Positions 1 to 64,000 of a stretch of 64,000 nt of DNA are shown here, piece after piece. Origin of the DNA: Acidobacteria bacterium AB60 (lineage in GTDB: Bacteria; Acidobacteriota; Terriglobia; Terriglobales; Acidobacteriaceae); NCBI GenBank assembly GCA_008682415.1, contig VANK01000007.1:124001-188000 (forward strand). Direction: 5' to 3'. How positions within the stretch are numbered: the stretch's first letter is position 1; each line of letters opens with the position of its first letter. The notes under the pieces were generated by a model. The model worked only from the letters and a program-made list of their open reading frames with translations, ran no database searches and was not told the DNA's origin. The position numbers and the translations under genes were made by a program.

Positions 1-749
1 GCGAAGTTGCGTTCGCCCACGCTCTGGGTGCGCAGCCCGTCGGCGATGGTGCGGCTGGTCAGCTCCGCCGGCCAGGTCACGAGCGTGCCGGTGCGAAAGC
101 TCTCCGCAGCATCCCCGGCCAGCTCCGGCTCGATGCCGAAGACCTTGGCCTCGGGCCTGAGCAGTTTCACCGCCGCGGCGGTGCCGCTCAGCAGGCCGCC
201 GCCCGAAACGGGGGAGAGCACGAGGTCCACGTCAGGCAGCGCTTCGACGACCTCCAGCGCACAGGTGGCCTGGCCGGCGATGATCTTCTCGTCGTCGTAC
301 GGCGGCACCACGACGTAGCCGTGCTGGCGGACCAGCTCCTCGGCCTTGGCGAGCCGCTCGCTCGAGGCAACGCCGACGTCGACGATCTCCGCGCCCAGCG
401 CCAGCGTGGCCGCGCGCTTGATGGCGGGGGCGTTGGACGGCATTACGATGACCGCTTTTGCGCCCACCGCGCGCGCCGCATAGGCGACGCCCTGGGCGTG
501 ATTGCCGCTGGAGTAGGTGATGACGCCGCGGCCGATCTCCTCGCGCGAAAGCTGCAGGATCTTGTTGGCGGCGCCGCGCAGCTTGAAGCTGCCGATGGGC
601 TGCAGGCTCTCGGCTTTGAGAAAGACCTGGCCGGCCACACCGTCAAACGGCGCGCGGATCAGGGGCGTTTTCACGGTCACGCCGGCGATGCGTTCGGCGG
701 CGGCACGGATGGTGTCGAGAGAAACTAGCTGTTCTGTCGCGGTGGTCAT
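1..749 (-). CDS. Threonine/serine dehydratase (PLP fold type II), 3' end outside window
   Basis: Translating the minus strand from the ATG at 749 gives about 249 uninterrupted codons running off the window edge. The protein has the fold-type II PLP enzyme signatures: SFKLRGA near residues 53-59, whose lysine should form the Schiff base, SSGNHAQGVA near 82-91, and a glycine-rich phosphate-binding SGGGLLSG near 180. These fit catabolic/biosynthetic threonine dehydratase or serine racemase, which deaminate threonine or serine to 2-oxo acids. Any C-terminal ACT regulatory domain would lie outside the window, so ilvA-type and tdcB-type enzymes cannot be told apart. The next gene upstream (806-1318) is on the same strand. 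Confidence 0.88.
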   Translation of the reverse strand, partial: MTTATEQLVSLDTIRAAAERIAGVTVKTPLIRAPFDGVAGQVFLKAESLQPIGSFKLRGAANKILQLSREEIGRGVITYSSGNHAQGVAYAARAVGAKAVIVMPSNAPAIKRAATLALGAEIVDVGVASSERLAKAEELVRQHGYVVVPPYDDEKIIAGQATCALEVVEALPDVDLVLSPVSGGGLLSGTAAAVKLLRPEAKVFGIEPELAGDAAESFRTGTLVTWPAELTSRTIADGLRTQSVGERNF

Positions 750-805
750 GGCCTATTCCATTATCTGTTGATCGGCTCACCCAGAGCGATACCTGAACGT
801 GTCAA

Positions 806-1318
806 TTACGGCAGATACTGCGCCGGAACCGGCTCGTTTGGCTTCTCCGCCTGCCAGACGATCTCGATGATGTGCCACTGCTTGCCGTCAAACACTGCCT
901 GGATGCTGTTGATGCCGCGGTCGGTGGTCTTGCCGGCAGGCGAATCGACGGTGGTAGTGTAGGTGCTCCAGAGGTGCGCCAAATGCGCCCAGGACTCGGT
1001 CTTTACCTTGACCTGGTGCTCTTCCAACGCACTGGAGCCACGCTTCGCGACTAGGTCGATCCAGTCCTGCACGGAGAGAACGCGCGGTGTGGCGGTGCCG
1101 TCGGCGGCAATGCGGATGGGGATCAGCCGCGCGTCGGGGGTAAAGAGCGCGCGAAAGCAGGTGCGGTCCTGGTTGCCGGGACCGCTGACCGCGGCGTCGA
1201 TGGCTTTGATCAGGTCGTCTACGGTCGGGGTCGCGGGGCAGGCAGGCGCGGACTGCGCGACCATTGGCGATGCAAACATCGCTGCGGCGAGAACCAGGGC
1301 GGCGGTCATTCGAGGCAT
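806..1318 (-). CDS. Secreted NTF2/SnoaL-like protein
   Basis: 170 residues. The N-terminus (residues 1-23, hydrophobic LVLAAAMFA core followed by QSA) looks like a Sec signal peptide. The rest has the pattern of the NTF2-like/SnoaL-like superfamily seen in short exported acidobacterial proteins: an early helix (VDDLIKAID), an FTPDARLIPI strand, and a C-terminal HIIEIVWQAE strand. No catalytic residues can be assigned. It lies 56 bp upstream of the dehydratase start on the same strand; nothing in the sequence links the two functionally. Superfamily assignment is by pattern only. Confidence 0.72.
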   Translation of the reverse strand: MPRMTAALVLAAAMFASPMVAQSAPACPATPTVDDLIKAIDAAVSGPGNQDRTCFRALFTPDARLIPIRIAADGTATPRVLSVQDWIDLVAKRGSSALEEHQVKVKTESWAHLAHLWSTYTTTVDSPAGKTTDRGINSIQAVFDGKQWHIIEIVWQAEKPNEPVPAQYLP

Positions 1319-1421
1319 GCAGGGATTCTAGCGGAGCAAATCAGGCCGGGGGCAGCTCTACGCGTCAGGGCTGATCGCGCCAATGGATGAACAACCCGTA
1401 TCTCCGATGCAGCTTTTGAGT

Positions 1422-3077
1422 TTAGATCTCCAGAATCACCGGCATGATCAGCGGTCGCCGGCCGGTGCTCTTCTGGATCAGGCGCTTCAACTCGACCCGC
1501 ACCTTCTCCTTCACCATGCCGTAGTCGGTCTTCTGCTCCTCGTTCAGGCCGTCCAGCGTCTTCAGCACCGCCTCGCGCGCCTGCTCGGTGATATCGGCGC
1601 CGCCAAAGCCGCGCATCACCACCTCCGGCGCCCGCTCCACCGTGCCCGTCCGCTTGTTGATGGCCAGCACCGCCAGCACGATTCCGTCCTCGCTCAGGAT
1701 GCGGCGATCGCGGATCACCAGGTCCTCCACCACATCGATCGAGGAGCCGGAGTCGATCAGCACCCGTCCGGCCGTGATCTTTTCGGTCTTGCGCGCGTCG
1801 TCTTTGTCGAGCTCCAGCACGTCGCCGTCTTCAATGACGATGGCGTGCTCCACCGCGCCGGTCTCCATGGCCACCTGCGCGTGACGCCGCAGGTAGCGGT
1901 AGTCGCCGTGCACCGGGATGAAGAACTTGGGCCGCACCAGGTTGATGAGCAGACGCATCTCCTCCTGGCTGCCGTGCCCGCTCACGTGAATCAGCCCGTG
2001 CGAGCCGTCGTCGTAGATGACGTTGGCGTCGCGCCGGTAGAGGTGGTCGATCACCCGGAAGATCCCCTTTTCATTGCCGGGGATAATGCGCGAGCTCAGC
2101 ACCACCGTGTCGCCCTTCTCGATGCGCGCGTGCTTGTGGTTGTCCACCGCGGCGCGGCTCAGCGCGCTCATGGGTTCGCCCTGCGTGCCGCTGATCAGCA
2201 CCAGGAGCTGGTCCACGGGGAAGTCCTTCATTTGGCCCGGATTGATCACCAGCCCGGTGGGCACGTCGAGATAGCCAAGGTCCTGCGCGATCTCCGTGCT
2301 CTCCACCATGGAGCGGCCGATGATGCACACCTTGCGCCGATGCTCGCGCGCCAGCTCCATCGCGATACGGATGCGGTAGATCGAGGAGGAGAAGCAACTG
2401 AAGAAGAGCTTCTTGCGCGCGCGAGAGAAGATTTCGTCGAGGCGCGGGCGCACCGAGCGCTCGCTGGGCGTGTAGCCCGGTCGCTCCACGTTGGTGGAGT
2501 CCTGCAGAAGCGCCAGCACCCCGCGCTTCCCGTACTCGGCGAAGGTGTGCAGATCGAACGCATGATCGTCGAGCGGCGCCAGATCGATCTTGAAATCGCC
2601 GGTGTGGATCACCACGCCCACCGGAGTGTCGATGGCCAGGGCCACGCAGTCCACCAGGGAGTGGGTCACACGGATCGGCTCGATGGTAAACGGCCCGATG
2701 GTGAACTTCTCTTTGGGCGCGATCTCGATCAGTTCGGTCTCATCCAGCAGGTGATGCTCTTCGAGCTTGCCCTCGACGTAGGCCAGGGTAAACTCGGTGC
2801 CGTAGACCGGCACCTTGATCTCACTGAGCATCCACGGCAGGCCGCCGATGTGGTCTTCGTGGCCGTGGGTAAGGATGATTCCGCGCACGTGCTGGCGGTT
2901 CTCAATCAGGTAGCTGATGTCGGGGACAACGATGTCCACGCCCAGCAGTTCGCTTTCGGGGAACATGAGGCCTGCGTCGATGACGATAATGTCGTCTTCC
3001 CAGCGCAGCGCCATGCAGTTCATTCCGAACTCGCCAAGGCCGCCCAAAGGTATGATTTTCAGCTTCTTAGTCTGCAT
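1422..3077 (-). CDS. rnj: Ribonuclease J
   Basis: 551 residues, the usual RNase J length. The metallo-beta-lactamase/beta-CASP architecture is clear: GGLGEFGMN at residues 12-20, the zinc-binding HGHEDH at 71-76, GDF around 160, the beta-CASP region in the middle, and a conserved HVSGHGSQEE motif followed by FIPVHGDYR. RNase J combines 5'-3' exonuclease and endonuclease activity and is central to mRNA decay and rRNA maturation in bacteria that use it. The extreme C-terminus is short and ends at LIMPVILEI. The start ATG is followed by basic residues and begins directly with the conserved first strand. Monocistronic as far as can be seen. Confidence 0.96.
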   Translation of the reverse strand: MQTKKLKIIPLGGLGEFGMNCMALRWEDDIIVIDAGLMFPESELLGVDIVVPDISYLIENRQHVRGIILTHGHEDHIGGLPWMLSEIKVPVYGTEFTLAYVEGKLEEHHLLDETELIEIAPKEKFTIGPFTIEPIRVTHSLVDCVALAIDTPVGVVIHTGDFKIDLAPLDDHAFDLHTFAEYGKRGVLALLQDSTNVERPGYTPSERSVRPRLDEIFSRARKKLFFSCFSSSIYRIRIAMELAREHRRKVCIIGRSMVESTEIAQDLGYLDVPTGLVINPGQMKDFPVDQLLVLISGTQGEPMSALSRAAVDNHKHARIEKGDTVVLSSRIIPGNEKGIFRVIDHLYRRDANVIYDDGSHGLIHVSGHGSQEEMRLLINLVRPKFFIPVHGDYRYLRRHAQVAMETGAVEHAIVIEDGDVLELDKDDARKTEKITAGRVLIDSGSSIDVVEDLVIRDRRILSEDGIVLAVLAINKRTGTVERAPEVVMRGFGGADITEQAREAVLKTLDGLNEEQKTDYGMVKEKVRVELKRLIQKSTGRRPLIMPVILEI

Positions 3078-3177
3078 CTTTGTCTCTTGATGCTAACACC
3101 GCGCAGGGGTAGGGAAGGTTGACGGGAGTGGCCGGTCCGGGTCCGGAGCGGGGTGAATCGCTATAATCGGGCCGGTC

Positions 3178-4128
3178 ATGAGCATAAACCAATTTGTGCG
3201 TTGCTTAGTTCTGGTTGCGTCCGGAATCTTCGGCTCCGGCATGGTGGCAGCGCAGTCGGCTCCCTGCCCGACTGCCGGGGAGAACAACGGTTTCCTGGGC
3301 ATTGAGACGATCCGGCTGTGGCCGGGAGATGCCCCGCAGGCCAAAGGCAAGCAATGTCAGGACATTCCCACCCTCACCGTCTTTGAGCCGGCCTACGGCA
3401 TGAGCAACGGCTCCGCCGTCATCGTGGTGCCGGGCGGCTCGTACAAGAATCTTGCCTCGGTGCACGAGGGCCGGGAACTGGCCGACTGGTTTACCATCCA
3501 CGGCTTCCGGGCCTTCATCCTGCAATACAGGCTGAGCTCGAACGGCTACCTGCTGCCTGTGCCCCTGCTCGATGCGCGGCGCGCCATCCAGCTGGTGCGT
3601 GCCCGCGCCAACGACTATCACATCGACCCCAACCGCATCGGGCTCCTGGGCTTCTCCGCGGGCGGCCACCTGGCGGCTTTGGCATCGGTACAGCCGGCGC
3701 CCGGAACGCCGGATGCAGAAGATCCCACTGAACGCGTTCCCAGCCGCCCCAACTTCCTGATGCTGGCTTATCCCTGGATCGGCGCCATCTCCGCCGACAC
3801 CTCGCACCTGAGCTACTGCAAGGAGTTCAACCTGACGGACCGGTGCGAAGAGCTGCGGAAGGCGTACTCCCCCGACTTGTTCGTGACGAAAGAGACGCCC
3901 CCGACGTTTTGGTTTCATACCACCGACGATCCGGTTGTTCCGGTGGAACAGGGGCTGCGCTTCTACGAGGCGCTCCTCAAGGCGGGCGTGCCGGCTGAGG
4001 CCCATATCTTTGCGCACGGCCCACACGGTGTGGGGCTGGGGCGCGGCGATGCGGCTCTGGAGCCTTGGTCCGTGCTGCTGGAGAGCTGGTTGCGCGCGCA
4101 GGGGTTCATGGGCCCTCTGCACCGTTGA
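3178..4128 (+). CDS. Secreted alpha/beta hydrolase (BD-FAE/esterase-lipase type)
   Basis: 316 residues. An N-terminal signal peptide (residues 1-26, ending MVAAQSA) targets export. The alpha/beta-hydrolase core shows an oxyanion segment VVPGGSYKNL near residue 85, the nucleophile elbow GFSAGGHLAALA near 158-169, a likely acid in TTDDPVVPVEQG, and a terminal histidine in HGPHGVGL. This arrangement matches the acetyl-xylan esterase/feruloyl esterase-like (BD-FAE, DUF-type esterase) families; the substrate is not predictable. It is divergent from the RNase J gene across about 100 bp, which must hold both promoters. Confidence 0.88.
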   Translation: MSINQFVRCLVLVASGIFGSGMVAAQSAPCPTAGENNGFLGIETIRLWPGDAPQAKGKQCQDIPTLTVFEPAYGMSNGSAVIVVPGGSYKNLASVHEGRELADWFTIHGFRAFILQYRLSSNGYLLPVPLLDARRAIQLVRARANDYHIDPNRIGLLGFSAGGHLAALASVQPAPGTPDAEDPTERVPSRPNFLMLAYPWIGAISADTSHLSYCKEFNLTDRCEELRKAYSPDLFVTKETPPTFWFHTTDDPVVPVEQGLRFYEALLKAGVPAEAHIFAHGPHGVGLGRGDAALEPWSVLLESWLRAQGFMGPLHR

Positions 4129-4406
4129 TGCCCCTGTGACCGAAACAGGACAACCCGGCAACCCGCTTTCTCCTTCTTACTGGCAGGGAGGGTCGTAGTA
4201 GCCGCGAGGCGGACGTTGCTCTCGCGGAGACATCGGCCCGTTGGGCAAGAGCTGAACGACAGAGGTTGCGAGCCGGAGAGCCCAACGCCCGCAGAGACCG
4301 TGCGCCTTGTTGCCTGTTCATCAGTCACGAGTGCCGTGACCACAGGAGCCTCTGCTGACATTCTCCGGACGGCGAAGAGCCGGCGCCGGGGACCTGCGGA
4401 GTTTGC

Positions 4407-5510
4407 ATGCGCGTCTTGATGACTACCGATACCCTTGGCGGTGTCTGGACATTTTCCCTGGAGATGGCCGCGGGACTGCTGGAGCGCGGCGATACGGTGT
4501 TGTTGATCAGCTTCGGCCGCCCCCCGTCGGCCGCTCAGCGCGAACAGTGGGAACAACTCGAGCTTCGCTACTCCGGACGGTTCGAATCCCTGGTGACGGA
4601 GATTCCCGTCGAGTGGGCCGAGTCGGAAGGCCCCGTCTACGAGAGGGGTGCGGCACTGCTCGAGCAGGAGGCCATGCGCTTCGCGCCGGACCTCATTCAC
4701 ACCAACCAGTTCTGCTATGGGGCCATCGACGTGCCGATTCCGCGCGTGATCACCGCGCACCAGGACGTGTTTGGCCGCAACCGCAGCTGCGACGAACGGC
4801 GCGTGCTTCGATCACCCTTCCTGACCCGCTACAAGGCGCTGGCGCAGCAGGGGCTCAACTCCGCCGACGCGGTGGTAGCGCCCACTCGCTGGATGCTGGA
4901 TGACCTGGCGCGCTCATTCACGCTGTCGCGCAATACGGCGATCGTGGCCCACGGGCGCCAGCTGCAGGCCCGGTTCCAGAACTTCCGCGAGCTGCGCGCT
5001 ATTACCGCGGGGCGCGTGACCGACGCCGCCAAGGGCCTGGACACGCTGGCGCATGTGACGGCGGAGATGCCGATCGTGGTGGCGGGGGAGACGCGGCCGG
5101 GCGAGGAGGGCAAGGTGCCGGGGTTCGGAACGGCGCGGCTGATCGGGCAACTCGCCGAGGCCGAGATGGTGGACCTGCTGCAGCACAGCTCCGTGTATTT
5201 GTGTCTTTCGCGGTATGAGCCGTTCGGCATGACGGCCCTGGAGGCGGGTCTGTGCGGGTGCGCGGTGGTGGCGCGGAACATCCCCTCGCTGCTGGAGGTG
5301 TGGGGCAGCGCGGCGATGTACTTTGACGATGCCGATGCGCTGTCGACGATCCTGGCGCGGCTGCACAGCAATGCCACGGTGCTGCACGATGCGCGGGAGA
5401 GCGCCTACCGGCGGGCGCAGCGGTTTACGCGGGCGCGGATGGTGGAGCAGTACCTGAGCCTGTACCGGCGCCTGGTGACGCCTGCTGAGAGGACGCAGTA
5501 CGCGGCGTAG
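4407..5510 (+). CDS. Glycosyltransferase family 4-like
   Basis: 367 residues of GT-B type. The N-terminal MTTDTLGGVWTF loop is the glycine-rich acceptor-side motif, a second Rossmann-like half starts near residue 200, and EPFGMTALEAG at 271-281 is the classic E-x7-E sugar-nucleotide-binding signature of GT4 enzymes. Such proteins transfer a hexose from an NDP-sugar, in polysaccharide, glycolipid or trehalose-type synthesis. No partner glycan gene lies nearby, so donor and acceptor are unknown. The start chosen begins directly with the first beta strand (MRVLMTTDT). Confidence 0.88.
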   Translation: MRVLMTTDTLGGVWTFSLEMAAGLLERGDTVLLISFGRPPSAAQREQWEQLELRYSGRFESLVTEIPVEWAESEGPVYERGAALLEQEAMRFAPDLIHTNQFCYGAIDVPIPRVITAHQDVFGRNRSCDERRVLRSPFLTRYKALAQQGLNSADAVVAPTRWMLDDLARSFTLSRNTAIVAHGRQLQARFQNFRELRAITAGRVTDAAKGLDTLAHVTAEMPIVVAGETRPGEEGKVPGFGTARLIGQLAEAEMVDLLQHSSVYLCLSRYEPFGMTALEAGLCGCAVVARNIPSLLEVWGSAAMYFDDADALSTILARLHSNATVLHDARESAYRRAQRFTRARMVEQYLSLYRRLVTPAERTQYAA

Positions 5511-5535
5511 AGGTGCGTCGGGGCGGGGCCGCCAA

Positions 5536-5555
5536 AAAGTGATCCAGATCACTTT
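5536..5555. promoter_or_regulatory. Perfect 20-bp palindrome resembling a CRP/FNR-type site
   Basis: AAAGTGATCCAGATCACTTT is a perfect inverted repeat (9-bp arms, CA centre) just after the glycosyltransferase stop and upstream of the PadR gene. It resembles the CRP consensus (TGTGA-N6-TCACA) but with slightly different arm ends. The low-GC stem with no usable loop and no T-run argues against a terminator. The binding protein is unknown. Confidence 0.5.
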
Positions 5556-5736
5556 CGGAGCAGGTTTCGCTGAATTTTCGTGGTGATTCACGACTGCATT
5601 TGTAGTGCAATTTTAGCAAAATGGACCTAAATCGTTCGCATTGGACGGCCGGAGCGCTCCGGGAGCGTAAGGCGGAGCTTTGAATCTTTTGGCGGGTACG
5701 GGCGGGGGCGATAGCGGCGGATGACCTGTATTCCTC

Positions 5737-5765
5737 TTGCTAACCGAGGGGAGTGGCGGTATGAT
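5737..5765 (+). promoter_or_regulatory. Candidate sigma-70 promoter of the padR-permease operon
   Basis: TTGCTA (5737-5742) and TATGAT (5760-5765) are separated by exactly 17 bp and lie 24 bp upstream of the PadR start. A strong ribosome-binding sequence GGAGGAG follows at about 5779. Near-symmetric CCGAG/CTCGG segments flank the -10 box, so PadR may bind here. Confidence 0.5.
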
Positions 5766-5788
5766 CTCTCGGTAACCTGGAGGAGCGT

Positions 5789-6124
5789 ATGAGCAAGCCT
5801 TCGGACCTTGTGCAGGGAACCCTCGATCTGTTGATTCTCAAGATTCTCGCTCTCCAGCCCCTTCATGGCTGGGCTCTGAGCCAGAGGCTCAAGCAGATTT
5901 CCGGGGAAGTGCTGCAGGTAAGCGATGGCTCGCTCTACCCTGCGTTGCATAAGCTGGAACAGCAGGGCTGGATCCGTGCGGAATGGAAGCCGTCAGAGAA
6001 CAATCGGCGGGCGAAGTTCTACTCGCTCACGCGATTGGGGAAGAGACACCTCGAACAGGAAGCAGCCAACTGGGACCGTATCTCCACGGCGATCTCCGGG
6101 GTGTTGCGGTTGACGGAGGTGTAA
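5789..6124 (+). CDS. PadR-family transcriptional regulator (permease-linked)
   Basis: 111 residues. This is a compact PadR winged helix: VQGTLDLLILKILALQPLHGWALSQRLKQIS opens the domain, followed by the SDGSLYPALHKLEQQGWI wing/recognition region and the RRAKFYSLTRLGKRHL strand pair. Such regulators usually repress their own operon by binding a palindrome at the promoter. The stop codon is 2 bp before the permease start, so the two are almost certainly cotranscribed. In Acidobacteria this PadR/permease pairing is very common, though the ligand is generally unknown. Confidence 0.93.
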   Translation: MSKPSDLVQGTLDLLILKILALQPLHGWALSQRLKQISGEVLQVSDGSLYPALHKLEQQGWIRAEWKPSENNRRAKFYSLTRLGKRHLEQEAANWDRISTAISGVLRLTEV

Positions 6125-6126
6125 GG

Positions 6127-8805
6127 ATGCGGCTTGAGGAATGGGTCTACACGCTTCCCTTGCGGCTGCGCACGTTGTTGCATCGCAAACGCCTGAGTGC
6201 TGAGCTCGAAGAAGAGCTGCGCCGTCATATCGATGATCAGATTGCTGACAATATCTCCCGCGGAATGGGAAGGGACGAAGCTCGCCTGAGCGCGTTGCGG
6301 GCATTCGGCAATCCACTGTTGCTGCGTGAGGAGACCCGCGCCACGTGGAGCTGGAACGGCGTGGAACAGTGGGCGCGCGACCTGCGAATCGGGGTCCGAA
6401 CTTTGAGGCGGAGCCCGGGATTCGCGGTGACGGCCATTCTCATTATGGCCATGGGCATCGGGGCGAACGTAGCCTTATTCACCGTGATCCGCAGCGTCCT
6501 GCTCCAGCCGTTGCCTTATCGCGATCCGGGCCGGCTGGCTTCGCTGTTTGAGCATCAAACGCATCCTGTCGACGCGGGTTACAGCAACTATCTTCCCGTG
6601 GCCGGGGGCAATTTCGGGGAGTGGAAGAAGGCCACGCGAGACGTGGCGCAGATGGCGCTCGTCTCTACCTGGCATCAATACAATCTTTCAGCCGAAGGGG
6701 GGAAGCTCCCGGAGAAAGTCGACGCCGCATGGTGTTCGGGAAACTTCTTCTCGGTGCTGGGGATTGCGCCCACACTGGGGCGGGTCTTCACGGAAGACGA
6801 CGACCGGCGCGGGGCGGCGGCCGCGGTGGTGATATCGGGTGGGTTGTGGAGGCGCCGTTATGACAGCGACCCGGGCATCGTGGGCAAAACGATCTGGCTG
6901 GATGCGAGGCCATTCACGGTGATTGGGGTGCTGCCAGGGTGGTTTGTCTACGAAGGCAAATATGGGGGCGGGACCGATCAGCTTTGGACGACGGCAAGCC
7001 ATGAAGCGCCTCCCGGCTTCATGGCCAGCTTTGAAGAGCGTGGCTTCGTGGCGGTTGCGCGGCTTCTGCCGGGAGTGACGCTGTCACGGCTGGTCAGCCA
7101 GGTGAGCGCGCTGCAGAAGCAAATCAAACGGGACCATCCGGAGCCCTCGGTGAGCGACGGGGCGCAGGGGCGGGCCATGCTCGACGACGCGGTGCAGGAC
7201 TACAAGACACCGCTCTACGTGCTGCTGGCCGCGACCGGTTGCGTGCTGCTGATTGCCTGTTTGAATGTAGCCGGGCTGCTGGTGGCGCGCGCCGCGGCAC
7301 GCAGCAAGGAGATTGCGATTCGGGCAGCGCTGGGGGGCGGACGGCGGCGGCTGCTGCGTGAGAGGGTCACAGAGGGCCTGCTTGTCTCGGCGGCGGGCGG
7401 GGGCCTGGGTTTGCTGCTTGCCTGGGCGGGGTTGCAATGGCTGATGAGCGCACGGCAGGACATGAATCGGGTTGCGAGCATCCACATGGATGGCATTGTG
7501 GCCCTCTTTGCTGTCACTGCCACCGGTTTATGTGCCCTTGTCTCTGGCGCGTTTTCGGTCCTGGGTTCGAATGGCAAACAGATTCTTGCGCCGCTCCAAG
7601 AATCCTCGCGCTCGCACAGCGGCGGCCGTGCGCGAGCCGGCCTTCGCAAAACTCTTCTAGTACTCGAGGTTTCCCTCACCGTGGTGCTACTTGTTGGCGC
7701 GGGGCTGCTGGTGAGAAGCTACCAACGGTTGCGATCAGCTGACATCGGCGTGCCGATCGACAACGTGCTCACCATGCACATCAGTCTGCCTGAAGCGCGA
7801 TACAGAAAGCCCGAAGACAGGGTCGCATTCTTTGAGCAGCTCATTGCGCGGGTCCGCGCGCTTCCAGGAGTCGAGGCCGCCGGTTTGGTGAGCACTGCAC
7901 CGGGTGAAGGTTGGGGCGGCGATCGCATGATGTCTGTGGTCGAGCATCCGTCGCAGCCCAAGGGCGGGGGCTTCGACATTTTGGCACGAGGCGCAGATCC
8001 GGCCTATTTCACCGCCGTCCAAGTTCCGCTGCTCAGCGGACGCAGCTTTACAAGCGACGAACGCTTAGACCGCGCCCATGTTGCAATCCTCAGTCACAGT
8101 GCCGCGCAGGAGATGTTCCCAGGCGAGGACCCCATTGGCAAGCACCTCCATGACGGCAGCGATGGCGGTGTCTTTCAGGTAATCGGCGTGGTGGCAGACA
8201 CGCGATGGTACGTTACCGAGCCCTCGCATCCCACGCTCTACGTGCCTATCTATGGCAATGATTACAGCGTCGCCACCATCGTCGTCCGATCTTCGCACGA
8301 CGTCGAGTCTCTCGCCACGCCGATTGAAAAATTGGTTGGCAAAATGGACCCCGACCTTCCCGTCTCCGATGTTCTGACCATCCGCCAAGCCATCGCCAAA
8401 ACCACAGTGGACAGCCAATTCGACTCGATCGTGGTTCTCGCCTTCGCCGTCATCGCGCTGGTTCTCGCGTCGGCGGGGCTCTATGGCGTCCTCGCCTATG
8501 TTGTCGCGCAGCGCACTGGCGAGATTGGGATTCGCATGGCCCTTGGCGCTCAGCGAGATCAGGTGCTTGGACTGGTGCTGGCCGACGGGTTGCGTCCCGC
8601 ACTCATCGGATTGCTCTCGGGATTGGCCGCGAGCGCCGCGACAACCCGGTTCCTGAAAGCTATGCTGTACGACACGCAGCCGCTCGATCTGCAAGTGTTT
8701 GCCGGGGTTACGGCCCTGTTAATGGCGTCAGCCGCGCTGGCGTGCCTGGTGCCGGCGTGGCGCGCCTCGCGGCTGGATCCCATGCAGGCCTTGCGAACGG
8801 AGTAG
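6127..8805 (+). CDS. ABC transporter permease, MacB/FtsX type with PadR-linked prefix domain
   Basis: 892 residues from the ATG at 6127, preceded by GGAGGTGTAAGG; the reading frame is open further upstream, but that part overlaps padR. Residues 1 to about 75 form the helical prefix domain (EEELRRHIDDQ, LRAFGN) typical of acidobacterial orphan permeases. A transmembrane helix near 95-115 begins a MacB-type periplasmic core domain, then come an FtsX domain (about 370-470) and, after a second periplasmic domain, a C-terminal FtsX domain ending WRASRLDPMQALRTE. No ATPase gene adjoins it. The family is thought to work in peptide/drug export or envelope stress; the substrate is unknown. Confidence 0.93.
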   Translation: MRLEEWVYTLPLRLRTLLHRKRLSAELEEELRRHIDDQIADNISRGMGRDEARLSALRAFGNPLLLREETRATWSWNGVEQWARDLRIGVRTLRRSPGFAVTAILIMAMGIGANVALFTVIRSVLLQPLPYRDPGRLASLFEHQTHPVDAGYSNYLPVAGGNFGEWKKATRDVAQMALVSTWHQYNLSAEGGKLPEKVDAAWCSGNFFSVLGIAPTLGRVFTEDDDRRGAAAAVVISGGLWRRRYDSDPGIVGKTIWLDARPFTVIGVLPGWFVYEGKYGGGTDQLWTTASHEAPPGFMASFEERGFVAVARLLPGVTLSRLVSQVSALQKQIKRDHPEPSVSDGAQGRAMLDDAVQDYKTPLYVLLAATGCVLLIACLNVAGLLVARAAARSKEIAIRAALGGGRRRLLRERVTEGLLVSAAGGGLGLLLAWAGLQWLMSARQDMNRVASIHMDGIVALFAVTATGLCALVSGAFSVLGSNGKQILAPLQESSRSHSGGRARAGLRKTLLVLEVSLTVVLLVGAGLLVRSYQRLRSADIGVPIDNVLTMHISLPEARYRKPEDRVAFFEQLIARVRALPGVEAAGLVSTAPGEGWGGDRMMSVVEHPSQPKGGGFDILARGADPAYFTAVQVPLLSGRSFTSDERLDRAHVAILSHSAAQEMFPGEDPIGKHLHDGSDGGVFQVIGVVADTRWYVTEPSHPTLYVPIYGNDYSVATIVVRSSHDVESLATPIEKLVGKMDPDLPVSDVLTIRQAIAKTTVDSQFDSIVVLAFAVIALVLASAGLYGVLAYVVAQRTGEIGIRMALGAQRDQVLGLVLADGLRPALIGLLSGLAASAATTRFLKAMLYDTQPLDLQVFAGVTALLMASAALACLVPAWRASRLDPMQALRTE

Positions 8806-8863
8806 CAACGACGATTCGGCAAAATTCGGAATCATTGGCTTGCGCGAATGGAGGATGATTCGG

Positions 8864-9376
8864 TCAACCAAGTTGGATCTCGAAGGTTATCTCGGGATAG
8901 TCGCTGCCGTGGAAGGGGTCCTGGCTCTTTGCCACTTCCCGGAAGCCTTGGCCAGAGTAGAGCCGGGCGGCGGCTTCGAGGCCGGGCAGTGTGGTCAGAA
9001 ACAGGCGCTGGTAGGCCCGTTCCCGGCAGAACTGCATTGCGTGAGCCAGCATGGAGCGGCCCAGCCCCCGCCCGCGCAGCGACTCATCCAGAATGAAGAA
9101 GCGAAGGCGCGCTGCACCGTCTCCGCCTTCAGGCTGCGAACCATCGATGGTAAGGGCGCCTCGCGGAGCGCCATTCTCCATTGCTACCCAGACGCGATCC
9201 CGCCTGGGATCGAAGCGGCGAAAGAACTTGCATTGTTCTTCCGCGATCATGGCATCCAGAGTCCAATTGACGCCGTGGCTGGCGGAGATGGTGCGGCCAA
9301 AGAGCGCCGAAATCGTACCGATCAAACCTGGAGGATAGTCCTCCATCGATCGCATCACGAGGATGGTTGTAGTCAC
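8864..9376 (-). CDS. GNAT-family N-acetyltransferase
   Basis: 170 residues from a GTG at 9376, with GGAAATAGG upstream and only 5 bp after the TetR-family stop; the open frame extends further but would overlap the regulator. The acetyl-CoA-binding motif A is visible as RFFILDESLRGRGLGRSML (R-G-x-G-x-G/A type), followed by the LTTLPGLEAAARLYSGQGF motif B region. GNAT enzymes acetylate small molecules or proteins. Translational spacing suggests it is cotranscribed with, and possibly controlled by, the TetR regulator. An ATG a few codons later (MRSMEDYPPG) is an alternative start. Confidence 0.87.
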   Translation of the reverse strand: MTTTILVMRSMEDYPPGLIGTISALFGRTISASHGVNWTLDAMIAEEQCKFFRRFDPRRDRVWVAMENGAPRGALTIDGSQPEGGDGAARLRFFILDESLRGRGLGRSMLAHAMQFCRERAYQRLFLTTLPGLEAAARLYSGQGFREVAKSQDPFHGSDYPEITFEIQLG

Positions 9377-9381
9377 GGCGC

Positions 9382-10017
9382 CTATTTCCCATTCTTCCTG
9401 GGCAAAGCCCGGTTTGACAGGCATCCCGAAAGTACGAGATCGATCAGTTGATTCGTGAATCTCTTGTTGATGGGAGCATGCCCCTGCAGCAGCCTGAATG
9501 TGATGGCTCCGCCGATCGCATCGATTACCAGATCCACGTCGGTGCCGGGTTGGAGTTCGCCTCGATCGATGGCGCGCTGGAGGACCAAGCGGGTGAGGCG
9601 CCGTCGTTGTTGGGAAAATTCGGCCAGGAGCGGGCCCTTTGATTCCGGAGTGATCTGGGCCTCGGCGATCAAGCCGAGGAGCGCGGGCCCGGCCACGGTG
9701 CGGGTTTGAAGGCGGACCACAGTGTCCGCAATCGCCCTCAGATCGGATTTCACGTTTCCGGTCCTGGGGTCGCGCAAGTCGCGCGTGGCCTCGAGGTAGA
9801 GTTCCATGCAAAGCGCTGCCTTGGTGGGCCAGCGTCGATAGAGGGTGGTTTTTGCGATGCGGCTTTCGGCGGCGACACGCTCCATGGTCAAGCGTGCGTA
9901 GCCCTCCTCTAGAAGAATGCGAGCGGCAGCGGTCAAGGCCTTTTCCCGCGTTATTCGGCGCCCGCGCAATGAGCCGCTCTCACCGGTAAGAGTTGGATTG
10001 CCCGTTTTTGGATTCAT
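9382..10017 (-). CDS. TetR/AcrR-family regulator
   Basis: 211 residues. The N-terminal helix-turn-helix is standard: REKALTAAARILLEEGYARLTMERVAAE followed by TTLYRRWPTKAAL (about residues 24-70). The C-terminal ligand-binding half is of the TetR_C type found near methyltransferase and transferase genes. It is divergent from the methyltransferase at 10116 and sits directly next to a perfect palindrome (10026-10041), so autoregulation and control of both directions are likely. It forms a transcription unit with the downstream acetyltransferase. Confidence 0.93.
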   Translation of the reverse strand: MNPKTGNPTLTGESGSLRGRRITREKALTAAARILLEEGYARLTMERVAAESRIAKTTLYRRWPTKAALCMELYLEATRDLRDPRTGNVKSDLRAIADTVVRLQTRTVAGPALLGLIAEAQITPESKGPLLAEFSQQRRRLTRLVLQRAIDRGELQPGTDVDLVIDAIGGAITFRLLQGHAPINKRFTNQLIDLVLSGCLSNRALPRKNGK

Positions 10018-10025
10018 GGATACAC

Positions 10026-10041
10026 TACGCTACGTAGCGTA
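10026..10041. promoter_or_regulatory. Candidate TetR operator palindrome
   Basis: TACGCTACGTAGCGTA is a perfect 16-bp palindrome, 8 bp upstream of the tetR start and about 75 bp upstream of the methyltransferase start, in the shared intergenic region. Length and position are typical for TetR-family operators; the match to this regulator is inferred. Confidence 0.7.
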
Positions 10042-10115
10042 TCGAAAATTATCGACCCAATGAAGGACGTTGTCAAACAACGATGCATTGGCGGGTCGAA
10101 GACCAGGGAGCTCAC

Positions 10116-10895
10116 ATGAGCTATACGTTCGGGGACAATCAGGAAGCCAGCCGGCGCCTTCGTCGGCTGGCGGAGATTTATGAACCGGAGACTCGTGATC
10201 TTCTTTCCTGGGTGCGGTCCATGCGGAGCAGCCGGATCCAGGCGGCCATCGATCTAGGGTGCGGTCCCGGATGGTCCACGCAACTTGTGGCGGAGATACT
10301 GGCGCCAGAGCGAACCCTGGGTATTGATGCCTCGCCCAGGTACATTGCTGAGGCTCGCGCGAATCATCCGGGGTTGGAGTTCGTGGAGCACGACGTGCTC
10401 AAGACGCCGTTCCCGATTGAGGGCGCGGAATGTTTCCTGTGCCGTTTCCTTTTGACGCATCTCGAATCGCCGCGGGCAGCCCTGGAGGCGTGGGCGCAAG
10501 CCGCCGCCCCGGGTGCGCTGCTTGCGATTCACGAGACAGAACGCATTTCCTCGCCGCATCCGGCTCTTGGGCGTTACTACGAGATGGTGGAGCAGATGCA
10601 GAGGCACTTCGGACAGGAACTGCAGGTGGGGGCTGCGCTGGACAACGCTTTTGCGGGCACCGATTGGCGGGTGCGGCACAGCGAGAGCCTGGCGCTTCAC
10701 AAGGCGGCGCGGGAGATGGCGCAACTTCATTTGGCGAATTTACGAATCTGGGGCGCAAACGACTTTGCGAAGGAAGCCTTCGATCGCACTGAGATCCAGC
10801 ATCTGGAGCGCGAGCTCGGCCGGATTGCCGGCGGCGAGCAGGAGGGGGGTGTGGTCTGCAACGTTGCCAGACAGGTGATCGCGGAGAGGAGGTGA
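10116..10895 (+). CDS. Class I SAM-dependent methyltransferase
   Basis: 259 residues from the ATG at 10116, which has GGGAG at the right distance; the open frame starts 11 codons earlier without a comparable site. The SAM-binding motif I DLGCGPGWST is at residues 46-55, with the acidic motif II (LGIDASPRYIAEA) near 70 and ECFLCRFLLTHLESPRAAL as motifs III/IV. It resembles small-molecule methyltransferases of the UbiE/Methyltransf_11/25 type. Divergent orientation from the TetR regulator across a palindrome suggests induction by a ligand of that regulator; the substrate is unknown. Confidence 0.9.
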   Translation: MSYTFGDNQEASRRLRRLAEIYEPETRDLLSWVRSMRSSRIQAAIDLGCGPGWSTQLVAEILAPERTLGIDASPRYIAEARANHPGLEFVEHDVLKTPFPIEGAECFLCRFLLTHLESPRAALEAWAQAAAPGALLAIHETERISSPHPALGRYYEMVEQMQRHFGQELQVGAALDNAFAGTDWRVRHSESLALHKAAREMAQLHLANLRIWGANDFAKEAFDRTEIQHLERELGRIAGGEQEGGVVCNVARQVIAERR

Positions 10896-11077
10896 AGCGG
10901 AGCCTTCTGCGCCGGCATATCGAGATGGGGAACGGGTCCGCAGAAAAGAAGAGTTGAATGGCGGAGCAACTCGGGCCGGTCGCTCATGATCCAACATCTG
11001 CAGGTTGTACCTTCCTTCGTCTCTTCAGCTGCAAATGGTTCCGCGGCGCGCGGTCAAGCCCTCAAGGAGACTCCCTC

Positions 11078-12820
11078 ATGAAGCACCTCTCCGCATTGCA
11101 AATCAGAAGTAGAATCCTCCGTCTTGCCGTGGTCAGCCTGCTGGTGGCGCTCACGCTGGCAGCGGGGCAGGGGTATGCGCAGAAGCCTCCGTCTGCCAAT
11201 CCCAACATGAGCATCCCGGATATGTATGTTCTGCACACGAAGGACTGGCCGACGGGGCCGACGGCGTCCCTGCCGCAGCCGTACCTGACGCGGACCAATG
11301 CGGGAGAGCGCTGGTTCAATATCGAGATTGCGCGGGGCACGTTTTGCGATGGTTGGGAGGCGAACGGGCAATTCGATCCCAATCATTGCGAGAACGCCAG
11401 TACCGGGTATACGTACACGCATCTTGGGAACCTTCGCGATATCGCGGGATCGAGCAGCCCGGGCTGGATTAGTGCCGCTTCGGCCAATGGGGGAGCGGGG
11501 TATCCTTCGGCATTGATGTATACGTTCAACACGGTGCCGGAATGGGCGTCGTCGTCGACGGCGTCGTCGGCTTCGACCCCCAATCCGCCGACGGACGTGG
11601 TGAGCACGAACGGAGTGTATACACAGGAGACCTGCTCGAACGTATTGACGGGCTATACGACTCCCAAGGGGGATTGCTACTTCAAGGAGTTTGTCACGTA
11701 TTTGATGCGGAGCCTGTGCCACATCTCGCATCAGCCGTCGACGCCGCTGGTGAACACCTGCGACATCCGGTACTTCGAGGGCTGGAATGAGTTCAACAGC
11801 GATCAATTCTGGACCGGGAAGTATACGCAGCTTGCGCAGATGATGGCGGATGCGGACGAGATCATTCATCTCTATTGCGGCGATTGTTACTTCATGGCGG
11901 GAAGCGTGAGCGCAGGCGGGGACGGGTGGCACGCCAATGGGGAAACGGGGGTGTACGCCAATGCGCTGGGCGAGCTACTCGATGCCTGGCACTCGTATGA
12001 CGCGAACCGGCCGCCGGATATGCTGAGCTTCCATGCTTACCCCTCGCATGACGATATCTTTCCGGTGCCGATGCCGGAGACCAACGTGGCGGCAGCCGGG
12101 TTCAAAGTGCCATCGGGCATGAAGGATGCGACGACCCAGGCCGGGTGCACGGCCCCGAGTCCGGCGCCGGTGTATCCGGAGGCTTCGACGGGACTGGCGT
12201 GCCGCGATGCGGTGGTCAACATGATCCCCGAGATGAAACTGGTGCCCGCCCATGAAGGGGCATGGCTGGTTGCCGGGATTCCGATCTGGAACACCGAGAG
12301 CGGGTGGGGCGTGAACGGCGGGCTCGACTTTGGAATTGCGACGAATTCTGTAGATCCTGCGACGGATAACTCGCTCACCGATACGCAACGCCAGGCGTAT
12401 ATCGCGCGGGCTTCAATTCTTCTGGCCAGCAGCGGCGACGCGCTCAACCTTTGGTATCAGCTCGACAATGCCACGTGGGGAACGCTGGCCACGTACGACT
12501 CGAGCGGGAATCCCACGAACACGCCGGCTGCGACGACGTTCAATCGGGTGTACGGATGGCTTCTGGGGGCTAAATTCAATTCCTCTCCGGGGTGCTCGGG
12601 CAGCAATAGCGTGTGGAGCTGCTCGATCACGAAGAAGGACGGCACGAAGGGACTCCTGGTCTGGTATGCGACAACGGACAAGGACACGACATTCACGATG
12701 CCGTCGGGTTTGACCTACATTCACGATATGGACGGCAACACCCTGGGCCGTTCGCCGGGGCAGACGCTGCGGCTGTTCAACCGGCCGGCGCTGCTGGACA
12801 CCTACTCCGGGAGCGAATGA
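11078..12820 (+). CDS. Secreted putative glycoside hydrolase (clan GH-A-like)
   Basis: 580 residues from the ATG at 11078, preceded by AAGGAG; residues 1-33 are a clear signal peptide (basic start, LVALTLAAGQGYAQ). Two motifs suggest a (beta/alpha)8 clan GH-A enzyme: FEGWNEFNSD, which has the Asn-Glu pair of the acid/base, and IPIWNTESGWG, which places a Glu where the nucleophile is expected. Several cysteines in the mature part may form disulfides. GH39/GH5-like proteins of this kind act on plant or microbial polysaccharides. The family cannot be fixed by eye. The tail resembles a beta-sandwich extension. Confidence 0.7.
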   Translation: MKHLSALQIRSRILRLAVVSLLVALTLAAGQGYAQKPPSANPNMSIPDMYVLHTKDWPTGPTASLPQPYLTRTNAGERWFNIEIARGTFCDGWEANGQFDPNHCENASTGYTYTHLGNLRDIAGSSSPGWISAASANGGAGYPSALMYTFNTVPEWASSSTASSASTPNPPTDVVSTNGVYTQETCSNVLTGYTTPKGDCYFKEFVTYLMRSLCHISHQPSTPLVNTCDIRYFEGWNEFNSDQFWTGKYTQLAQMMADADEIIHLYCGDCYFMAGSVSAGGDGWHANGETGVYANALGELLDAWHSYDANRPPDMLSFHAYPSHDDIFPVPMPETNVAAAGFKVPSGMKDATTQAGCTAPSPAPVYPEASTGLACRDAVVNMIPEMKLVPAHEGAWLVAGIPIWNTESGWGVNGGLDFGIATNSVDPATDNSLTDTQRQAYIARASILLASSGDALNLWYQLDNATWGTLATYDSSGNPTNTPAATTFNRVYGWLLGAKFNSSPGCSGSNSVWSCSITKKDGTKGLLVWYATTDKDTTFTMPSGLTYIHDMDGNTLGRSPGQTLRLFNRPALLDTYSGSE

Positions 12821-13133
12821 CGCGAATGCGGGCCGCAGGCCGCAGAAGGGAGAGTGTTGGGGCTAGTTGCGGCATCGCGGGGAGTGTTCATTTTCGAACA
12901 GGTACGCGCGTTTGCGGACAGGATGGATTGGGGAGCGGATCGGTGGCGGAGGCGCGATTGCCGTGCTTTCAATCGCGCCACAGGGATCGTTGAGAGATTC
13001 GTGGCTGGGGATCGAGCGTTTTGTTGCGGTGCGCGTCGAAAGAACAGAGTCCGGGCAGATGACTGGCAATGGAAATGCTCGGCTTTTGATGTCTTACGGG
13101 CTTCCTTCTGGTGTCGCGTGACAGGGGGCGCTG
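12821..13133. other. Intergenic stretch without recognisable gene
   Basis: 313 bp between the secreted glycosidase-like gene and the second permease, both on the plus strand. Short open frames exist in several phases but none has a start with a ribosome-binding site or recognisable protein. It presumably carries the permease promoter; no palindrome stands out. Confidence 0.6.
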
Positions 13134-15569
13134 ATGAACGCTTTGCTTCAGGATCTCCGCTTTGCCTTCCGACAGATCATCCGCAATCCCGGATTTTCGC
13201 TCACCGCGGTTCTTTCGCTCACTCTCGGAATCGGCGCTACCGTCTCGGTTTACAGCATTCTGTATGATGCCGTGCTCCATCCGTGGCCGTACGCGGGAAT
13301 CGAGCGAATCTGCGACATTTGGCTCACGGACAGCGCCGGGCGTGAAGATACCTGGAGCCTGACGGGGCCGCAGATCCGTCAACTGCGCCAGACCCACGCT
13401 GTGGAAGATGTGGTTGTCTCCAACTACACGAGCCAGGTGGTGACGGGGACGGATGTTCCCGAAGACGTGGTGGTGGACGAGATGTCCGGGTCGCATTTCG
13501 AGTTTCTCGGGCTGCGTCCCGTCGTGGGCCGGTACATCATGCCGGCCGATGCGCCGGATGGCCGCGATCCGCTGCCGGTGGCAGTGCTGGGGTACAAGTT
13601 CTGGCAGCGGCATTACCGTGGCGATCCTGCGGTGGTCGGTAAGACTATCCAACTGGACCACAAGACCTACACCATTCTTGGCGTGATGCCGGTGCGATTT
13701 ACGTGGAGAGACGGAGACGTTTACGTGCCGTTGAAGATGGCGTCTGATCAGATGCAGCGGTACGGCGCGGAGATCAAGCTGAAACCGGGCGTCAGCTTTG
13801 AGGCTGCGGCGGCGGAGTTCCGGCCACTGTACCAGGAGTTCGACAAACAAACGCCGAATATCTTTCCCAAGCAGTTCAAGATCAGCGTGCGCGGGCTTGC
13901 CGAGACCTATACGCACGATTTGAAGAAGACGATGTACCTGCTCTTCGGGGCAGTCGCGCTGCTGCTTGCGATCGGCTGCGGCAACGTGTCGATCCTTCTT
14001 CTTGCGCGCGGTACAGCGCGCCAGCATGAGTTTGCTGTCCGCTCCGCGGTGGGGGCGAGCGGATTCCGCATCGTGCGCCAGCTTCTCACCGAGTCTCTTT
14101 CCCTGTCTCTGATCGGGGCGGGGATGGGGGTGTTCGTGGCGTGGCGGGCGATCGGGTTCATTATTCCCAGGCTGCCCGATCATTCCTATCCTTACGAGGC
14201 CGACTTCCACATTAACTTCCCGGTGCTGTTTTTCAGCGTGGGGCTGGCCGTTTTTTGCGGCGTCATCTTTGGTTTGTTTCCGGCACTGGAGGCGTCGCAT
14301 CCGGAGATAAACCAGGTGATGCAGACCGGTACGCGCCGGCTCACCGGCAGCGTAAAAGGACGGCGCATGCACACGGCGCTGATTGCGGGCCAGATCGCCC
14401 TGACGCTTCTGTTGATGACGGCGGCGGGCACGGCCATTCGGAGCTTCATCCGCATGAATACGGTGCCGCTGGGCTATGAACCGCAGCATGCGATGGCCAT
14501 CGCGATGCCGCTTCGGGAGAACGCACATACGGCCTGGGCGGATCGCGCCCGCTACTTCGGCGAGATGCGCGACAGGATTGCCGGCACTCCGGGCGTTATC
14601 TCGGCTTCCATCTGTACAAACGCGACGCCGCCCGACAGCGGGTGGACGCAGCCTGTGGAGATACTGGGCAAGCCGGCCGCGCAGGCGCAGGAAGCTCATA
14701 TTGAATTCGTCGGCCCCGAGTACTTCTCAACGCTGCGCATTCCGTTCATCAGTGGGCGGGTGTGGAACCAGAGCGAAGTGACACGTCCCGCCACAGCGGT
14801 GCTGGTGAACCAGGCGTTCGTCCGTCACTATCTTTCCGGTGAGGAGGCCGTGGGGCACTCGTTGCGCGTTCCGCGATTCGGGCAGCTGCCGCCCGTGCTG
14901 TTGGCTGCGAATGGAATTACGGGCTGGCTGGAAATCATCGGTGTGGTGGGCGATTCGCTGAACGACGGGTTGAACAAGCCGGTGGCACCCGCCGTCTATG
15001 CGCCCTACACCTTCGTGGTACCGCCGTTTACGCAGGTGGTTGTTCGGACCCAGGGCGAACCGCTCGCTCTTCTGCGCAGCATTCGCCAACAGGTTGCATC
15101 GCTCAATCCAGACCAGCAGATCTTCAACGACGTTACGGACCTCCAAGGCCAAATCGAACGCGAACCGGAGTTCCAGCGCGGTCGCCTCATTTCCATTCTG
15201 TTCGGAGCCTTCGCCTTTTTGGGACTGAGCCTGGCCGCCGTAGGGCTTTACAGTGTGGTCTCGTATACGGTGCTACAGCGCACCAGCGAACTTGGCGTGC
15301 GGGTAGTGCTGGGGGCGCGCCGCCGCGATGTTCTGAGGCTTGTTGCGCTGTCGGCCGGAACCAGCGTAGGGATTGGAATCGCGGTGGGGCTGGGGCTTAG
15401 CTTCAGCCTGGACCGGCTGATCGCCCGATGGATCGAGAGTGGCACGCGCAATCCGTGGATCATGGTAGGAGTGTCACTCATTCTGGTTGGAGTCGCTGCG
15501 CTGGCCTGCCTGGTTCCTGCTCGCCGAGCTGCCGCCATCGACCCGATGGCGGCTTTGCGCTGCGAGTAA
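13134..15569 (+). CDS. ABC transporter permease, MacB/FtsX type without prefix domain
   Basis: 811 residues. Starts LLQDLRFAFRQIIRNPGFSL directly at the first membrane segment, so unlike the permease at 6127 it lacks the PadR-linked helical prefix. The order is: TM helix, MacB periplasmic core, FtsX domain with three helices (about 265-390), a second periplasmic domain, then a C-terminal FtsX domain ending ARRAAAIDPMAALRCE. GGGGGC lies just before the ATG. No ATPase or adaptor gene adjoins. It likely belongs to the acidobacterial duplicated orphan permeases; the role in export is inferred from MacB homology. Confidence 0.92.
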   Translation: MNALLQDLRFAFRQIIRNPGFSLTAVLSLTLGIGATVSVYSILYDAVLHPWPYAGIERICDIWLTDSAGREDTWSLTGPQIRQLRQTHAVEDVVVSNYTSQVVTGTDVPEDVVVDEMSGSHFEFLGLRPVVGRYIMPADAPDGRDPLPVAVLGYKFWQRHYRGDPAVVGKTIQLDHKTYTILGVMPVRFTWRDGDVYVPLKMASDQMQRYGAEIKLKPGVSFEAAAAEFRPLYQEFDKQTPNIFPKQFKISVRGLAETYTHDLKKTMYLLFGAVALLLAIGCGNVSILLLARGTARQHEFAVRSAVGASGFRIVRQLLTESLSLSLIGAGMGVFVAWRAIGFIIPRLPDHSYPYEADFHINFPVLFFSVGLAVFCGVIFGLFPALEASHPEINQVMQTGTRRLTGSVKGRRMHTALIAGQIALTLLLMTAAGTAIRSFIRMNTVPLGYEPQHAMAIAMPLRENAHTAWADRARYFGEMRDRIAGTPGVISASICTNATPPDSGWTQPVEILGKPAAQAQEAHIEFVGPEYFSTLRIPFISGRVWNQSEVTRPATAVLVNQAFVRHYLSGEEAVGHSLRVPRFGQLPPVLLAANGITGWLEIIGVVGDSLNDGLNKPVAPAVYAPYTFVVPPFTQVVVRTQGEPLALLRSIRQQVASLNPDQQIFNDVTDLQGQIEREPEFQRGRLISILFGAFAFLGLSLAAVGLYSVVSYTVLQRTSELGVRVVLGARRRDVLRLVALSAGTSVGIGIAVGLGLSFSLDRLIARWIESGTRNPWIMVGVSLILVGVAALACLVPARRAAAIDPMAALRCE

Positions 15570-15605
15570 CAGAATTGATTTCTCAGCGTTCCGGCAAGAA
15601 CCGAC

Positions 15606-16376
15606 TCAGGCAACCCGATTAAGGTTTTGGGGCGGCTGCTGGACCCGCATCTCAGCCTGCATCTGGTTGGGATCGATCGCCGGCATCTTTTCCTTCCAAC
15701 CCTTGCGAATGAGCCACGCATTGGCGGGAAGAGCCGTGAGGTACCCGGCAATCATCGCAACCTGCATCATGAACCAGAAGGCGGCGCTGTTCGGCTTCAA
15801 GTGAGGAGAAGGGAGAAGCCAATAATGCGCGATCGCCATCCACGCGAACATGCCGATCTCAAAAAGGATGATGGAGATAGTGTCAGCGCGGATCGCGGCC
15901 AGAACACCCTGAGCGAACGAGAGGTTTCTCATGGGAGCGATGGTGAAGTACTGAAAGATTACACCCAGGATGTAGGCAAGGATGAAATCGAGGATCAGCC
16001 GTGTGCCAAACTCTCCTGCGAAGTTCAGGGCTAGTGCCGGGACCAGCAGCTCTGCCATTGCGTCTCCGATGCTGCAGCCCGCTCCGCAATGAAACACTGC
16101 GATGCTGTTTTGAATGGCGGTCGGGGGATCGTCTTTGTGCCGCTCCATCATCCTCTTCATCTGATCGGAGATCGGCTTTCTGACGGAGACGGGCAGTGAC
16201 TTGCGGTAGAGGTACAGGGCGAAGGGGCCCAGATAGAGACCTGTGACGGGCCAGACTACGTCCATGATCCACATCTTCTGCGGTGTCCGGAAGGTTTGGA
16301 CCAGGATAAGGAGAGTGCTGGCGAAGCAAATCGCGATCCAGATCCAGGCAAGGAGTTCGAGCAAATGGGTAACCAT
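15606..16376 (-). CDS. DUF4396 integral membrane protein
   Basis: 256 residues with about seven hydrophobic segments (for example residues 3-25, 38-58, the VPALALNFAGEFG region and the FWFMMQVAMIAGYLTALPANAWLI region). The FHCGAGCSIGD motif near residue 95, with two cysteines and a histidine, is characteristic of the DUF4396 family, whose function is not established; metal binding is a reasonable guess from the motif. The ATG starts the first helix. It lies downstream of the efflux operon on the same strand, 97 bp after the adaptor gene, but has no known link to it. Confidence 0.82.
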   Translation of the reverse strand: MVTHLLELLAWIWIAICFASTLLILVQTFRTPQKMWIMDVVWPVTGLYLGPFALYLYRKSLPVSVRKPISDQMKRMMERHKDDPPTAIQNSIAVFHCGAGCSIGDAMAELLVPALALNFAGEFGTRLILDFILAYILGVIFQYFTIAPMRNLSFAQGVLAAIRADTISIILFEIGMFAWMAIAHYWLLPSPHLKPNSAAFWFMMQVAMIAGYLTALPANAWLIRKGWKEKMPAIDPNQMQAEMRVQQPPQNLNRVA

Positions 16377-16473
16377 AACCCAGGTGTGGATGCGGTCGCA
16401 CGAGTTCCAGTTACTCCAGGGCCCACATATTCAGAACGGGCAAAGAGATTCGACGCCCTACCGCCTCGAAGGC

Positions 16474-17559
16474 TTAAAGAATGGGCGTACCTTCCCTGAT
16501 TTCGTCGGATGCTCGCTTGACGACCTCTTCTCCCGGTTTGATTTCTCCGCGAATGGCCACCTGATCGCCGAAGACCGGCCCCTTGCGCACGTTGACCCAA
16601 TGGGCCTTGCCGTTCAGGGCGGTGATGACAAAGGTTCTCTCGGTGGTTGTGACAACGCTGGTGGAAGGGACCACGAGTTGCGGCTGTGCCGATCTGACCG
16701 GCCAATCGACGGTTGGGTACATGCCCGGCGCGAGCGTGCCATCTTTATTGAAGGCATCCAGTTCGACCATCATCGTGCGGCTTTGCGGGTCAAGAGCGCT
16801 GGCAATCCTGGCGATCTTCGCACTGTAGTTCTTTCCCGGCTGCGACGCGATGTGGAACGGCACGGAGGCGCCGCGAACGATGTGTCCAACGTAGGTTTCG
16901 GGAAGCGGAACGGTTAAACGGAGATGAGAGATCTGCTGGAGTTTCAGGAGCGGGAGATGTCCTCCGGCGGGAACCATGACCCCGGGATGCGCATAGCGAT
17001 TGGTAATTGTTCCGTCGAACGGTGCCGTGATGCGAAGATAACTCTCCGTGGTCTTTGCTGCGGTGACGCGTTCCTGTGCCGCCTGCACGGCCGCCTTTTT
17101 GCTCTGGACCACTGATTTTGCGGCATTGAGCTGCTTTTCTGCCTGAATCAATTCGTTGCCGGCAACAGCGCCCGGTGTTTTGGCCGCTTCGGCGAGACGG
17201 TCATACGTGCTTTGAACCGCGGCAGCCTGCGACTCTGCCTGACTCTCTTCTGCCTCTGCTTCGTGGAATGCCGATTCGGCGGCGGCGGTATCAGCCGCGA
17301 GTTCGGGGGCGGAGAGTTGCACCAGTAACTGACCGCGTTTCACCTTGCTGCCGCGATCTACCAGCACGGTTTCGATATATCCCGGAACGCGGGCCTCAAT
17401 CTCGGCCTGGAGGTAAGGCTCCAGCTCTGCAGGCAGCGATACGGTTCGATCCGCGGCACGAGTTTCGACCGGCGCCATCTCCAGATGCCGCAGGGACTGG
17501 CTCGGCAAAGGAAGCGCGATTCCGAGAGATGCCAGAAGGATGGCTCTAGGCTTGAACAT
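16474..17559 (-). CDS. RND efflux periplasmic adaptor (HlyD/MFP)
   Basis: 361 residues from the ATG at 17559 (an in-frame TTG lies 7 codons earlier). Residues 1 to about 22 form a signal peptide. The membrane-fusion-protein layout follows: first lipoyl half (ARVPGYIETVLVDRGSKVKRGQLLVQL), a long alpha-hairpin rich in Ala, Glu and Gln, second lipoyl half (YLRITAPFDGTITNRYAHPGVMV), then beta-barrel and membrane-proximal domains. It bridges the inner-membrane pump and TolC. The start overlaps the stop of the pump's second half by 14 bp, so the operon is translationally coupled. Confidence 0.92.
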   Translation of the reverse strand: MFKPRAILLASLGIALPLPSQSLRHLEMAPVETRAADRTVSLPAELEPYLQAEIEARVPGYIETVLVDRGSKVKRGQLLVQLSAPELAADTAAAESAFHEAEAEESQAESQAAAVQSTYDRLAEAAKTPGAVAGNELIQAEKQLNAAKSVVQSKKAAVQAAQERVTAAKTTESYLRITAPFDGTITNRYAHPGVMVPAGGHLPLLKLQQISHLRLTVPLPETYVGHIVRGASVPFHIASQPGKNYSAKIARIASALDPQSRTMMVELDAFNKDGTLAPGMYPTVDWPVRSAQPQLVVPSTSVVTTTERTFVITALNGKAHWVNVRKGPVFGDQVAIRGEIKPGEEVVKRASDEIREGTPIL

Positions 17560-18334
17560 GGTAGCGGCTCTCAGGGTCAAGCGGGTTCAGGGAGCTCGAG
17601 TTAGTGGACGCATTCTTCTGCAGAAGCGCGTAGATGGCGGGAAGAATCAGAAGAGTGGTGCAGGTGGAGAACACGAGGCCTCCAATGACGGCGCGCCCGA
17701 GAGGGGCAGCTTCAGGACCACCCTCGCCGAAGCCGATGGCCATAGGAATCATGCCGGCAATCATTGCGCAGGCAGTCATCAGGACAGCGCGCAGGCGGCC
17801 CAGAGCCCCGGACTGCGCGGCGCCGCCCGTGCCTTCTGTGCGCCGGGCATGCTCGGCGAAGCTGACGAGAAGAATGGAATTTGCGACGGATATGCCGACC
17901 GCCATGATGGCTCCCATAAAAGATTGGATATTGAGGGTGGTCCCCGTCAGCAGCAGCATCAGGACGACGCCGGCGAGAACTCCGGGGATGGTGCTGAGAA
18001 CCACAAGAGGCAGACGAACGGATTGGAAGTTGGCCATCAAGAGCAGGAAGATGCTGGCGATTGCCAGGAGAAGACCAACGCGGAGACCTGACACGGTCTC
18101 CTGGAGTGCCGGCACCTCGCCGCGCACGATTACTGTAGAACCCTTGGGTGGCGGCGGAATGTTCTTGAGAGCGTGCTGAATGTGGGTCTGGGCATCGCCC
18201 AGAGTGATGTCATGCAGATTGGCCGTGACACTTACCACGCGTTGACCGCTGAATCGCTCAATGAGTTCGGGCATCGAGCCAACTTCGATTTTGGCCACTT
18301 GATCCAGCTGCGGCTGCGCCTGCCCGGCCTCCAT
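17546..18334 (-). pseudogene. RND pump, C-terminal part downstream of an apparent frameshift
   Basis: 262 codons covering the last periplasmic subdomain and TM8-TM12 of an RND permease (VAKIEVGSMPELIERFSGQRVVSV, later the LLLTGTTLNIQSFMGAIMAVGISVANSILLVSFAEHARR helix). The ATG overlaps the TGA of the preceding part as TGATG. Reading this frame upstream of the ATG gives ALSALPL, exactly what should follow the PPSRAQGIP end of the first part, so one base (a G in a CCGGCGC-like context near 18353) seems to be missing. It could be an assembly error, a real mutation, or two chains made by reinitiation. Confidence 0.8.
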
Positions 18335-20688
18335 CAGCGGAAGCGCTGATAGCGCGGGATGCCTTGCGCGCGGCTGGGTGGAATCTGCACCTGGATCTGG
18401 AACGCATTGCCCGTCCGCGGATCACGCCAGTAGGTGGGGGTGGTGAAGCGGGAGGATCCCGTGGCCGCTACCATCGAATTCGCGATGTCGGCCATCGTAA
18501 GCCCAAATTGGCCGGCATACTCCCGATTAACATTCACCTCGACGGTGGGAAACTTCTGCTGCTGAACCACGGAGATGTCACGAAGAAACGCCAGCTTGTG
18601 CAATTCCGCTTCGATTTTTGCGAGGTAGGCATAGTTCTGGTCGAGATCCACCCCCTGCACGTCGATCTGCACCGGAGTGGGGGAACCGAAACTCATGACC
18701 TGCGCGATGATGTCGCCAGCCTCAAAGGAAAGCTGGAACTGGGGCATCTCTCGCGCGAATGCGGCGCGCAAGTCTTCGCGTAAGCGCTCGTCCTTCGGGT
18801 GTGATCTGCGAAGCTGCACCTGCATGAGAACCTCTTCCGGCCCGCTCGTGAAGAGGTGAATCAGGTTGACTGGATAGCTGGAGGGCTGGACGCCAACATA
18901 GTCCGTCGTGATTTCCAGGTTCTGGTGACCGACGGTGCGGCGGACCAGATCGAGGGCCCGAATCGCCAGCGGTTCGGTTTGCTCGATGCGGGTGCCGATA
19001 GGAGCTTTGAGGCGAACGCGTAGAACGGGACCGTCCGGATCCGGGAATATTTCTGTGCCAAGGTGGGGTACTACGAGGGCAAGAACCACTATGGCTGTAA
19101 CGAAGTAGCCGAGAACGAATCCCCAGCGACGTCCTTCGAGATACTGGAGGTATTGCTCATAGCGCGCATGGATCTTGCCAAAGAATCCGTGGGTCTGCTC
19201 CCGTCCATGGGCTTCTTTCATGATCCAGATTGCAAACACCGGGACCAGGCTGCTCGACAACAGATAAGAGGCGATCATGGCGAAGCCCACGGCGAGCGAG
19301 AGCGGCACGAACAGTTGACGTCCGACTCCGCGCATAAAGAACGACGGCACAAAGACCGCGAGGACGCACAACATCGACAGGAGGCGCGCGATGACGGTTC
19401 GCCTGCAGGCTTCTACGACTGCCTGCGCGCGGGAAGTGCCTGGAAGCAATTGCGTGTGGATGTTCTCTACTTCTACGGTTGCTTCATCGACCAGCACGCC
19501 GACCGCGAGCGCCAGACCGCCCAAGGTCATGATGTTGATGGTCTGACCGGCGGACCACAGCCCCAGCACTGCCGTTGCCAGTGCAAACGGGATATTGGCG
19601 ACCACGATGATTGCCCCGCGCCAGTCGCGAAGAAAGATGAGGACAACCACGCCGGTGAGTACTGCGCCAAGGAGAGCTTCGCGGACCAGGCTGCTGATGG
19701 CATTCGAGACGTAGGGGGACTGATCAAAGGCGAGCTGAATATCGACGTCGTCCGGCACGGCCTTCTTGAATGAAGGGATGGCTGCCTTTACGGCTCTTAT
19801 GACCGCCAAGGTGGAGGCATCGGCGCGTTTCGTGACCGGAATGTAGACGGTCCGGTGACCATCTACGTGCGCATAGGCGGTGACGATATCGGTTCCGTTC
19901 TCTACCGAGCCGATGTCACGCAGGTACACGCTGGTTCCGGAAGCCGGGTGTACGGGAGCATTCATCAGGTCGCTCAACTCCGGGCCCAGCGTTCCGTTGG
20001 TGCGTACGATGCGATTGAGCGTTCCATCGTATAGATTTCCTGACGGCGTGACGACCGAGCTGCTTGCCACGGCTGCAATCGCTTGCTCGGGGGAGATGTG
20101 ATACTGCTTCAGCTTATCGGGATCGAGATTTACAACGATAGTCCGCTGATTTCCGCCAAAGGGGGGCGGCGCAGAGACTCCGGGCAAGGTGGCGAAGAGC
20201 GGCCGTACCTGATTGAGGGCATAGTTCTGCAGCTCGCCTTGGGTGTGATTGCCGCTGGAAAACAGCAGCAGTCCCACGGCCACGCTTCCCGGGTCGAAGC
20301 GCGTGATGAAGGGCGGCACCGTGCCGGGCGGCATGAACGCGTGGGCCCGGTTCACATAGCCGACGGTCTCGGCCATTGCCTGCTGCATGTTGGTGCCTTC
20401 GCGGAAGGTGAGCTTGAGCAGCGAGGCGCCCTGAATGCTTTTGCTGTCGACGGACTGAATACCCGTGATGTAGAGGAAATGGTACTCGTAGTAGTAGGTG
20501 ATGAATCCTTCCATTTGCGCGGGCGTCATGCCTCCATAAGGCTGCGCCACATAGATGACGGGATTGCCGATCTCGGGAAAGATGTCCGCGCGCATCCGGC
20601 TTACGGCCATGATGAAGCCGGCCACGACGGCAATGAGGGCCACAATGACCGAGAGCGGATGACTGAGGGCTGAGAGGACGAGACGCAT
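18334..20688 (-). pseudogene. RND efflux permease, N-terminal 3/4, frameshifted
   Basis: 784 codons from the ATG at 20688 (MRLVLSALSHPLS), 17 bp after the TolC-like stop; the open frame runs further upstream but overlaps that gene. It shows TM1, the porter domains, TM2-TM7 with the TM4 proton-relay motif GVLVDEATVEVENI, and the second porter domain, then stops just after IQVQIPPSRAQGIP. With the 262-residue second part it totals about 1046 residues, the normal RND length. RND pumps exchange protons for drugs or metabolites; only an intact or reassembled protein would transport. Listed as broken because of the frame change. Confidence 0.8.
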
Positions 20689-20705
20689 TGAACGGAATCC
20701 TCGAT

Positions 20706-22151
20706 CTACCTGGGAACTGCCTGCAGGAATGGCCGGAGATCGCCGCGAGCGGCATTGAGTTGAAGGAGGGCGCGCCACACGCTCAGTCGGGCGATGGAAT
20801 TATCGACTTCCGCCTGCACGAGCAGCCGCTGTGCCTGGGCGAGATCGTCGATGGGTGTCAATCCGGCCTGATAGCGCGCCTTTGCCTGATCGAATGCCAT
20901 GCGCGCAGACTTCAATTCGATCGGGGTGTTGTTCGCGACCTCTCGGGCTGCAGTGAGCGCGGCCGTGGCTTTTGCGAAGCGTTCATTCAGTTCTTTGTCA
21001 ATCAATTGCTGGCGGGCCTGTTCGGCGCGCATCGTTGCACTCTGGGCTGATGCCTCTGCGTGGATGCGAGCGAAGTCCAGGAAGGAGAAGTTGACGTTGA
21101 AACCCGCAGCGTAGTTCTGGATATTAGGAGTGAGGCCATTCCAGCCGGGGAGGCGGCGCCCATCGGTTTCGGCGCCGGTGCCGCGAGAAGATGCAGCCCC
21201 CTCGAGAGTGAACTGCGGCACCCACGTCCGCTGCAGCGCGTGCAGATGGGCGGCAGACTCTGCCACCGCCGCCCTTTGTTCTTCCATCAGAGGATGCGCG
21301 GCAGTATTGAACTCAGGCTCCTCCTCCGGGGGAGGGAGCTGGGTGAGCAATGGTTTGGAGTCGAGGTTGAGATTCGCAGGAGCGGATGAGAGGAACTTGA
21401 CCAAGGTGGCCTTGCTTTCATCGTCGGCCTGACGTGCATACACAAGTTGGTTCCTAGCCATCGCCAGTTCCGCCTCGATTCGCGATTCGTCGGCACCTGG
21501 CCGCAACTGAGCCGCGGCCAGAGCGTGAATCGTTTTGAGGAGCGTGTTCCAATTCTCTACTGCGGCGGAGGCAGCCCGGACGGTTTCCTGGGCGGCAACG
21601 TGGGAGAGAAAAGCGTCTGCGGCGGCCGCGCCCGCTTCCAATTGGCTGTCCGACAAGGCGGCATCAGCCTTATCTTTGGCCGCGCGGCTTGCCTGTACGT
21701 CTGCGTGACGCAGCCCGAAGTCAAACGGCTGCCAACTCACCAGCACTCCGGCCGCGCTTCCCCACACAGAACCGCCATTGTTGCTGCCAATCACCGGGCC
21801 AGACATGGGCGGAATCGTGCTCTGAGGCAGGAGAGTGCCGAAGACATTGTTTCGAGTGGCCCGATTGGCCTGGAGCAGGGCGTCTATGCGCGGAAGATAC
21901 GCAGTTCTCGCCCGACGGATGTCCGCGATCGTTGCGTTCAATTCTTCTTGAGAAAGATGAATCTGCGGATAATCGCGCTCTGCGGATTGAACCACATCGT
22001 CAAGAGAGATGCCCTCACCCTGAGGTCCTGAGTTAGGAAGCGAGTTGGATTGGGCAGCCGCCAAGCCCACGCAAGAAGCCACCAGCAGCGAGCCAATGCG
22101 AATAGGAAGTTTTTGACGCCTCGTTCCTGCCGACCGTACTTGGGACGTCAC
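20706..22151 (-). CDS. TolC-family outer-membrane efflux protein
   Basis: 481 residues from a GTG at 22151 with GGAGG 5 bp upstream; an earlier in-frame ATG lacks such a site. The N-terminus (residues 1-34, LPIRIGSLLVASCVGLAAAQS) is a signal peptide. The sequence has two repeats of long Ala/Gln/Glu-rich helices with the typical ARTAYLPRIDALLQAN and ARYQAGLTPIDDLAQAQRLLVQAEVD stretches. It forms the outer-membrane channel of the tripartite pump and is the first gene of the operon TolC-RND-adaptor. A symmetric operator-like repeat lies about 60 bp upstream (22212-22230). Confidence 0.93.
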   Translation of the reverse strand: MTSQVRSAGTRRQKLPIRIGSLLVASCVGLAAAQSNSLPNSGPQGEGISLDDVVQSAERDYPQIHLSQEELNATIADIRRARTAYLPRIDALLQANRATRNNVFGTLLPQSTIPPMSGPVIGSNNGGSVWGSAAGVLVSWQPFDFGLRHADVQASRAAKDKADAALSDSQLEAGAAAADAFLSHVAAQETVRAASAAVENWNTLLKTIHALAAAQLRPGADESRIEAELAMARNQLVYARQADDESKATLVKFLSSAPANLNLDSKPLLTQLPPPEEEPEFNTAAHPLMEEQRAAVAESAAHLHALQRTWVPQFTLEGAASSRGTGAETDGRRLPGWNGLTPNIQNYAAGFNVNFSFLDFARIHAEASAQSATMRAEQARQQLIDKELNERFAKATAALTAAREVANNTPIELKSARMAFDQAKARYQAGLTPIDDLAQAQRLLVQAEVDNSIARLSVWRALLQLNAARGDLRPFLQAVPR

Positions 22152-22211
22152 GTGACCTCCAGCCTGAGGACCACCATCCGGCAGCGCTGAAACAGGCTCA
22201 GCAACCCTTGC

Positions 22212-22230
22212 ACAACTATCACATAGTTGT
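22212..22230. promoter_or_regulatory. Inverted repeat upstream of the TolC-RND operon
   Basis: ACAACTAT and ATAGTTGT are perfect 8-bp arms around a CAC spacer, about 60 bp upstream of the TolC-like GTG start. Arm length, AT-richness and position fit an operator for a MarR- or TetR-type repressor of the efflux operon. No regulator gene is adjacent, so the partner is unknown. Confidence 0.55.
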
Positions 22231-22274
22231 AACATCCGCGGCCGTTAGTAATTGAAAGGATGGGGTCACCCAGC

Positions 22275-22784
22275 TCAAGGGGCCTGCTTCTGACCCTTTC
22301 CACGGCTGTCTTCGATCCAGTGAACTCCGCCATCTTCCGAGTGTTCCTGCAAGTCGGTGTAGATTCCTTGATGCCGGAAGTCTGTCGTACCGCGAATCAA
22401 GTAGGACTTCCCGTCCTGTGTGAAGGTTCCGTGAATCGTCCAAACTCCATTCAGTACGGTAGCTGTCTGGATGACAGGCTCTCTGGAAGTCCCGAGCGAG
22501 ACTATTCTGTAGATTGCCGCATTGGAGTCGTAGTTGATGATCAAAAGGGATCTTTGCTGGTCATTGATGAACTGATCGCAGACCACGAATTCCTTTTCCT
22601 GGGACCAATTGCAGACCGTTTCGGCGTGCCAGTCACCAGGATTGCCGTGGGTAACCCAGTGGCCGATCCAGACTCCCAACTCGGCCTTCGCAGCTGCCGC
22701 GTTGGAAGCGTCGGTGAGTAGGGCATGCGCCGCGCCTGGCAATATGGCCAAGAAAAGTGCGCTGGTGATCCACTTCAATGGCAT
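22275..22784 (-). CDS. Secreted hypothetical protein (possible DUF1579-like barrel)
   Basis: 169 residues. Residues 1-22 (KWITSALFLAILPGAAHA) are a signal peptide. The mature part alternates short beta strands (GVWIGHWVTHGN, FVVCDQFINDQ, GVWTIHGTFTQDG, GVHWIEDSR), reminiscent of DUF1579-type small beta barrels, but I cannot confirm a family. It ends 44 bp from the operator upstream of the efflux operon and is on the same strand. No catalytic residues are evident. Confidence 0.65.
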   Translation of the reverse strand: MPLKWITSALFLAILPGAAHALLTDASNAAAAKAELGVWIGHWVTHGNPGDWHAETVCNWSQEKEFVVCDQFINDQQRSLLIINYDSNAAIYRIVSLGTSREPVIQTATVLNGVWTIHGTFTQDGKSYLIRGTTDFRHQGIYTDLQEHSEDGGVHWIEDSRGKGQKQAP

Positions 22785-22863
22785 GTTGGGAGTGCCTCGG
22801 ACTGTGATGTAGTGGAGTTAGTTCTTCACTTATGGGGTTGCGCCGGCCCATCGCAGGGAGGGG

Positions 22864-23010
22864 GCCGTTGCGGCGGACAGGGCTACTGGTAGAGAGGCGC
22901 TCATCACCATGTTCTTGATCCATCTTCGGGTCAGCTTAGACGTGCCCGGAGTGGAGAAGGGGCGCTTCATTTTCGCCGATCCAGCGAGGGAGAGTCCCTT
23001 GCGACCAGTG
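22864..23010 (-). pseudogene. Remnant of a duplicated alpha/beta hydrolase
   Basis: This stretch is clearly homologous to 23605-23750 inside the intact hydrolase gene on the same strand. Shared blocks include GAGGCGCTCATCA, TTGATCCATCT and CGCCGATCCAGCGAGGGA. Gaps and substitutions destroy the frame, so only a fragment of the lid and mid-domain (around the RWIGENE region) survives. It lies between the secreted hypothetical and the DUF1330 gene. Confidence 0.75.
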
Positions 23011-23012
23011 CC

Positions 23013-23357
23013 CTAGCTTAAGACATCCAGCGCCCGATGACCCGGCGGCACCGTATTTACCAGAATCACGTCGCCCTGAGAGTTGTCCGTGCGAAGCGGA
23101 CGAATGGCTTGATATGCTGCTGAGTTGTACCAGCCTCGTGCCTTGTGGCCATCTGGAAACTCAATAATCACGAGATCCCCCGACCAGCTTCCTTCCAATG
23201 TCTCAATTGCGCTGCCATGTACCAAGTATCGTCCCCCGAATGGCTTCAAGGTCTCCTCGATCCTCGTGAGATATTCGACGATCGAAGGACCTAGTTTAAT
23301 GTCCCTCAATTCTGCAATTGCCAAAGTTCGCATGTAAAGGTCTCCGTCCTCTGCCAT
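23013..23357 (-). CDS. DUF1330 family protein
   Basis: 114 residues from the ATG at 23357, 22 bp after the hydrolase stop; the longer open frame would overlap that gene. The pattern matches the DUF1330 dimeric alpha+beta-barrel (ferredoxin-like) family: YLTRIEETLKPFGGRYLVHG, LEGSWSGDLVIIEFPD, and ARGWYNSAAYQAIRPLR near residue 78. Biochemical function is not established for the family. Probably cotranscribed with the upstream hydrolase. Confidence 0.83.
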   Translation of the reverse strand: MAEDGDLYMRTLAIAELRDIKLGPSIVEYLTRIEETLKPFGGRYLVHGSAIETLEGSWSGDLVIIEFPDGHKARGWYNSAAYQAIRPLRTDNSQGDVILVNTVPPGHRALDVLS

Positions 23358-23379
23358 TGAAGCGGTGTCTGTACTTTCC

Positions 23380-24309
23380 TCACGACTCGATAAACGCGAG
23401 CAGATCATTCAGAAATGATTTCTGATGCGTCAGGATGATCGCATGAGGTGCGTTGTGATAAACGATCAACTTCGAATTCGGAATGAGCCTCGCAGTACGA
23501 GCGCCGGTCATCGCGAGAGGTGCGCTAGCATCTTTGTCTCCATGAACGATCAACGTGGGACAGGTAATTTTCGCCAGGTCGGACCGGACATCCGCCGTCG
23601 AGGTGGCCGCTGCGGTCGCCAGGGCTACCGGTATCGAGGCGCTCATCATCATGTTTTTGATCCATCTCCGGGTCTCTTGTGAGGTGTCGGGAGTGAAGAA
23701 GGGCTCTTCATTTTCGCCGATCCAGCGAGGGAAATCCCGTGCGATCAATTCATGTTGTGCCTCAATTGCTTCTTTAGGCCATCCCTCGGGATTGTCCTCT
23801 GTTTTGACCGAGGACGGCGTTGTCGGCGCCACTAGCACAAGTCGCGCAATACGATTTGCTCCGCGGGTAGCTAAATAGTGAGTTGCTTCGAAAGCTCCCA
23901 TGGAGTGGGCCACCAGCACAGCGTCTCGGAGGTCGAGTTCATCCATGATCATCGACAGGTCATCGACCATGGTATCCAAGTCGTAGCCGGTGCGCGGAGC
24001 TTCCGAACGGCCGTAGCCTCGGCGGTCGGGAGCGACGCAGCGGAACCCTCGCTTTGTTAGCGTCGCCATGTGTCCACCCCAAACATTTGATTGAAAAGTC
24101 CAGGCGCTTAGGAATATGAGCGGACGACCCGATCCCCAGTCCTGCACATAAAGTCTCGTTCCATCCCGTGCCAGCACAAAGGGGTGCCGGCTGGCAACCT
24201 TGGGATTATTGAGATGTTCGGTTTGGGGGAGAATAGAAGGCGTCGCAAGAAGCGCTCCAGCGCTCAATATGGCGCTTTGCATGATTTGGCGGCGAGCTAG
24301 TTTTGGCAT
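23380..24309 (-). CDS. Exported alpha/beta hydrolase (non-heme peroxidase/epoxide hydrolase type)
   Basis: 309 residues from the ATG at 24309, with GGAGG 13 bp upstream. The N-terminus LARRQIMQSAILSAGALLA has a twin-arginine-like pair before a hydrophobic stretch, suggesting Tat export. The hydrolase core shows DRRGYGRSEAP, the nucleophile elbow AHSMGAFEA, the acid in VHGDKDASAPL and the final histidine in YHNAPHAIILTH, like chloroperoxidase-type perhydrolases. It is divergent from an XRE-family regulator across a region containing a 7-bp-arm inverted repeat. A degenerate copy lies at 22864-23010. Confidence 0.87.
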   Translation of the reverse strand: MPKLARRQIMQSAILSAGALLATPSILPQTEHLNNPKVASRHPFVLARDGTRLYVQDWGSGRPLIFLSAWTFQSNVWGGHMATLTKRGFRCVAPDRRGYGRSEAPRTGYDLDTMVDDLSMIMDELDLRDAVLVAHSMGAFEATHYLATRGANRIARLVLVAPTTPSSVKTEDNPEGWPKEAIEAQHELIARDFPRWIGENEEPFFTPDTSQETRRWIKNMMMSASIPVALATAAATSTADVRSDLAKITCPTLIVHGDKDASAPLAMTGARTARLIPNSKLIVYHNAPHAIILTHQKSFLNDLLAFIES

Positions 24310-24376
24310 GAAGAAGGATTTTCCTCCGGCGTGAATTCGATTCGCCTCCATCGTGAGATAGAAATCGGGAACAGGG

Positions 24377-24397
24377 CAATTACGTGAGAGGTAATTG
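24377..24397. promoter_or_regulatory. Inverted repeat between hydrolase and XRE regulator
   Basis: CAATTAC and GTAATTG are perfect arms around the 7-bp spacer GTGAGAG, in the divergent promoter region between the hydrolase (24309) and the regulator (24431). It is a good candidate operator for the XRE/MmyB-like protein. Confidence 0.5.
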
Positions 24398-24430
24398 AAC
24401 TTGATCGGACGAACCCGTAACGTGGGTGAT

Positions 24431-25225
24431 ATGGCAACCGCTATCCACACCGTCGGCACCATGGTTCGGTCCTGGCGGGAACTCAGGCGCTTCAGCCAAC
24501 TCGAGCTCGCCCTCGAGGCCGAGGTCTCGCAGAGGCATCTCAGCTTCATTGAAAGCGGCCGATCAGTTCCCTCCCGGGAGATGGTGTTGCACCTGGCGGA
24601 ACGCCTGGAGGTGCCCTTCCGAGAGCGCAATGCGATGCTTTTGGCGGCGGGCTATTCCCCGGTATACGGCGACAGGCGCTTCGACGATCCCTCGCTGCGG
24701 CAGGCGAAGTCGGCCCTCGAAGTTCTGCTAAGGGCGCACGAACCCTATCCCGCTCTCGTCGTGGATCGGCACTGGAATATCATCGAGGCCAATCGCGCTC
24801 TGGAACCCATGCTGGAAGGAGTCGATCCCGCGCTACTCACCTCTCCCGCAAACGCCCTCCGCATCAGTCTTCACCCGGGCGGTCTCGCTCCGAGGATTAT
24901 GAATCTCGGTGAATGGCGTCAGCACCTGCTGGATCGATTGCGGCGTCAATTCCGCATCTCGCGGGATCCGGCGCTGGACGAACTCCAGAAAGAGCTGAGC
25001 GCGTATCCTTGTCCTTCAAGCGAGCAGCCGGGCCAGTCTGCCAGCCCGCTGGCCCATGAAGTCGCCATTCCGCTGCGGCTCAAAACCTCTCGCGGAGTGC
25101 TCTCCTTCCTGAGTACTGTTACTGTCTTCGGGACTCCGGTTGAAATCACGCTTTCGGAGGTGACGCTGGAAGCGTTTTATCCCGCCGATCAAGAGACCGC
25201 GGGGCGTCTGGGAATCAGGAAGTAA
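24431..25225 (+). CDS. XRE-family regulator with MmyB-like ligand domain
   Basis: 264 residues from the ATG at 24431; an in-frame TTG at 24395 overlaps a palindrome and is less likely. The N-terminal helix-turn-helix is RSWRELRRFSQLELALEAEVSQRHLSFIESGRSVPSREM (about residues 11-50). The C-terminal part has the MmyB-like domain pattern with PALVVDRHWNIIEANRA, WRQHLLDRLRRQ and LEAFYPADQET. The latter domain is thought to bind a fatty acid or similar ligand. Divergence from the hydrolase and DUF1330 genes suggests it controls them. Confidence 0.9.
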   Translation: MATAIHTVGTMVRSWRELRRFSQLELALEAEVSQRHLSFIESGRSVPSREMVLHLAERLEVPFRERNAMLLAAGYSPVYGDRRFDDPSLRQAKSALEVLLRAHEPYPALVVDRHWNIIEANRALEPMLEGVDPALLTSPANALRISLHPGGLAPRIMNLGEWRQHLLDRLRRQFRISRDPALDELQKELSAYPCPSSEQPGQSASPLAHEVAIPLRLKTSRGVLSFLSTVTVFGTPVEITLSEVTLEAFYPADQETAGRLGIRK

Positions 25226-25325
25226 ATCCGCAGTACGCGCCAAGGCGCCTCAGCGTCGGCGTTTCCTCACCGGCAGGGGCTGGTTTCCTTCCATGAAGTG
25301 CGGGGCCGGAGAACCGCATCACTGC

Positions 25326-26630
25326 TCACCACGCGTAGCTGGCCACGACGTCCGTCGCAATCGGAACCTGGTTCTTCACCGTAGTATGAAGCACGATTTC
25401 GATGTTCTTGCTCTCCCAGCCCTTGGGGAGAGTGGCAGCAACCTTCGCTACCGATTGCGGATTGGTGATGAAGTCGCCGGCGCCGCGCGTTCCTGCATAC
25501 CCCACGCCGCCCATTAACATCACAACCTTGCCGTTCCATGGGTTCAGGACACGCGCCACGATTGCGTATGTTTCCGACCGATCGGCGTTCGCGGTCCATT
25601 GCTTCTGAGGCGCGAAGCGGTCCACGATGCTGCTATGGCCCTGGAAGCCATAGCGGAGATTCTCCGTCGTTGTGAGGGTCCAGATGTTGTTATGCGCGCC
25701 GATCAGGATGGTCGGGTTTTGGCGTAGGTCTCCGTAAGTCACGTCGTTCACAAACCGCAGATCGAGCTTGATATGTCGTTGCGCCAGGACGTATTCGATA
25801 TCCGAGAGCGCTCCTACGTCGCCAATGGTGAGATACGTGTTGACGGCGGGATTCAGGTACTTGCGATCAATCTCTTCGCCGGGAGCGAGCGGCACGTAAG
25901 AGTGGAGACCCATCTCCTCAAATCGCGTCTTGGGATGATTCTTGTAGTATTCATCCTCTCCCGCGTTCGAGAGCTCATACAGAGGATTGCTTCCCACGCC
26001 GATCAAGACGGTATTGGAGTTGGTCAGGATTGGCGACCAGAACTTCTCGAAGGCTCGCTCCTCCGGAGAGGGCATATAGCGCAGAAGGGCAATCGCAAGG
26101 ACCGCTGCAGCGACGGCCGCCAGCAGCCACCACTGGCGCCTCGCGGATGTCGCCGAAGACGATCTGGTTGGCGCTATGAGCGGCTCCGCCAAGGCTGGCG
26201 TCGGGGAAGCCTCCCGCGGAATCTCTGCCGGAAGCGCGGGGACTGGCTGACAGGAGCTCTCAAAGACCGCCCGAAATGAGCCGGACGGAATATTGATGAG
26301 CACCGTTTCATTGCGGGCTCCCTGGTAATACAGGGCGAGCCGCTTCCTCACCTCAGCCACACGCAACCGGACAATCGGATCGCTGTTCGTGTCGTAATCG
26401 GGTGGTCTTTCGAAGAGGCTGGCGCCAATATTTCGTTCCTTCAAGGTGTCGCCCCGGCCGGCGAGCGTCTCCAGCACGAGGAACTTGAGCACCTTTTGCG
26501 TCTGCAGGCTTGCCCGGAAGGGCGGACTTTGCAGAATCGTCGAAAGCGTTTTCCGCACCTCCGCAGGAGTGACGGAACTCGACCCATCGTGTGTCTCGGA
26601 GAACTCCTTTCTTTTGGCTGTTTGGCTCAA
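25326..26630 (-). CDS. Membrane-anchored regulator-like protein, acidobacterial type
   Basis: 434 residues. Residues about 20-120 match a domain often seen in Acidobacteria, with an ILQSPPFRASLQTQKVLKF segment, LKERNIGASLFERPPDYDTN, DPIVRLRVAEVRKRLALYY and INIPSGSFRAVF; its winged-helix-like nature is from memory of the family, not provable here. A single transmembrane helix (WWLLAAVAAAVLAIALL, about 168-184) separates it from a periplasmic C-terminal domain. Topology resembles CadC-like one-component sensors. It is divergent from the TonB receptor, the usual pairing in Terriglobia. Confidence 0.75.
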   Translation of the reverse strand: MSQTAKRKEFSETHDGSSSVTPAEVRKTLSTILQSPPFRASLQTQKVLKFLVLETLAGRGDTLKERNIGASLFERPPDYDTNSDPIVRLRVAEVRKRLALYYQGARNETVLINIPSGSFRAVFESSCQPVPALPAEIPREASPTPALAEPLIAPTRSSSATSARRQWWLLAAVAAAVLAIALLRYMPSPEERAFEKFWSPILTNSNTVLIGVGSNPLYELSNAGEDEYYKNHPKTRFEEMGLHSYVPLAPGEEIDRKYLNPAVNTYLTIGDVGALSDIEYVLAQRHIKLDLRFVNDVTYGDLRQNPTILIGAHNNIWTLTTTENLRYGFQGHSSIVDRFAPQKQWTANADRSETYAIVARVLNPWNGKVVMLMGGVGYAGTRGAGDFITNPQSVAKVAATLPKGWESKNIEIVLHTTVKNQVPIATDVVASYAW

Positions 26631-27020
26631 AGGCGACTCCGGGGAAGAAGGGGTTCTCAGACGTACTGAGCGTCGTTCGGACAGTACTGTACCCCTCTAC
26701 CTAAAGAATTGACAAGCGCAAACTTAAGACCTGCCGACCTGAACCCTACCCGACGGAACGTTGCTTTGCCTCTCCCGCGAGCGTTTCCTTGCGTCTGCAA
26801 GCCGGGCTGCATCTCGTTCGAGCTCCTGGACGGGAGCTCTCTTTGCCGATTCGGGTTGGGAGTTCCTTTCCGTGGCAGAGTCAGGACCGGAAGAAGGTCA
26901 ACTGTAGTGGTAGAGGACGATCTGGAGGTCGACCCTGTGAATCATCGTGGAGTTCCTGCAAACGCAAATCGACACAGCCCTTCCATTCTCCTTCCGCAGG
27001 CACCCGGGTTTCAGCCCGCC
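26631..27020. other. Divergent promoter region between regulator and TonB receptor
   Basis: 390 bp. It contains the perfect 10-bp palindrome ACAGTACTGT at 26681-26690, close to the regulator start. The receptor frame is open through most of this stretch, but its translation (Pro/Arg/Ser-rich, no homology to receptors) precedes the obvious signal peptide and looks non-coding. Confidence 0.55.
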
Positions 27021-30000
27021 ATGCTAGCGGCGAAGGCGGATGGCGGCGGCCTCCATCTCGGCGGCGTCCTACTCGCCGTCTTCTTTGCGATGCTCTCCAC
27101 GTCCATGGTCTTCGCGCAGACCGCAGGAACCATCTCTGGGCATGTGGGAGATTCCACCGGCGCCGCCGTCCCTGGCGCCACCATCTCGCTTAGTAACACC
27201 GAGACCGGATCGCAGCGATCCACGGTGACCACTACCGCAGGGGACTATACCTTTACCGAGGTGCCCGTCGGCTCGTATAAGGTTACGGCCTCGCACACCG
27301 GATTCAAATCCATCACCAGCGATGTGGTGGTGCAGGTGCAGCAGTCGGTTCGCCTCGATTTCCCCTTGCAGATTGGATCGGTAACCGAGTCGGTCGAGGT
27401 TCAGGCGAGCGGCACTCTTCTGCAGGCTGAGAACGCGACCGTGGGTACGGTTGTCGAAAACGCCGCCGTGAACGAGCTACCCCTGAACGGCAGAAACTAC
27501 CTCGGCCTGGTGGCTCTTGCCTCCAATGCCAATACGCTCTCCCCCAATGCCGGCCAAGCCGGAGCGCGTCTCGGAGGCGAACGCGCCAGTCAGTCGATCT
27601 CCGTTGGCGGCAATCGGATCATGTTCGACTACTTTACCCTCGATGGCGTGAATAATACGGATCCCGACTTCAATACCTATGTCGGCCTGCCATCGGTCGA
27701 TGGAATCGAAGAGTTCAAGGTGCAGACTGGCGTCTATTCGGCGGAGTTCGGCCACGAAGCGTCGCAGGTCAACGTCGTCAGCAAGTCTGGTACCAACAGC
27801 TATCACGGCTCCCTCTACGAGTTCATCCGGAACAACTACGTCGATGCTGATCCCTACTTCTTTCCCTTCAACGCCGCGCCGCCGAAGGTGTTCCCCTTCA
27901 AATGGAACGACTATGGCTTTGAATTGGATGGGCCGATCCGCGTCCCCCACATCTTCAACGGCCGAGACAAGTTCTTCTTCATGGTTGACGATGAGTGGCG
28001 GCAGGTCCGCTCCATCGGTCAGGGACAGGCCGTCGTGCCGACCGCGGCGCTAGCCTCCGGCAACTTCCAGGGGTACACCTATCAGGACGCGTCCGGGGTT
28101 CACCCCGTCACCATCTATGATCCAGCCACCGGTGATGCGAACGGTCTGGGGAAGAAGCCGTTCCCCAATAACCAAATTCCGGCCGACCGGATCAGCCCTA
28201 TCTCCACGGCCCTGCTGAAGTATCTCGGGACTGCGCCGTCATTGCCGACCTACACGTGCGGGGCAACCAGTTGCGCGGTTAACAACAACTATTCCTACAG
28301 CACACAGTCGCCTCAGGATCGTCAGAGCTTCACGGTGCGCGGCGACTTCATTCAGTCGCAGAGCATGCAATATGCCTTCCGCTACAGCTCCGGTAATGAG
28401 AAATTGATATCGACCGGGCTGCTGGGTTCGGGCAGCAAGATCATCACCAACTACTACCAGTACATGGGATCCAATACGTGGACGGCGACTCCGCATCTGG
28501 TCAACGAAGCCCGCTTCGGATATACCCACTTCTACAACTCCCTCGGACTACTCTCGGCGTTCACCAATGACGTCGTGGACGCTCTCAAGATTCCCGGTTT
28601 GGGCGGCGGCGCTCCCTCTACCTGGGGAATCCCGGACGTTTCGTTCGGCAGTGCCCAGGGAAACTCCATTAAGCAGATCTGGAGCGGCTTTGGAGACCGG
28701 GGCGGGGATGGCCCTTATGTGATCACCGACCCCACTTGGCAGATCGTTGATAACGTGTCCTGGATCAGAGGGAAGCATTCGCTGCGCATGGGCTTCGAAT
28801 ACAACCGGCAGACCTTCAACCAATTGGGTAACCAGTTCTCGCGCGGGCAATTCAGCTCGCAGCCTATTGCAACCGCCTACAACTCCGGCACCGGAACCCT
28901 CTCCGGCGGCGACGCGCTCGCAGACTTCCTGCTCGGCAATCTCTATCAGTCCACCGTGGCCGTGGCAGTGGCGAACGCCAACTACGTGCGCAACGTGGAA
29001 GCCGCATTCGTTGACGACACGTACAAGATCTCGCCCCGGCTGACCATTGACGCCGGCATTCGGTACGAACTCACGCCTCCCTGGAACGACACGCTGGGCA
29101 ACAACTTTACCCTGGCCCTTCCGGTGATACCGGAGCACTATGCCATCAGCACCACCTATCCGCAGAGCGAATGGCCCTACTATGTGCGCCAGGGCAACTG
29201 CACGCCCGATCACGTTTACGATGGCCTGGCCATACGCTGGACGGCCAGCACCGTGGGCAATGGGCCGCCGCCGGTGTGCAGCAATGGAAAGCTACCCAAT
29301 GGCCCGCTGATGCACACCCAGTACAACAACTGGGCGCCGCGCCTCGGCATCTCGTTCTCGCCTACCCAGACGACGGTCATTCGCGCTGGCTACGGCATCT
29401 TCTATAGCCAGGATATCGCCAACGCCTACTTCGACATGGCCCGCAATATTGCAGGACGAGTCACCACCACCAATGCAGACTCCATCGCGCCTTACGGCGC
29501 CTCCAACCTCACCTGGGCGAATGCGACGCCGGGCGGGGGCGGCGGGGCCGTGGCCAAGCTCCCGGCCTCTACGGTTGGCTTCGTCATGGCAGCCAGCCAC
29601 AAGACCACCTATACGGAGCAGTACCTGTTGAACCTGCAAAAGCAGATCGGCCAGAACTGGTCGTTTGAGACGGGCTATCAGGGCGCGCAAAGCCGCCATC
29701 TTTATGGATTCCGGAACATCAACATTGCCACGCCCGCCGGCTACGTCCCCAACGGCACGGGCACCTCGGTCAAATTCCGCACTCCGTTCGCAAACGTCGG
29801 CGGCGTGCAGTACGTCCACGACGAGGGTACGGGCAACTACAACGCTCTCAGCGTCAAGGCGACCCGGCGCTTCAGCCAGGGCTTTGACCTGATCGGCTCG
29901 TATACCTGGAGCAAGTCACTCGACGATACCAGCGGCGTCCGCGTACAGGGCAATGATGTCCTGTTCCCGCAGGACAATCGCTGCCTGCGGTGCGACTATG

Positions 30001-30572
30001 GTCCTTCGGCCTTCGACGTCAGAAATCGCATCGTGGTCTCAGCCCTCTATGAGCTTCCCATCGGCCCTGGGAAGTTTCTTCCGGTCAACGGCAAATTGCT
30101 GAATGCGGTCATTGGCGGCTGGCAGGTGGGGGGCATCTTCACGCACCAGACTGGAGCCATCGCCACCCCGCAGGATGGGATCGACCGGTCAGGCATTGCG
30201 GGCGCGGGTGGCAACTATGACCGGCCTAATGCTACGGGGATCAGTTATGAGCTCCACGGCAGCGCACGCACTTTGTCGGATTGGGTCAATCCGGCGGCCT
30301 ACAAGCTTCAGCCGGTCGGGTTATTCGGGAATGCACGCCGGGGCAGCTATACCGGCCCGGCCTTCACCAACCTCGATGCGTCCCTGCACAAGGTCCTGCA
30401 GATGCCCTACAACGAGAGGCATCAGCTTTCCATACGCTTTGAAGCCTTCAACGCCCTGAACCACCCCAATTGGAATACGCCCAACCTGACCGTGACCTCT
30501 TCCACGTTTGGCCGGATTACAGGGACGAGCGCCATGCGCCAACTTCAACTTGCGGCCAAGTATCAGTTCTAG
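27021..30572 (+). CDS. TonB-dependent receptor, Oar/CarbopepD-reg type
   Basis: 1183 residues from the ATG at 27021, which precedes a signal peptide (LLAVFFAMLSTSMVFAQ). The mature N-terminus is a carboxypeptidase-regulatory-like beta domain (GTISGHVGDSTGAAVPGATI, then GDYTFTEVPVGSYKVTA). A plug domain follows (NELPLNGRNYLGLVALA, later IEEFKVQTGVYSAEFG), then a long beta-barrel with repeated aromatic-rich strands, ending LRQLQLAAKYQF-like with a terminal Phe (actual end QLQLAAKYQF). Such receptors import polymers or glycans using TonB energy. A regulator faces it, and a GH20 enzyme lies downstream. A weak hairpin follows at 30607. Confidence 0.95.
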   Translation: MLAAKADGGGLHLGGVLLAVFFAMLSTSMVFAQTAGTISGHVGDSTGAAVPGATISLSNTETGSQRSTVTTTAGDYTFTEVPVGSYKVTASHTGFKSITSDVVVQVQQSVRLDFPLQIGSVTESVEVQASGTLLQAENATVGTVVENAAVNELPLNGRNYLGLVALASNANTLSPNAGQAGARLGGERASQSISVGGNRIMFDYFTLDGVNNTDPDFNTYVGLPSVDGIEEFKVQTGVYSAEFGHEASQVNVVSKSGTNSYHGSLYEFIRNNYVDADPYFFPFNAAPPKVFPFKWNDYGFELDGPIRVPHIFNGRDKFFFMVDDEWRQVRSIGQGQAVVPTAALASGNFQGYTYQDASGVHPVTIYDPATGDANGLGKKPFPNNQIPADRISPISTALLKYLGTAPSLPTYTCGATSCAVNNNYSYSTQSPQDRQSFTVRGDFIQSQSMQYAFRYSSGNEKLISTGLLGSGSKIITNYYQYMGSNTWTATPHLVNEARFGYTHFYNSLGLLSAFTNDVVDALKIPGLGGGAPSTWGIPDVSFGSAQGNSIKQIWSGFGDRGGDGPYVITDPTWQIVDNVSWIRGKHSLRMGFEYNRQTFNQLGNQFSRGQFSSQPIATAYNSGTGTLSGGDALADFLLGNLYQSTVAVAVANANYVRNVEAAFVDDTYKISPRLTIDAGIRYELTPPWNDTLGNNFTLALPVIPEHYAISTTYPQSEWPYYVRQGNCTPDHVYDGLAIRWTASTVGNGPPPVCSNGKLPNGPLMHTQYNNWAPRLGISFSPTQTTVIRAGYGIFYSQDIANAYFDMARNIAGRVTTTNADSIAPYGASNLTWANATPGGGGGAVAKLPASTVGFVMAASHKTTYTEQYLLNLQKQIGQNWSFETGYQGAQSRHLYGFRNINIATPAGYVPNGTGTSVKFRTPFANVGGVQYVHDEGTGNYNALSVKATRRFSQGFDLIGSYTWSKSLDDTSGVRVQGNDVLFPQDNRCLRCDYGPSAFDVRNRIVVSALYELPIGPGKFLPVNGKLLNAVIGGWQVGGIFTHQTGAIATPQDGIDRSGIAGAGGNYDRPNATGISYELHGSARTLSDWVNPAAYKLQPVGLFGNARRGSYTGPAFTNLDASLHKVLQMPYNERHQLSIRFEAFNALNHPNWNTPNLTVTSSTFGRITGTSAMRQLQLAAKYQF

Positions 30573-30606
30573 CGCTTCCTGGGTCTGCAATCCATTTTCA
30601 GCTACA

Positions 30607-30632
30607 GGCCCGTCCTTCGTGGGAGCGGGCCC
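30607..30632 (+). terminator. Possible terminator after the TonB receptor
   Basis: GGCCCG and CGGGCC can pair around a TTCG-containing interior that adds TCC/GGGA pairs. It is 34 bp after the receptor stop. No T-run follows, so it may only be a mRNA-end hairpin; the convergent gene at 30665-31093 ends nearby. Confidence 0.4.
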
Positions 30633-30664
30633 TTGCGCTGGATCCACCGTGCCGAGATGCCGCT

Positions 30665-31093
30665 TCATACCTTGGCTGCTCCCGCAGAGACCTCGATCTC
30701 GACCCAGTCATTATCCTTCAGGTGATAAGCGTCCCGCAGCTTCACGTCGGTAGCCACTTCGATCACGGTGCGGGGATGGTGTCCTCGCTCCTCTTCGTTG
30801 GCCTCGGTGCGCAGAATGAACGCTCGCCTGCCGAAGATGGAACACGGCACGATATTCACCGTGACCGTCCCCCCGTACTCCGCAGCTTCCAGGCGAAGAC
30901 ACCCGGAAGGCACTCGCCAGGGGGTGTCGAGCTTGAGGTTGAGCGTGCCGGGGTAGAGCCACATCCCGGTCTTGCGCTGGTAATGCTCGCGGAGTCTTTC
31001 AATCCAGATTGAGAAGTTGCCCATCCCCGAGACCACTCTGCCGCGCAACGTTGCCAATCCAAGAACCTCTATCCCGATCATAGCGGCTCGCAT
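30665..31093 (-). CDS. DUF120/CTP-dependent riboflavin kinase family protein
   Basis: 142 residues. The pattern fits the archaeal-type riboflavin kinase fold (RibK, DUF120): TLRGRVVSGMGNFSIWIERL with the glycine-rich nucleotide loop, a tyrosine helix, then WLYPGTLNLKLDTPW, which matches the PGTLN signature, and later CSIFGRRAFILRT and VEIATDVKLRDAYHLKDNDWVEIEV-like strands. Characterised members phosphorylate riboflavin with CTP to FMN. Bacteria normally use RibF, so this may be an accessory enzyme or a related binding protein. It is convergent with the TonB receptor and divergent from the GH20 gene. No flavin gene adjoins. Confidence 0.75.
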   Translation of the reverse strand: MRAAMIGIEVLGLATLRGRVVSGMGNFSIWIERLREHYQRKTGMWLYPGTLNLKLDTPWRVPSGCLRLEAAEYGGTVTVNIVPCSIFGRRAFILRTEANEEERGHHPRTVIEVATDVKLRDAYHLKDNDWVEIEVSAGAAKV

Positions 31094-31182
31094 TTGCCAT
31101 CGATTCGGGGGATAGCCGTTGCATTTGCGGGGCTCGACCGGCGAGAATCCTATGCGAATTCATAGTTTCTTTTGAGGTCTTT

Positions 31183-33276
31183 GTGAGCACACATCCCTGG
31201 AGCCGTTGCCGCGCTGTCCTTCGCACCTTTTCCACTCCTCTCATCGTCTTTCTCCTTTCGGCTAGCTTCTCAGCCGCGGCGCAGGATGCGCCTCCCATGC
31301 ACCTCATGCCTCTGCCCAGTTCGGTGCAGTCCGGCCAGGGGTTCCTGGCTGTCGACGCCCATTTCCACGCCGGCATGTCCGGCACGGCCAACCCGCGCCT
31401 CCAGGCGGCTCTCGACCGCTTCCTGATGCGGCTGGATCGCCAGTGTGGCAATATCCGCCGCATGCAGCTGACCGCCGCCGCGGGTGATCCGCTGTTGCTC
31501 AATCTGCAGGTTGCCGGTACGGGCGCTGCCGTTCAGTCCCTGGATGAGGACGAGTCCTACAAGCTGGCGGTCACGCCGACGCAGGCCACCATCACTGCCG
31601 CCAATGAGCTGGGCGCAATGCACGGCCTCGAGACCCTCTTCCAGCTCGTCAATATCTCCGACGGCGCCTGCCGCGTTCCGGTGGTCACGGTCGACGATGC
31701 GCCCCGATTCCGTTGGCGTGGACTCGAACTCGATGTCATCCGCCATTTCGAGCCCGTGGAGATGGTGGAACGCACTCTGGACGGCATGGCCATCGCCAAG
31801 CTCAACGTCTTCCACTGGCACCTCAGCGATGACCAGGGCTTTCGCGCCGAGAGCAAGAAGTTCCCGAAGCTGACGTCGGATGCGGCAGGCGGCCTCTTCT
31901 ACACGCAAGACCAGCTTCGCGAGGTCGTCGCATACGCTCGCGCTCGGGGTATCCGCGTCGTGCCCGAGTTCGATATCCCCGGCCACAGCTCCGCCACCGT
32001 ACTCGCCTATCCCGAGTACGGCTCCGGGGAAGACCTCAAGGAACTGCCTCTTGTCTATGAATCCCCGCGCGCCGAGCTGGACCCCAGCAACGAGAAGACC
32101 TACAAGTTCGTGGACACCCTGGTAGGCGAAATGGGCGAGATCTTTCCCGATGCCTACTTCCACATCGGCGGCGATGAGACCGAGGGCAAGGCGTGGCTGG
32201 CCAACCCGCGGATCAAGGCGTTCATGGACAAGAAGGGCTTCAAGACCACAGCCGATCTGCAGTCCTACTTCAACCAGCGGCTGCTGCCCATTTTGACCAA
32301 ACACGGGAAGAAGATGGTCGGGTGGGACGAGATCCTCAACCCCTCACTGCCCAAGGACATCATGGTGCAGAGCTGGCGCGGGGTGGACTCCCTCTCCCAG
32401 GGGGCGCAGCAGGGCTATACCGGCATTCTTTCCGCCCCTTACTATCTTGACGCGCAGAAGACCTCGGAACAGATGCTCCTCGATGACCCGGTCCCGGCCA
32501 ATACCCGGCTCAATGCCGACCAGCAGAAGTTAATTCTTGGAGGCGAGATCTGCATGTGGGCCGAGCAGATCAACTCCGATACCGCCGACTCGCGCATCTG
32601 GCCGCGATCAATGGCGGTGGCGGAGCGTTTCTGGTCACCGCAATCCGACCGCGACGTAGAGGACATGTATCGTCGCCTGCGTATCGCCTCACTAGAACTG
32701 GAGGGCGTGGGCCTGACTCACCTCTCTGGTCCGGAGAAGCTGCGCCGCAACCTGGCCGGGTCTACCCATCCGGAGGCGCTGGAGGTGTTCGCCTCGGTGT
32801 TGGAGCCAGTCAGCTTCGGTGACCGCGAGGACACCCAGCACACGGACTGGTATACGGCTCTTGACCGCCTGGTGGACGCGGTGGTGGCAGACCCGCCCGC
32901 CCGTCAGGAGATCGAGCGCGAAGTGAACGCCTACCTGGAGCACGGGCCCGGATCAGCGGCGGCGGAGATGCGGCTGAGGCAGCGCTTTGAGGCTTTCCAG
33001 CATGCCGCGCCGGCGCTGCAGGCGTGGGCACTGCGCAGCGCGCGGCTGGCGGATGCGGGACAGCGGGCCCGGCAGTTGGGCGCGCTGGCTGAGTCGGGGC
33101 TGGAGGCGCTCGCTCTTATTGATATGCACACGCCGCCGCTGGCGGGCTGGGCTGACGGGCAGAAGGCAGTTATCGCCGATGCCCAGAAGCCATCCGCGCT
33201 GGTGCGTTTCGTTTTCCTGCCCTCATTGGAGAAGCTGGTTGCGGCGGCGGGGCAAGGTTCGGCGGCTACACAATAA
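31183..33276 (+). CDS. Beta-N-acetylhexosaminidase, GH20
   Basis: 697 residues from a GTG at 31183 with GAGG 6 bp upstream. Residues 1-33 form a signal peptide (FLLSASFSAAAQD). A GH20b-like N-domain ends near residue 165; the catalytic barrel begins RWRGLELDVIRHF, includes KLNVFHWHLSDDQGFR and the catalytic Asp-Glu pair at D331-E332 in HIGGDETEG. The enzyme removes terminal GlcNAc/GalNAc, from chitin fragments, peptidoglycan or glycoproteins, by substrate-assisted catalysis. About 150 C-terminal residues are an extra, mostly helical domain. With the receptor and regulator nearby it suggests aminosugar-containing glycan use. Confidence 0.95.
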   Translation: MSTHPWSRCRAVLRTFSTPLIVFLLSASFSAAAQDAPPMHLMPLPSSVQSGQGFLAVDAHFHAGMSGTANPRLQAALDRFLMRLDRQCGNIRRMQLTAAAGDPLLLNLQVAGTGAAVQSLDEDESYKLAVTPTQATITAANELGAMHGLETLFQLVNISDGACRVPVVTVDDAPRFRWRGLELDVIRHFEPVEMVERTLDGMAIAKLNVFHWHLSDDQGFRAESKKFPKLTSDAAGGLFYTQDQLREVVAYARARGIRVVPEFDIPGHSSATVLAYPEYGSGEDLKELPLVYESPRAELDPSNEKTYKFVDTLVGEMGEIFPDAYFHIGGDETEGKAWLANPRIKAFMDKKGFKTTADLQSYFNQRLLPILTKHGKKMVGWDEILNPSLPKDIMVQSWRGVDSLSQGAQQGYTGILSAPYYLDAQKTSEQMLLDDPVPANTRLNADQQKLILGGEICMWAEQINSDTADSRIWPRSMAVAERFWSPQSDRDVEDMYRRLRIASLELEGVGLTHLSGPEKLRRNLAGSTHPEALEVFASVLEPVSFGDREDTQHTDWYTALDRLVDAVVADPPARQEIEREVNAYLEHGPGSAAAEMRLRQRFEAFQHAAPALQAWALRSARLADAGQRARQLGALAESGLEALALIDMHTPPLAGWADGQKAVIADAQKPSALVRFVFLPSLEKLVAAAGQGSAATQ

Positions 33277-33303
33277 CCGACCAGAGACGAGTTGCGGTAG
33301 ATG

Positions 33304-34077
33304 TTAGTTGCGGGTGGCGGCGACCAGAGTCTGCCATCCCAATTTGCTCATGCGGAGGCGATGGCCGCTGTGGAGGACGACGGCGCCTTCGCTGCGGCCT
33401 TCGCGGACGATCTCGCGGACGTGGTGGATGTTGACGATCGCGGAGCGGTGCACGCGCACGAAGCGAACAGGGTCGAGCGATGCGGCCAATTGCTTGATGG
33501 GCTCGCGGAGGAGGTAGCTCTTGGAGCCGACGTGCAGGCAGGAGTAGTAGTCCGCGGCTTCGATCCATTCCACCTCGTCGACCGGGACGAGGACGTCCTT
33601 TGTGCCGTTGTGGACCAGAAAGCGGCGCGGGTATCGTTTGGGCGGCTCGGCGGCCTGAGTGATGTTTTCAAAGAGCGATTTGAGCTGTTCCTGGGCGAGG
33701 AGCGCGGATTTCGAGGCGACCCGCTCTTTGACGCGGGCAAGTGTGGCCTGCAGCCGTTCGGGCTCGATGGGCTTGGTGAGGTAGTCGAGGGCGTGCACCT
33801 CGAAGGCCTTGAGGGCATAGTGATTGTGGGCGGTGACGAAGACCGTCACGGGCATGTGGGCGGCACCGATCTGCTCGATGACCTCGAAGCCGGTGCTGCC
33901 GGGCATCTGGATATCCAGAAAGAGGACATCGACATTGCCAGAGCGAAGGGCGGCGACGACTTCGCGACCGTTGCGGCATTCGCCGTCGATCTCGATCTGC
34001 TCGTCGTTGGCGAGGAGAAGGCGGAGTCGTTCGCGGGCCAGGGGCTCGTCGTCGGCGATGAGGGCTCTGAGCTTCAT
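33304..34077 (-). CDS. LytTR-family response regulator
   Basis: 257 residues. Receiver domain 1-120 with the acidic pair D9-D10, phosphoacceptor D55 in VLFLDIQMPG, and the switch lysine in LDYLTKPI. The C-terminal LytTR DNA-binding domain begins RFLVHNGTKDVLVPVDEVEWIEAADYY and contains LDPVRFVRVHRSAIVNIHHV. The start ATG overlaps the kinase stop as ATGA, so kinase and regulator are translationally coupled. Targets of LytTR proteins are usually paired direct repeats; none was recognised here. Confidence 0.95.
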   Translation of the reverse strand: MKLRALIADDEPLARERLRLLLANDEQIEIDGECRNGREVVAALRSGNVDVLFLDIQMPGSTGFEVIEQIGAAHMPVTVFVTAHNHYALKAFEVHALDYLTKPIEPERLQATLARVKERVASKSALLAQEQLKSLFENITQAAEPPKRYPRRFLVHNGTKDVLVPVDEVEWIEAADYYSCLHVGSKSYLLREPIKQLAASLDPVRFVRVHRSAIVNIHHVREIVREGRSEGAVVLHSGHRLRMSKLGWQTLVAATRN

Positions 34078-35201
34078 CCGGCGTACTCGTAGGGTACGTC
34101 GATGGCAACCTCGAAGCCGCCGGAGCGTGAGGGGCCGGCGTTCAGGGTGTGTTCGTGGGGATAGAAGTAGGCGAGGCGCTCGCGGGTGTTTTTGAGACCG
34201 ATGCCGGTGCCGGGGGCGGGCGCGGCGCGGCCGGGGCCGCTGTCGCGGACGGAGATGCGGAGGCGATTGCCGTCGCGACGGGCGGAGGCCTGCACGATGC
34301 CTTCACCTTCGCAGTGGGCGATGCCGTGGCGGATGGCGTTTTCCACCAGGGGCTGGAGGAGGAAACAGGGAACGAGTCCGTGGAGGGCGGCGGGATCGAC
34401 CATGAATTCGATGCGCAGGCGGTCGGCGAAGCGGACCTGCTCGATGGCGAGGTAGTTTTCGACGATTTCGAGTTCCTGGGCGAGGGGAATCTTCTCGGGG
34501 CCGGAGCGTTCGAGAGTGCGCTTTAGGATGACGTTGAGGTGGTGGAGCATCTGGGCGGCCTGCTGCTGACGGCCGAGTTCGACGAGGGTGGTGATGGCGT
34601 TGAGGGTGTTGAAGAGGAAGTGGGGCTCGAGCTGCATCTGCAGCGCCTTGAGCTGGGCGGCCGCGAGTTGGCGCTGGAGCAGTGCGGCACCGAGGGCGTC
34701 GCGCTGGGAGCGGATGTGTGACTGGATGGAGCCCAGGATGCCGAGGATGAAGCCGTAGATGAGGATCTCCATGCCGAAGCGGTTGATTGTAATGGGTCCG
34801 GTGAGGACTTTGAGGAGAGCCGCGTGGACGCGCCACTCGGGGATGACGAGGCTGAGGCTGCCGAGCAGGATGAGGTGGACGGAGGCCGCGGCGCAAGCGA
34901 TCAGCAGGTGCAGAAGTATGTTCCACCGGGAGAGGCGGAGGAGCGAAGAGTCGGGTCCGGCCTGCCAGAGCGCGGAGGCGAGAACGCCCCACCATGCCCA
35001 GAGGACGAGCCCGTAGACAAGGGAGGGGACGTGGGTTATGGACTGGCACTCGGCGGCTGTGGCGAGGGAAAGAAAGAGGGCGAGGCCAGCGATAACGAGT
35101 GGGCCGTTGGCAAATCGGGGCGGGGAGGGTGCGCCGGGCTGATCCGCCGGGTCGAGGATGGTGGTCTGAGAACGGGCAGGGACGACGGTCAGCGAACTCA
35201 T
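34074..35201 (-). CDS. LytS/YehU-type sensor histidine kinase
   Basis: 375 residues. Several membrane helices in residues 35-160 form the sensor part, without a separate extracytoplasmic domain. The His_kinase (PF06580-type) motif LEPHFLFNTLNA gives phosphoacceptor H194. The ATPase part has FLLQPLVENAIRHGIAHC and the GIGLKNTRERLAYFY glycine loop. It phosphorylates the LytTR regulator encoded immediately downstream with a 4-bp overlap. The divergent neighbour across about 200 bp is the tryptophanase-like gene, a possible target. Confidence 0.93.
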   Translation of the reverse strand: MSSLTVVPARSQTTILDPADQPGAPSPPRFANGPLVIAGLALFLSLATAAECQSITHVPSLVYGLVLWAWWGVLASALWQAGPDSSLLRLSRWNILLHLLIACAAASVHLILLGSLSLVIPEWRVHAALLKVLTGPITINRFGMEILIYGFILGILGSIQSHIRSQRDALGAALLQRQLAAAQLKALQMQLEPHFLFNTLNAITTLVELGRQQQAAQMLHHLNVILKRTLERSGPEKIPLAQELEIVENYLAIEQVRFADRLRIEFMVDPAALHGLVPCFLLQPLVENAIRHGIAHCEGEGIVQASARRDGNRLRISVRDSGPGRAAPAPGTGIGLKNTRERLAYFYPHEHTLNAGPSRSGGFEVAIDVPYEYAG

Positions 35202-35407
35202 TCTGCGCCTCGCGACAAGATGGAATGCTGCGAACCGAAGTACAGCGATTGTACTGCCAGCCCACGTTTCCCATCTTGCGCGGGCGCACGGGGCATGTGG
35301 ATTGGATTTTCCGTGGGTGCGGGGATCGGTGCAGGGAAGGCGCCAGGCGGGGCCGCAGGTTGTAGAGTAGGGGCTGCACTGGGCAGTCTGGGAGGCGAAG
35401 GAAGTTC

Positions 35408-36760
35408 GTGGCTGTGAAGACGATTATCGAACCGTTCCGAATCAAGAGTGTGGAGCCGATTCGCTGGACCACACGGTCGCAGCGCGAGGAATTGCTGAAG
35501 GCGGCGCACTACAACCTGTTCCTGCTGCACGCGGAGGATGTGCTCATCGACCTCCTGACGGATTCGGGTACGGGGGCGATGTCGACGCACCAGTGGGCGG
35601 CCGTGATGGAGGGCGATGAGAGCTATGCGGGGAGCCGCAGCTTCGATCGGTTTCGCGATTCGATCCAGGATATCTTCGGGTATCGGCATGTGATTCCGAC
35701 CCATCAGGGGCGGGCGGCGGAGCGGATTCTGTTCGGGGTGGCGTGCGAGAAGGGGGACGTGGTTCCGAACAACACGCACTTCGACACGACGCGCGCGAAT
35801 GTGGAGTTTACCGGGGCGGAGGCGGTGGACCTAGTGATTGCGGAGGGGCGGCAGCCTGCGGCGAGGCATCCCTTCAAGGGCAACATGGATGTGGCGGCGC
35901 TGGAGGGGTTGATTGCGCGAGTGGGCCGGGAGCGGGTGCCGCTGGTAATGCTGACGGTGACGAACAACTCCGGCGGGGGCCAGCCGGTGTCGATGGAGAA
36001 TGCGCGTGCGGTGAGCGCGGTGTGCCGGCAGCATAAGATTCCGCTGTATTTTGACGCGTGCCGGTTTGCGGAGAATGCCTGGTTCATCAAGCTGCGGGAG
36101 CAGGGGTATGCGGAGCGTACGCCGAAAGAGATTGCGCAGGAGATGTTCCGGTTGGGCGACGGGTGCACGATGTCTGCCAAGAAGGATGGGATGGCGAACA
36201 TTGGCGGGTTTCTCTGCACGAATGATGATCTGCTGGCTCAGCAGGAGAAGGACCTGCTGATCCTGACGGAGGGGTATCCGACGTACGGCGGACTGGCGGG
36301 GCGCGATCTGGAGGCAATCGCAGTGGGGGTTCAGGAGGCGCTGCAGGAGGACTACCTGCGGTACCGGATTGCGTCGACGGCCTACCTGGGCAATCACATT
36401 GCGGAGGCGGGAGTTCCCATAGTGCAGCCGCCGGGCGGCCATGCGGTTTACATCGATGCGCGCGGGTTTCTGCCGCATGTTCCCTCGGAGAAGTTTCCGG
36501 GGGTGGCGCTGGCGTGCGAGCTGTATTTGGAGGGGGGCGTGCGGTCCGTGGAGATTGGGACGCTGATGTTTGCCGGGGCAGCCCAGATGGACCTGGTGCG
36601 GCTGGCGATTCCACGGCGGGTGTACACGCAGAGCCATGTTGACTACCTGGTGGAGGTGATCCTGGAGGTGTGGAAGAAGCGGGAGTCCATTGGTGGGCTG
36701 CGGTTGACGCACGAGGCGCCGTTTCTGCGGCATTTCACCGCGCACCTGAAGCCGTTGTAA
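35408..36760 (+). CDS. tnaA: Tryptophanase/tyrosine phenol-lyase family (beta-eliminating lyase)
   Basis: 450 residues from a GTG at 35408 with AAGGAAG just upstream. Typical of fold type I PLP lyases: EPFRIKSVEPI at the start, LLTDSGTGAMS, MEGDESYAGS, PTHQGRAAERIL, YFDACRFAENAWFI, and the SAKKD motif at residues 256-260, where K259 is the expected PLP lysine. These enzymes split tryptophan to indole (or tyrosine to phenol), pyruvate and ammonia; the two activities differ in a few active-site residues I cannot assign safely. No tnaC-like leader or tryptophan transporter is visible. It is divergent from a LytS/LytTR pair. Confidence 0.93.
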   Translation: MAVKTIIEPFRIKSVEPIRWTTRSQREELLKAAHYNLFLLHAEDVLIDLLTDSGTGAMSTHQWAAVMEGDESYAGSRSFDRFRDSIQDIFGYRHVIPTHQGRAAERILFGVACEKGDVVPNNTHFDTTRANVEFTGAEAVDLVIAEGRQPAARHPFKGNMDVAALEGLIARVGRERVPLVMLTVTNNSGGGQPVSMENARAVSAVCRQHKIPLYFDACRFAENAWFIKLREQGYAERTPKEIAQEMFRLGDGCTMSAKKDGMANIGGFLCTNDDLLAQQEKDLLILTEGYPTYGGLAGRDLEAIAVGVQEALQEDYLRYRIASTAYLGNHIAEAGVPIVQPPGGHAVYIDARGFLPHVPSEKFPGVALACELYLEGGVRSVEIGTLMFAGAAQMDLVRLAIPRRVYTQSHVDYLVEVILEVWKKRESIGGLRLTHEAPFLRHFTAHLKPL

Positions 36761-36798
36761 CGGGCGTCTCGGTGCGCGGATTGCGTATGCCCCGGAGC

Positions 36799-37128
36799 CT
36801 AAGAGGCCTTGGAGATCGTGTCCTCCTCTTCCGAGTCGTTGTTCTTTGATGTTGCTTTGCCGGGGATCGAATGAATGGCAAAGAAAGGAACACGTTCTTC
36901 TAACTCGTGTTTGCCAGTGGTGGACATGAGATCGGCGGCGGCGGCTGTGGTGTGAATGTGAAGGACGACGTACTCTCCCGGCTGGCCCTCGATCGCGACG
37001 CGTTGTCCGATCCTGGGGACTTCCGGCTGGTACTGCGGGGGAAAGAAGTAGTAGAGAAACCGGCCCACTGGGGTGCCTCGAAAATGAATTGCGACTCTGA
37101 CCTCCTCACGCTTATGTCGCTTAGGCAA
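36799..37128 (-). CDS. Hypothetical small protein
   Basis: 109 residues, basic N-terminus (PKRHKREEVR), a central beta-rich part (GRFLYYFFPPQYQPEVPRIGQRVAIEGQPGEYVVLHI) and an acidic tail. I do not recognise a family. Its codon usage and the conserved-looking core suggest a real gene; it is convergent with the lyase gene, 38 bp away. A plus-strand open frame over the same region has a poorer amino-acid composition. Confidence 0.55.
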   Translation of the reverse strand: MPKRHKREEVRVAIHFRGTPVGRFLYYFFPPQYQPEVPRIGQRVAIEGQPGEYVVLHIHTTAAAADLMSTTGKHELEERVPFFAIHSIPGKATSKNNDSEEEDTISKAS

Positions 37129-37293
37129 CAGAGATGCTCGGAAGCGGGAACCGGGTTGTCTGGTAATCGAGTTAACCCGCTGATTTCAAACGTGAAATTT
37201 TAAGGTGCAACGTTTACATTCAGCTCCGACGAAAGAACAACCAGTGGGCGGGAGGTGCATCCCATGATGAGAGGCGGGAAAGCTTCCTGGTGT

Positions 37294-37491
37294 ATGGGTC
37301 ACTTAGACATCAAACAGATCTTCCGGCGCGCGCTGGAGCGCGTTAAGGACGCGGAGAAGGTGCCGGATGACGATCCCTCTCTCGAGCACCTGAAGAGCCA
37401 GGTAGTGCGCTCGATTGCGGAGCTCGAGGTGAAGCATCTGCAGAGGGTGAAATCCGACGAGGATGAGCCTCCCAGCTCGGCGGCCGCGTGA
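37294..37491 (+). CDS. Hypothetical small acidic protein
   Basis: 65 residues from the ATG at 37294 (MGHLDIKQIFRRALERVK); in-frame ATGs at 37255 and 37264 are alternatives. It is mostly helical, with charged heptad-like spacing (LEHLKSQVVRSIAELEVKHLQR), and ends with a disordered Ser/Ala tail. No family recognised; the composition resembles short conserved acidobacterial proteins. Confidence 0.5.
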   Translation: MGHLDIKQIFRRALERVKDAEKVPDDDPSLEHLKSQVVRSIAELEVKHLQRVKSDEDEPPSSAAA

Positions 37492-37658
37492 TTCGCGAGG
37501 AATAGACCTAATGTTGATTCCTGTGGAGAACGAGTGGGTGTTGGCTGCTGTTGCTGTACCTGGACACGCTTCTTGGCAGGCCTGGAATGGACTCGTTTTG
37601 TTTTTGAGGGCATCGAAAACACTGCCTGAGCCAGAGTGAACCGGGCTTACCATGATGC

Positions 37659-37922
37659 ATGGCTGACGAGCGCACTCTCAAACATCGCTGTGAAGCACAG
37701 AAGAAGCGGATCGAGGGGATCGTCGTGAGCATGTATCCCGGCGGAGGAGTCTTCTTCGATCCTGGTTTCGAGCCCGAGGCCATCGCGTTCTCGATTCATG
37801 ACGCGAAGGGCAATCGGATTGCGCATTTTCCCGGAGGGACCGCGGTGGACGGGCTGGAGAGGATGACGGACGAGGAGATCGGGGAGCGCATCCGGCAGGA
37901 TATCCGTATGCGGGTGCATTGA
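37659..37922 (+). CDS. Hypothetical small protein
   Basis: 87 residues (MADERTLKHRCEAQKK...). A beta-rich middle (IVVSMYPGGGVFFDPGFEPEAIAFSIHDAKGNRIAHFPGGTAV) is followed by a helical tail (MTDEEIGERIRQDIRMRVH). No family recognised. It ends 33 bp from the convergent AI-2E-like gene. Confidence 0.55.
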   Translation: MADERTLKHRCEAQKKRIEGIVVSMYPGGGVFFDPGFEPEAIAFSIHDAKGNRIAHFPGGTAVDGLERMTDEEIGERIRQDIRMRVH

Positions 37923-37955
37923 GCTCGAGTGCCCCTCCGGCGATGCATAGCGGTA

Positions 37956-38429
37956 TTAGGATACCCGGGAGGAATTGCTGCGCCGCGCGCGGTAGGCGTA
38001 AAAGATGGCGAGCAGCGGAGGGGCAACGAGCACTCCCCAGAACGGCCAGAGGATGCCGAGGCCGAGGGGCACAAGGAGGGACGCCCAGAGCGGAACGCGG
38101 GAGGTTCTGCGCATGAGATAGGGCTCGAGCAGCATGCCATCGAGCACGGCGATGGCTGCGTACAAGCCGAGCACCAGGGCGGGATGCTCCCAGTCCATCC
38201 ACTTGATGGTCGCGGCGAGGGCGGGTCCCAAGACGCTGAGAATCGGGCCGAAGTGGGGCACGATCTGAAGTAGGGCTGCAAGGACCGCCCACAGCAGTGC
38301 CAGTGGGACGTGTAGAAGATAGAGACCCAGGAGCCAGAGCGCTCCGATGGCGAGGGAGTCGAGCAATTGCGCGATTGCCCAGTGTTTGAGGGCGGCGCCG
38401 GTGGTGTGGAGATGATCGCGGAGGTTCAT
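37956..38429 (-). CDS. Half-length AI-2E/PerM-family membrane protein
   Basis: 157 residues with about five hydrophobic segments. It contains the C-terminal hallmark of the AI-2E family: LALLWAVLAALLQIVPHFGPILSVLGPALAA, then LDGMLLEPYLMRR and VPLGLGILWPFWGVLVAPPLLAIFYAYR. Full members are about 350 residues with eight helices; here the N-terminal half is absent and no in-frame remnant lies upstream. It may be a natural short form or a truncated relic. The family contains exporters and a Na/Li antiporter, so transport function is uncertain. Confidence 0.75.
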   Translation of the reverse strand: MNLRDHLHTTGAALKHWAIAQLLDSLAIGALWLLGLYLLHVPLALLWAVLAALLQIVPHFGPILSVLGPALAATIKWMDWEHPALVLGLYAAIAVLDGMLLEPYLMRRTSRVPLWASLLVPLGLGILWPFWGVLVAPPLLAIFYAYRARRSNSSRVS

Positions 38430-38543
38430 AGCGGCGGGTAAGTGCGAACACGGAACCGGGGCAGCAATTAGGGTTTGGAGTCAACGCGCGCAGCCGGTTA
38501 GTGCATCTAAATTAAGACTGGTCGGACGCTTTTTCCATTGTTC

Positions 38544-39839
38544 ATGTCGAATTCCGAATTGACTTCACTCATTGTTGTGATGCTGCTGCTGGCTGGGCTG
38601 GCTCAGATCTTGGGGTTAGTTTTTGTGCGGCTGCGGCAGCCGAAAGTGATCGGCGAGATTCTTGCGGGGATCATATTGGGGCCGGCGTTGCTGGGGCGTA
38701 TCCCGGCGTTTTGCTCACTGGTAAGCCGGGTCGAGCACCAAAGTGGCGTTCTGGATTTTGTGTACTGGCTGGGGCTGCTTCTATTGATGTTCTTGTCGGG
38801 GTCGGAGACCCAGCAGTTATTCACGCGGGAAGAGCGGCGGGAGGTGGGCTGGCTTGCAATTGTTGGGTCAGGTATTCCCTTTGTGCTGGCGCTGGGCGCA
38901 GGTTCATGGCTGATCCGACCGTCACTTTCGGGTCCGAATGGGAATCGCGCTTCGCTGATGATTATTCTCGCGGTAGGCGTAGCGGTCACGTCGGTCCCGG
39001 TGGTATCGAAGATATTCTCTGACCTCAAGATTCTGCATACGCGATTTGCGCGGCTGGTGTTGGGCGTGGCGGTGCTTGAGGATATTGTGCTGTGGCTGGC
39101 ACTGGCGGTGGCCACGGCGATGGCTGGCAAAGGCGCGCTGGATCCGCGCAAGATGGGCTGGCATCTTGCGGAGACCACAGGGTTCTTCGTGGCAGGTCTC
39201 ACGATTGTGCCGCGGATGGTGAAGCGCCTGAACAAAGCCCGGTTCAATGTTCTGGTGCAGCAGTCTCCGGCAGGCTATGCGATGGCGGTGCTGCTTGCGT
39301 ACTGTGCAGTTGCCGGAGCGCTGGATGTGAGCCTGGTGTTCGCCGCGTTTCTGGCTGGCTTTGCAGTGGTGCATAAAAAGCGCCGGCTGTTTGCGGATGC
39401 GCTGGATGCTATCGGCAAGGTGTCGTTCGCATTTTTCATTCCCGTATACTTCGCGATCGTGGGCCTGAAGCTGGACCTGATCCGCGGCTTTTCGCTAGGA
39501 ATGATGCTGGCATTTCTACTGGGCAGTTGCGCAGTGAAGATGCTTTCGGTAGGACTTGGCGGACGGCTCGCTGGCTTTAGCGGACTCGACCTGGTGAATC
39601 TTGCGATGACCACAAACGCACGGGGTGGGCCGGGGATTGTGCTGGCAAGCGTGGCATTCGACGCAGGCATCATCAGTTCGAAGTTTTATTCGACGCTGGT
39701 GCTGGCTGCGGTGCTGACCTCGCAGTTCGCGGGTGCGTGGCTGGAATATGTGCTGCGGCGGGGCTGGCCACTGTTGCTGCCCAAGTTGGGCGACCGTGAG
39801 GCGACGGCTTTGGCGCAGGAAGATCGCCGGGCCGCGTGA
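38544..39839 (+). CDS. CPA2-type cation:proton antiporter
   Basis: 431 residues from the ATG at 38544 (a TTG two codons earlier is possible). About 12 hydrophobic helices. The Na_H_exchanger family pattern is clear: VRLRQPKVIGEILAGIILGPALLGR at residues 28-52, SGSETQQLF, a VAVLEDIVLWLALAVATAMAG region with the ED pair, and FFIPVYFAIVGLKLDL followed by NARGGPGIVLASVAFDAG. It ends without a cytoplasmic RCK/TrkA domain, unlike KefB/KefC. Predicted role is proton-coupled Na or K efflux at the inner membrane. Confidence 0.92.
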   Translation: MSNSELTSLIVVMLLLAGLAQILGLVFVRLRQPKVIGEILAGIILGPALLGRIPAFCSLVSRVEHQSGVLDFVYWLGLLLLMFLSGSETQQLFTREERREVGWLAIVGSGIPFVLALGAGSWLIRPSLSGPNGNRASLMIILAVGVAVTSVPVVSKIFSDLKILHTRFARLVLGVAVLEDIVLWLALAVATAMAGKGALDPRKMGWHLAETTGFFVAGLTIVPRMVKRLNKARFNVLVQQSPAGYAMAVLLAYCAVAGALDVSLVFAAFLAGFAVVHKKRRLFADALDAIGKVSFAFFIPVYFAIVGLKLDLIRGFSLGMMLAFLLGSCAVKMLSVGLGGRLAGFSGLDLVNLAMTTNARGGPGIVLASVAFDAGIISSKFYSTLVLAAVLTSQFAGAWLEYVLRRGWPLLLPKLGDREATALAQEDRRAA

Positions 39840-39843
39840 ATTC

Positions 39844-40137
39844 TTACGAGGACGGGGGGACTTCGTTGATCTTCCGGGCGAGGTCGAAGTCGCGGGTGGT
39901 GAGCCCACCAGCGTCGTGAGTCACCAGAGAAAGCCGCACACGGTCATACCGAATGTCGATATCGGGATGGTGGCCGATGGCCTCTGAGAGTTCTCCGACT
40001 TGATTGACGAAGGCGAGGGCCCCGCGAAAGTCAGAGAAGGAAAATGTGCGCACCAGTTCTCCCTGATCGACTTGCCAGGACTCAAGCGAGCGCTGTTGGG
40101 TGGCAATCTCGGATTCGGAAAGGCGGGGCGAAGGCAT
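39844..40137 (-). CDS. phhB: 4a-hydroxytetrahydrobiopterin dehydratase (PCD/DCoH)
   Basis: 97 residues, the usual size. The family signature is complete: FSFSDFRGALAFVNQVGELSEAIGHHPDIDIRYDRVRLSLVTHDAGGLTTRDFDLA, given here as positions about 31-86; the active-site histidines are in EAIGHHPDI and THDAGG. It dehydrates the carbinolamine formed by aromatic amino-acid hydroxylases and recycles the pterin. No phenylalanine hydroxylase gene lies in the window. The stop is 4 bp from the convergent antiporter stop. Confidence 0.95.
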   Translation of the reverse strand: MPSPRLSESEIATQQRSLESWQVDQGELVRTFSFSDFRGALAFVNQVGELSEAIGHHPDIDIRYDRVRLSLVTHDAGGLTTRDFDLARKINEVPPSS

Positions 40138-40304
40138 GGCTGTTCTCCTGGCGCGTCCTTGCCTGGAGGCAAGCGAGGCGCGCTGGAACCTATTTTAGCG
40201 AGAGCGGTGTTCCGGGGCGATGGCTGTTCCACCGCGTCGGAGAAACGCATCAAACTAGCTGGGCTGATTGGGAATGAGGTCCTGCAACCGCGGAGATCCT
40301 ATCG

Positions 40305-41105
40305 ATGCTCAGGGTGATGTGGTGGCTGTTTGTGCTGATGGCGCTGGCATTCGGAATGAAGGCAAGGGCCGATCAGGACGCGCGCCAGTTCGTGCAGCAA
40401 GCGGTAAATGACGAATTGGCGAAGGACGAGGCGGACCATTCGCATTGGATCTACTTTGAGAAGGATCAGAAGGGTAACCACCAGGTGAAGCAGTGGGTAG
40501 CCGAGACCAAGAACGGCAACCTGAAGCGGGTGGTGCAGATGGATGGGCAGGCCATCGCGCCTGATGAACAGAGGCGGCGTCTAGAGGCGTACCTCAGAGA
40601 CTCAGGATCGCAGACCAAGCAGAGGAAGAGTGAGCAGCACGACGATAAGCAGGCAGAAGAGATGCTGCAGCTTCTGCCCAAGGCTTTCCTCTGGACGAAT
40701 GAAGGAGAGAAGGGAAGCAACAGGGTTCTGCACTTCAAGCCCGATCCCAATTTCCGCCCGCCGGACATGGAGGCGCGGGTTTTTGCGGCCATGGAGGGCG
40801 ACATGCTGGTAGATACCAAAGAGCATCGGATCGCAAGCCTGAAAGGGAAGCTGATCCAGGATGTGAAGATCTTTGGAGGGCTGCTGGGCTCCCTTAACTC
40901 CGGAGGCACTTTCGATGTGGAGCGTCGTCAGACGGGCCCGACAGTCTGGCAGATCACGGAGACTCATGTGCACATTCAGGGACATGCGCTGCTGTTTCAC
41001 ACTATCTCCGAGCAGGAAGATGACGTGAAGTCTGAGTTCAAGCAGCTTCCGGCTGACATAACGATGCAACAGGCGAAAGGTGAGCTGATCGAGGCGCGGC
41101 AGTAG
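40305..41105 (+). CDS. Secreted hypothetical protein
   Basis: 266 residues. Residues 1-22 are a signal peptide (MWWLFVLMALAFGMKARA). The mature region is rich in charged residues, with WIYFEKDQKGNHQVKQWVAETKNG, a long helix of Lys/Gln/Glu (about 100-125), then LHFKPDPNFRPPDMEARVFAAMEGDMLVDTKEHRIASLKGKL and a beta-rich C-terminus. It resembles widespread acidobacterial exported proteins of unknown function, possibly LolA-like beta-sheet shells, though this is only an impression. Last chromosomal gene before the tRNA-Asp island. Confidence 0.75.
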   Translation: MLRVMWWLFVLMALAFGMKARADQDARQFVQQAVNDELAKDEADHSHWIYFEKDQKGNHQVKQWVAETKNGNLKRVVQMDGQAIAPDEQRRRLEAYLRDSGSQTKQRKSEQHDDKQAEEMLQLLPKAFLWTNEGEKGSNRVLHFKPDPNFRPPDMEARVFAAMEGDMLVDTKEHRIASLKGKLIQDVKIFGGLLGSLNSGGTFDVERRQTGPTVWQITETHVHIQGHALLFHTISEQEDDVKSEFKQLPADITMQQAKGELIEARQ

Positions 41106-41314
41106 TGCGGCGCACCAACCCCGAGTACCGCGGGAAGGCGCGATCTCCAAAGGACCGGCCCGATGCTGCTCCGCAGGCGAGCTGATTCTGGTACACTCAA
41201 AAAGTTGCTGTACCACGTCCCTTGGCTGGCCTGGAGTGACACTTCAGCCTTAGGAAAGAGGCGTGCGGCAGGCGCCGGCGATCGGCTATACTCGAAGAGT
41301 CGCACGGCAAAAGT

Positions 41315-41392
<78 letters not shown>

Positions 41393-41469
41393 TACAAAGC
41401 AAAACACTTAGCTTCGTATGGGACTTCAAGTGACAAGCAAATCCAGGCACATTATCGGCACAAAAGGGA

Positions 41470-42660
41470 TCACGCTTCGGTCCCCGTCTGTGCTTGAACC
41501 TTCGTTGTGCCGGCGTTCGGCACAATCATCTGAACAACCTTGCTCTGTGCAGCACGCTTGTGCGAGGTCACGGCCTGCGTGTAAACGTCGAGCGTGATCC
41601 GGCTGTTGGCGTGTCGCAAGAGCTCCTGAACCGTCTTCACATCCTCTCCGTTTGCCTTCAGGATAGTTCCGAAGGAATGGCGGAAGGTATGCCAGCCGAT
41701 GTTTTTGTGGATACCGACTTTCTTGGCAGCCGGCTTGATGTAGCGCTTCATGAGGTTGTCCGGCCAGTAGGGCTGCTTCCCCTTCATGCGCGGACTGGCG
41801 AAGACCCAATCGCCTTCCATCGGATAGGCGCAGGCTTTTCTCCAACGCAGAAGATCCTCGGCCATATAGCTGTCCATCGGGACGGGCTTGGCGGAAGCCT
41901 CTGTTTTGCAGACACCCAACACCTGATGCCAGATCGACTCGGTGACGCGAATCTCCAGGCTCTCGAAATCGATGTCATCCCAGCGGAGCGCCAGGAGTTC
42001 ACTGACCCGTAAGCCCGTCGCTGCGTCGAGCAGGACCAAGGTCCGCTCTCGGACGGCGAGCCTTTCGAGAAGTGCTTGAAGCTCGTGAAGTTCGAGCACA
42101 TCGGGAATGCGCTCTCGCTTGGCGCTCTGACGAACGAGCTTGATCGGATTCTTGTCCGTCCACTCGTACCGCATGGCGTGGCTGAAGAGAGCACTCATAA
42201 TGTTGCGAATCTTCGCTTTTGTTCCTCGTGCCCGCTTGATGCTTCCGAGCCACTCTTCCACGGCCACCGACTTGACCTGCTGAAGTCGGTGATTGCCCCA
42301 CCGGGGGAGAATCCAGCCATTCAAATAGCACTGGTATCCGGCTCGTGTCGAGTGCGCCTTGCGTCCCTGGTCGTTCTCGGTCAGTTCCTTCAACCGATAA
42401 TGCTCGATCAGTTCGGCTACTGTGCTGGGGCGACCGTCAGTTCGTGGGGTTTGTTGGTTGGCGTCGATGCGCAACGCTTCTGCTGCTTTGAGTGCGGATG
42501 CTCGATTGGGGAGGTCGGCTACTGATCCGATGACAGTGTTGCGCTGAATACTTTTGCCATTAGGTCCAAGTTCCCTCCACCGAAAGATCCAAACATCCGG
42601 CCCGTTCCGCCGTTTATCGCGTTGCACGCTTCCTTGTTGATACCGTGTGCGCTTAGGCAT
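41470..42660 (-). CDS. int: Tyrosine-type site-specific integrase
   Basis: 396 residues. An N-terminal arm-binding/core-binding region (SVQRDKRRNGPDVWIFRWRE..., STVAELIEHYRLKEL) precedes the catalytic domain. Catalytic residues of the tyrosine recombinase family are visible: the Arg in DAATGLRVSELLALRWDDID (about residues 208-227), HTFRHSFGTIL (His-x-x-Arg, about 323) and the nucleophile Tyr in NSRITLDVYTQAV (about 359). It should integrate and excise the island at the tRNA-Asp att site just downstream of its stop codon. Start ATG follows the frame's first Met with a basic N-terminus. Confidence 0.96.
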   Translation of the reverse strand: MPKRTRYQQGSVQRDKRRNGPDVWIFRWRELGPNGKSIQRNTVIGSVADLPNRASALKAAEALRIDANQQTPRTDGRPSTVAELIEHYRLKELTENDQGRKAHSTRAGYQCYLNGWILPRWGNHRLQQVKSVAVEEWLGSIKRARGTKAKIRNIMSALFSHAMRYEWTDKNPIKLVRQSAKRERIPDVLELHELQALLERLAVRERTLVLLDAATGLRVSELLALRWDDIDFESLEIRVTESIWHQVLGVCKTEASAKPVPMDSYMAEDLLRWRKACAYPMEGDWVFASPRMKGKQPYWPDNLMKRYIKPAAKKVGIHKNIGWHTFRHSFGTILKANGEDVKTVQELLRHANSRITLDVYTQAVTSHKRAAQSKVVQMIVPNAGTTKVQAQTGTEA

Positions 42661-42736
42661 GAATTGCTCTCCTCATGCACAACGGATGGCTCTATTACGA
42701 GACTACCGCTGCGCGGGGCAGAGGTCGACCGAAATC

Positions 42737-43003
42737 TCAGCTTGCTAGGCGTTCCGAAATCCAGCGGTCGATATCGCTGGCTCGAAAGCGCCACATCGTT
42801 CCGATTTGAAAACCTCGAATGATCCCCTGACGCGCGTACCGCTGCAGCGTCTTGGGATGAATGCGCACAATTGCGGCGGCCTCATCCGTATCCAGTAGAG
42901 GCTCAGGGACAAAAGGCTCGCTCCTTACCGGCTTACGAGTCAGTTCCGTCAGGTCCGGGATTGGTTCCGGGGAGAGTCCGGCGCTCGGTCTGTGGCGGTC
43001 CAT
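42737..43003 (-). CDS. Excisionase-like helix-turn-helix protein
   Basis: 88 residues from the ATG at 43003, preceded by GAGGG; the longer frame to 43219 has no such site and low-complexity sequence. The C-terminal half is a MerR/excisionase-type HTH: LLDTDEAAAIVRIHPKTLQRYARQGIIRGFQIGTMWRFRASDIDRWISERL (described as residues 37-85). These small proteins help excision or regulate element genes. It sits upstream of the integrase on the same strand, 77 bp apart. A notable inverted repeat lies about 155 bp upstream (43159-43183). Confidence 0.85.
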   Translation of the reverse strand: MDRHRPSAGLSPEPIPDLTELTRKPVRSEPFVPEPLLDTDEAAAIVRIHPKTLQRYARQGIIRGFQIGTMWRFRASDIDRWISERLAS

Positions 43004-43158
43004 TGAACGACCCTCGGCGATACGAACCGTGCTCAAGCCGTTCGACCCTAGCATTCGCCCGTGGTTCTTGCGATACGGGCGAGTGCTTTCGGTTCCGATA
43101 CCGGCTGCAGACAACGATGGTAGATGCTGATCGGAATGTCCAATCATGGCGCGCAAAT

Positions 43159-43183
43159 CTGTTATTCCAACTCGTAATAACAG
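43159..43183. repeat. Inverted repeat, copy A (partner at 58215)
   Basis: Arms CTGTTATT and AATAACAG separated by 9 bp. An identical pair of arms with the same 9-bp spacing occurs at 58215-58239; the spacers differ. Copy A lies between the divergent excisionase-like and LysR genes. Confidence 0.85.
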
Positions 43184-43336
43184 GATCTGCGTGCACGACG
43201 GTTTGTGGGATGGAAGCATCTATAGATTTAAAGGAATTTTTCAGTAAGAGATCAATTTGCTTGCTATGCGCTTAGCGCCAGTCGTCTGTTTTGGAGCTGG
43301 CTTCTGATCCCAGGTCGAGAAGTACAGGGAGATGGC

Positions 43337-44272
43337 ATGGTACGGAACGAGCTGAAGCACACGCAGGCCGCGATTGCGGTAGCCGAAGAACTCAATTTCT
43401 CTCGAGCAGCTAGGCGACTGCGCCTGAGCCAGCCAGCAGTTACGAAATACGTCGCTGAACTCGAAGAGAGCTTGGGTGTTCTTCTTTTCGTTCGAGACCA
43501 CCATTCGGTTTCACTGACCGAAGCCGGCAGAGCGTATGTCGAAGAGGCTCGCATCGCGGTGTTGCACGCCGAGCGCGCCATACACGCTTCGCGCGCCGCA
43601 GGCAAAGACGCAGAGTTGATGCTCAATGTCGGTCGATCACCTTACGCCGATCCTTTTTTCACATCGATACTGCTCACGATGCGTCTCCCACTGTTCCCGC
43701 GATTAAAGCTCAACCTATCGAGTGGGTTCTCTTGTGATCTGGCCCGCGAGGTCTTGGCGGGTGAACTGGACCTCGCGCTTGCCATCGAACCGCCGCTATC
43801 CGATCAATTCACGAGCTTAAAGATCGACGAATCACCTCTCTACCTTGTGATGTCAAGGGAGGACGAACTGGCCGCTCATCCGTCGGTGAAGCTCTGTCAA
43901 CTTGATCAAAAACGCTGGATGCTGTTCCAGCGTCAGAGCCATCCTCCACTCTACGACCTGATTCAAAAACAGGCTCAGCAAGCGAGAATCTTCCCGTCCG
44001 CACTTCAACACTTCCTGATTCCCGAGGAGACCGTTCCGTTATTGAATTCTCCGGGTGCGGTCACAATTGTTGGTAAGTCCGGGGCTGTGAGAATCGCCCG
44101 TCACGGCCTCACGATGAGGCCTCTAGAGGAAATTGGATTGCAGGCCACTACGCACCTCATCTGCCGCTCTGATAACGACTCTAGGGCCCTTGGAGAACTC
44201 GTTCGTTGCTTCGTGCGGAGGCTCAATCATTATGTCAACGACGAGCAGATGTCATTGCCGCTTCCAGTTTGA
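43337..44272 (+). CDS. LysR-family transcriptional regulator
   Basis: 311 residues from an ATG with GGGAG just upstream. The N-terminal winged HTH is standard (KHTQAAIAVAEELNFSRAARRLRLSQPAVTKYVAELEESLGVLLFVRD, residues 5-53). The C-terminal substrate-binding domain (from about 90) is of periplasmic-binding-protein type. It is divergent from the excisionase-like gene, with no obvious catabolic operon beside it; target and inducer are unknown. Confidence 0.93.
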   Translation: MVRNELKHTQAAIAVAEELNFSRAARRLRLSQPAVTKYVAELEESLGVLLFVRDHHSVSLTEAGRAYVEEARIAVLHAERAIHASRAAGKDAELMLNVGRSPYADPFFTSILLTMRLPLFPRLKLNLSSGFSCDLAREVLAGELDLALAIEPPLSDQFTSLKIDESPLYLVMSREDELAAHPSVKLCQLDQKRWMLFQRQSHPPLYDLIQKQAQQARIFPSALQHFLIPEETVPLLNSPGAVTIVGKSGAVRIARHGLTMRPLEEIGLQATTHLICRSDNDSRALGELVRCFVRRLNHYVNDEQMSLPLPV

Positions 44273-44351
44273 TTGTTCTGAGTTTTGTGGTTAACTTTGC
44301 GTTCCCAAAGCACATCAGGAAATGGGAAGACGGTCACCACCTCTTCGTGGC

Positions 44352-44525
44352 CTAGTCGGTTTCAACAATCTTCACGTGAATCGGGCCCGAAGCATCGCAC
44401 TTAGGGCAAGTAATGACTCCAGTTGCGATCACTCGCGGGTCGATCTCCTCGATAGGGACAATATGTCCGCATTTGCGGCATTGATGAGCATGGTTCCACC
44501 GATTCTGAGTGTTGGTCCCCCGCAT
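44352..44525 (-). CDS. 57-residue zinc-ribbon protein
   Basis: Translation of the minus strand from the ATG at 44525 to the TAG at 44352 gives 57 residues with two CxxC knuckles: QCRKCGHIVPIEE at residues 15-27 and ITCPKCDASGP at 38-48. This spacing (20 residues) is that of a zinc ribbon. There is no strong ribosome-binding site, and the frame is open for 17 more codons upstream with a hydrophobic stretch but no standard start codon, so the gene could be a decayed longer one. It is convergent with the LysR gene. Confidence 0.5.
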   Translation of the reverse strand: MRGTNTQNRWNHAHQCRKCGHIVPIEEIDPRVIATGVITCPKCDASGPIHVKIVETD

Positions 44526-44755
44526 AATGTACCCGAAGAAAATCGGGGCCAGTTCTCCCCAACAATGCCATCGCTATCAATTCTTCTTCAAATTCAGGTG
44601 CCCTATTCTCATATTGGCGACAGCGCTTCTGTGGGGATTTGTTGTCAGCCCGCACTCCGGCGGCTTCATTGACCCATTTCGTTAGAGACGCGAGGATTCC
44701 CGAGCTTCCAAAGTGGATCACTGTGTCCCTTGGCGTTGTATTTCCTTCTCACGTT

Positions 44756-45652
44756 CTATCTCCCCACGAGTGCTGGTGCCAATTCATCGACCACCGGTTT
44801 CCTCTTCGCACTGACAATCAGGATTAAGCAGACCATTCCAACGAGCATGGTGAGCGCAACTCTTACGACGTCCTCGTAAATCTGCGGCGCCGAGAGATGG
44901 ACACTGTCGAGTACTCCTTGCTGAATGGAATTAACCGCACCGTGTGCGATCGCCGCAGGCCAAAAACTCCTTGCCTTGAGCGTTAGCCACCCCAGAAAGA
45001 AGGACGCGCCTACAAGCTGGAGTGGAAATAATACGAATGCCCCAACAAGAGGATGCTTGGGGTAGTTGTATCCCGACAAAAGAGACGGGAGATGCCAGAA
45101 CGACCAAATAATTCCGAGTAAAGCTATACCGCGGATCGCTCCAAGCCGGGCAATTAAGTGTCCTTGCAGAAATCCTCGCCAGCCGATTTCCTCTCCTAAC
45201 GCTACGGCGCCGTTGAGTAAAGCGAACCAAACGCCTGTTAAAAATACATTCGCCGTATACAGCGGCCAGTTTTGAAACCCCTTTCCAAGAACCCAGGGCC
45301 CGTCTGAAACTGATACCCCGGCATAATTAAAAACAAACCAGCCCGATCTTCCCCAGCCGAGGAGCTGGAACATACCCACAATGCCGAACGCAATCAATGT
45401 TGGAATTGCTACACCAACGAAGAGAGGCCATATCATGCCCCAACATGGCTTCCACATCAGCGATCCACGTGTCTGCGGCTGCCAGATTAAGAACGCAAGT
45501 GTCACGATCGCGGGCGTGAACATTCCGGCAATCATCCAAGGCAGCGCCGCGTGGTCGTGGATGCCGTTGGGCGAACGGAGGGCAGCGATTTGTAGGGACC
45601 AACTTGCAAGGTATACAAGCCCAACATAGCTCATCAACAGACGTCGGCTCAT
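44756..45652 (-). CDS. CPBP-family intramembrane metalloprotease
   Basis: 298 residues from the ATG at 45652 with AAGGA upstream; the longer frame adds a cysteine-rich non-conserved stretch. About eight hydrophobic segments. The glutamate-rich motif ALGEEIGWRGFLQG (residues about 165-178), the SFWHLPSLL motif with histidine near 203, and AIAHGAVNS near 250 are the three CPBP/Abi (CAAX prenyl protease 2-like) signatures. Members process prenylated proteins or give bacteriocin self-immunity. It lies 25 bp after the HAAS-domain gene stop on the same strand and may be part of that operon. Confidence 0.92.
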   Translation of the reverse strand: MSRRLLMSYVGLVYLASWSLQIAALRSPNGIHDHAALPWMIAGMFTPAIVTLAFLIWQPQTRGSLMWKPCWGMIWPLFVGVAIPTLIAFGIVGMFQLLGWGRSGWFVFNYAGVSVSDGPWVLGKGFQNWPLYTANVFLTGVWFALLNGAVALGEEIGWRGFLQGHLIARLGAIRGIALLGIIWSFWHLPSLLSGYNYPKHPLVGAFVLFPLQLVGASFFLGWLTLKARSFWPAAIAHGAVNSIQQGVLDSVHLSAPQIYEDVVRVALTMLVGMVCLILIVSAKRKPVVDELAPALVGR

Positions 45653-45677
45653 TGAGTCATCCTTGTCGGTCGTTACA

Positions 45678-46241
45678 TCAGGAATTACGAGCCAAGCCGC
45701 GCACGGACCAGAGCAGCACGAAGCGGCCGAGCAACCAGGACAGCACAAGCACGAGTACAGCTACTGGAAGCAGCCAATTTCCCAACAAATCGTGCGCTAT
45801 TCCTGGATCGCGGATGACGCCAATAAAGAAAATGCGCCTTTCACGCCCGAACCAAAGTCCAGTGTGAATCGGATCAGTAATTTTCAAGAACACGAGAATA
45901 ACCGCGATCGAACTGGTCAAAACCAAACAACCCAACGCAACGAGGGAGAGCGCAGCGCTGATATTTCGATGTGCACGTTGGATCACGACTGAAAGAAGTG
46001 CGCCGGTGCGCTGTGATCCCAGCGCGGTGGACATTTCGATTTCGTCCAAGAATCTTCGGGCATAGACATCTGGAGGTCCGAATGCATCGATTGCTTCTTC
46101 GAGGCTTTGCCCTTTGGCGATACGCTCTTCAATATGCGTTCGGGTTTCGGCGATGATATCGTCACGCTCGGTTGACGGCATCGAGTCCAGAGCCCATTTC
46201 AGCCGCCTTAACCAGCTTTGAATATCTGTTGTCCCGTTCAT
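45678..46241 (-). CDS. HAAS-domain membrane protein, PadR partner
   Basis: 187 residues. N-terminal helical domain (IQSWLRRLKWALDSMPSTERDDIIAETRTHIEERIAKGQSLEEAIDAFGPPDVYA, residues 7-61) matches the HAAS/DUF1700 pattern. Two or three transmembrane helices follow (about 95-117 and 153-175). HAAS proteins are commonly encoded with a PadR regulator, as here, and are thought to act in membrane signalling. Start overlaps the padR stop as ATGA, so both are translated together. Confidence 0.85.
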   Translation of the reverse strand: MNGTTDIQSWLRRLKWALDSMPSTERDDIIAETRTHIEERIAKGQSLEEAIDAFGPPDVYARRFLDEIEMSTALGSQRTGALLSVVIQRAHRNISAALSLVALGCLVLTSSIAVILVFLKITDPIHTGLWFGRERRIFFIGVIRDPGIAHDLLGNWLLPVAVLVLVLSWLLGRFVLLWSVRGLARNS

Positions 46242-46576
46242 TTCAACCTTCGTCTGTCGAGGAATTTCCCGAGCGCATTGCTCAGTTCAAACCACTCGGT
46301 GAGCTGCACTGCGAGTTCCTTTCGACCTGAACTTGTCAATTCGTAGTATTTGCGCGGGCGACTGGCTTCAGCGTCCAGCCGCCATTTCGACTGCACAAGT
46401 TTGGCACCCTCCAATCGATGCAAGAGCGGATATATCGTGCCCTCTGCGAGTCCCAAGCCGGCATCTTCGCGAAGACGATCGAGGATTTCGAGGCCATATT
46501 GCGGCCCTTCTTCCAGGAGGCTGAGCAACGCCAATTCGGCCAAACCCTTAAGGACTTGCGCCTGCCGTCCGTCCAT
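46238..46576 (-). CDS. PadR-family regulator (island)
   Basis: 112 residues from the ATG at 46576; GTG and TTG codons a few positions upstream are alternatives. Winged helix: LKGLAELALLSLLEEGPQYGLEILDRLRED, then AEGTIYPLLHRLEGAKLVQSKW and RPRKYYELTSSGRKEL. It heads an apparent operon with the HAAS protein and the CPBP protease. A perfect 13-bp palindrome lies 29 bp upstream (46605-46617), a likely operator for autorepression. Confidence 0.92.
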   Translation of the reverse strand: MDGRQAQVLKGLAELALLSLLEEGPQYGLEILDRLREDAGLGLAEGTIYPLLHRLEGAKLVQSKWRLDAEASRPRKYYELTSSGRKELAVQLTEWFELSNALGKFLDRRRLK

Positions 46577-47094
46577 TTTCTTAAGCACTTGCAAAACCAG
46601 TCATCTTGTAATACAAGGTATAGGTCTTGAGGAAAATTTTCAAGTGCGACTTCGGGGCCTGGTGGAAACGTGCAAAGGCCTACATTCACTTGCAGAAGGG
46701 TTGGAGCGAAGCGCTTTGGTTGCAGATACAAAATCCGATGACGGTCCGGCGGAGAGGGCGAGATGACTACTCAATCTCGTGGTGCTCCTTCGCTAGCGCG
46801 TAATAGGCGCGTGAGCGCGCGGCTCCGTCTTCGTTTCTGTCGCGATCGGCTATGACCGCCCGACGGTAAGCAAGTTCAGGAATGCGTGGTAGAGGCTTTG
46901 AATAGGAACGTCTACACGGGCCGGCCCTTTGGGCTCTTAGGTTAAACGCTCGTGACGGACTCCTTGGCTCCAGATTGTGAGGCGCTTTTCGCATTTCGTC
47001 GAAAACCTGCAAAAAAAGTGTCCGCCGCACTCAACGTCGCTCGTTATAGCAGTGAAGCACCCAATGCTGCATTTAACAAAAAGGAGAATCTACC
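46577..47094. other. Island intergenic region with PadR promoter
   Basis: 518 bp between the divergent padR operon and SRPBCC operon. It holds the palindrome at 46605-46617 and the AAAAAGGAG ribosome-binding site of the SRPBCC gene. A minus-strand frame at about 46767-47030 has no recognisable product and is probably not a gene. Confidence 0.5.
46605..46617. promoter_or_regulatory. Candidate PadR operator palindrome
   Basis: CTTGTAATACAAG is a perfect inverted repeat (6-bp arms, A centre) placed where the -10/-35 region of padR should lie. PadR-family operators often have this kind of symmetric TTGTA/TACAA core. Binding is inferred from position. Confidence 0.6.
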
Positions 47095-47520
47095 ATGCCG
47101 ATTCATCAGGAAATCAGCCTCTCAGCCGCGCCGGTGCGCGTCTACCAACTCTTAACTGACGGACGCGAGTTTGCGGCCGCTACCGCAAGACCGGCCGAGA
47201 TCGACGCCACTGAAGGCGGCGCGTTTTCAATCTTTGGCGGCTATATCCAGGGACGTCAGATTGAGCTGGTCCCGGAGCAGCGAATCGTTCAGTCGTGGCG
47301 GGGCATCGATTGGGCTCCTGGCGTACACTCCATCGTGCGGTTTACCCTGGCACCAGAAGGCAATGGGACTCGGCTCATCGTAGATCACGATGCCTATCCG
47401 GAGGGTCCTTCGCCGTTCTATCCGACCTGGCACGAACATCTTTCTACGAACTGGCCCGTTTTCTACTTCGAGCCATTCGCAAACTACTTCGCCGAGATGT
47501 CGCAAGCGAATGTTGCGTAA
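47095..47520 (+). CDS. SRPBCC-domain protein (AHSA1-like)
   Basis: 141 residues with AAGGAG upstream of the ATG. It has the START-like/AHSA1 pattern: ISLSAAPVRVYQLLTDGREFAAAT, EGGAFSIFGGYIQGRQIELVPEQRIVQSWRG, then SIVRFTLAPEGNGTRLIVDHDAYP and a C-terminal helix. Such proteins bind hydrophobic ligands in a deep cavity; function is unknown. It precedes the YCII/sigma pair by about 97 bp on the same strand and is often found with such ECF sigma modules. Confidence 0.88.
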   Translation: MPIHQEISLSAAPVRVYQLLTDGREFAAATARPAEIDATEGGAFSIFGGYIQGRQIELVPEQRIVQSWRGIDWAPGVHSIVRFTLAPEGNGTRLIVDHDAYPEGPSPFYPTWHEHLSTNWPVFYFEPFANYFAEMSQANVA

Positions 47521-47616
47521 GTTGACCAGCGGATTCTCCGCCCAATTAGGCAAGTTGGGCGGGAATCTGCGGGAAACAATTGTTGGATCAGAGATCTCAA
47601 TCGTGAGGAAAACGCA

Positions 47617-47952
47617 ATGAGTGAATTTGCATTTTTGTTCCGTGGGCGCGATACAACGGCTTCTCCTGAGCAAATGCAAAGAACAATGGAGAAATGGACT
47701 GTGTGGTTCAAACAGATCGAGGGACAAGGACGGCTCAGGGAGCCAGGACATCCGCTCGAACACGCCGGAAGAGTCATCAAGGGGAGAGAAAGGATTGTCA
47801 CAGACGGACCATTCGCCGAGGCGAAAGATGTAATCGGCGGCTACATTGTGATCGAGGCAAAGGATCTCGACCACGCTGCCGAGTTGGCTCAAGGCTGTCC
47901 TATCTTCGACGTCGGCGGTTCGGTGGAAGTCCGGCCGATCGAGAGAATATGA
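47617..47952 (+). CDS. YCII/DGPF-domain protein
   Basis: 111 residues. YCII-related domain: FAFLFRGRDTTASPEQMQRTMEKWTVWFKQIEGQGRL, the diagnostic TDGPFAEAKDVIGGYIVIEAKDLDHAAELAQGCP (DGPF motif near residue 70), then VEVRPIERI. GAGGAAAACGC gives a ribosome-binding site. DGPF proteins are the standard partner of ECF42 sigma factors; here the sigma gene starts directly at the following base. Ligand or reaction is not known. Confidence 0.92.
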   Translation: MSEFAFLFRGRDTTASPEQMQRTMEKWTVWFKQIEGQGRLREPGHPLEHAGRVIKGRERIVTDGPFAEAKDVIGGYIVIEAKDLDHAAELAQGCPIFDVGGSVEVRPIERI

Positions 47953-49218
47953 ATGGAAGACATTGAACATCTCTTCCGGCGCGAGTCGGGTCGCTTGGTC
48001 TCGATACTCTCGCGAATTTTCGGTATGCGCGATCTGGCGCTCGCTGAAGATGTAGTGCAGGAGGCATTCTGCCGTGCGCTGGAAGTGTGGAGTTTCCGCG
48101 GTGTGCCCGAGAATCCATCCGCATGGCTGATGGCCACCGCGAAAAACAAGGCTTTCGATATCCTGCGCCGTAGGCAGACGGCCCTCTCATTCGAGTCGGA
48201 ACTCGCTTACAAGATTGACACAGAATCGTCGCTTGCGCCCACCATCGAACAATTCTTCGAGCCGAAAGCGATCCAGGACGATGTCCTGCGGATGATGTTT
48301 TCGTGCTGCGATCCCGGACTTAAAGAAGAAGCTCAGGTTGCGTTGATCCTTCATATTCTGTGTGGTTTCAGCGTGAGTGAGATTTCTGAAGCCTTTGTCA
48401 GCCCGCATTCCACCATCGAGAAGCGAATCACGAGGTCGAAGAAGGTGCTTGCGGCCTGCGAGAAGCTATTCAATATCACCTCGCCTCAGGAGACATCACT
48501 ACGTCTACGAGCCGTTCATCGCGCCCTCTATCTGTTGTTCAACGAGGGCTATCATGGTTCCTCTCAGGAGGCAGCAATTCGCGCAGACCTTTGTCGTGAA
48601 GCGATGCGTCTTACCTCGATCCTCCTCACTCATCCGCAGGGAAGAACACCTACCACCTATGCTCTTGCAGCCCTCATGAGTCTCAATTCGGCTCGCCTGC
48701 CGGGAAGGGTTGATGGCTCGGGGAACTTGCAATCGATTTCCAAGCAGGATCGCACGAAGTGGGATCGAACGCTCATCAGTGACGGAATGTCTCTGTTAGA
48801 ACAGTCCGCGGCCGGAACGGCGCTCAGCGAATATCACATCGAAGCAGCAATCGCTTCGATACACGTTCGAGCGACTGATACGGATCAAACCGACTGGAAA
48901 ACGATCGTTACCTTGTACGACCGGCTGCTGGCGCTTCGACGGTCACCAATCGTCGGTTTGAACCGAGCCATCGCGGTTGCGCAACTCGAGGGTCCAGAGC
49001 GAGGAATTCGCGAGTTGGAGAGCATTGTTGACCGCGATCGGCTGGTTGGATATCCCTTTTATTTCGCGGCACTCGCTGAGTGCGAACTGCTTAGGGGGTG
49101 TTTAGGTGCTGCCCGCGATCGGTTTCGTGCAGCTGCCTCTTTGGCGCGAAATCCAATGGAGCGAAGTTTCTTCGAACAGCGGCTAAGCGAATGCGGTATC
49201 GAAGATGACGCCATTTAA
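47953..49218 (+). CDS. ECF42-type RNA polymerase sigma factor
   Basis: 421 residues. Sigma region 2: VSILSRIFGMRDLALAEDVVQEAFCRALEVW (about 16-46) with the -10-binding FRGVPENPSAWLMATAKNKAFDILRRR; region 4: FSVSEISEAFVSPHSTIEKRITRSKKVL (about 140-168). The long C-terminal extension (DUF6596 plus TPR-like helices, from about 190) contains LFNEGYHGS and NRAIAVAQLEGPERGIRELE, typical of ECF42. Unlike most ECFs this group has no anti-sigma factor; the C-terminal extension is thought to be regulatory. Stop of the YCII gene abuts the start, so they are cotranscribed. Confidence 0.93.
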   Translation: MEDIEHLFRRESGRLVSILSRIFGMRDLALAEDVVQEAFCRALEVWSFRGVPENPSAWLMATAKNKAFDILRRRQTALSFESELAYKIDTESSLAPTIEQFFEPKAIQDDVLRMMFSCCDPGLKEEAQVALILHILCGFSVSEISEAFVSPHSTIEKRITRSKKVLAACEKLFNITSPQETSLRLRAVHRALYLLFNEGYHGSSQEAAIRADLCREAMRLTSILLTHPQGRTPTTYALAALMSLNSARLPGRVDGSGNLQSISKQDRTKWDRTLISDGMSLLEQSAAGTALSEYHIEAAIASIHVRATDTDQTDWKTIVTLYDRLLALRRSPIVGLNRAIAVAQLEGPERGIRELESIVDRDRLVGYPFYFAALAECELLRGCLGAARDRFRAAASLARNPMERSFFEQRLSECGIEDDAI

Positions 49219-49731
49219 CTCGTGATTAGGCTTGCGGGAGAAGCCCATGCGTGCTCTCCGAAGCTCTCGCCGAGAGTGGGTGCGATGTTCCAGCCTGGCG
49301 ACGCGACGATTATCGACGAACAGACTGTATGTATCGAGTCTGCCCGAGGAATCGTGGAATCGCTCTGAAGAGGCCCGGTGCGTCTGAATACTGAAGGTTT
49401 GGGTGATTGTTCAGTCTGTCACGAATGGATGGGAAGCAAGAGCACTAGAATGCCGGACGCCTCCGACGCTTCGTTCCCACAAGATCCAAGGAGATAAGCG
49501 AAGCGAGACTGCAGCAAGGGAACGTCGTTATCGTTCCGTGCTGCGGGCGAGTGACGGCCGGAGTTCAGCGGAAAGAGAGTTGGCGAGAAAGCGGGTGCTC
49601 TCTCACCTTTTGAATTGTGGCTTGTCATCCCGGAAGTGAATTGCTCGGTAGCCCCACACTTCACACCTAGATTGGGATATTCCACGACAAATCCCTTGGA
49701 ATACGCCCATTCTCAATCATATTCTCCTCGC
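49219..49731. other. Island intergenic region with repeat element copy 1
   Basis: 513 bp between the ECF42 sigma gene and the adaptor gene. The stretch about 49507-49615 is similar to 56555-56660 (see repeat entry). The adaptor frame is open from 49615, but its sequence before 49732 is not signal-peptide-like. No other gene recognised. Confidence 0.5.
49507..49612. repeat. Diverged non-coding repeat, copy 1
   Basis: Shares, in order, GCAG, AAGGG, GAACGTCGT, GGCGAGTG, GGCCGGAGT, GAGAGT, GAGAAA and CTCTCT with 56551-56660, on the same strand. Spacing is conserved within a few bases. It may be a mobile non-coding element or a structured RNA; both copies lie in gaps between genes. Confidence 0.5.
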
Positions 49732-50955
49732 GTGAGACAGCCTCTTTCCGACATCCTCGAACTCGGATTTCTATGTGGTTTGGCTTTGTGCTTGACCAGC
49801 TGTCGAGGCGCCAGTGCATCCCAAAACCAATCGACACCCACCGTGCCCGTGAGCGTCGCGAAAGCATATCAGTCGGACATTCCTATACAAGTTCGAGTTC
49901 CCGCCGCAATCACTCCGTTCATCACGGTAAATGTCAAATCGGAAGTGTCGGGGGTATTACGTCGCACACTCGTCCACGAGGGAGAGACTGTTCGCATCGG
50001 GGACAGACTATTTGAGATCGAGCCCGCACCGTTTGAGGCGGCGCTCCGAGAGGCCAAAGCTCAGCTTGAACGGGATACCGCTCAGAAACGGCAAGCCGAA
50101 GCGACTCTCGAGCGCGACATTGCTGCCGCGGAGAACGCTGACAAGCAGGCTAAACGTTACGATCTTCTGGCTTCGGACGGCGTGGTATCAAAGGAGCAGC
50201 AAGAACAATTCCGGACAGCGGCGCGCGTTGCTGACCAGTCTACCGCCGTCGATCGGGCAGCACTTGACGTAGCCACTGGCGCTACCAGAATCGACCAAGC
50301 AGCCATTGATCGAGCACAAGTTGATCTCGACCACTGCACCATTCGGTCCTCACTCGATGGAGTAGCAGGTTATCTGGCCGTTCAGCAGGGTAACTTCGTC
50401 CGCGCAGACGCCGACACCGGCCTAATTACTCTCAATGAGGTCAGCCCAGTTTTCGTGTCGTTCGGCGTCCCGGACCGTTACCTTCAGCAGGTCCGTCTTG
50501 GGATTGAGACTTCACCTCTATCTCTTGCCGTGTTCGTACCTGGTGAAAGACAACCGATCGCACAAGGACTTGTTCGGGAGGTCGACAACACGGTAGACAT
50601 CTCAACAGGCGCGATCCGCTTGAGGGCAGTGGTGCCAAACCATGATCATCGCCTGTGGCCAGGTCAATTTGTTGATGCCGTGCTCAAGCTGGCCACGGAT
50701 CACAAAACCGTGCTGATACCAAAGGCCGCAGTGGAATTGGGTGAACACGGCTCCTACGTATTCACGGTTCGGAAGGACTTCACTGTGGATCAACGCGCTG
50801 TCAGAACAGGTGCGGAAACCGGAGACAGGGTTGAGATCCTAGAGGGGATCGAGCCAGGAGAAGAAGTAGTCACGGACGGGCAATTACGCCTCCGCCCCGG
50901 TACGAAAGTCAGACCCGAACCTGATTTGCCAGCAAGCCAGGGAGGTGGAGATTGA
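49732..50955 (+). CDS. RND efflux periplasmic adaptor lipoprotein
   Basis: 407 residues from a GTG at 49732; the frame is open further upstream and the start is uncertain. An N-terminal hydrophobic stretch ends in a lipobox-like LTSC (around residue 23), suggesting a lipid-anchored protein. MFP layout: VNVKSEVSGVLRRTLVHEGETVRIGDRLFEIEP lipoyl half, alpha-hairpin (AQLERDTAQKRQAEATLERDI...), YLAVQQGNFVRADADTGLITLNEV, then beta-barrel domain. The stop overlaps the pump's TTG start, so the two are coupled. Confidence 0.88.
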   Translation: MRQPLSDILELGFLCGLALCLTSCRGASASQNQSTPTVPVSVAKAYQSDIPIQVRVPAAITPFITVNVKSEVSGVLRRTLVHEGETVRIGDRLFEIEPAPFEAALREAKAQLERDTAQKRQAEATLERDIAAAENADKQAKRYDLLASDGVVSKEQQEQFRTAARVADQSTAVDRAALDVATGATRIDQAAIDRAQVDLDHCTIRSSLDGVAGYLAVQQGNFVRADADTGLITLNEVSPVFVSFGVPDRYLQQVRLGIETSPLSLAVFVPGERQPIAQGLVREVDNTVDISTGAIRLRAVVPNHDHRLWPGQFVDAVLKLATDHKTVLIPKAAVELGEHGSYVFTVRKDFTVDQRAVRTGAETGDRVEILEGIEPGEEVVTDGQLRLRPGTKVRPEPDLPASQGGGD

Positions 50956-53900
50956 ACCCTTCGGCTGTCTTCATTCGTCGCCCTGTCGCCAGCATCTTAC
51001 TGGCCTTGGCGCTGGTCGTCTTCGGTCTCCTCAGCTACCGTGCTTTGCCGGTAAGCGATCTGCCAAGCGTCGAGTTCCCAACAATTACAGTCTCTGCCTC
51101 GCTTCCCGGCGCCAGTCCGGAGATGATGGCCGCATCGGTTGCAACACCACTGGAGCGCCAACTCTCCTCAGTTTCGGGCATCGATTCGATGCACTCGACG
51201 AGCATTCAAGGATCGACCTCCATCACAGTGCAGTTTGCGCTTGATCGCAACATCGACGGGGCGGGACAGGATGTTCAGGCCGCCATATCGCAGGCAGCGC
51301 CACAACTGCCACCCAATATGCCGTCTCCGCCTTCCTACCAAAAATCGAATGCAGCGTCTTTTCCCATTCTGTTCCTTTCGGTGCGATCAGGTTCCTTGCC
51401 CATTCACCTTGTGAACTACTATGCAGAGGCTGTAATAGCTCCGAGGCTCTCGACCGTCTCCGGAGTTGCTCAAGTTCTGACGATCGGTTCGCAGAGGTAC
51501 GCAGTACGAGTACGCATCGATCCGCTCGCTCTGAGTGCTCGCTCAATCGGAATCGACGAACTGGAAAGCGCAATTTCGCAGGCGAATGTCAACCTGCCTG
51601 CGGGCGCGATCTATGGCGAGCACACCATTGTTTTGGATCCCGAAGGCCAGTTGTCTGATGCTGCTGCGTTCGGCGATCTGATAATCGCCTATCGCGCCGG
51701 CTCTCCCGTCCGCTTGCGTGACGTCGCCTACGTCGCAGATGGAATCGAGAACGACAAAGGAGCTGGGTGGCACAACGGCCGGCAAGCCATCGTTTTGGCA
51801 GTTCAACGGCGGCCAGGTGCAAACACCGTGAGCGTAGTTAACGACCTGCAAAGAAAGCTTCCAGAGCTTCGCGAAGAACTACCGCCATCGCTTGATTTGC
51901 AACTGATTTACGACCGATCGAAGCCAATCCGTGCGTCCATAGCTGATGTAAATTCGACGCTCGCAATTACGATTGTTGTCGTCACCCTAGTAGTCTTCGC
52001 CTTTCTGCGGAGTTCTGTGGCTACGGCTATTCCTGCGGTGGCAGTTCCTCTCTCTCTTCTCGGAACGTTTTCCGTGATGCTCATCCTTGGTTACAGCCTC
52101 GATCTTCTATCCCTGATGGCACTGACTCTGGCGGTCGGGTTCGTCATCGACGATGCAATTGTCATGGTTGAGAACATCTCTCGGCATCTGGACGACGGTT
52201 CGGATCCATTGGTAGCAGCCCTTGACGGGTCCAAAGAAGTGGCCTTCACGATCATTTCGATGACCGTCTCACTTGCCGCAGTTTTCATACCTTTGTTGTT
52301 TTTGGGCGGGTTGCTGGGCAGGCTTCTGCGCGAATGCGCAGTCACCATAATGGTCGCGATTCTGGTGTCTGGGGTCATTTCGCTGTCTGTAACGCCGATG
52401 CTCTCGGCCAAACTGCTCCGCCAAACGCCTCCGAGCCAACTGTGGGTGACCCAAATCCTCGAACGAGGTTTGATGGGCTTGCAGTCGTTGTATGAAAAGA
52501 CCTTGGCAATGACTCTACGCTGGAAAAGGATCGCGTTCGCGTTATCGATGATCCTCGTTGTTCTGACTTGCGGTCTGTTCTATTTTTCGCAAAAGGGATT
52601 CATTCCGGCCGACGACGTGGATCTTATTGCCGCCCCGGTTCAGGGCCCCCCGGGGGCATCGTTCGCGAGCATGGAGAGGCATGTACAAGCTGTCACGAAG
52701 CTTGCCCTGAGCGATCAGAATGTTGACTCAACGTTCGCATTCGCTGGCAACGTAAACGGCGCAACCCTGAATTCGGGAATGGTCTTTCTTTATCTTCGTC
52801 CAAGGTCGCAAAGGTCTGAGGGTGTGGATACGGTGATTCAGTCGCTGCGATCCAAGCTGTCAAATATCCCGGGCATCAATCTATTTCTCGTGAATCCGCC
52901 GCCGATTACCATAGGCAGCAATTCAACCCGAAGCCCCTACCAGATCACGCTTCAAAGCAGCGACCTTGAAGAGCTATACCATTGGGCTCCGATCTTGCAG
53001 CAGCGACTCACATCGATCCCGGGGTTCATTGATGTCACGAGCGATTTGGAATTGCGAGCTCCCGAATTGAGTGTGGCTCTTGACCGGGACCGCGCCCAGT
53101 CTCTCGGAATCCCACCGGAACGCGCATATGATGCGCTCTATACGGTGTTCGGAGACCGCCAGATTAGCCTTATTCATGCTCCATCGAACGAATACCGTGT
53201 GATCACGGAATTGGGTCCGCAGTATGCGCGTGACCTGAATGCTCTCTCACTGATTCGAGTTCGTTCGGACTCGGGAAGACTAGTACCCCTTGATACGATT
53301 ACTCGGCCCTATTCAAAACTGGGGCCAACCGCAATTCAACACTCCGACCAATCTCCTTCGGTCACGGTTTCGTTTAATCTCGCTCCGGGCGTTTCACTGA
53401 GCGAGGCGACAGGTCGCGCGCAGAGCGCCATCAACGACCTGCGCATGCCATCGACCATGACCGCGTCTTTCCAAGGCACGGCTCAGGCCTTCCAGGCGGC
53501 GGTTCGGGACCTCACCCTGCTCTGTCTCATCGCTGTTTTCGTCATTTATGTGGTGCTCGGAATCCTGTACGAGGATGCACTCCACCCTATGACGATTTTG
53601 TCGGGCCTGCCAGCTGCAAGTCTCGGAGCAATGATTGCCTTGCGCCTTTTTCATTTGCAGCTAGACTTCTATGCATTTGTAGGAGTATTCATGCTGTTCG
53701 GCATCGTTAAGAAGAACGCCATTATGATGATCGATTTCGCGATTGCAATTCGGGCGACTGAGCACACAACCGCAGAACAGGCCATTCGCCGTGGATGCCT
53801 CATGAGGTTCAGGCCGATCATGATGACGACTGCAGCGGCCCTGCTCGCTGCACTACCCGTGGCGTTTGGCTTCGGCGCGGGGGCCCAATCCCGACGATCC

Positions 53901-54047
53901 TTGGGGGTCGCCGTTGTAGGTGGGTTGCTAGTCTCACAATTGCTGACCCTTTACATCACGCCCGTGATTTATGTCTACTTGGAACGGACTAGAGACATAC
54001 TCACGAGAGCGTTCGCCAGGCACCGCAAAGCATTTCAGAGTGCTTAA
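50952..54047 (+). CDS. RND efflux permease, HAE1/MdtB-C-like
   Basis: 1031 residues, full length, from a TTG at 50952 with GGAGGTG upstream. TM1 (RRPVASILLALALVVFGLLSYRALPV) and the porter-domain pattern are standard; TM4 has GFVIDDAIVMVENI, with the paired aspartates of proton transport; TM10-12 include VGVFMLFGIVKKNAIMMIDFAI. Drug-exporting RND pumps of the MdtB/C or AcrB type look like this. Unlike the chromosomal pump at 17546-20688 it is intact. No TolC gene lies in the island, so it must borrow a channel (possibly from 20706-22151). Confidence 0.95.
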   Translation: MNPSAVFIRRPVASILLALALVVFGLLSYRALPVSDLPSVEFPTITVSASLPGASPEMMAASVATPLERQLSSVSGIDSMHSTSIQGSTSITVQFALDRNIDGAGQDVQAAISQAAPQLPPNMPSPPSYQKSNAASFPILFLSVRSGSLPIHLVNYYAEAVIAPRLSTVSGVAQVLTIGSQRYAVRVRIDPLALSARSIGIDELESAISQANVNLPAGAIYGEHTIVLDPEGQLSDAAAFGDLIIAYRAGSPVRLRDVAYVADGIENDKGAGWHNGRQAIVLAVQRRPGANTVSVVNDLQRKLPELREELPPSLDLQLIYDRSKPIRASIADVNSTLAITIVVVTLVVFAFLRSSVATAIPAVAVPLSLLGTFSVMLILGYSLDLLSLMALTLAVGFVIDDAIVMVENISRHLDDGSDPLVAALDGSKEVAFTIISMTVSLAAVFIPLLFLGGLLGRLLRECAVTIMVAILVSGVISLSVTPMLSAKLLRQTPPSQLWVTQILERGLMGLQSLYEKTLAMTLRWKRIAFALSMILVVLTCGLFYFSQKGFIPADDVDLIAAPVQGPPGASFASMERHVQAVTKLALSDQNVDSTFAFAGNVNGATLNSGMVFLYLRPRSQRSEGVDTVIQSLRSKLSNIPGINLFLVNPPPITIGSNSTRSPYQITLQSSDLEELYHWAPILQQRLTSIPGFIDVTSDLELRAPELSVALDRDRAQSLGIPPERAYDALYTVFGDRQISLIHAPSNEYRVITELGPQYARDLNALSLIRVRSDSGRLVPLDTITRPYSKLGPTAIQHSDQSPSVTVSFNLAPGVSLSEATGRAQSAINDLRMPSTMTASFQGTAQAFQAAVRDLTLLCLIAVFVIYVVLGILYEDALHPMTILSGLPAASLGAMIALRLFHLQLDFYAFVGVFMLFGIVKKNAIMMIDFAIAIRATEHTTAEQAIRRGCLMRFRPIMMTTAAALLAALPVAFGFGAGAQSRRSLGVAVVGGLLVSQLLTLYITPVIYVYLERTRDILTRAFARHRKAFQSA

Positions 54048-54054
54048 CCCCCAA

Positions 54055-55179
54055 ATGAGTAGTCTCCCCGATGTCACCTCGGCTGGAGGCTGCGAGCCAA
54101 GGCACATGAACCGTAATTCAACTTCGTTCAAAGTGTTGTTGCCAGCGGCACTCGCTTGGGTGTGTGTATCTCTTACCTTCGCCGCCGTTCAGGGGACGAC
54201 CGAACTGGAGCCTTCAAAACCTCCGCTGTTTCTCCTCTTTTCCAACGCGGTTCATTTCGGCATTTGGGCCTGTTGCGCACCTCTTCTCACGGCAATTGTT
54301 CGTCGTTTTCCCTTGCAGAGAGGCACCATCGGGCGTCACGCATTGGTGTTGCTGCCATGTGCGTTCTTGCTCGCTTACGCAGTCTCAATTCTGTACCTTA
54401 CTACTGTTTACTTCACATGGTTTCCGCTGCGCAGCCGGTTTGCGAGTTTGCAACTCGTTCTTCGCCAGGGCGTCGATCTCTTTTTGCAGATGGACCTGCT
54501 GGTCTGCGTTTTGATTGTCTCCCTGATTCATACGTGGACGTTCCTCAACGCATATCGCTCTGAGCAGATGCGGAGCACCGAACTGGAAAATCGGCTCGTT
54601 TCGTCGCAATTGAGTGCCCTCAGGATGCAGTTACATCCTCATTTTCTTTTCAACACTTTACATTCGATCGCTGGTCTGGTTAAGGAAAACCCGGAAACGG
54701 CGCGAGACATGATCGTCGCTCTGGGGGACTTCCTGCGCCTTACGCTTGAGGAGAAAGCCGTCACCACTCGCACCTTGGCCGAAGAACTCGAGTTCATCAG
54801 TCTTTACGTGGCGATTGAACGCATGCGCTTTGGCGACAGAATGCAGGTTGAGTACCAGATCGGTTCGGGAACAAATGAGGCGGTGATCCCCTATTTGATC
54901 CTGCAGCCATTGGTCGAGAATGCGATCCGTCACGGAGTGAGCCGCATCGCGCGTCCGTCGACCATTTCCTTCCGTTCTCAACGGTTCAATGGCCAACTCC
55001 ATCTAGTCCTGGAAAATGACGGGCCGAAGATGCCACAGGATCCCCAACCTGGTGTGGGAATTACGAATACGCGAGAACGGCTTAGGCTTCATTATGGGGA
55101 GTCCTGCGAGTTCTCCTGTCGAGGCCGCCCAACGGGCGGATGCACTGTGAGTCTTACCATGCCGTTTAAGGTTGAATGA
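54055..55179 (+). CDS. LytS-type sensor histidine kinase (island)
   Basis: 374 residues from the ATG at 54055, 7 bp after the pump stop; an ATG at 54106 preceded by AAGG is equally possible. Four hydrophobic helices span about residues 27-170. The PF06580-type motif LHPHFLFNTLHSI gives phosphoacceptor H196; LILQPLVENAIRHGV and GVGITNTRERLRLHYG form the ATP site. It is part of the adaptor-pump-kinase-regulator gene string and likely controls the pump. The regulator starts inside its stop codon. Confidence 0.92.
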   Translation: MSSLPDVTSAGGCEPRHMNRNSTSFKVLLPAALAWVCVSLTFAAVQGTTELEPSKPPLFLLFSNAVHFGIWACCAPLLTAIVRRFPLQRGTIGRHALVLLPCAFLLAYAVSILYLTTVYFTWFPLRSRFASLQLVLRQGVDLFLQMDLLVCVLIVSLIHTWTFLNAYRSEQMRSTELENRLVSSQLSALRMQLHPHFLFNTLHSIAGLVKENPETARDMIVALGDFLRLTLEEKAVTTRTLAEELEFISLYVAIERMRFGDRMQVEYQIGSGTNEAVIPYLILQPLVENAIRHGVSRIARPSTISFRSQRFNGQLHLVLENDGPKMPQDPQPGVGITNTRERLRLHYGESCEFSCRGRPTGGCTVSLTMPFKVE

Positions 55180-55949
55180 GGATCGAGTCTATGGTTCCGG
55201 ATCCAGGTGAAAGCGCCAGAGTGCTCATTGTAGAAGACGAGATTCACTCCCGCCGGTTCTTGCGCGAATTGCTGCAAGAAGAACCAGGTGTCTTAATCGT
55301 CGGAGAAGCGACCAACGGAACTGAGGGAGCCGATATGGTAACTACACTGCGACCAGATCTGGTATTTCTCGATATTCAAATGCCGGAAATGGACGCCTTC
55401 GAGATGGTGGCGAATGTTGGCCTAGAGCACATGCCTGTGTTGATAGTGGCTACCGCCTTCGCAGAGTATGCGTTACGCGCGTATGAGATTGAGGCCCTTG
55501 ACTACCTCTGCAAGCCTTTTGACCGCGCGCGGTTACACGCCTCCCTCGCTCGCTATTTTCGGTTCAAGAAAAGAGCATTAGCGGCGACCAAAGACCTAAG
55601 TCCGTCGAACCGACGAGTTTGGCGACGGCGCCTCGCTATTAAGGAGGACTCAGCTGTCCGATTTGTTCCAGTTGAGCGAATTCTCTGGGTAGAAGCCGCG
55701 AATAAGTACGTCGTGGTTCGAACAGCCGACAGATCGTATGTGTCGCGCCAGACTATCCAGAGCATCGTCGAAGAATTGAGTCCAGAACATTTTGTTCGTA
55801 CAAGTCGCTCGATTGTCGTTCGCAAGAATGCCGTTTCGGAAGTGAGGCCGCTGTTCCAGGGAGACCATCTCATTTTGTTGATTGACGGAACGGAACTCGC
55901 CCTGAGCCGAAATTATCGCGAATTGTTCTATTCCGAAATGGCTCGTTGA
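55176..55949 (+). CDS. LytTR-family response regulator (island)
   Basis: 257 residues from the ATG at 55176 (ATGA overlap with the kinase); the ATG at 55191 with GAGGA upstream is an alternative. Receiver: acidic pair near residues 20-21 (VEDE), phosphoacceptor D66 in LVFLDIQMPEMD, LDYLCKPFDRARL. LytTR domain: RRRLAIKEDSAVRFVPVERILWVEAANKYVVV and LSPEHFVRTSRSIVVRKNAV. The pair probably regulates the neighbouring efflux genes, the usual arrangement for kinase genes directly behind pump genes; no binding repeats identified. Confidence 0.93.
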   Translation: MRIESMVPDPGESARVLIVEDEIHSRRFLRELLQEEPGVLIVGEATNGTEGADMVTTLRPDLVFLDIQMPEMDAFEMVANVGLEHMPVLIVATAFAEYALRAYEIEALDYLCKPFDRARLHASLARYFRFKKRALAATKDLSPSNRRVWRRRLAIKEDSAVRFVPVERILWVEAANKYVVVRTADRSYVSRQTIQSIVEELSPEHFVRTSRSIVVRKNAVSEVRPLFQGDHLILLIDGTELALSRNYRELFYSEMAR

Positions 55950-56214
55950 TCGTTAACTGGAATTGAGATTGGATTGAATCCCTAGTAGTGTTGGGCGCGG
56001 CGCTACTTATCCAAGGTCGCCTCTGCTAGGGACAGGTGTGGCTTAACATGCGAAACAGAATGTGAGGCTTAAGCGTGTCTCATGCGCTTCGCTTTGTGGG
56101 AGCGAGGCAATGAGGGCATCCGGCATTTATCCGCCGTTCATTCTGCGGCACAATGCCGGATGTCAATACTGCGGGCTAACGGTCCGATTGACACGCTGCT
56201 TGTCGCCGGCCAAC

Positions 56215-56454
56215 TTCGGCGCGGGGCGGAGGTTCGACCTAGTGCCTACGCGAGCCAATGGACAGCCAGCGTTTGGAGCCTACCTGCGCGACCCTGCCGG
56301 AGTGAGCCACGGTGTCGGGCTCTACGTTCTTACGCTGGCTGGCGACCAGATCTGTGCCATGACCCGGTTTGAAAACAGCGTGCTCCCATGGTGTGATTTA
56401 ACAGCGATCGCTTTCGAGCCGATAGCCGACGTCATTGTGTCAACTGCCGCGTAA
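56215..56454 (+). pseudogene. C-terminal remnant of an ECF sigma factor with SnoaL-like domain
   Basis: The last 80 codons of an open frame ending at 56454 read RRFDLVPTRANGQPAFGAYL..., GLYVLTLAGDQICAMTRFENSVLPW. This is the C-terminal SnoaL-like tail characteristic of sigma-70 proteins of the TIGR02960 kind. The sigma regions 2 and 4 are absent upstream, where the reading frame gives unrelated sequence. I judge it a gene relic, not an expressed protein. Confidence 0.7.
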
Positions 56455-56550
56455 GCCGATGCGCTCATCGAAACGGCCTGTGTCTGTTTAGATCATTGGT
56501 CCCGTGAAATGCCGTTTCTCGGAAGTTGGAGCGTCGCAGGCGGTTTAAGG

Positions 56551-56660
56551 GAAAAGTGCAGGAAGGGGGAACGTCGTCCTGCCGCGCGACCGGCGAGTGG
56601 GGGCCGGAGTCAGGCGGGATGAGAGTGCAGAGAGAAACCAGCACGGGTTCTCTCTGCCGC
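56551..56660. repeat. Diverged non-coding repeat, copy 2
   Basis: Counterpart of 49507-49612, same strand and block order (GAACGTCGT, GGCGAGTG, GGCCGGAGT, GAGAGT, GAGAAA, CTCTCT). It lies between the sigma-factor relic and the terminator of the ParB-like gene. Confidence 0.5.
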
Positions 56661-56681
56661 GATTTTTCCGGGCAAAGAAAT

Positions 56682-56706
56682 GAGGGGCGGCGATCTGCCG
56701 CCCCTC
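56682..56706 (-). terminator. Rho-independent terminator of the ParB-like gene
   Basis: A perfect 10-bp GC-rich stem, GAGGGGCGGC paired with GCCGCCCCTC, around a 5-base loop. Read on the minus strand it is followed by ATTTCTTTGC, a partial T-run, and starts 14 bp after the stop of the gene at 56721. Confidence 0.8.
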
Positions 56707-56720
56707 GCAAAGATGAATTA

Positions 56721-58133
56721 CTAGGCTGCTGTCTTGGCGGTTTTCGCTGCGGGCTGCGCCGTCTTCTTGGCCTTCTCCTTCGCGGCGAACTCCTGCTTGA
56801 CCTTGGCTGCGATGGCATCGGTGTCCACCTTGTAGGCGTTGGCTGCGTCCTTGAGTACCGCGCTCGGATTGCCGCGCGAGGCTGCAAGCAGGATGGTGGA
56901 CTCCACCACGATCCGGGCGAGCGTGCCTTCCTCGGCGCGGCTAAGAAAGGCCGCAAAGGTTTTGCGGACTCCGCCATCGTCGCGCTTCTGACGGATGCCA
57001 TGCTGCCGCGCCAGCATCTCGACGCGGTTGTCGTCCAACGTGCTGACCAGTTTCTCGATGACGAATAGCAGGTCGCGCTTGAGCAACCGTACCGGGACAG
57101 CCGAGCCGATGGCTGAGAGGACGCGAAGCCCGGTCGTGTTGGCGATGGCCTCTTCCCGCCGCCGCTTTTCCTGCTCGGCCTTCGATCTGGCACGTTCGGC
57201 CTCATCCTGTGCCCGCTCTCTGGTCTTGCGATGATGCACTGGGCAATCGTTGTTTGCGCAGACCTTGTGAACTGTGCCTTGGCCTTCACCGTCCGTGATG
57301 ATCGCTTCGGTGGTGTATTTGCAGGTCTTGAACTCCGGCAGCTTCGCCTGCACCTTGTCCGTCGGCCTCTCCTCACAGATGGCGACATACTTGCCACGCG
57401 AGAGAACGGCACTACCTTCGCCCTGCGCCCGGTAGGACGTACTGATCTGGACAAGCTGCGGTTTGGCCGCGACCGCAGCGGCGATGTGCGCCTGCACCTT
57501 GGCCTGATAGCAGGCCGGGGCGGTGCAATTGTCCTGCTTGCCCAGGTCGGCAAACAGGAGTTTATTGTGTCCTGTGCGCTTGGGGCATTCCACGCAGCTT
57601 CCCGCAGCCGGTACAAGCTGTGCGTTGCGCTTGTCGAAGGGGGCATCCTTCAACAAGAGCAGCACGTTAGTCTCAATCCAGAAGCGAAGGTTGCGGACGG
57701 GGAGTAAGATACTCGCGGGTTTCTCCCCTCCTCCCGCGTAGACCTCTTTGAAGCAAGCGGTGAGGCCAAGCGTTTGCATCTCCGCTGGCAGTTTCGCCAA
57801 CAGCAGAGCATGGCCGACGCCAATATGGTGCTGATAGAACGCTGCGGCAACCTCATCGCAAAGATCGGTCAGCTTCAGGCGCGTGGCGATATAGGCAGGT
57901 GTCTTGAAGGTTCCCATCAGGGTCTGGGCCCCGGAGAAATCCATCGTCCCCTGGGCGTGGGCAATCCCGCTGCTCGTGCCCATAAAAAGGAGCGCGGTTA
58001 GCGCTGGCCCCATTAGGTGAGCAGCGTGAAGAAGACTGTTTTTCGTGAGGGGTTTTCTTAGCCTGAGGCCAGGATGAGTGAGTGGCCGAATCGGGATCTT
58101 TTCCAATGGGCAAGGACGGCGGAATCGATTCAT
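56721..58133 (-). CDS. ParB/RepB-like protein lacking the N-domain, with a pilin-like leader
   Basis: 470 residues from the ATG at 58133, which has a perfect GGAGGTG 6 bp upstream. From KTPAYIATRLKLTDLC (about residue 77) to the end it matches the HTH and long C-terminal part of ParB/RepB partition-like proteins of mobile elements, including the CVECPKRTGHNKLLF cysteine motif, a coiled-coil Glu/Arg stretch (about 300-330) and an Ala/Lys tail. The expected ParB nuclease-like N-domain is missing. Instead residues 30-75 look like a signal peptide and pilin start (GPALTALLFMGTSSGIAHAQGTMDFSG). A fusion created by deletion is the simplest explanation; activity is doubtful. Confidence 0.75.
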   Translation of the reverse strand: MNRFRRPCPLEKIPIRPLTHPGLRLRKPLTKNSLLHAAHLMGPALTALLFMGTSSGIAHAQGTMDFSGAQTLMGTFKTPAYIATRLKLTDLCDEVAAAFYQHHIGVGHALLLAKLPAEMQTLGLTACFKEVYAGGGEKPASILLPVRNLRFWIETNVLLLLKDAPFDKRNAQLVPAAGSCVECPKRTGHNKLLFADLGKQDNCTAPACYQAKVQAHIAAAVAAKPQLVQISTSYRAQGEGSAVLSRGKYVAICEERPTDKVQAKLPEFKTCKYTTEAIITDGEGQGTVHKVCANNDCPVHHRKTRERAQDEAERARSKAEQEKRRREEAIANTTGLRVLSAIGSAVPVRLLKRDLLFVIEKLVSTLDDNRVEMLARQHGIRQKRDDGGVRKTFAAFLSRAEEGTLARIVVESTILLAASRGNPSAVLKDAANAYKVDTDAIAAKVKQEFAAKEKAKKTAQPAAKTAKTAA

Positions 58134-58214
58134 TTTGCACCTCCGCTGACGTGGCGTCAGCATGGCGCAAAAGTAAGTTTCATTCCGCGCTCTGTCCAAT
58201 AACGAAAGCAGAGC

Positions 58215-58239
58215 CTGTTATTCACAAATGGAATAACAG
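58215..58239. repeat. Inverted repeat, copy B (partner at 43159)
   Basis: Arms CTGTTATT and AATAACAG around a 9-bp spacer, as in copy A; here the match extends to CCTGTTATTC/GAATAACAGG. It lies directly after the stop at 58241 of a minus-strand small gene and about 80 bp upstream of the ParB-like start. Confidence 0.85.
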
Positions 58240-58240
58240 G

Positions 58241-58456
58241 TCAGGATGGATAGCTCTGAATAACCTCTGGCGTTCCTGCGGTTGGACGAAAGAGACTAGC
58301 CGTGAGTGCGGACTTGATCTCCAGACAACAGGAGAAAGACGTGCCATCGGCGAACTCGATGAGGATTTCATCACCTTCATCGCCGTTCTGGTAGACACGT
58401 AGAGTCTGGATCGTTTTGCCGGCTACTTCTGGACATTCAAAGAACCGCTCCGCCAC
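58241..58456 (-). CDS. Hypothetical small protein
   Basis: 71 residues from a GTG at 58456 with AGGAGG 5 bp upstream (a GTG two codons earlier is part of that site). Sequence RFFECPEVAGKTIQTLRVYQNGDEGDEILIEFADGTSFSCCLEIKSAL is beta-rich, as in small DUF-type proteins on mobile elements. No family recognised. It is upstream of the ParB-like gene on the same strand, with copy B of the inverted repeat between them. Confidence 0.65.
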   Translation of the reverse strand: MAERFFECPEVAGKTIQTLRVYQNGDEGDEILIEFADGTSFSCCLEIKSALTASLFRPTAGTPEVIQSYPS

Positions 58457-58529
58457 TCCCACCTCCTGGGTCCCGTTTCAGTTTGTCCCTTATTAGGGGA
58501 TTAGGCAAGTCGTTACCCAAACTTGAAAG

Positions 58530-58799
58530 GTGGGCAAGTCGCGAACAGCCGAAACTCGGAGATCACGGAAAGCGAGGACGGCTCCGTTCCAGGCTGATTA
58601 CGACGCGATCCTTAAAAAATTGATCGCGGCGCGCGAAGAGGCTGGGCTCAATCAGCGAGAAGTCTGCGGGCGCCTGGGCTTTTCGCATTCATTCCTATCG
58701 AAATGCGAAACCGGTGAACGCCGCATCGACATTATGGAACTGCTGCAACTGGCGAAGCTCTACGGAAAGCGGCCACAATACTTTCTCGGCTCCGACTAG
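58530..58799 (+). CDS. XRE-family HTH regulator (island)
   Basis: 89 residues from a GTG at 58530. Single Cro/C1-type HTH: LKKLIAAREEAGLNQREVCGRLGFSHSFLSKCETGERRIDIMELLQLAKLYGKRPQYFL (residues about 28-86), preceded by a basic arm (KSRTAETRRSRKART). It is divergent from the small gene and ParB-like gene and could be the regulator that reads the inverted repeats at 43159 and 58215. Confidence 0.92.
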   Translation: MGKSRTAETRRSRKARTAPFQADYDAILKKLIAAREEAGLNQREVCGRLGFSHSFLSKCETGERRIDIMELLQLAKLYGKRPQYFLGSD

Positions 58800-58808
58800 G
58801 CGAAGCTG

Positions 58809-59237
58809 CTACGTATTCCGCAAGTAAAACTCCACATTCACAGTCGTCCAAGTGGCGATACCGCTGCCGAAGAAATCCTGGTCTTCTGTCCAGATGGGGC
58901 AATCGAGCAGCAGGGAAGTAGCTGCAATCGGCCAGTCGGCAATATCGCGTGATCGCATTCGCTCGCGGGCTGTCGACTCGTGCTCTTCATAGAGACTTCG
59001 ATCGACAGTCTCTACCAGATTCATTAGGCCGGAGAGAACGCGGTGGCCGGTGTTGACATCGAGGTTTCGGGCCGCGGAGATGACTTCAAGATATTTCTCG
59101 GCATCCTCAAAACAGATGTCAGGGGTGAAGAACCTGGCGGCGTCCTCGTAAGTTTCGAGAAGCGTACGGACCCGAACGCCGAAGACGGCGCGGAGAAGGA
59201 TGTTGGCGTCGAGCACCAGACGCTTTTTGTCCCTCAT
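58809..59237 (-). CDS. PIN-domain toxin
   Basis: 142 residues. PIN pattern: RLVLDANILLRAVFG with D10, FTPDICFEDAEKYLEVI with central acids, MRSRDIADWPIAATSLLLDCPIWTEDQDFFGSG with DxxD-like acids near 100-125. PIN toxins are RNases that inhibit translation. Its start overlaps the antitoxin stop as ATGA, the typical arrangement. It is 484 bp from attR. Confidence 0.9.
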   Translation of the reverse strand: MRDKKRLVLDANILLRAVFGVRVRTLLETYEDAARFFTPDICFEDAEKYLEVISAARNLDVNTGHRVLSGLMNLVETVDRSLYEEHESTARERMRSRDIADWPIAATSLLLDCPIWTEDQDFFGSGIATWTTVNVEFYLRNT

Positions 59238-59497
59238 TTTTTTCGTTGGGAACGCAGGCGTTTGAACTCCGAGACCGCCTCATCCTCGGAGAGCCCTTCG
59301 GCATCCAGGATCTCTTGCCAGCGTGCCGCGGCGTCCTTGAGGGCCTCGCGTTCGGCATCGCTGCGCCGGCGCCGGGTAGGGATGAAATAGCCGACTGTAT
59401 CGCCATGGCGGGTGATCGCCAGAGGGACTTCTGATTCGAGCAGGTAGGTTGCGAGCTTATCGCGGAACTCTCTCATGCCGATCTTCTGGGTTTCCAT
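59234..59497 (-). CDS. Phd/YefM-type antitoxin
   Basis: 87 residues. The N-terminal Phd-like DNA-binding half is METQKIGMREFRDKLATYLLESEVPLAITRHGDTVGYFIPTRR (residues 1-43); the C-terminal half is an acidic/basic helix that should wrap the toxin. It represses its own operon, probably through the palindrome at 59521-59534, 24 bp upstream. Encoded immediately before the PIN toxin, it should stabilise the island. Confidence 0.9.
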   Translation of the reverse strand: METQKIGMREFRDKLATYLLESEVPLAITRHGDTVGYFIPTRRRRSDAEREALKDAAARWQEILDAEGLSEDEAVSEFKRLRSQRKK

Positions 59498-59520
59498 GGC
59501 GACTCCTTGCGTACCGTTGC

Positions 59521-59534
59521 GTACACAAGTGTAC
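59521..59534. promoter_or_regulatory. Candidate operator of the toxin-antitoxin operon
   Basis: GTACACAAGTGTAC is a perfect inverted repeat, 24 bp upstream of the antitoxin ATG, and GCGTAC recurs twice next to it. Palindromes here are the normal binding site for Phd/YefM-type autoregulation. Confidence 0.65.
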
Positions 59535-59720
59535 CACTAATTGCACAATGCATTCATACATCTGAATTTCTGTCGAGACCTCTGCCGCGGATGGGCAGTG
59601 ATCTGGAGCGAAAAACGTAGGCACAATAAGGGCACAATAACGGTTCCTGATCGTTCCTAATAGCGCAAAATGGAGCCATCCATTGCGTGTTGTTTCAATA
59701 AGTTACGGTTTTCTGGCTCA
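59535..59720. other. Island end between TA promoter and attR
   Basis: No gene recognised. Contains the repeated GCACAATAA (twice, about 59618-59638), which may belong to the integrase arm-type sites near attR; this is a guess from position. Confidence 0.4.
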
Positions 59721-59766
59721 CTGTCACGGCAGAGGTCGCGGGTTCGAGCCCCGTCGTCCCCGCCAT
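59721..59766. repeat. attR: 46-bp copy of the tRNA-Asp 3' end
   Basis: Identical to 41348-41393, from the anticodon loop to just past the CCA. The 5' half of a tRNA is not present upstream, so this is an attachment site and not a second tRNA gene. Confidence 0.95.
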
Positions 59767-60305
59767 TCATCCCGAATGAATATGGGGTGATTCTGGCGGA
59801 TTGGAATGAGCGGATTTGAGTGCTGTTTGCACCTGGAGATCTGCGGAAATCCTTATCTTGGTTCCGCACCCATTGTGCGAAATGCCGCGGGGCATGATTT
59901 CAGCCGGCAAAGCTGTTTGCAAAACCTTTAGCTTGCGGGTAGATGGGTTCACCGCACCTTGGGTGCCGGACTCGATTCTTAATCACCTTGCATTTCTTGC
60001 TGACGCTCCTGTAAAAAGTGAGTTGTACGGTAGCCTGCCCTTATTGCGCGCGCCGTCAAAACACCGTCATCCGGACGACGAGACGGAGAATGTCTTCGAA
60101 AACACCGCACGGTGTAAGATTTTGGTCTCATCTAAGGGTTGGCAAATGGCCGCACCTGTTCGGGATGCCGCCCGGCACCTGGGTCGACTATTTCTACGCT
60201 GATCGGGCAGAAGCCTCGACCAAATTCTTTCTTTGACTCCGGTGAGCCCCGGCTGTATCCTGCCGAGCATTCGGAGTTGACTTCGGGGCCCCAGCCAGAG
60301 CATTT
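59767..60305. other. Non-coding stretch after the island
   Basis: 539 bp. Open frames exist (for example 60018-60236 on the plus strand, with a CPYC motif) but none has a convincing start or family. It should hold the promoter of the sigma/kinase operon starting at 60306. Confidence 0.5.
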
Positions 60306-60884
60306 ATGCCCGACCCAGCCGCCGCGCCCGTAACCGAGTTGCTCGTCCGATGGAAATCCGGAGACGGAAATGCTCTGGATGCGCTCGTTCCGCTAGTTTA
60401 CGAAGAGTTGCGGAGATTGGCGCATGCCTATCTGCGGCGCGAGAGACCCGGCCACACACTGCAAGGCACCGCCCTCGTTCACGAGGTGTTCGTGCGCTTG
60501 GCCGGCAGTACGCCGCCGCAATGGGAGGATCGCGCCCACTTCTTTGCCATAGCGGCGCATCTGATGCGTCAGATCCTGGTTGAGTATGCGCGCAGCCGCA
60601 AGGCAGAAAAGCGTGGTGGCGCCGCGATCCGAATCGCGTTCGATCAAATGGTCGAAAGCCCGTCAAAGCCCGATGTCGACCTAGTCGCCCTGGATGATGC
60701 ACTCGAAGACCTCGCACAGATCGATCCTCAGCAGACGCGGGTGGTCGAGCTGCGGTTCTTTTCGGGACTGACCATCGAGGACACGGCGCAGGTGCTGGGA
60801 ATCTCGGAGTCCACCGTCAAGCGCGATTGGAATACCGCAAAAGCGTGGCTCTATCGCGAACTGGATAGGACAGCTGCGGGATGA
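60306..60884 (+). CDS. ECF sigma factor (TIGR02999/Sig70-X6 type)
   Basis: 192 residues. Region 2 (LVPLVYEELRRLAHAYLRRE, GTALVHEVFVRLAG, HFFAIAAHLMRQILVEYARSRKAEKRGG, about 26-105) and region 4 (LAQIDPQQTRVVELRFFSGLTIEDTAQVLGISESTVKRDWNTAKAWLYREL, about 136-187) match the acidobacterial/planctomycete group of ECFs encoded before Hanks kinases. No anti-sigma factor follows. Its stop overlaps the kinase start as ATGA, so both are made together and the kinase may regulate sigma activity. Confidence 0.95.
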   Translation: MPDPAAAPVTELLVRWKSGDGNALDALVPLVYEELRRLAHAYLRRERPGHTLQGTALVHEVFVRLAGSTPPQWEDRAHFFAIAAHLMRQILVEYARSRKAEKRGGAAIRIAFDQMVESPSKPDVDLVALDDALEDLAQIDPQQTRVVELRFFSGLTIEDTAQVLGISESTVKRDWNTAKAWLYRELDRTAAG

Positions 60885-63715
60885 CCCCGGAACGATGGAA
60901 GCAGATTCGGGTCGTTTTCGAGAAAGCGGAATCGCTGTCTCCGGCGAACCTTAACTCGTTCCTTAATGAGGCATGCGCCAGCGACTTGGATTTGCGCGGG
61001 CAGGTCGAGTCGTTGCTGCGGGCTCGGTCGGACGCAGGCACTGGATTCATGGAAGATCCTGCGGTCAATCTGCTCGGGGAAGCCGGCGCGGCCGTGGCAA
61101 TCGCCTCCCGCATTGGGCGTAGAGTCGGGACCTACCGGGTTGTGAGTGAGATCGGCAGCGGCGGGATGGGACAGGTCTATCGCGCCGTTCGCATCGATGG
61201 ACAGTTCGATCAGCAGGTCGCCATCAAATTCGTGCGCGCCGGTATCGATTCAGCTTTCGTAATATCCCGCTTCCAGCACGAACGACAGATTCTAGCTACC
61301 TTGAATCATCCAAACATCGGCCATCTTCTTGACGGCGGCGCGACGGAAGACGGTGTGCCGTACCTGGTGATGGAATTGATCGAAGGTGAGCGGATCGACA
61401 GGTATTGCCAGAAGAATCATCTCTCTGTGTCGGATCGCCTGAGGCTATTCCTGCAAGTCTGCGAAGCAGTTGAGCATGCCCATCAGCGACTCGTCATCCA
61501 TCGCGACATCAAGCCCGGCAACATCCTCGTTACAGGAGACGGAACTCCGAAGCTGCTCGATTTTGGCATTGCCAAGATTCTGGATCCGTCCGTTGCTCCA
61601 GAGGAAACCGTAGCCAGTTCTATGACGCCGGAATACGCCAGCCCGGAGCAAATCTTCGGTGAACCGATCACAACAGGTACCGACATCTACTCGATGGGCA
61701 TGGTCCTCTACCGACTCCTCACCGGTCGCTCCCCTTATCGTCAAGGCAATACCGCACCGGCCTATTGGGCTCACGCTCACGTCGCCGCTGAGCCAAGGCG
61801 TCCCAGTCACGCTGTCGTGTCTCAGGACCCGATTAAGAGCGAAGAAGAGCTGACTGATCCGGTACTAAATCCAAGCGAACCCAATCCCGCCAGGCTGAGG
61901 CGCAAGCTCTCTGGAGATCTCGACGGCATCCTTTTGAAGGCCCTGCGCCGTGAGCCGGAGCGTCGGTATGGCACAATTCGCCAGTTCGCCGAAGACATCG
62001 AGCGTCATTTGAATGGATTGCCGGTGAGTGCCGCGAGAGGCTCCTGGATTTACACCTCACGCAAGTTTGTATCGCGCCATCGCGCGGCGGTCGCGGCCAG
62101 CGCTCTCCTGGTGCTTGCCTTGATTGCGGGAATTGGGGCAACTGGACGCCAGGCCCGGATCGCGCGCGCGGAAAGAGCGCGGGCGCAGAAGCGATTCGAT
62201 GACGTGCGTACATTTTCGAGTGCGCTGATCTTTGATGTTCACGACGCCCTGCAGGACATTCCCGGCACTACCCCAGCGCTCAACCTGCTGCTCGATCGCG
62301 CCGTTCAATATTTGGATCGCATATCGGCCGACGCCCAAGGAGATCCTGATCTCCAACGCGAACTTGCTTCGGCTTATCAGAGGTTAGCCACCGTTCAGGG
62401 TGACTCAACCACGTCGAACCTTGGGCAGGTGAGCGCGTCCAAAATCAGCTATCGCAAAGCCACTGCGCTGTTTGAGGCCGTCGCCCGTGCAAACCCGGCC
62501 AGCGCAGCTGATCAACTCAGCGTCGCGCAAATCTATCGGCAGCAGGCTATGAGTGATATCTATTATCCGGAGGGTAGGCCGGAGGTCGGTAATGCTCTTG
62601 CCATTACAGATCGCCTGATGCGAACAGACGGGCAGAATCCGCAGGTGCAAATTGAGCGAGCCATCGAGCAACAGGTTTTCGCGGCCATTCTCGACATCGA
62701 TGGTGAGCGTAGCCGCTCGGCTGAGGTATACCGCGAGAGCCTCGCGCTCGTGCTTTCCGTGGCCGAGCATGATCCTTCGTACAAGAATATCGCTGAGAGG
62801 GTGGCGAAGAGCAAGGTGCTGCTCGGCTTTGAACTGGCCCACACCTCAATGCTTGACGAAGGACAGGAAATGATCAAGGCTGGAGTGCTCGCGTACGACG
62901 AAGCGTTGAAGAAGGCTGCGCGTCCTGAGACGCGTCGCGACGAGGCGGCATCACGATACCGGCTTGGATATGTTGAGGCACTCCGCGGAGACCTGTCGCA
63001 CGCAATCGGAACCTTCACTCATATCCGTGAAGATGAGACGCCGCTCGCAAAAGCGGACCCACAGAACGTTACTTTGCAGGTCGACCTGCTCAGCACCGAC
63101 TTTGAATTGCAGCGGATCCTCATCCTGAAGGGGCGTTTCCGCGAGGCCGAAGCGGGTATCGAACGCGTCATGGCCGGGTTCCATGCTCTGCATGCCGAAG
63201 AAGACAGCGGCCCCGGCATGGGCGTGCTTTACGCATGGCTCGGAGAAGCGCAATACAGCGCCGGCGACTTCGGGCCTGCCCTCGAATCTTTCAGAAGGTC
63301 GATGGAGGAGCTTGTGAAGGACAGCGCTGACCGAGATACTCAGTGCGGCATTGTGACCGTGAACTCCAGAATTGGGGACACGCTATTGAAGTTGGGTCGC
63401 GCGGACGAGGCGGAGACAGCCTACAAAGCGGCTCTCTCAAAACTCGATCAGGAGAGTGCCATGCAGCACTCCGATATGCCCTCTCTGCTGGCATTGAGAG
63501 CGGCACATCATGGAATGGCAGAATACTGGATCTTTTCAGCTTCACAGCACGCTGGCCCACGAAACCAGCTACTGGCGAAGAGTTGCGAAGAGCTCTCTCG
63601 GGCGGAGAAGTTGAACGAACTGATTTCCTTCACCCTAGTATTCAATCCCGCCAATTTCCCGCTCATTCGAGACTCCCGTACCGCGACGTCGTGCCCTCCA
63701 ACTCGGGCACGCTAA
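60881..63715 (+). CDS. Hanks-type serine/threonine protein kinase with TPR-like C-terminus
   Basis: 944 residues. A short helical N-domain precedes the kinase (about 87-380): IGSGGMGQVYRAVRIDG P-loop, VAIKFVRAG with the ATP lysine, HRDIKPGNILVT catalytic loop, LLDFGIAKI, and TPEYASPEQIFGEP. A single TM helix (VAASALLVLALIAGIGATG, about 400-420) leads to a long extracytoplasmic helical region with repeat-like TPR spacing. Such membrane kinases signal in Acidobacteria with an ECF partner. A perfect hairpin follows at 63733. Confidence 0.95.
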   Translation: MTPERWKQIRVVFEKAESLSPANLNSFLNEACASDLDLRGQVESLLRARSDAGTGFMEDPAVNLLGEAGAAVAIASRIGRRVGTYRVVSEIGSGGMGQVYRAVRIDGQFDQQVAIKFVRAGIDSAFVISRFQHERQILATLNHPNIGHLLDGGATEDGVPYLVMELIEGERIDRYCQKNHLSVSDRLRLFLQVCEAVEHAHQRLVIHRDIKPGNILVTGDGTPKLLDFGIAKILDPSVAPEETVASSMTPEYASPEQIFGEPITTGTDIYSMGMVLYRLLTGRSPYRQGNTAPAYWAHAHVAAEPRRPSHAVVSQDPIKSEEELTDPVLNPSEPNPARLRRKLSGDLDGILLKALRREPERRYGTIRQFAEDIERHLNGLPVSAARGSWIYTSRKFVSRHRAAVAASALLVLALIAGIGATGRQARIARAERARAQKRFDDVRTFSSALIFDVHDALQDIPGTTPALNLLLDRAVQYLDRISADAQGDPDLQRELASAYQRLATVQGDSTTSNLGQVSASKISYRKATALFEAVARANPASAADQLSVAQIYRQQAMSDIYYPEGRPEVGNALAITDRLMRTDGQNPQVQIERAIEQQVFAAILDIDGERSRSAEVYRESLALVLSVAEHDPSYKNIAERVAKSKVLLGFELAHTSMLDEGQEMIKAGVLAYDEALKKAARPETRRDEAASRYRLGYVEALRGDLSHAIGTFTHIREDETPLAKADPQNVTLQVDLLSTDFELQRILILKGRFREAEAGIERVMAGFHALHAEEDSGPGMGVLYAWLGEAQYSAGDFGPALESFRRSMEELVKDSADRDTQCGIVTVNSRIGDTLLKLGRADEAETAYKAALSKLDQESAMQHSDMPSLLALRAAHHGMAEYWIFSASQHAGPRNQLLAKSCEELSRAEKLNELISFTLVFNPANFPLIRDSRTATSCPPTRAR

Positions 63716-63732
63716 GTGCATATCCGCCAATA

Positions 63733-63758
63733 GAAGACCCGCCCGGTGGCGGGTCTTC
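63733..63758 (+). terminator. Strong hairpin between convergent genes
   Basis: A perfect 11-bp stem, GAAGACCCGCC with GGCGGGTCTTC, and the loop CGGT, 18 bp after the kinase stop and 22 bp from the stop of the convergent gene. Symmetric, so usable from both strands; no T-run on either side. Confidence 0.75.
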
Positions 63759-63779
63759 CAGACTTGAGGCTCTCGGGTT

Positions 63780-64000
63780 TCATTTCGTTAATGGGATACG
63801 GGTGACGGTGCCGTCATGGTCATTCGTTACCCACAGATTCGCTCCGTCGAAGGCAGATCCGGCAGGGTATCCTCCCACAGCATAGGTGCCGAGCGTCGTT
63901 GCACTGGTGGAGATCTTCGTGACGGTTCCACTGGCTTGCTGGTTCACAACCCACATACTAGTTCCGTCGAACGTCATGGACCAGCAACCCGGTCCACCGC
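63780..64000 (-). CDS. C-terminus of a repeat (beta-propeller-like) protein, 5' end outside window
   Basis: About 73 codons, open to the window edge, ending at TAA 63780. They read in the repeat pattern GGPGCWSMTFDGTSMWVVNQQ, GTVTKIS, GGYPAGSAFDGANLWVTNDHDGTVTRIPL, with two copies of the FDGxxxWVxN strand unit spaced about 42 residues. This is typical of exported Vgb/NHL-type propellers or YVTN-like repeats. Partial; the signal peptide and number of blades are unknown. Confidence 0.8.
   Translation of the reverse strand, partial: GGPGCWSMTFDGTSMWVVNQQASGTVTKISTSATTLGTYAVGGYPAGSAFDGANLWVTNDHDGTVTRIPLTK

Follow-up and report, generated by a model that had tools for sequence, protein, structure and literature searches.

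A permease gene of a tripartite RND efflux operon in Acidobacteria bacterium AB60 that was probably inactivated by a recent one-base frameshift

The permease gene of a tripartite RND efflux operon in Acidobacteria bacterium AB60 is divided between two overlapping reading frames, and we consider it probable that a recent one-base frameshift has inactivated the pump in this lineage. The gene lies in a window, meaning here the whole stretch of DNA analysed, of 64,000 nucleotides (contig VANK01000007.1, positions 124,001 to 188,000), and the features of the operon are collected in Table 1. An earlier sequence-only reading had described two in-order frames of 784 and 262 codons that overlap as TGATG, and the sizes, the coordinates and the overlap given there all hold. 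None of the relatives examined shares this split.

Table 1. Features of the RND efflux operon, in positions of the window
Feature	Position	Strand	Basis and remarks
TolC-type outer membrane factor, upstream gene	20706..22235	-	Pfam OEP, E 3.9e-27; start codon uncertain
First frame, RND permease	18334..20688	-	ATG at 20688, 784 codons, TGA 18336-18334
Stretch one base short of relatives	18343..18366	-	Alignment; limits approximate, picked by eye
TGATG stop/start overlap of the two permease frames	18332..18336	-	Read from sequence
Second frame, RND permease	17546..18334	-	ATG 18334-18332, 262 codons, stop ends 17546
Periplasmic adaptor (membrane fusion protein)	16474..17559	-	TIGR01730, 197.1 bits vs cut-off 94.9

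The operon is a standard tripartite RND efflux operon, made up of a TolC-type channel, a permease and an adaptor. The order TolC, pump, adaptor was found in 18 of the 20 loci L050 to L069, the other two (L064 and L068) being cut by contig ends. The likely start of the adaptor, which is listed from an in-frame TTG at 17580, is an ATG placed so that the two genes overlap by 14 bases at the final codons of the pump; in each of the eight close loci (L050 to L057) the adaptor match begins before the pump stop, and an ATG occupies the equivalent position. Among named records, those closest to the pump are an Acidobacteriales MAG and Edaphobacter. A 150-base stretch is common to Edaphobacter lichenicola M8UP30 (L054) and a genome from the family of the window (L023), and by this the window belongs to the Edaphobacter family. 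The TolC-permease-adaptor operon of Edaphobacter modestus DSM 18101 (Acidobacteriaceae; L053), which has a permease of the AcrB/AcrD/AcrF type (PF00873), shows the same gene order, and its pump is 82 % identical to that of the window over the first frame and 75 % identical over the second. However, the L053 pump is a single frame of 1047 codons, whereas the window pump is in two frames and one base short.

The pump differs from AcrB-type pumps in having Ala where the aligned residue of TM10 is Lys (AVGISVANSIL in the window), and its TM4 reads Asp-Glu (AVGVLVDEA in the window) for the Asp-Asp of the AcrB type. A strict pattern applied to 30 relatives gave 30 occurrences of this TM4 form and 20 of the TM10 form; we take these positions to be the proton-relay places of AcrB-type pumps. 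The window holds a second RND permease, which is whole (50952-54047; ACR_tran 3-1020/1021, E 1.2e-291) and is accompanied by an adaptor at 49615-50955. A phage-integrase-type recombinase lies at 41470-42660, and the G+C content is lower from approximately 42 to 56 kb, possibly an acquired region.

The two frames hold consecutive parts of the same family model. The first frame, 814 codons long when counted from the in-frame GTG further upstream (20778) at which it is listed, matches positions 5-750 of the 1021 in Pfam ACR_tran (PF00873; E 9e-121, 404.8 bits), and the second matches positions 789-1020 (E 2.1e-47, 162 bits), both far above the cut-off of 28. As these parts follow one another in adjacent frames, the arrangement is not due to chance. 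RND permeases have twelve membrane segments. The first frame encodes the N-terminal half, the membrane segment that follows and the greater part of the second periplasmic loop; the end of that loop and the remaining membrane segments are encoded by the second frame. When aligned with MdtB, the first frame reaches residue 752 and the second corresponds to residues 792-1026, so that the break falls inside the second periplasmic loop. The permease thus covers the AcrB-type model along its length but as two pieces, and the one continuous chain of an AcrB-type permease is interrupted, once only within 3.1 kb, by a TGA after 784 codons. Against NF033617 (RND_permease_2) the pieces score 325.5 and 155 bits, and their sum is also far under 1250, a cut-off set for the whole protein while the pieces were scored apart.

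The window is one base short just before the overlap, and none of 30 aligned relatives has a gap there, which supports the one-base frameshift proposed from the sequence; in the same alignment the second frame, when read back, resumes the conserved sequence, as had also been proposed. The shortfall was placed in that reading near 18353, and the alignment gap sits a few bases away; the exact base lost cannot be fixed because the codons at the site vary among relatives. The alignment was made from those of 53 related loci (L021 to L073) that share approximately 65 % identity or more in the first piece and reach the junction; its 30 loci give 29 distinct rows and include three (L031, L060 and L069) that are themselves broken at other sites.

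Over the full set of 53 loci, some of which share DNA among themselves and many of which are only about 50 % identical, 48 have the pump as a single frame of 1030 codons or more; in two (L068 and L073) it is cut by a contig or locus end, and in three it is broken, each away from the site in the window. The comparison with the same operon in relatives that had been suggested as a check therefore came out in favour of a break confined to the window (0/53 loci broken at its site). In L031 (G196) there is a frame change near residue 658, in L060 an in-frame stop after residue 722, and in L069 a frame change near residue 92 and an in-frame stop after 586; these breaks arose independently, as real losses or draft errors. 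Further pump matches outside the 53 loci lie in open frames of 1020-1173 codons, and in 13 loci measured the pump is 1047-1051 codons long. The frame in the window is broken where its relatives are intact, as in a recently inactivated gene.

Both pieces have changed no faster than their intact partner genes, and there is no visible decay. The proportion of nonsynonymous differences between the window and L050, divided by that between L053 and L050, is 1.71 for the first piece, 1.30 for the second, 1.69 for the adaptor and 1.65 for TolC. When the window is instead compared with L053, the corresponding values are 1.90, 1.67, 1.77 and 1.90. These ratios are a descriptive comparison without a formal test, in which the last 7 codons of the first piece and gap columns were omitted and a locus was excluded wherever <85 % of a gene was matched (L055 in the case of the adaptor). 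As there is neither excess change nor any other break, the loss is either recent or not real, and the absence of decay would be expected equally from a very young mutation and from an error. Synonymous change gives no date because the sites are saturated, the proportion of synonymous differences between the window and relatives being 0.64-0.78 for the pump pieces.

The base is probably absent from the DNA of the living organism as well. In a recent inactivation, the permease gene would have lost one base not long ago, and translation would end after 784 codons, at a premature stop (TGA) within the second periplasmic loop. The pump, no longer one chain, would be inactive. Reinitiation by some ribosomes at the overlapping ATG may carry translation on to the adaptor, which would yield a C-terminal fragment and not a complete pump.

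The distribution of the pump bears on whether it could be lost. Five of 80 genomes of the genus, that of the window included, match at E 1e-150 or better; the other four do so at 49-53 % identity, and the close form (E 1e-150) is in one of the 80, the window's own. Close family forms with 78-83 % identity sit in other genera. From its rarity in the genus the pump looks dispensable, and a horizontal gain followed by loss is plausible on this distribution. In another organism, Brucella ovis, an RND transporter is also recorded as a pseudogene (PMC12306736).

The findings can be accounted for in another way if the missing base is an error of sequencing or assembly, in which case the organism itself would carry a single unbroken pump gene similar in length to those of relatives. 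We regard this as possible though on balance unlikely. The single frame in 48 of 53 related loci, the lack of extra amino acid change in either piece and the single break in 3.1 kb are all what an error would produce. In addition, a survey of 1106 genomes expects lone frameshifts confirmed by BLASTp to reflect sequencing error and not true indels (PMC3711429), and so favours error for a lone case. As far as the survey's description of its GeneTack cases extends, they resemble the one in the window in all respects compared and no difference was found: the break is likewise unconserved and without a homopolymer or slippery site, and both parts are likewise backed by protein and Pfam matches (PMC3711429).

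Against an error stand the site itself and the state of the assembly. Within the 90 bases shared by the two frames no runs of four or more equal bases were found, and the break is therefore not a typical homopolymer slip; CG/GC dinucleotide runs near it, as judged by eye, reach only about three units. The site is also away from contig ends, at 142.3 kb of a contig on which further matches extend up to 286 kb. The genome of 6.65 Mb is in 33 contigs, with completeness 100 and contamination 0.37, and most of the other large genes examined are unbroken, so that broken frames are rare in it.

This last point rests on the length of the frame under each match, a control that would miss a break near a gene end. 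Thirteen other RND pumps found in the genome are in frames of 1029-1158 codons, including two with odd second rows that read as whole (1115 and 1078 codons). Matches to MacB_PCD are in frames of 805-1061 codons in 138 of the 150 scored (154 candidates); the remaining 12 are in shorter frames (369-614 codons), and 11 of these, at 369-504 codons, may be ordinary short permeases. Matches to OMP_b-brl_4 (beta-barrel) are in frames of 943-1529 codons in 61 of 62 cases and in a 125-codon frame in one. A generally poor assembly is not supported by the frame lengths in these three groups, though these lengths leave room for a few other broken genes in the genome. The MacB-type frame of 614 codons (G000:C22:259975-261819; L074:3976-5820) is possibly truncated, and when it was compared with the N-terminal part of two permeases of the window no match was obtained. 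A close second copy of the pump was sought in the genome and not found, the nearest other RND pump being 33 % identical over the first piece; a DNA search of the genome returned the gene and, apart from it, three short stretches at 71-81 %. Two intact RND pumps of the genome have antisense frames opposite them, of 1135 (L002) and 1137 (L003) codons; antisense frames of such length are common where DNA is GC-rich.

A further possibility, that two chains coupled at the TGATG assemble into a working split pump, we consider very doubtful. An overlapping stop and start, as in a coupled gene pair, is present, and such TGATG overlaps support termination-reinitiation, in a study that speaks of 13 of 14 gene pairs tested in an archaeon and E. 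coli (PMC6728339); with the process real at overlaps of this kind, a restart is possible at that of the window. That neither piece shows visible decay would also be expected of a split pump. However, though the window shares the stop/start overlap of the pairs described there (PMC6728339), its overlap is not conserved as a boundary and lacks the Shine-Dalgarno words tested. In the same columns, 23 of the 30 aligned relatives also read TGATG, but out of frame and as part of Leu-Met codons (the other seven have TCATG in four cases and TTATG, TTGGC and TCTCG once each), and in none of the 30 does a gene boundary fall at this place. Because 23 of 30 relatives hold the letters out of frame, the TGATG, as read from the alignment, is no adaptation and not a designed joint. 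Its ATG probably predates the loss of the base, and a -1 change slightly upstream would run into the TGATG stop and meet that ATG. Seven Shine-Dalgarno-like words were sought in the 25 bases before the second ATG and none was present.

The position of the break also argues against a working split pump. None of the 53 loci is split there, and the break lies in a periplasmic loop, between the positions aligned to MdtB 752 and 792. The second chain would have 78 residues ahead of its first hydrophobic segment, and by the topology of RND permeases its start belongs in the periplasm; without a signal peptide, a working two-chain pump is unlikely. Two-chain synthesis by way of the TGATG, which the sequence-only reading had kept as an option, is thus possible but weakened, first by the letters in relatives and further by the missing Shine-Dalgarno words, the unsplit loci and the place of the break. 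A restart there might nevertheless keep the adaptor translated. It is more improbable again that the lost base has made a two-chain RND permease at a latent TGATG restart, with the chains pairing in the membrane and the adaptor still translated.

Finally, a full-length pump produced by programmed -1 ribosomal frameshifting or transcriptional slippage can be all but dismissed: the second frame is at -1 and has no stop over the 29 codons ahead of its ATG, so that a shift would have room to occur, but the 90 shared bases contain neither an X XXY YYZ heptamer, sought in any phase, nor a four-base run, and 48 of the 53 loci need no shift while none breaks here. As gene classes, a programmed frameshift gene was rejected for want of a slippery heptamer or homopolymer and because none of the 30 aligned relatives has the shift, and a phase-variable gene for want of a homopolymer of four or more at the break.

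Most likely, then, the divided frame reflects ordinary recent gene loss or a sequencing slip and not a new two-part pump. Frameshifted genes are common, and the case is of little importance alone. If the two-chain reading were true, here would be an RND permease able to function despite a cut in its second periplasmic loop. For annotators, a TGATG overlap is not evidence of evolved coupling where ordinary codons already supply the letters.
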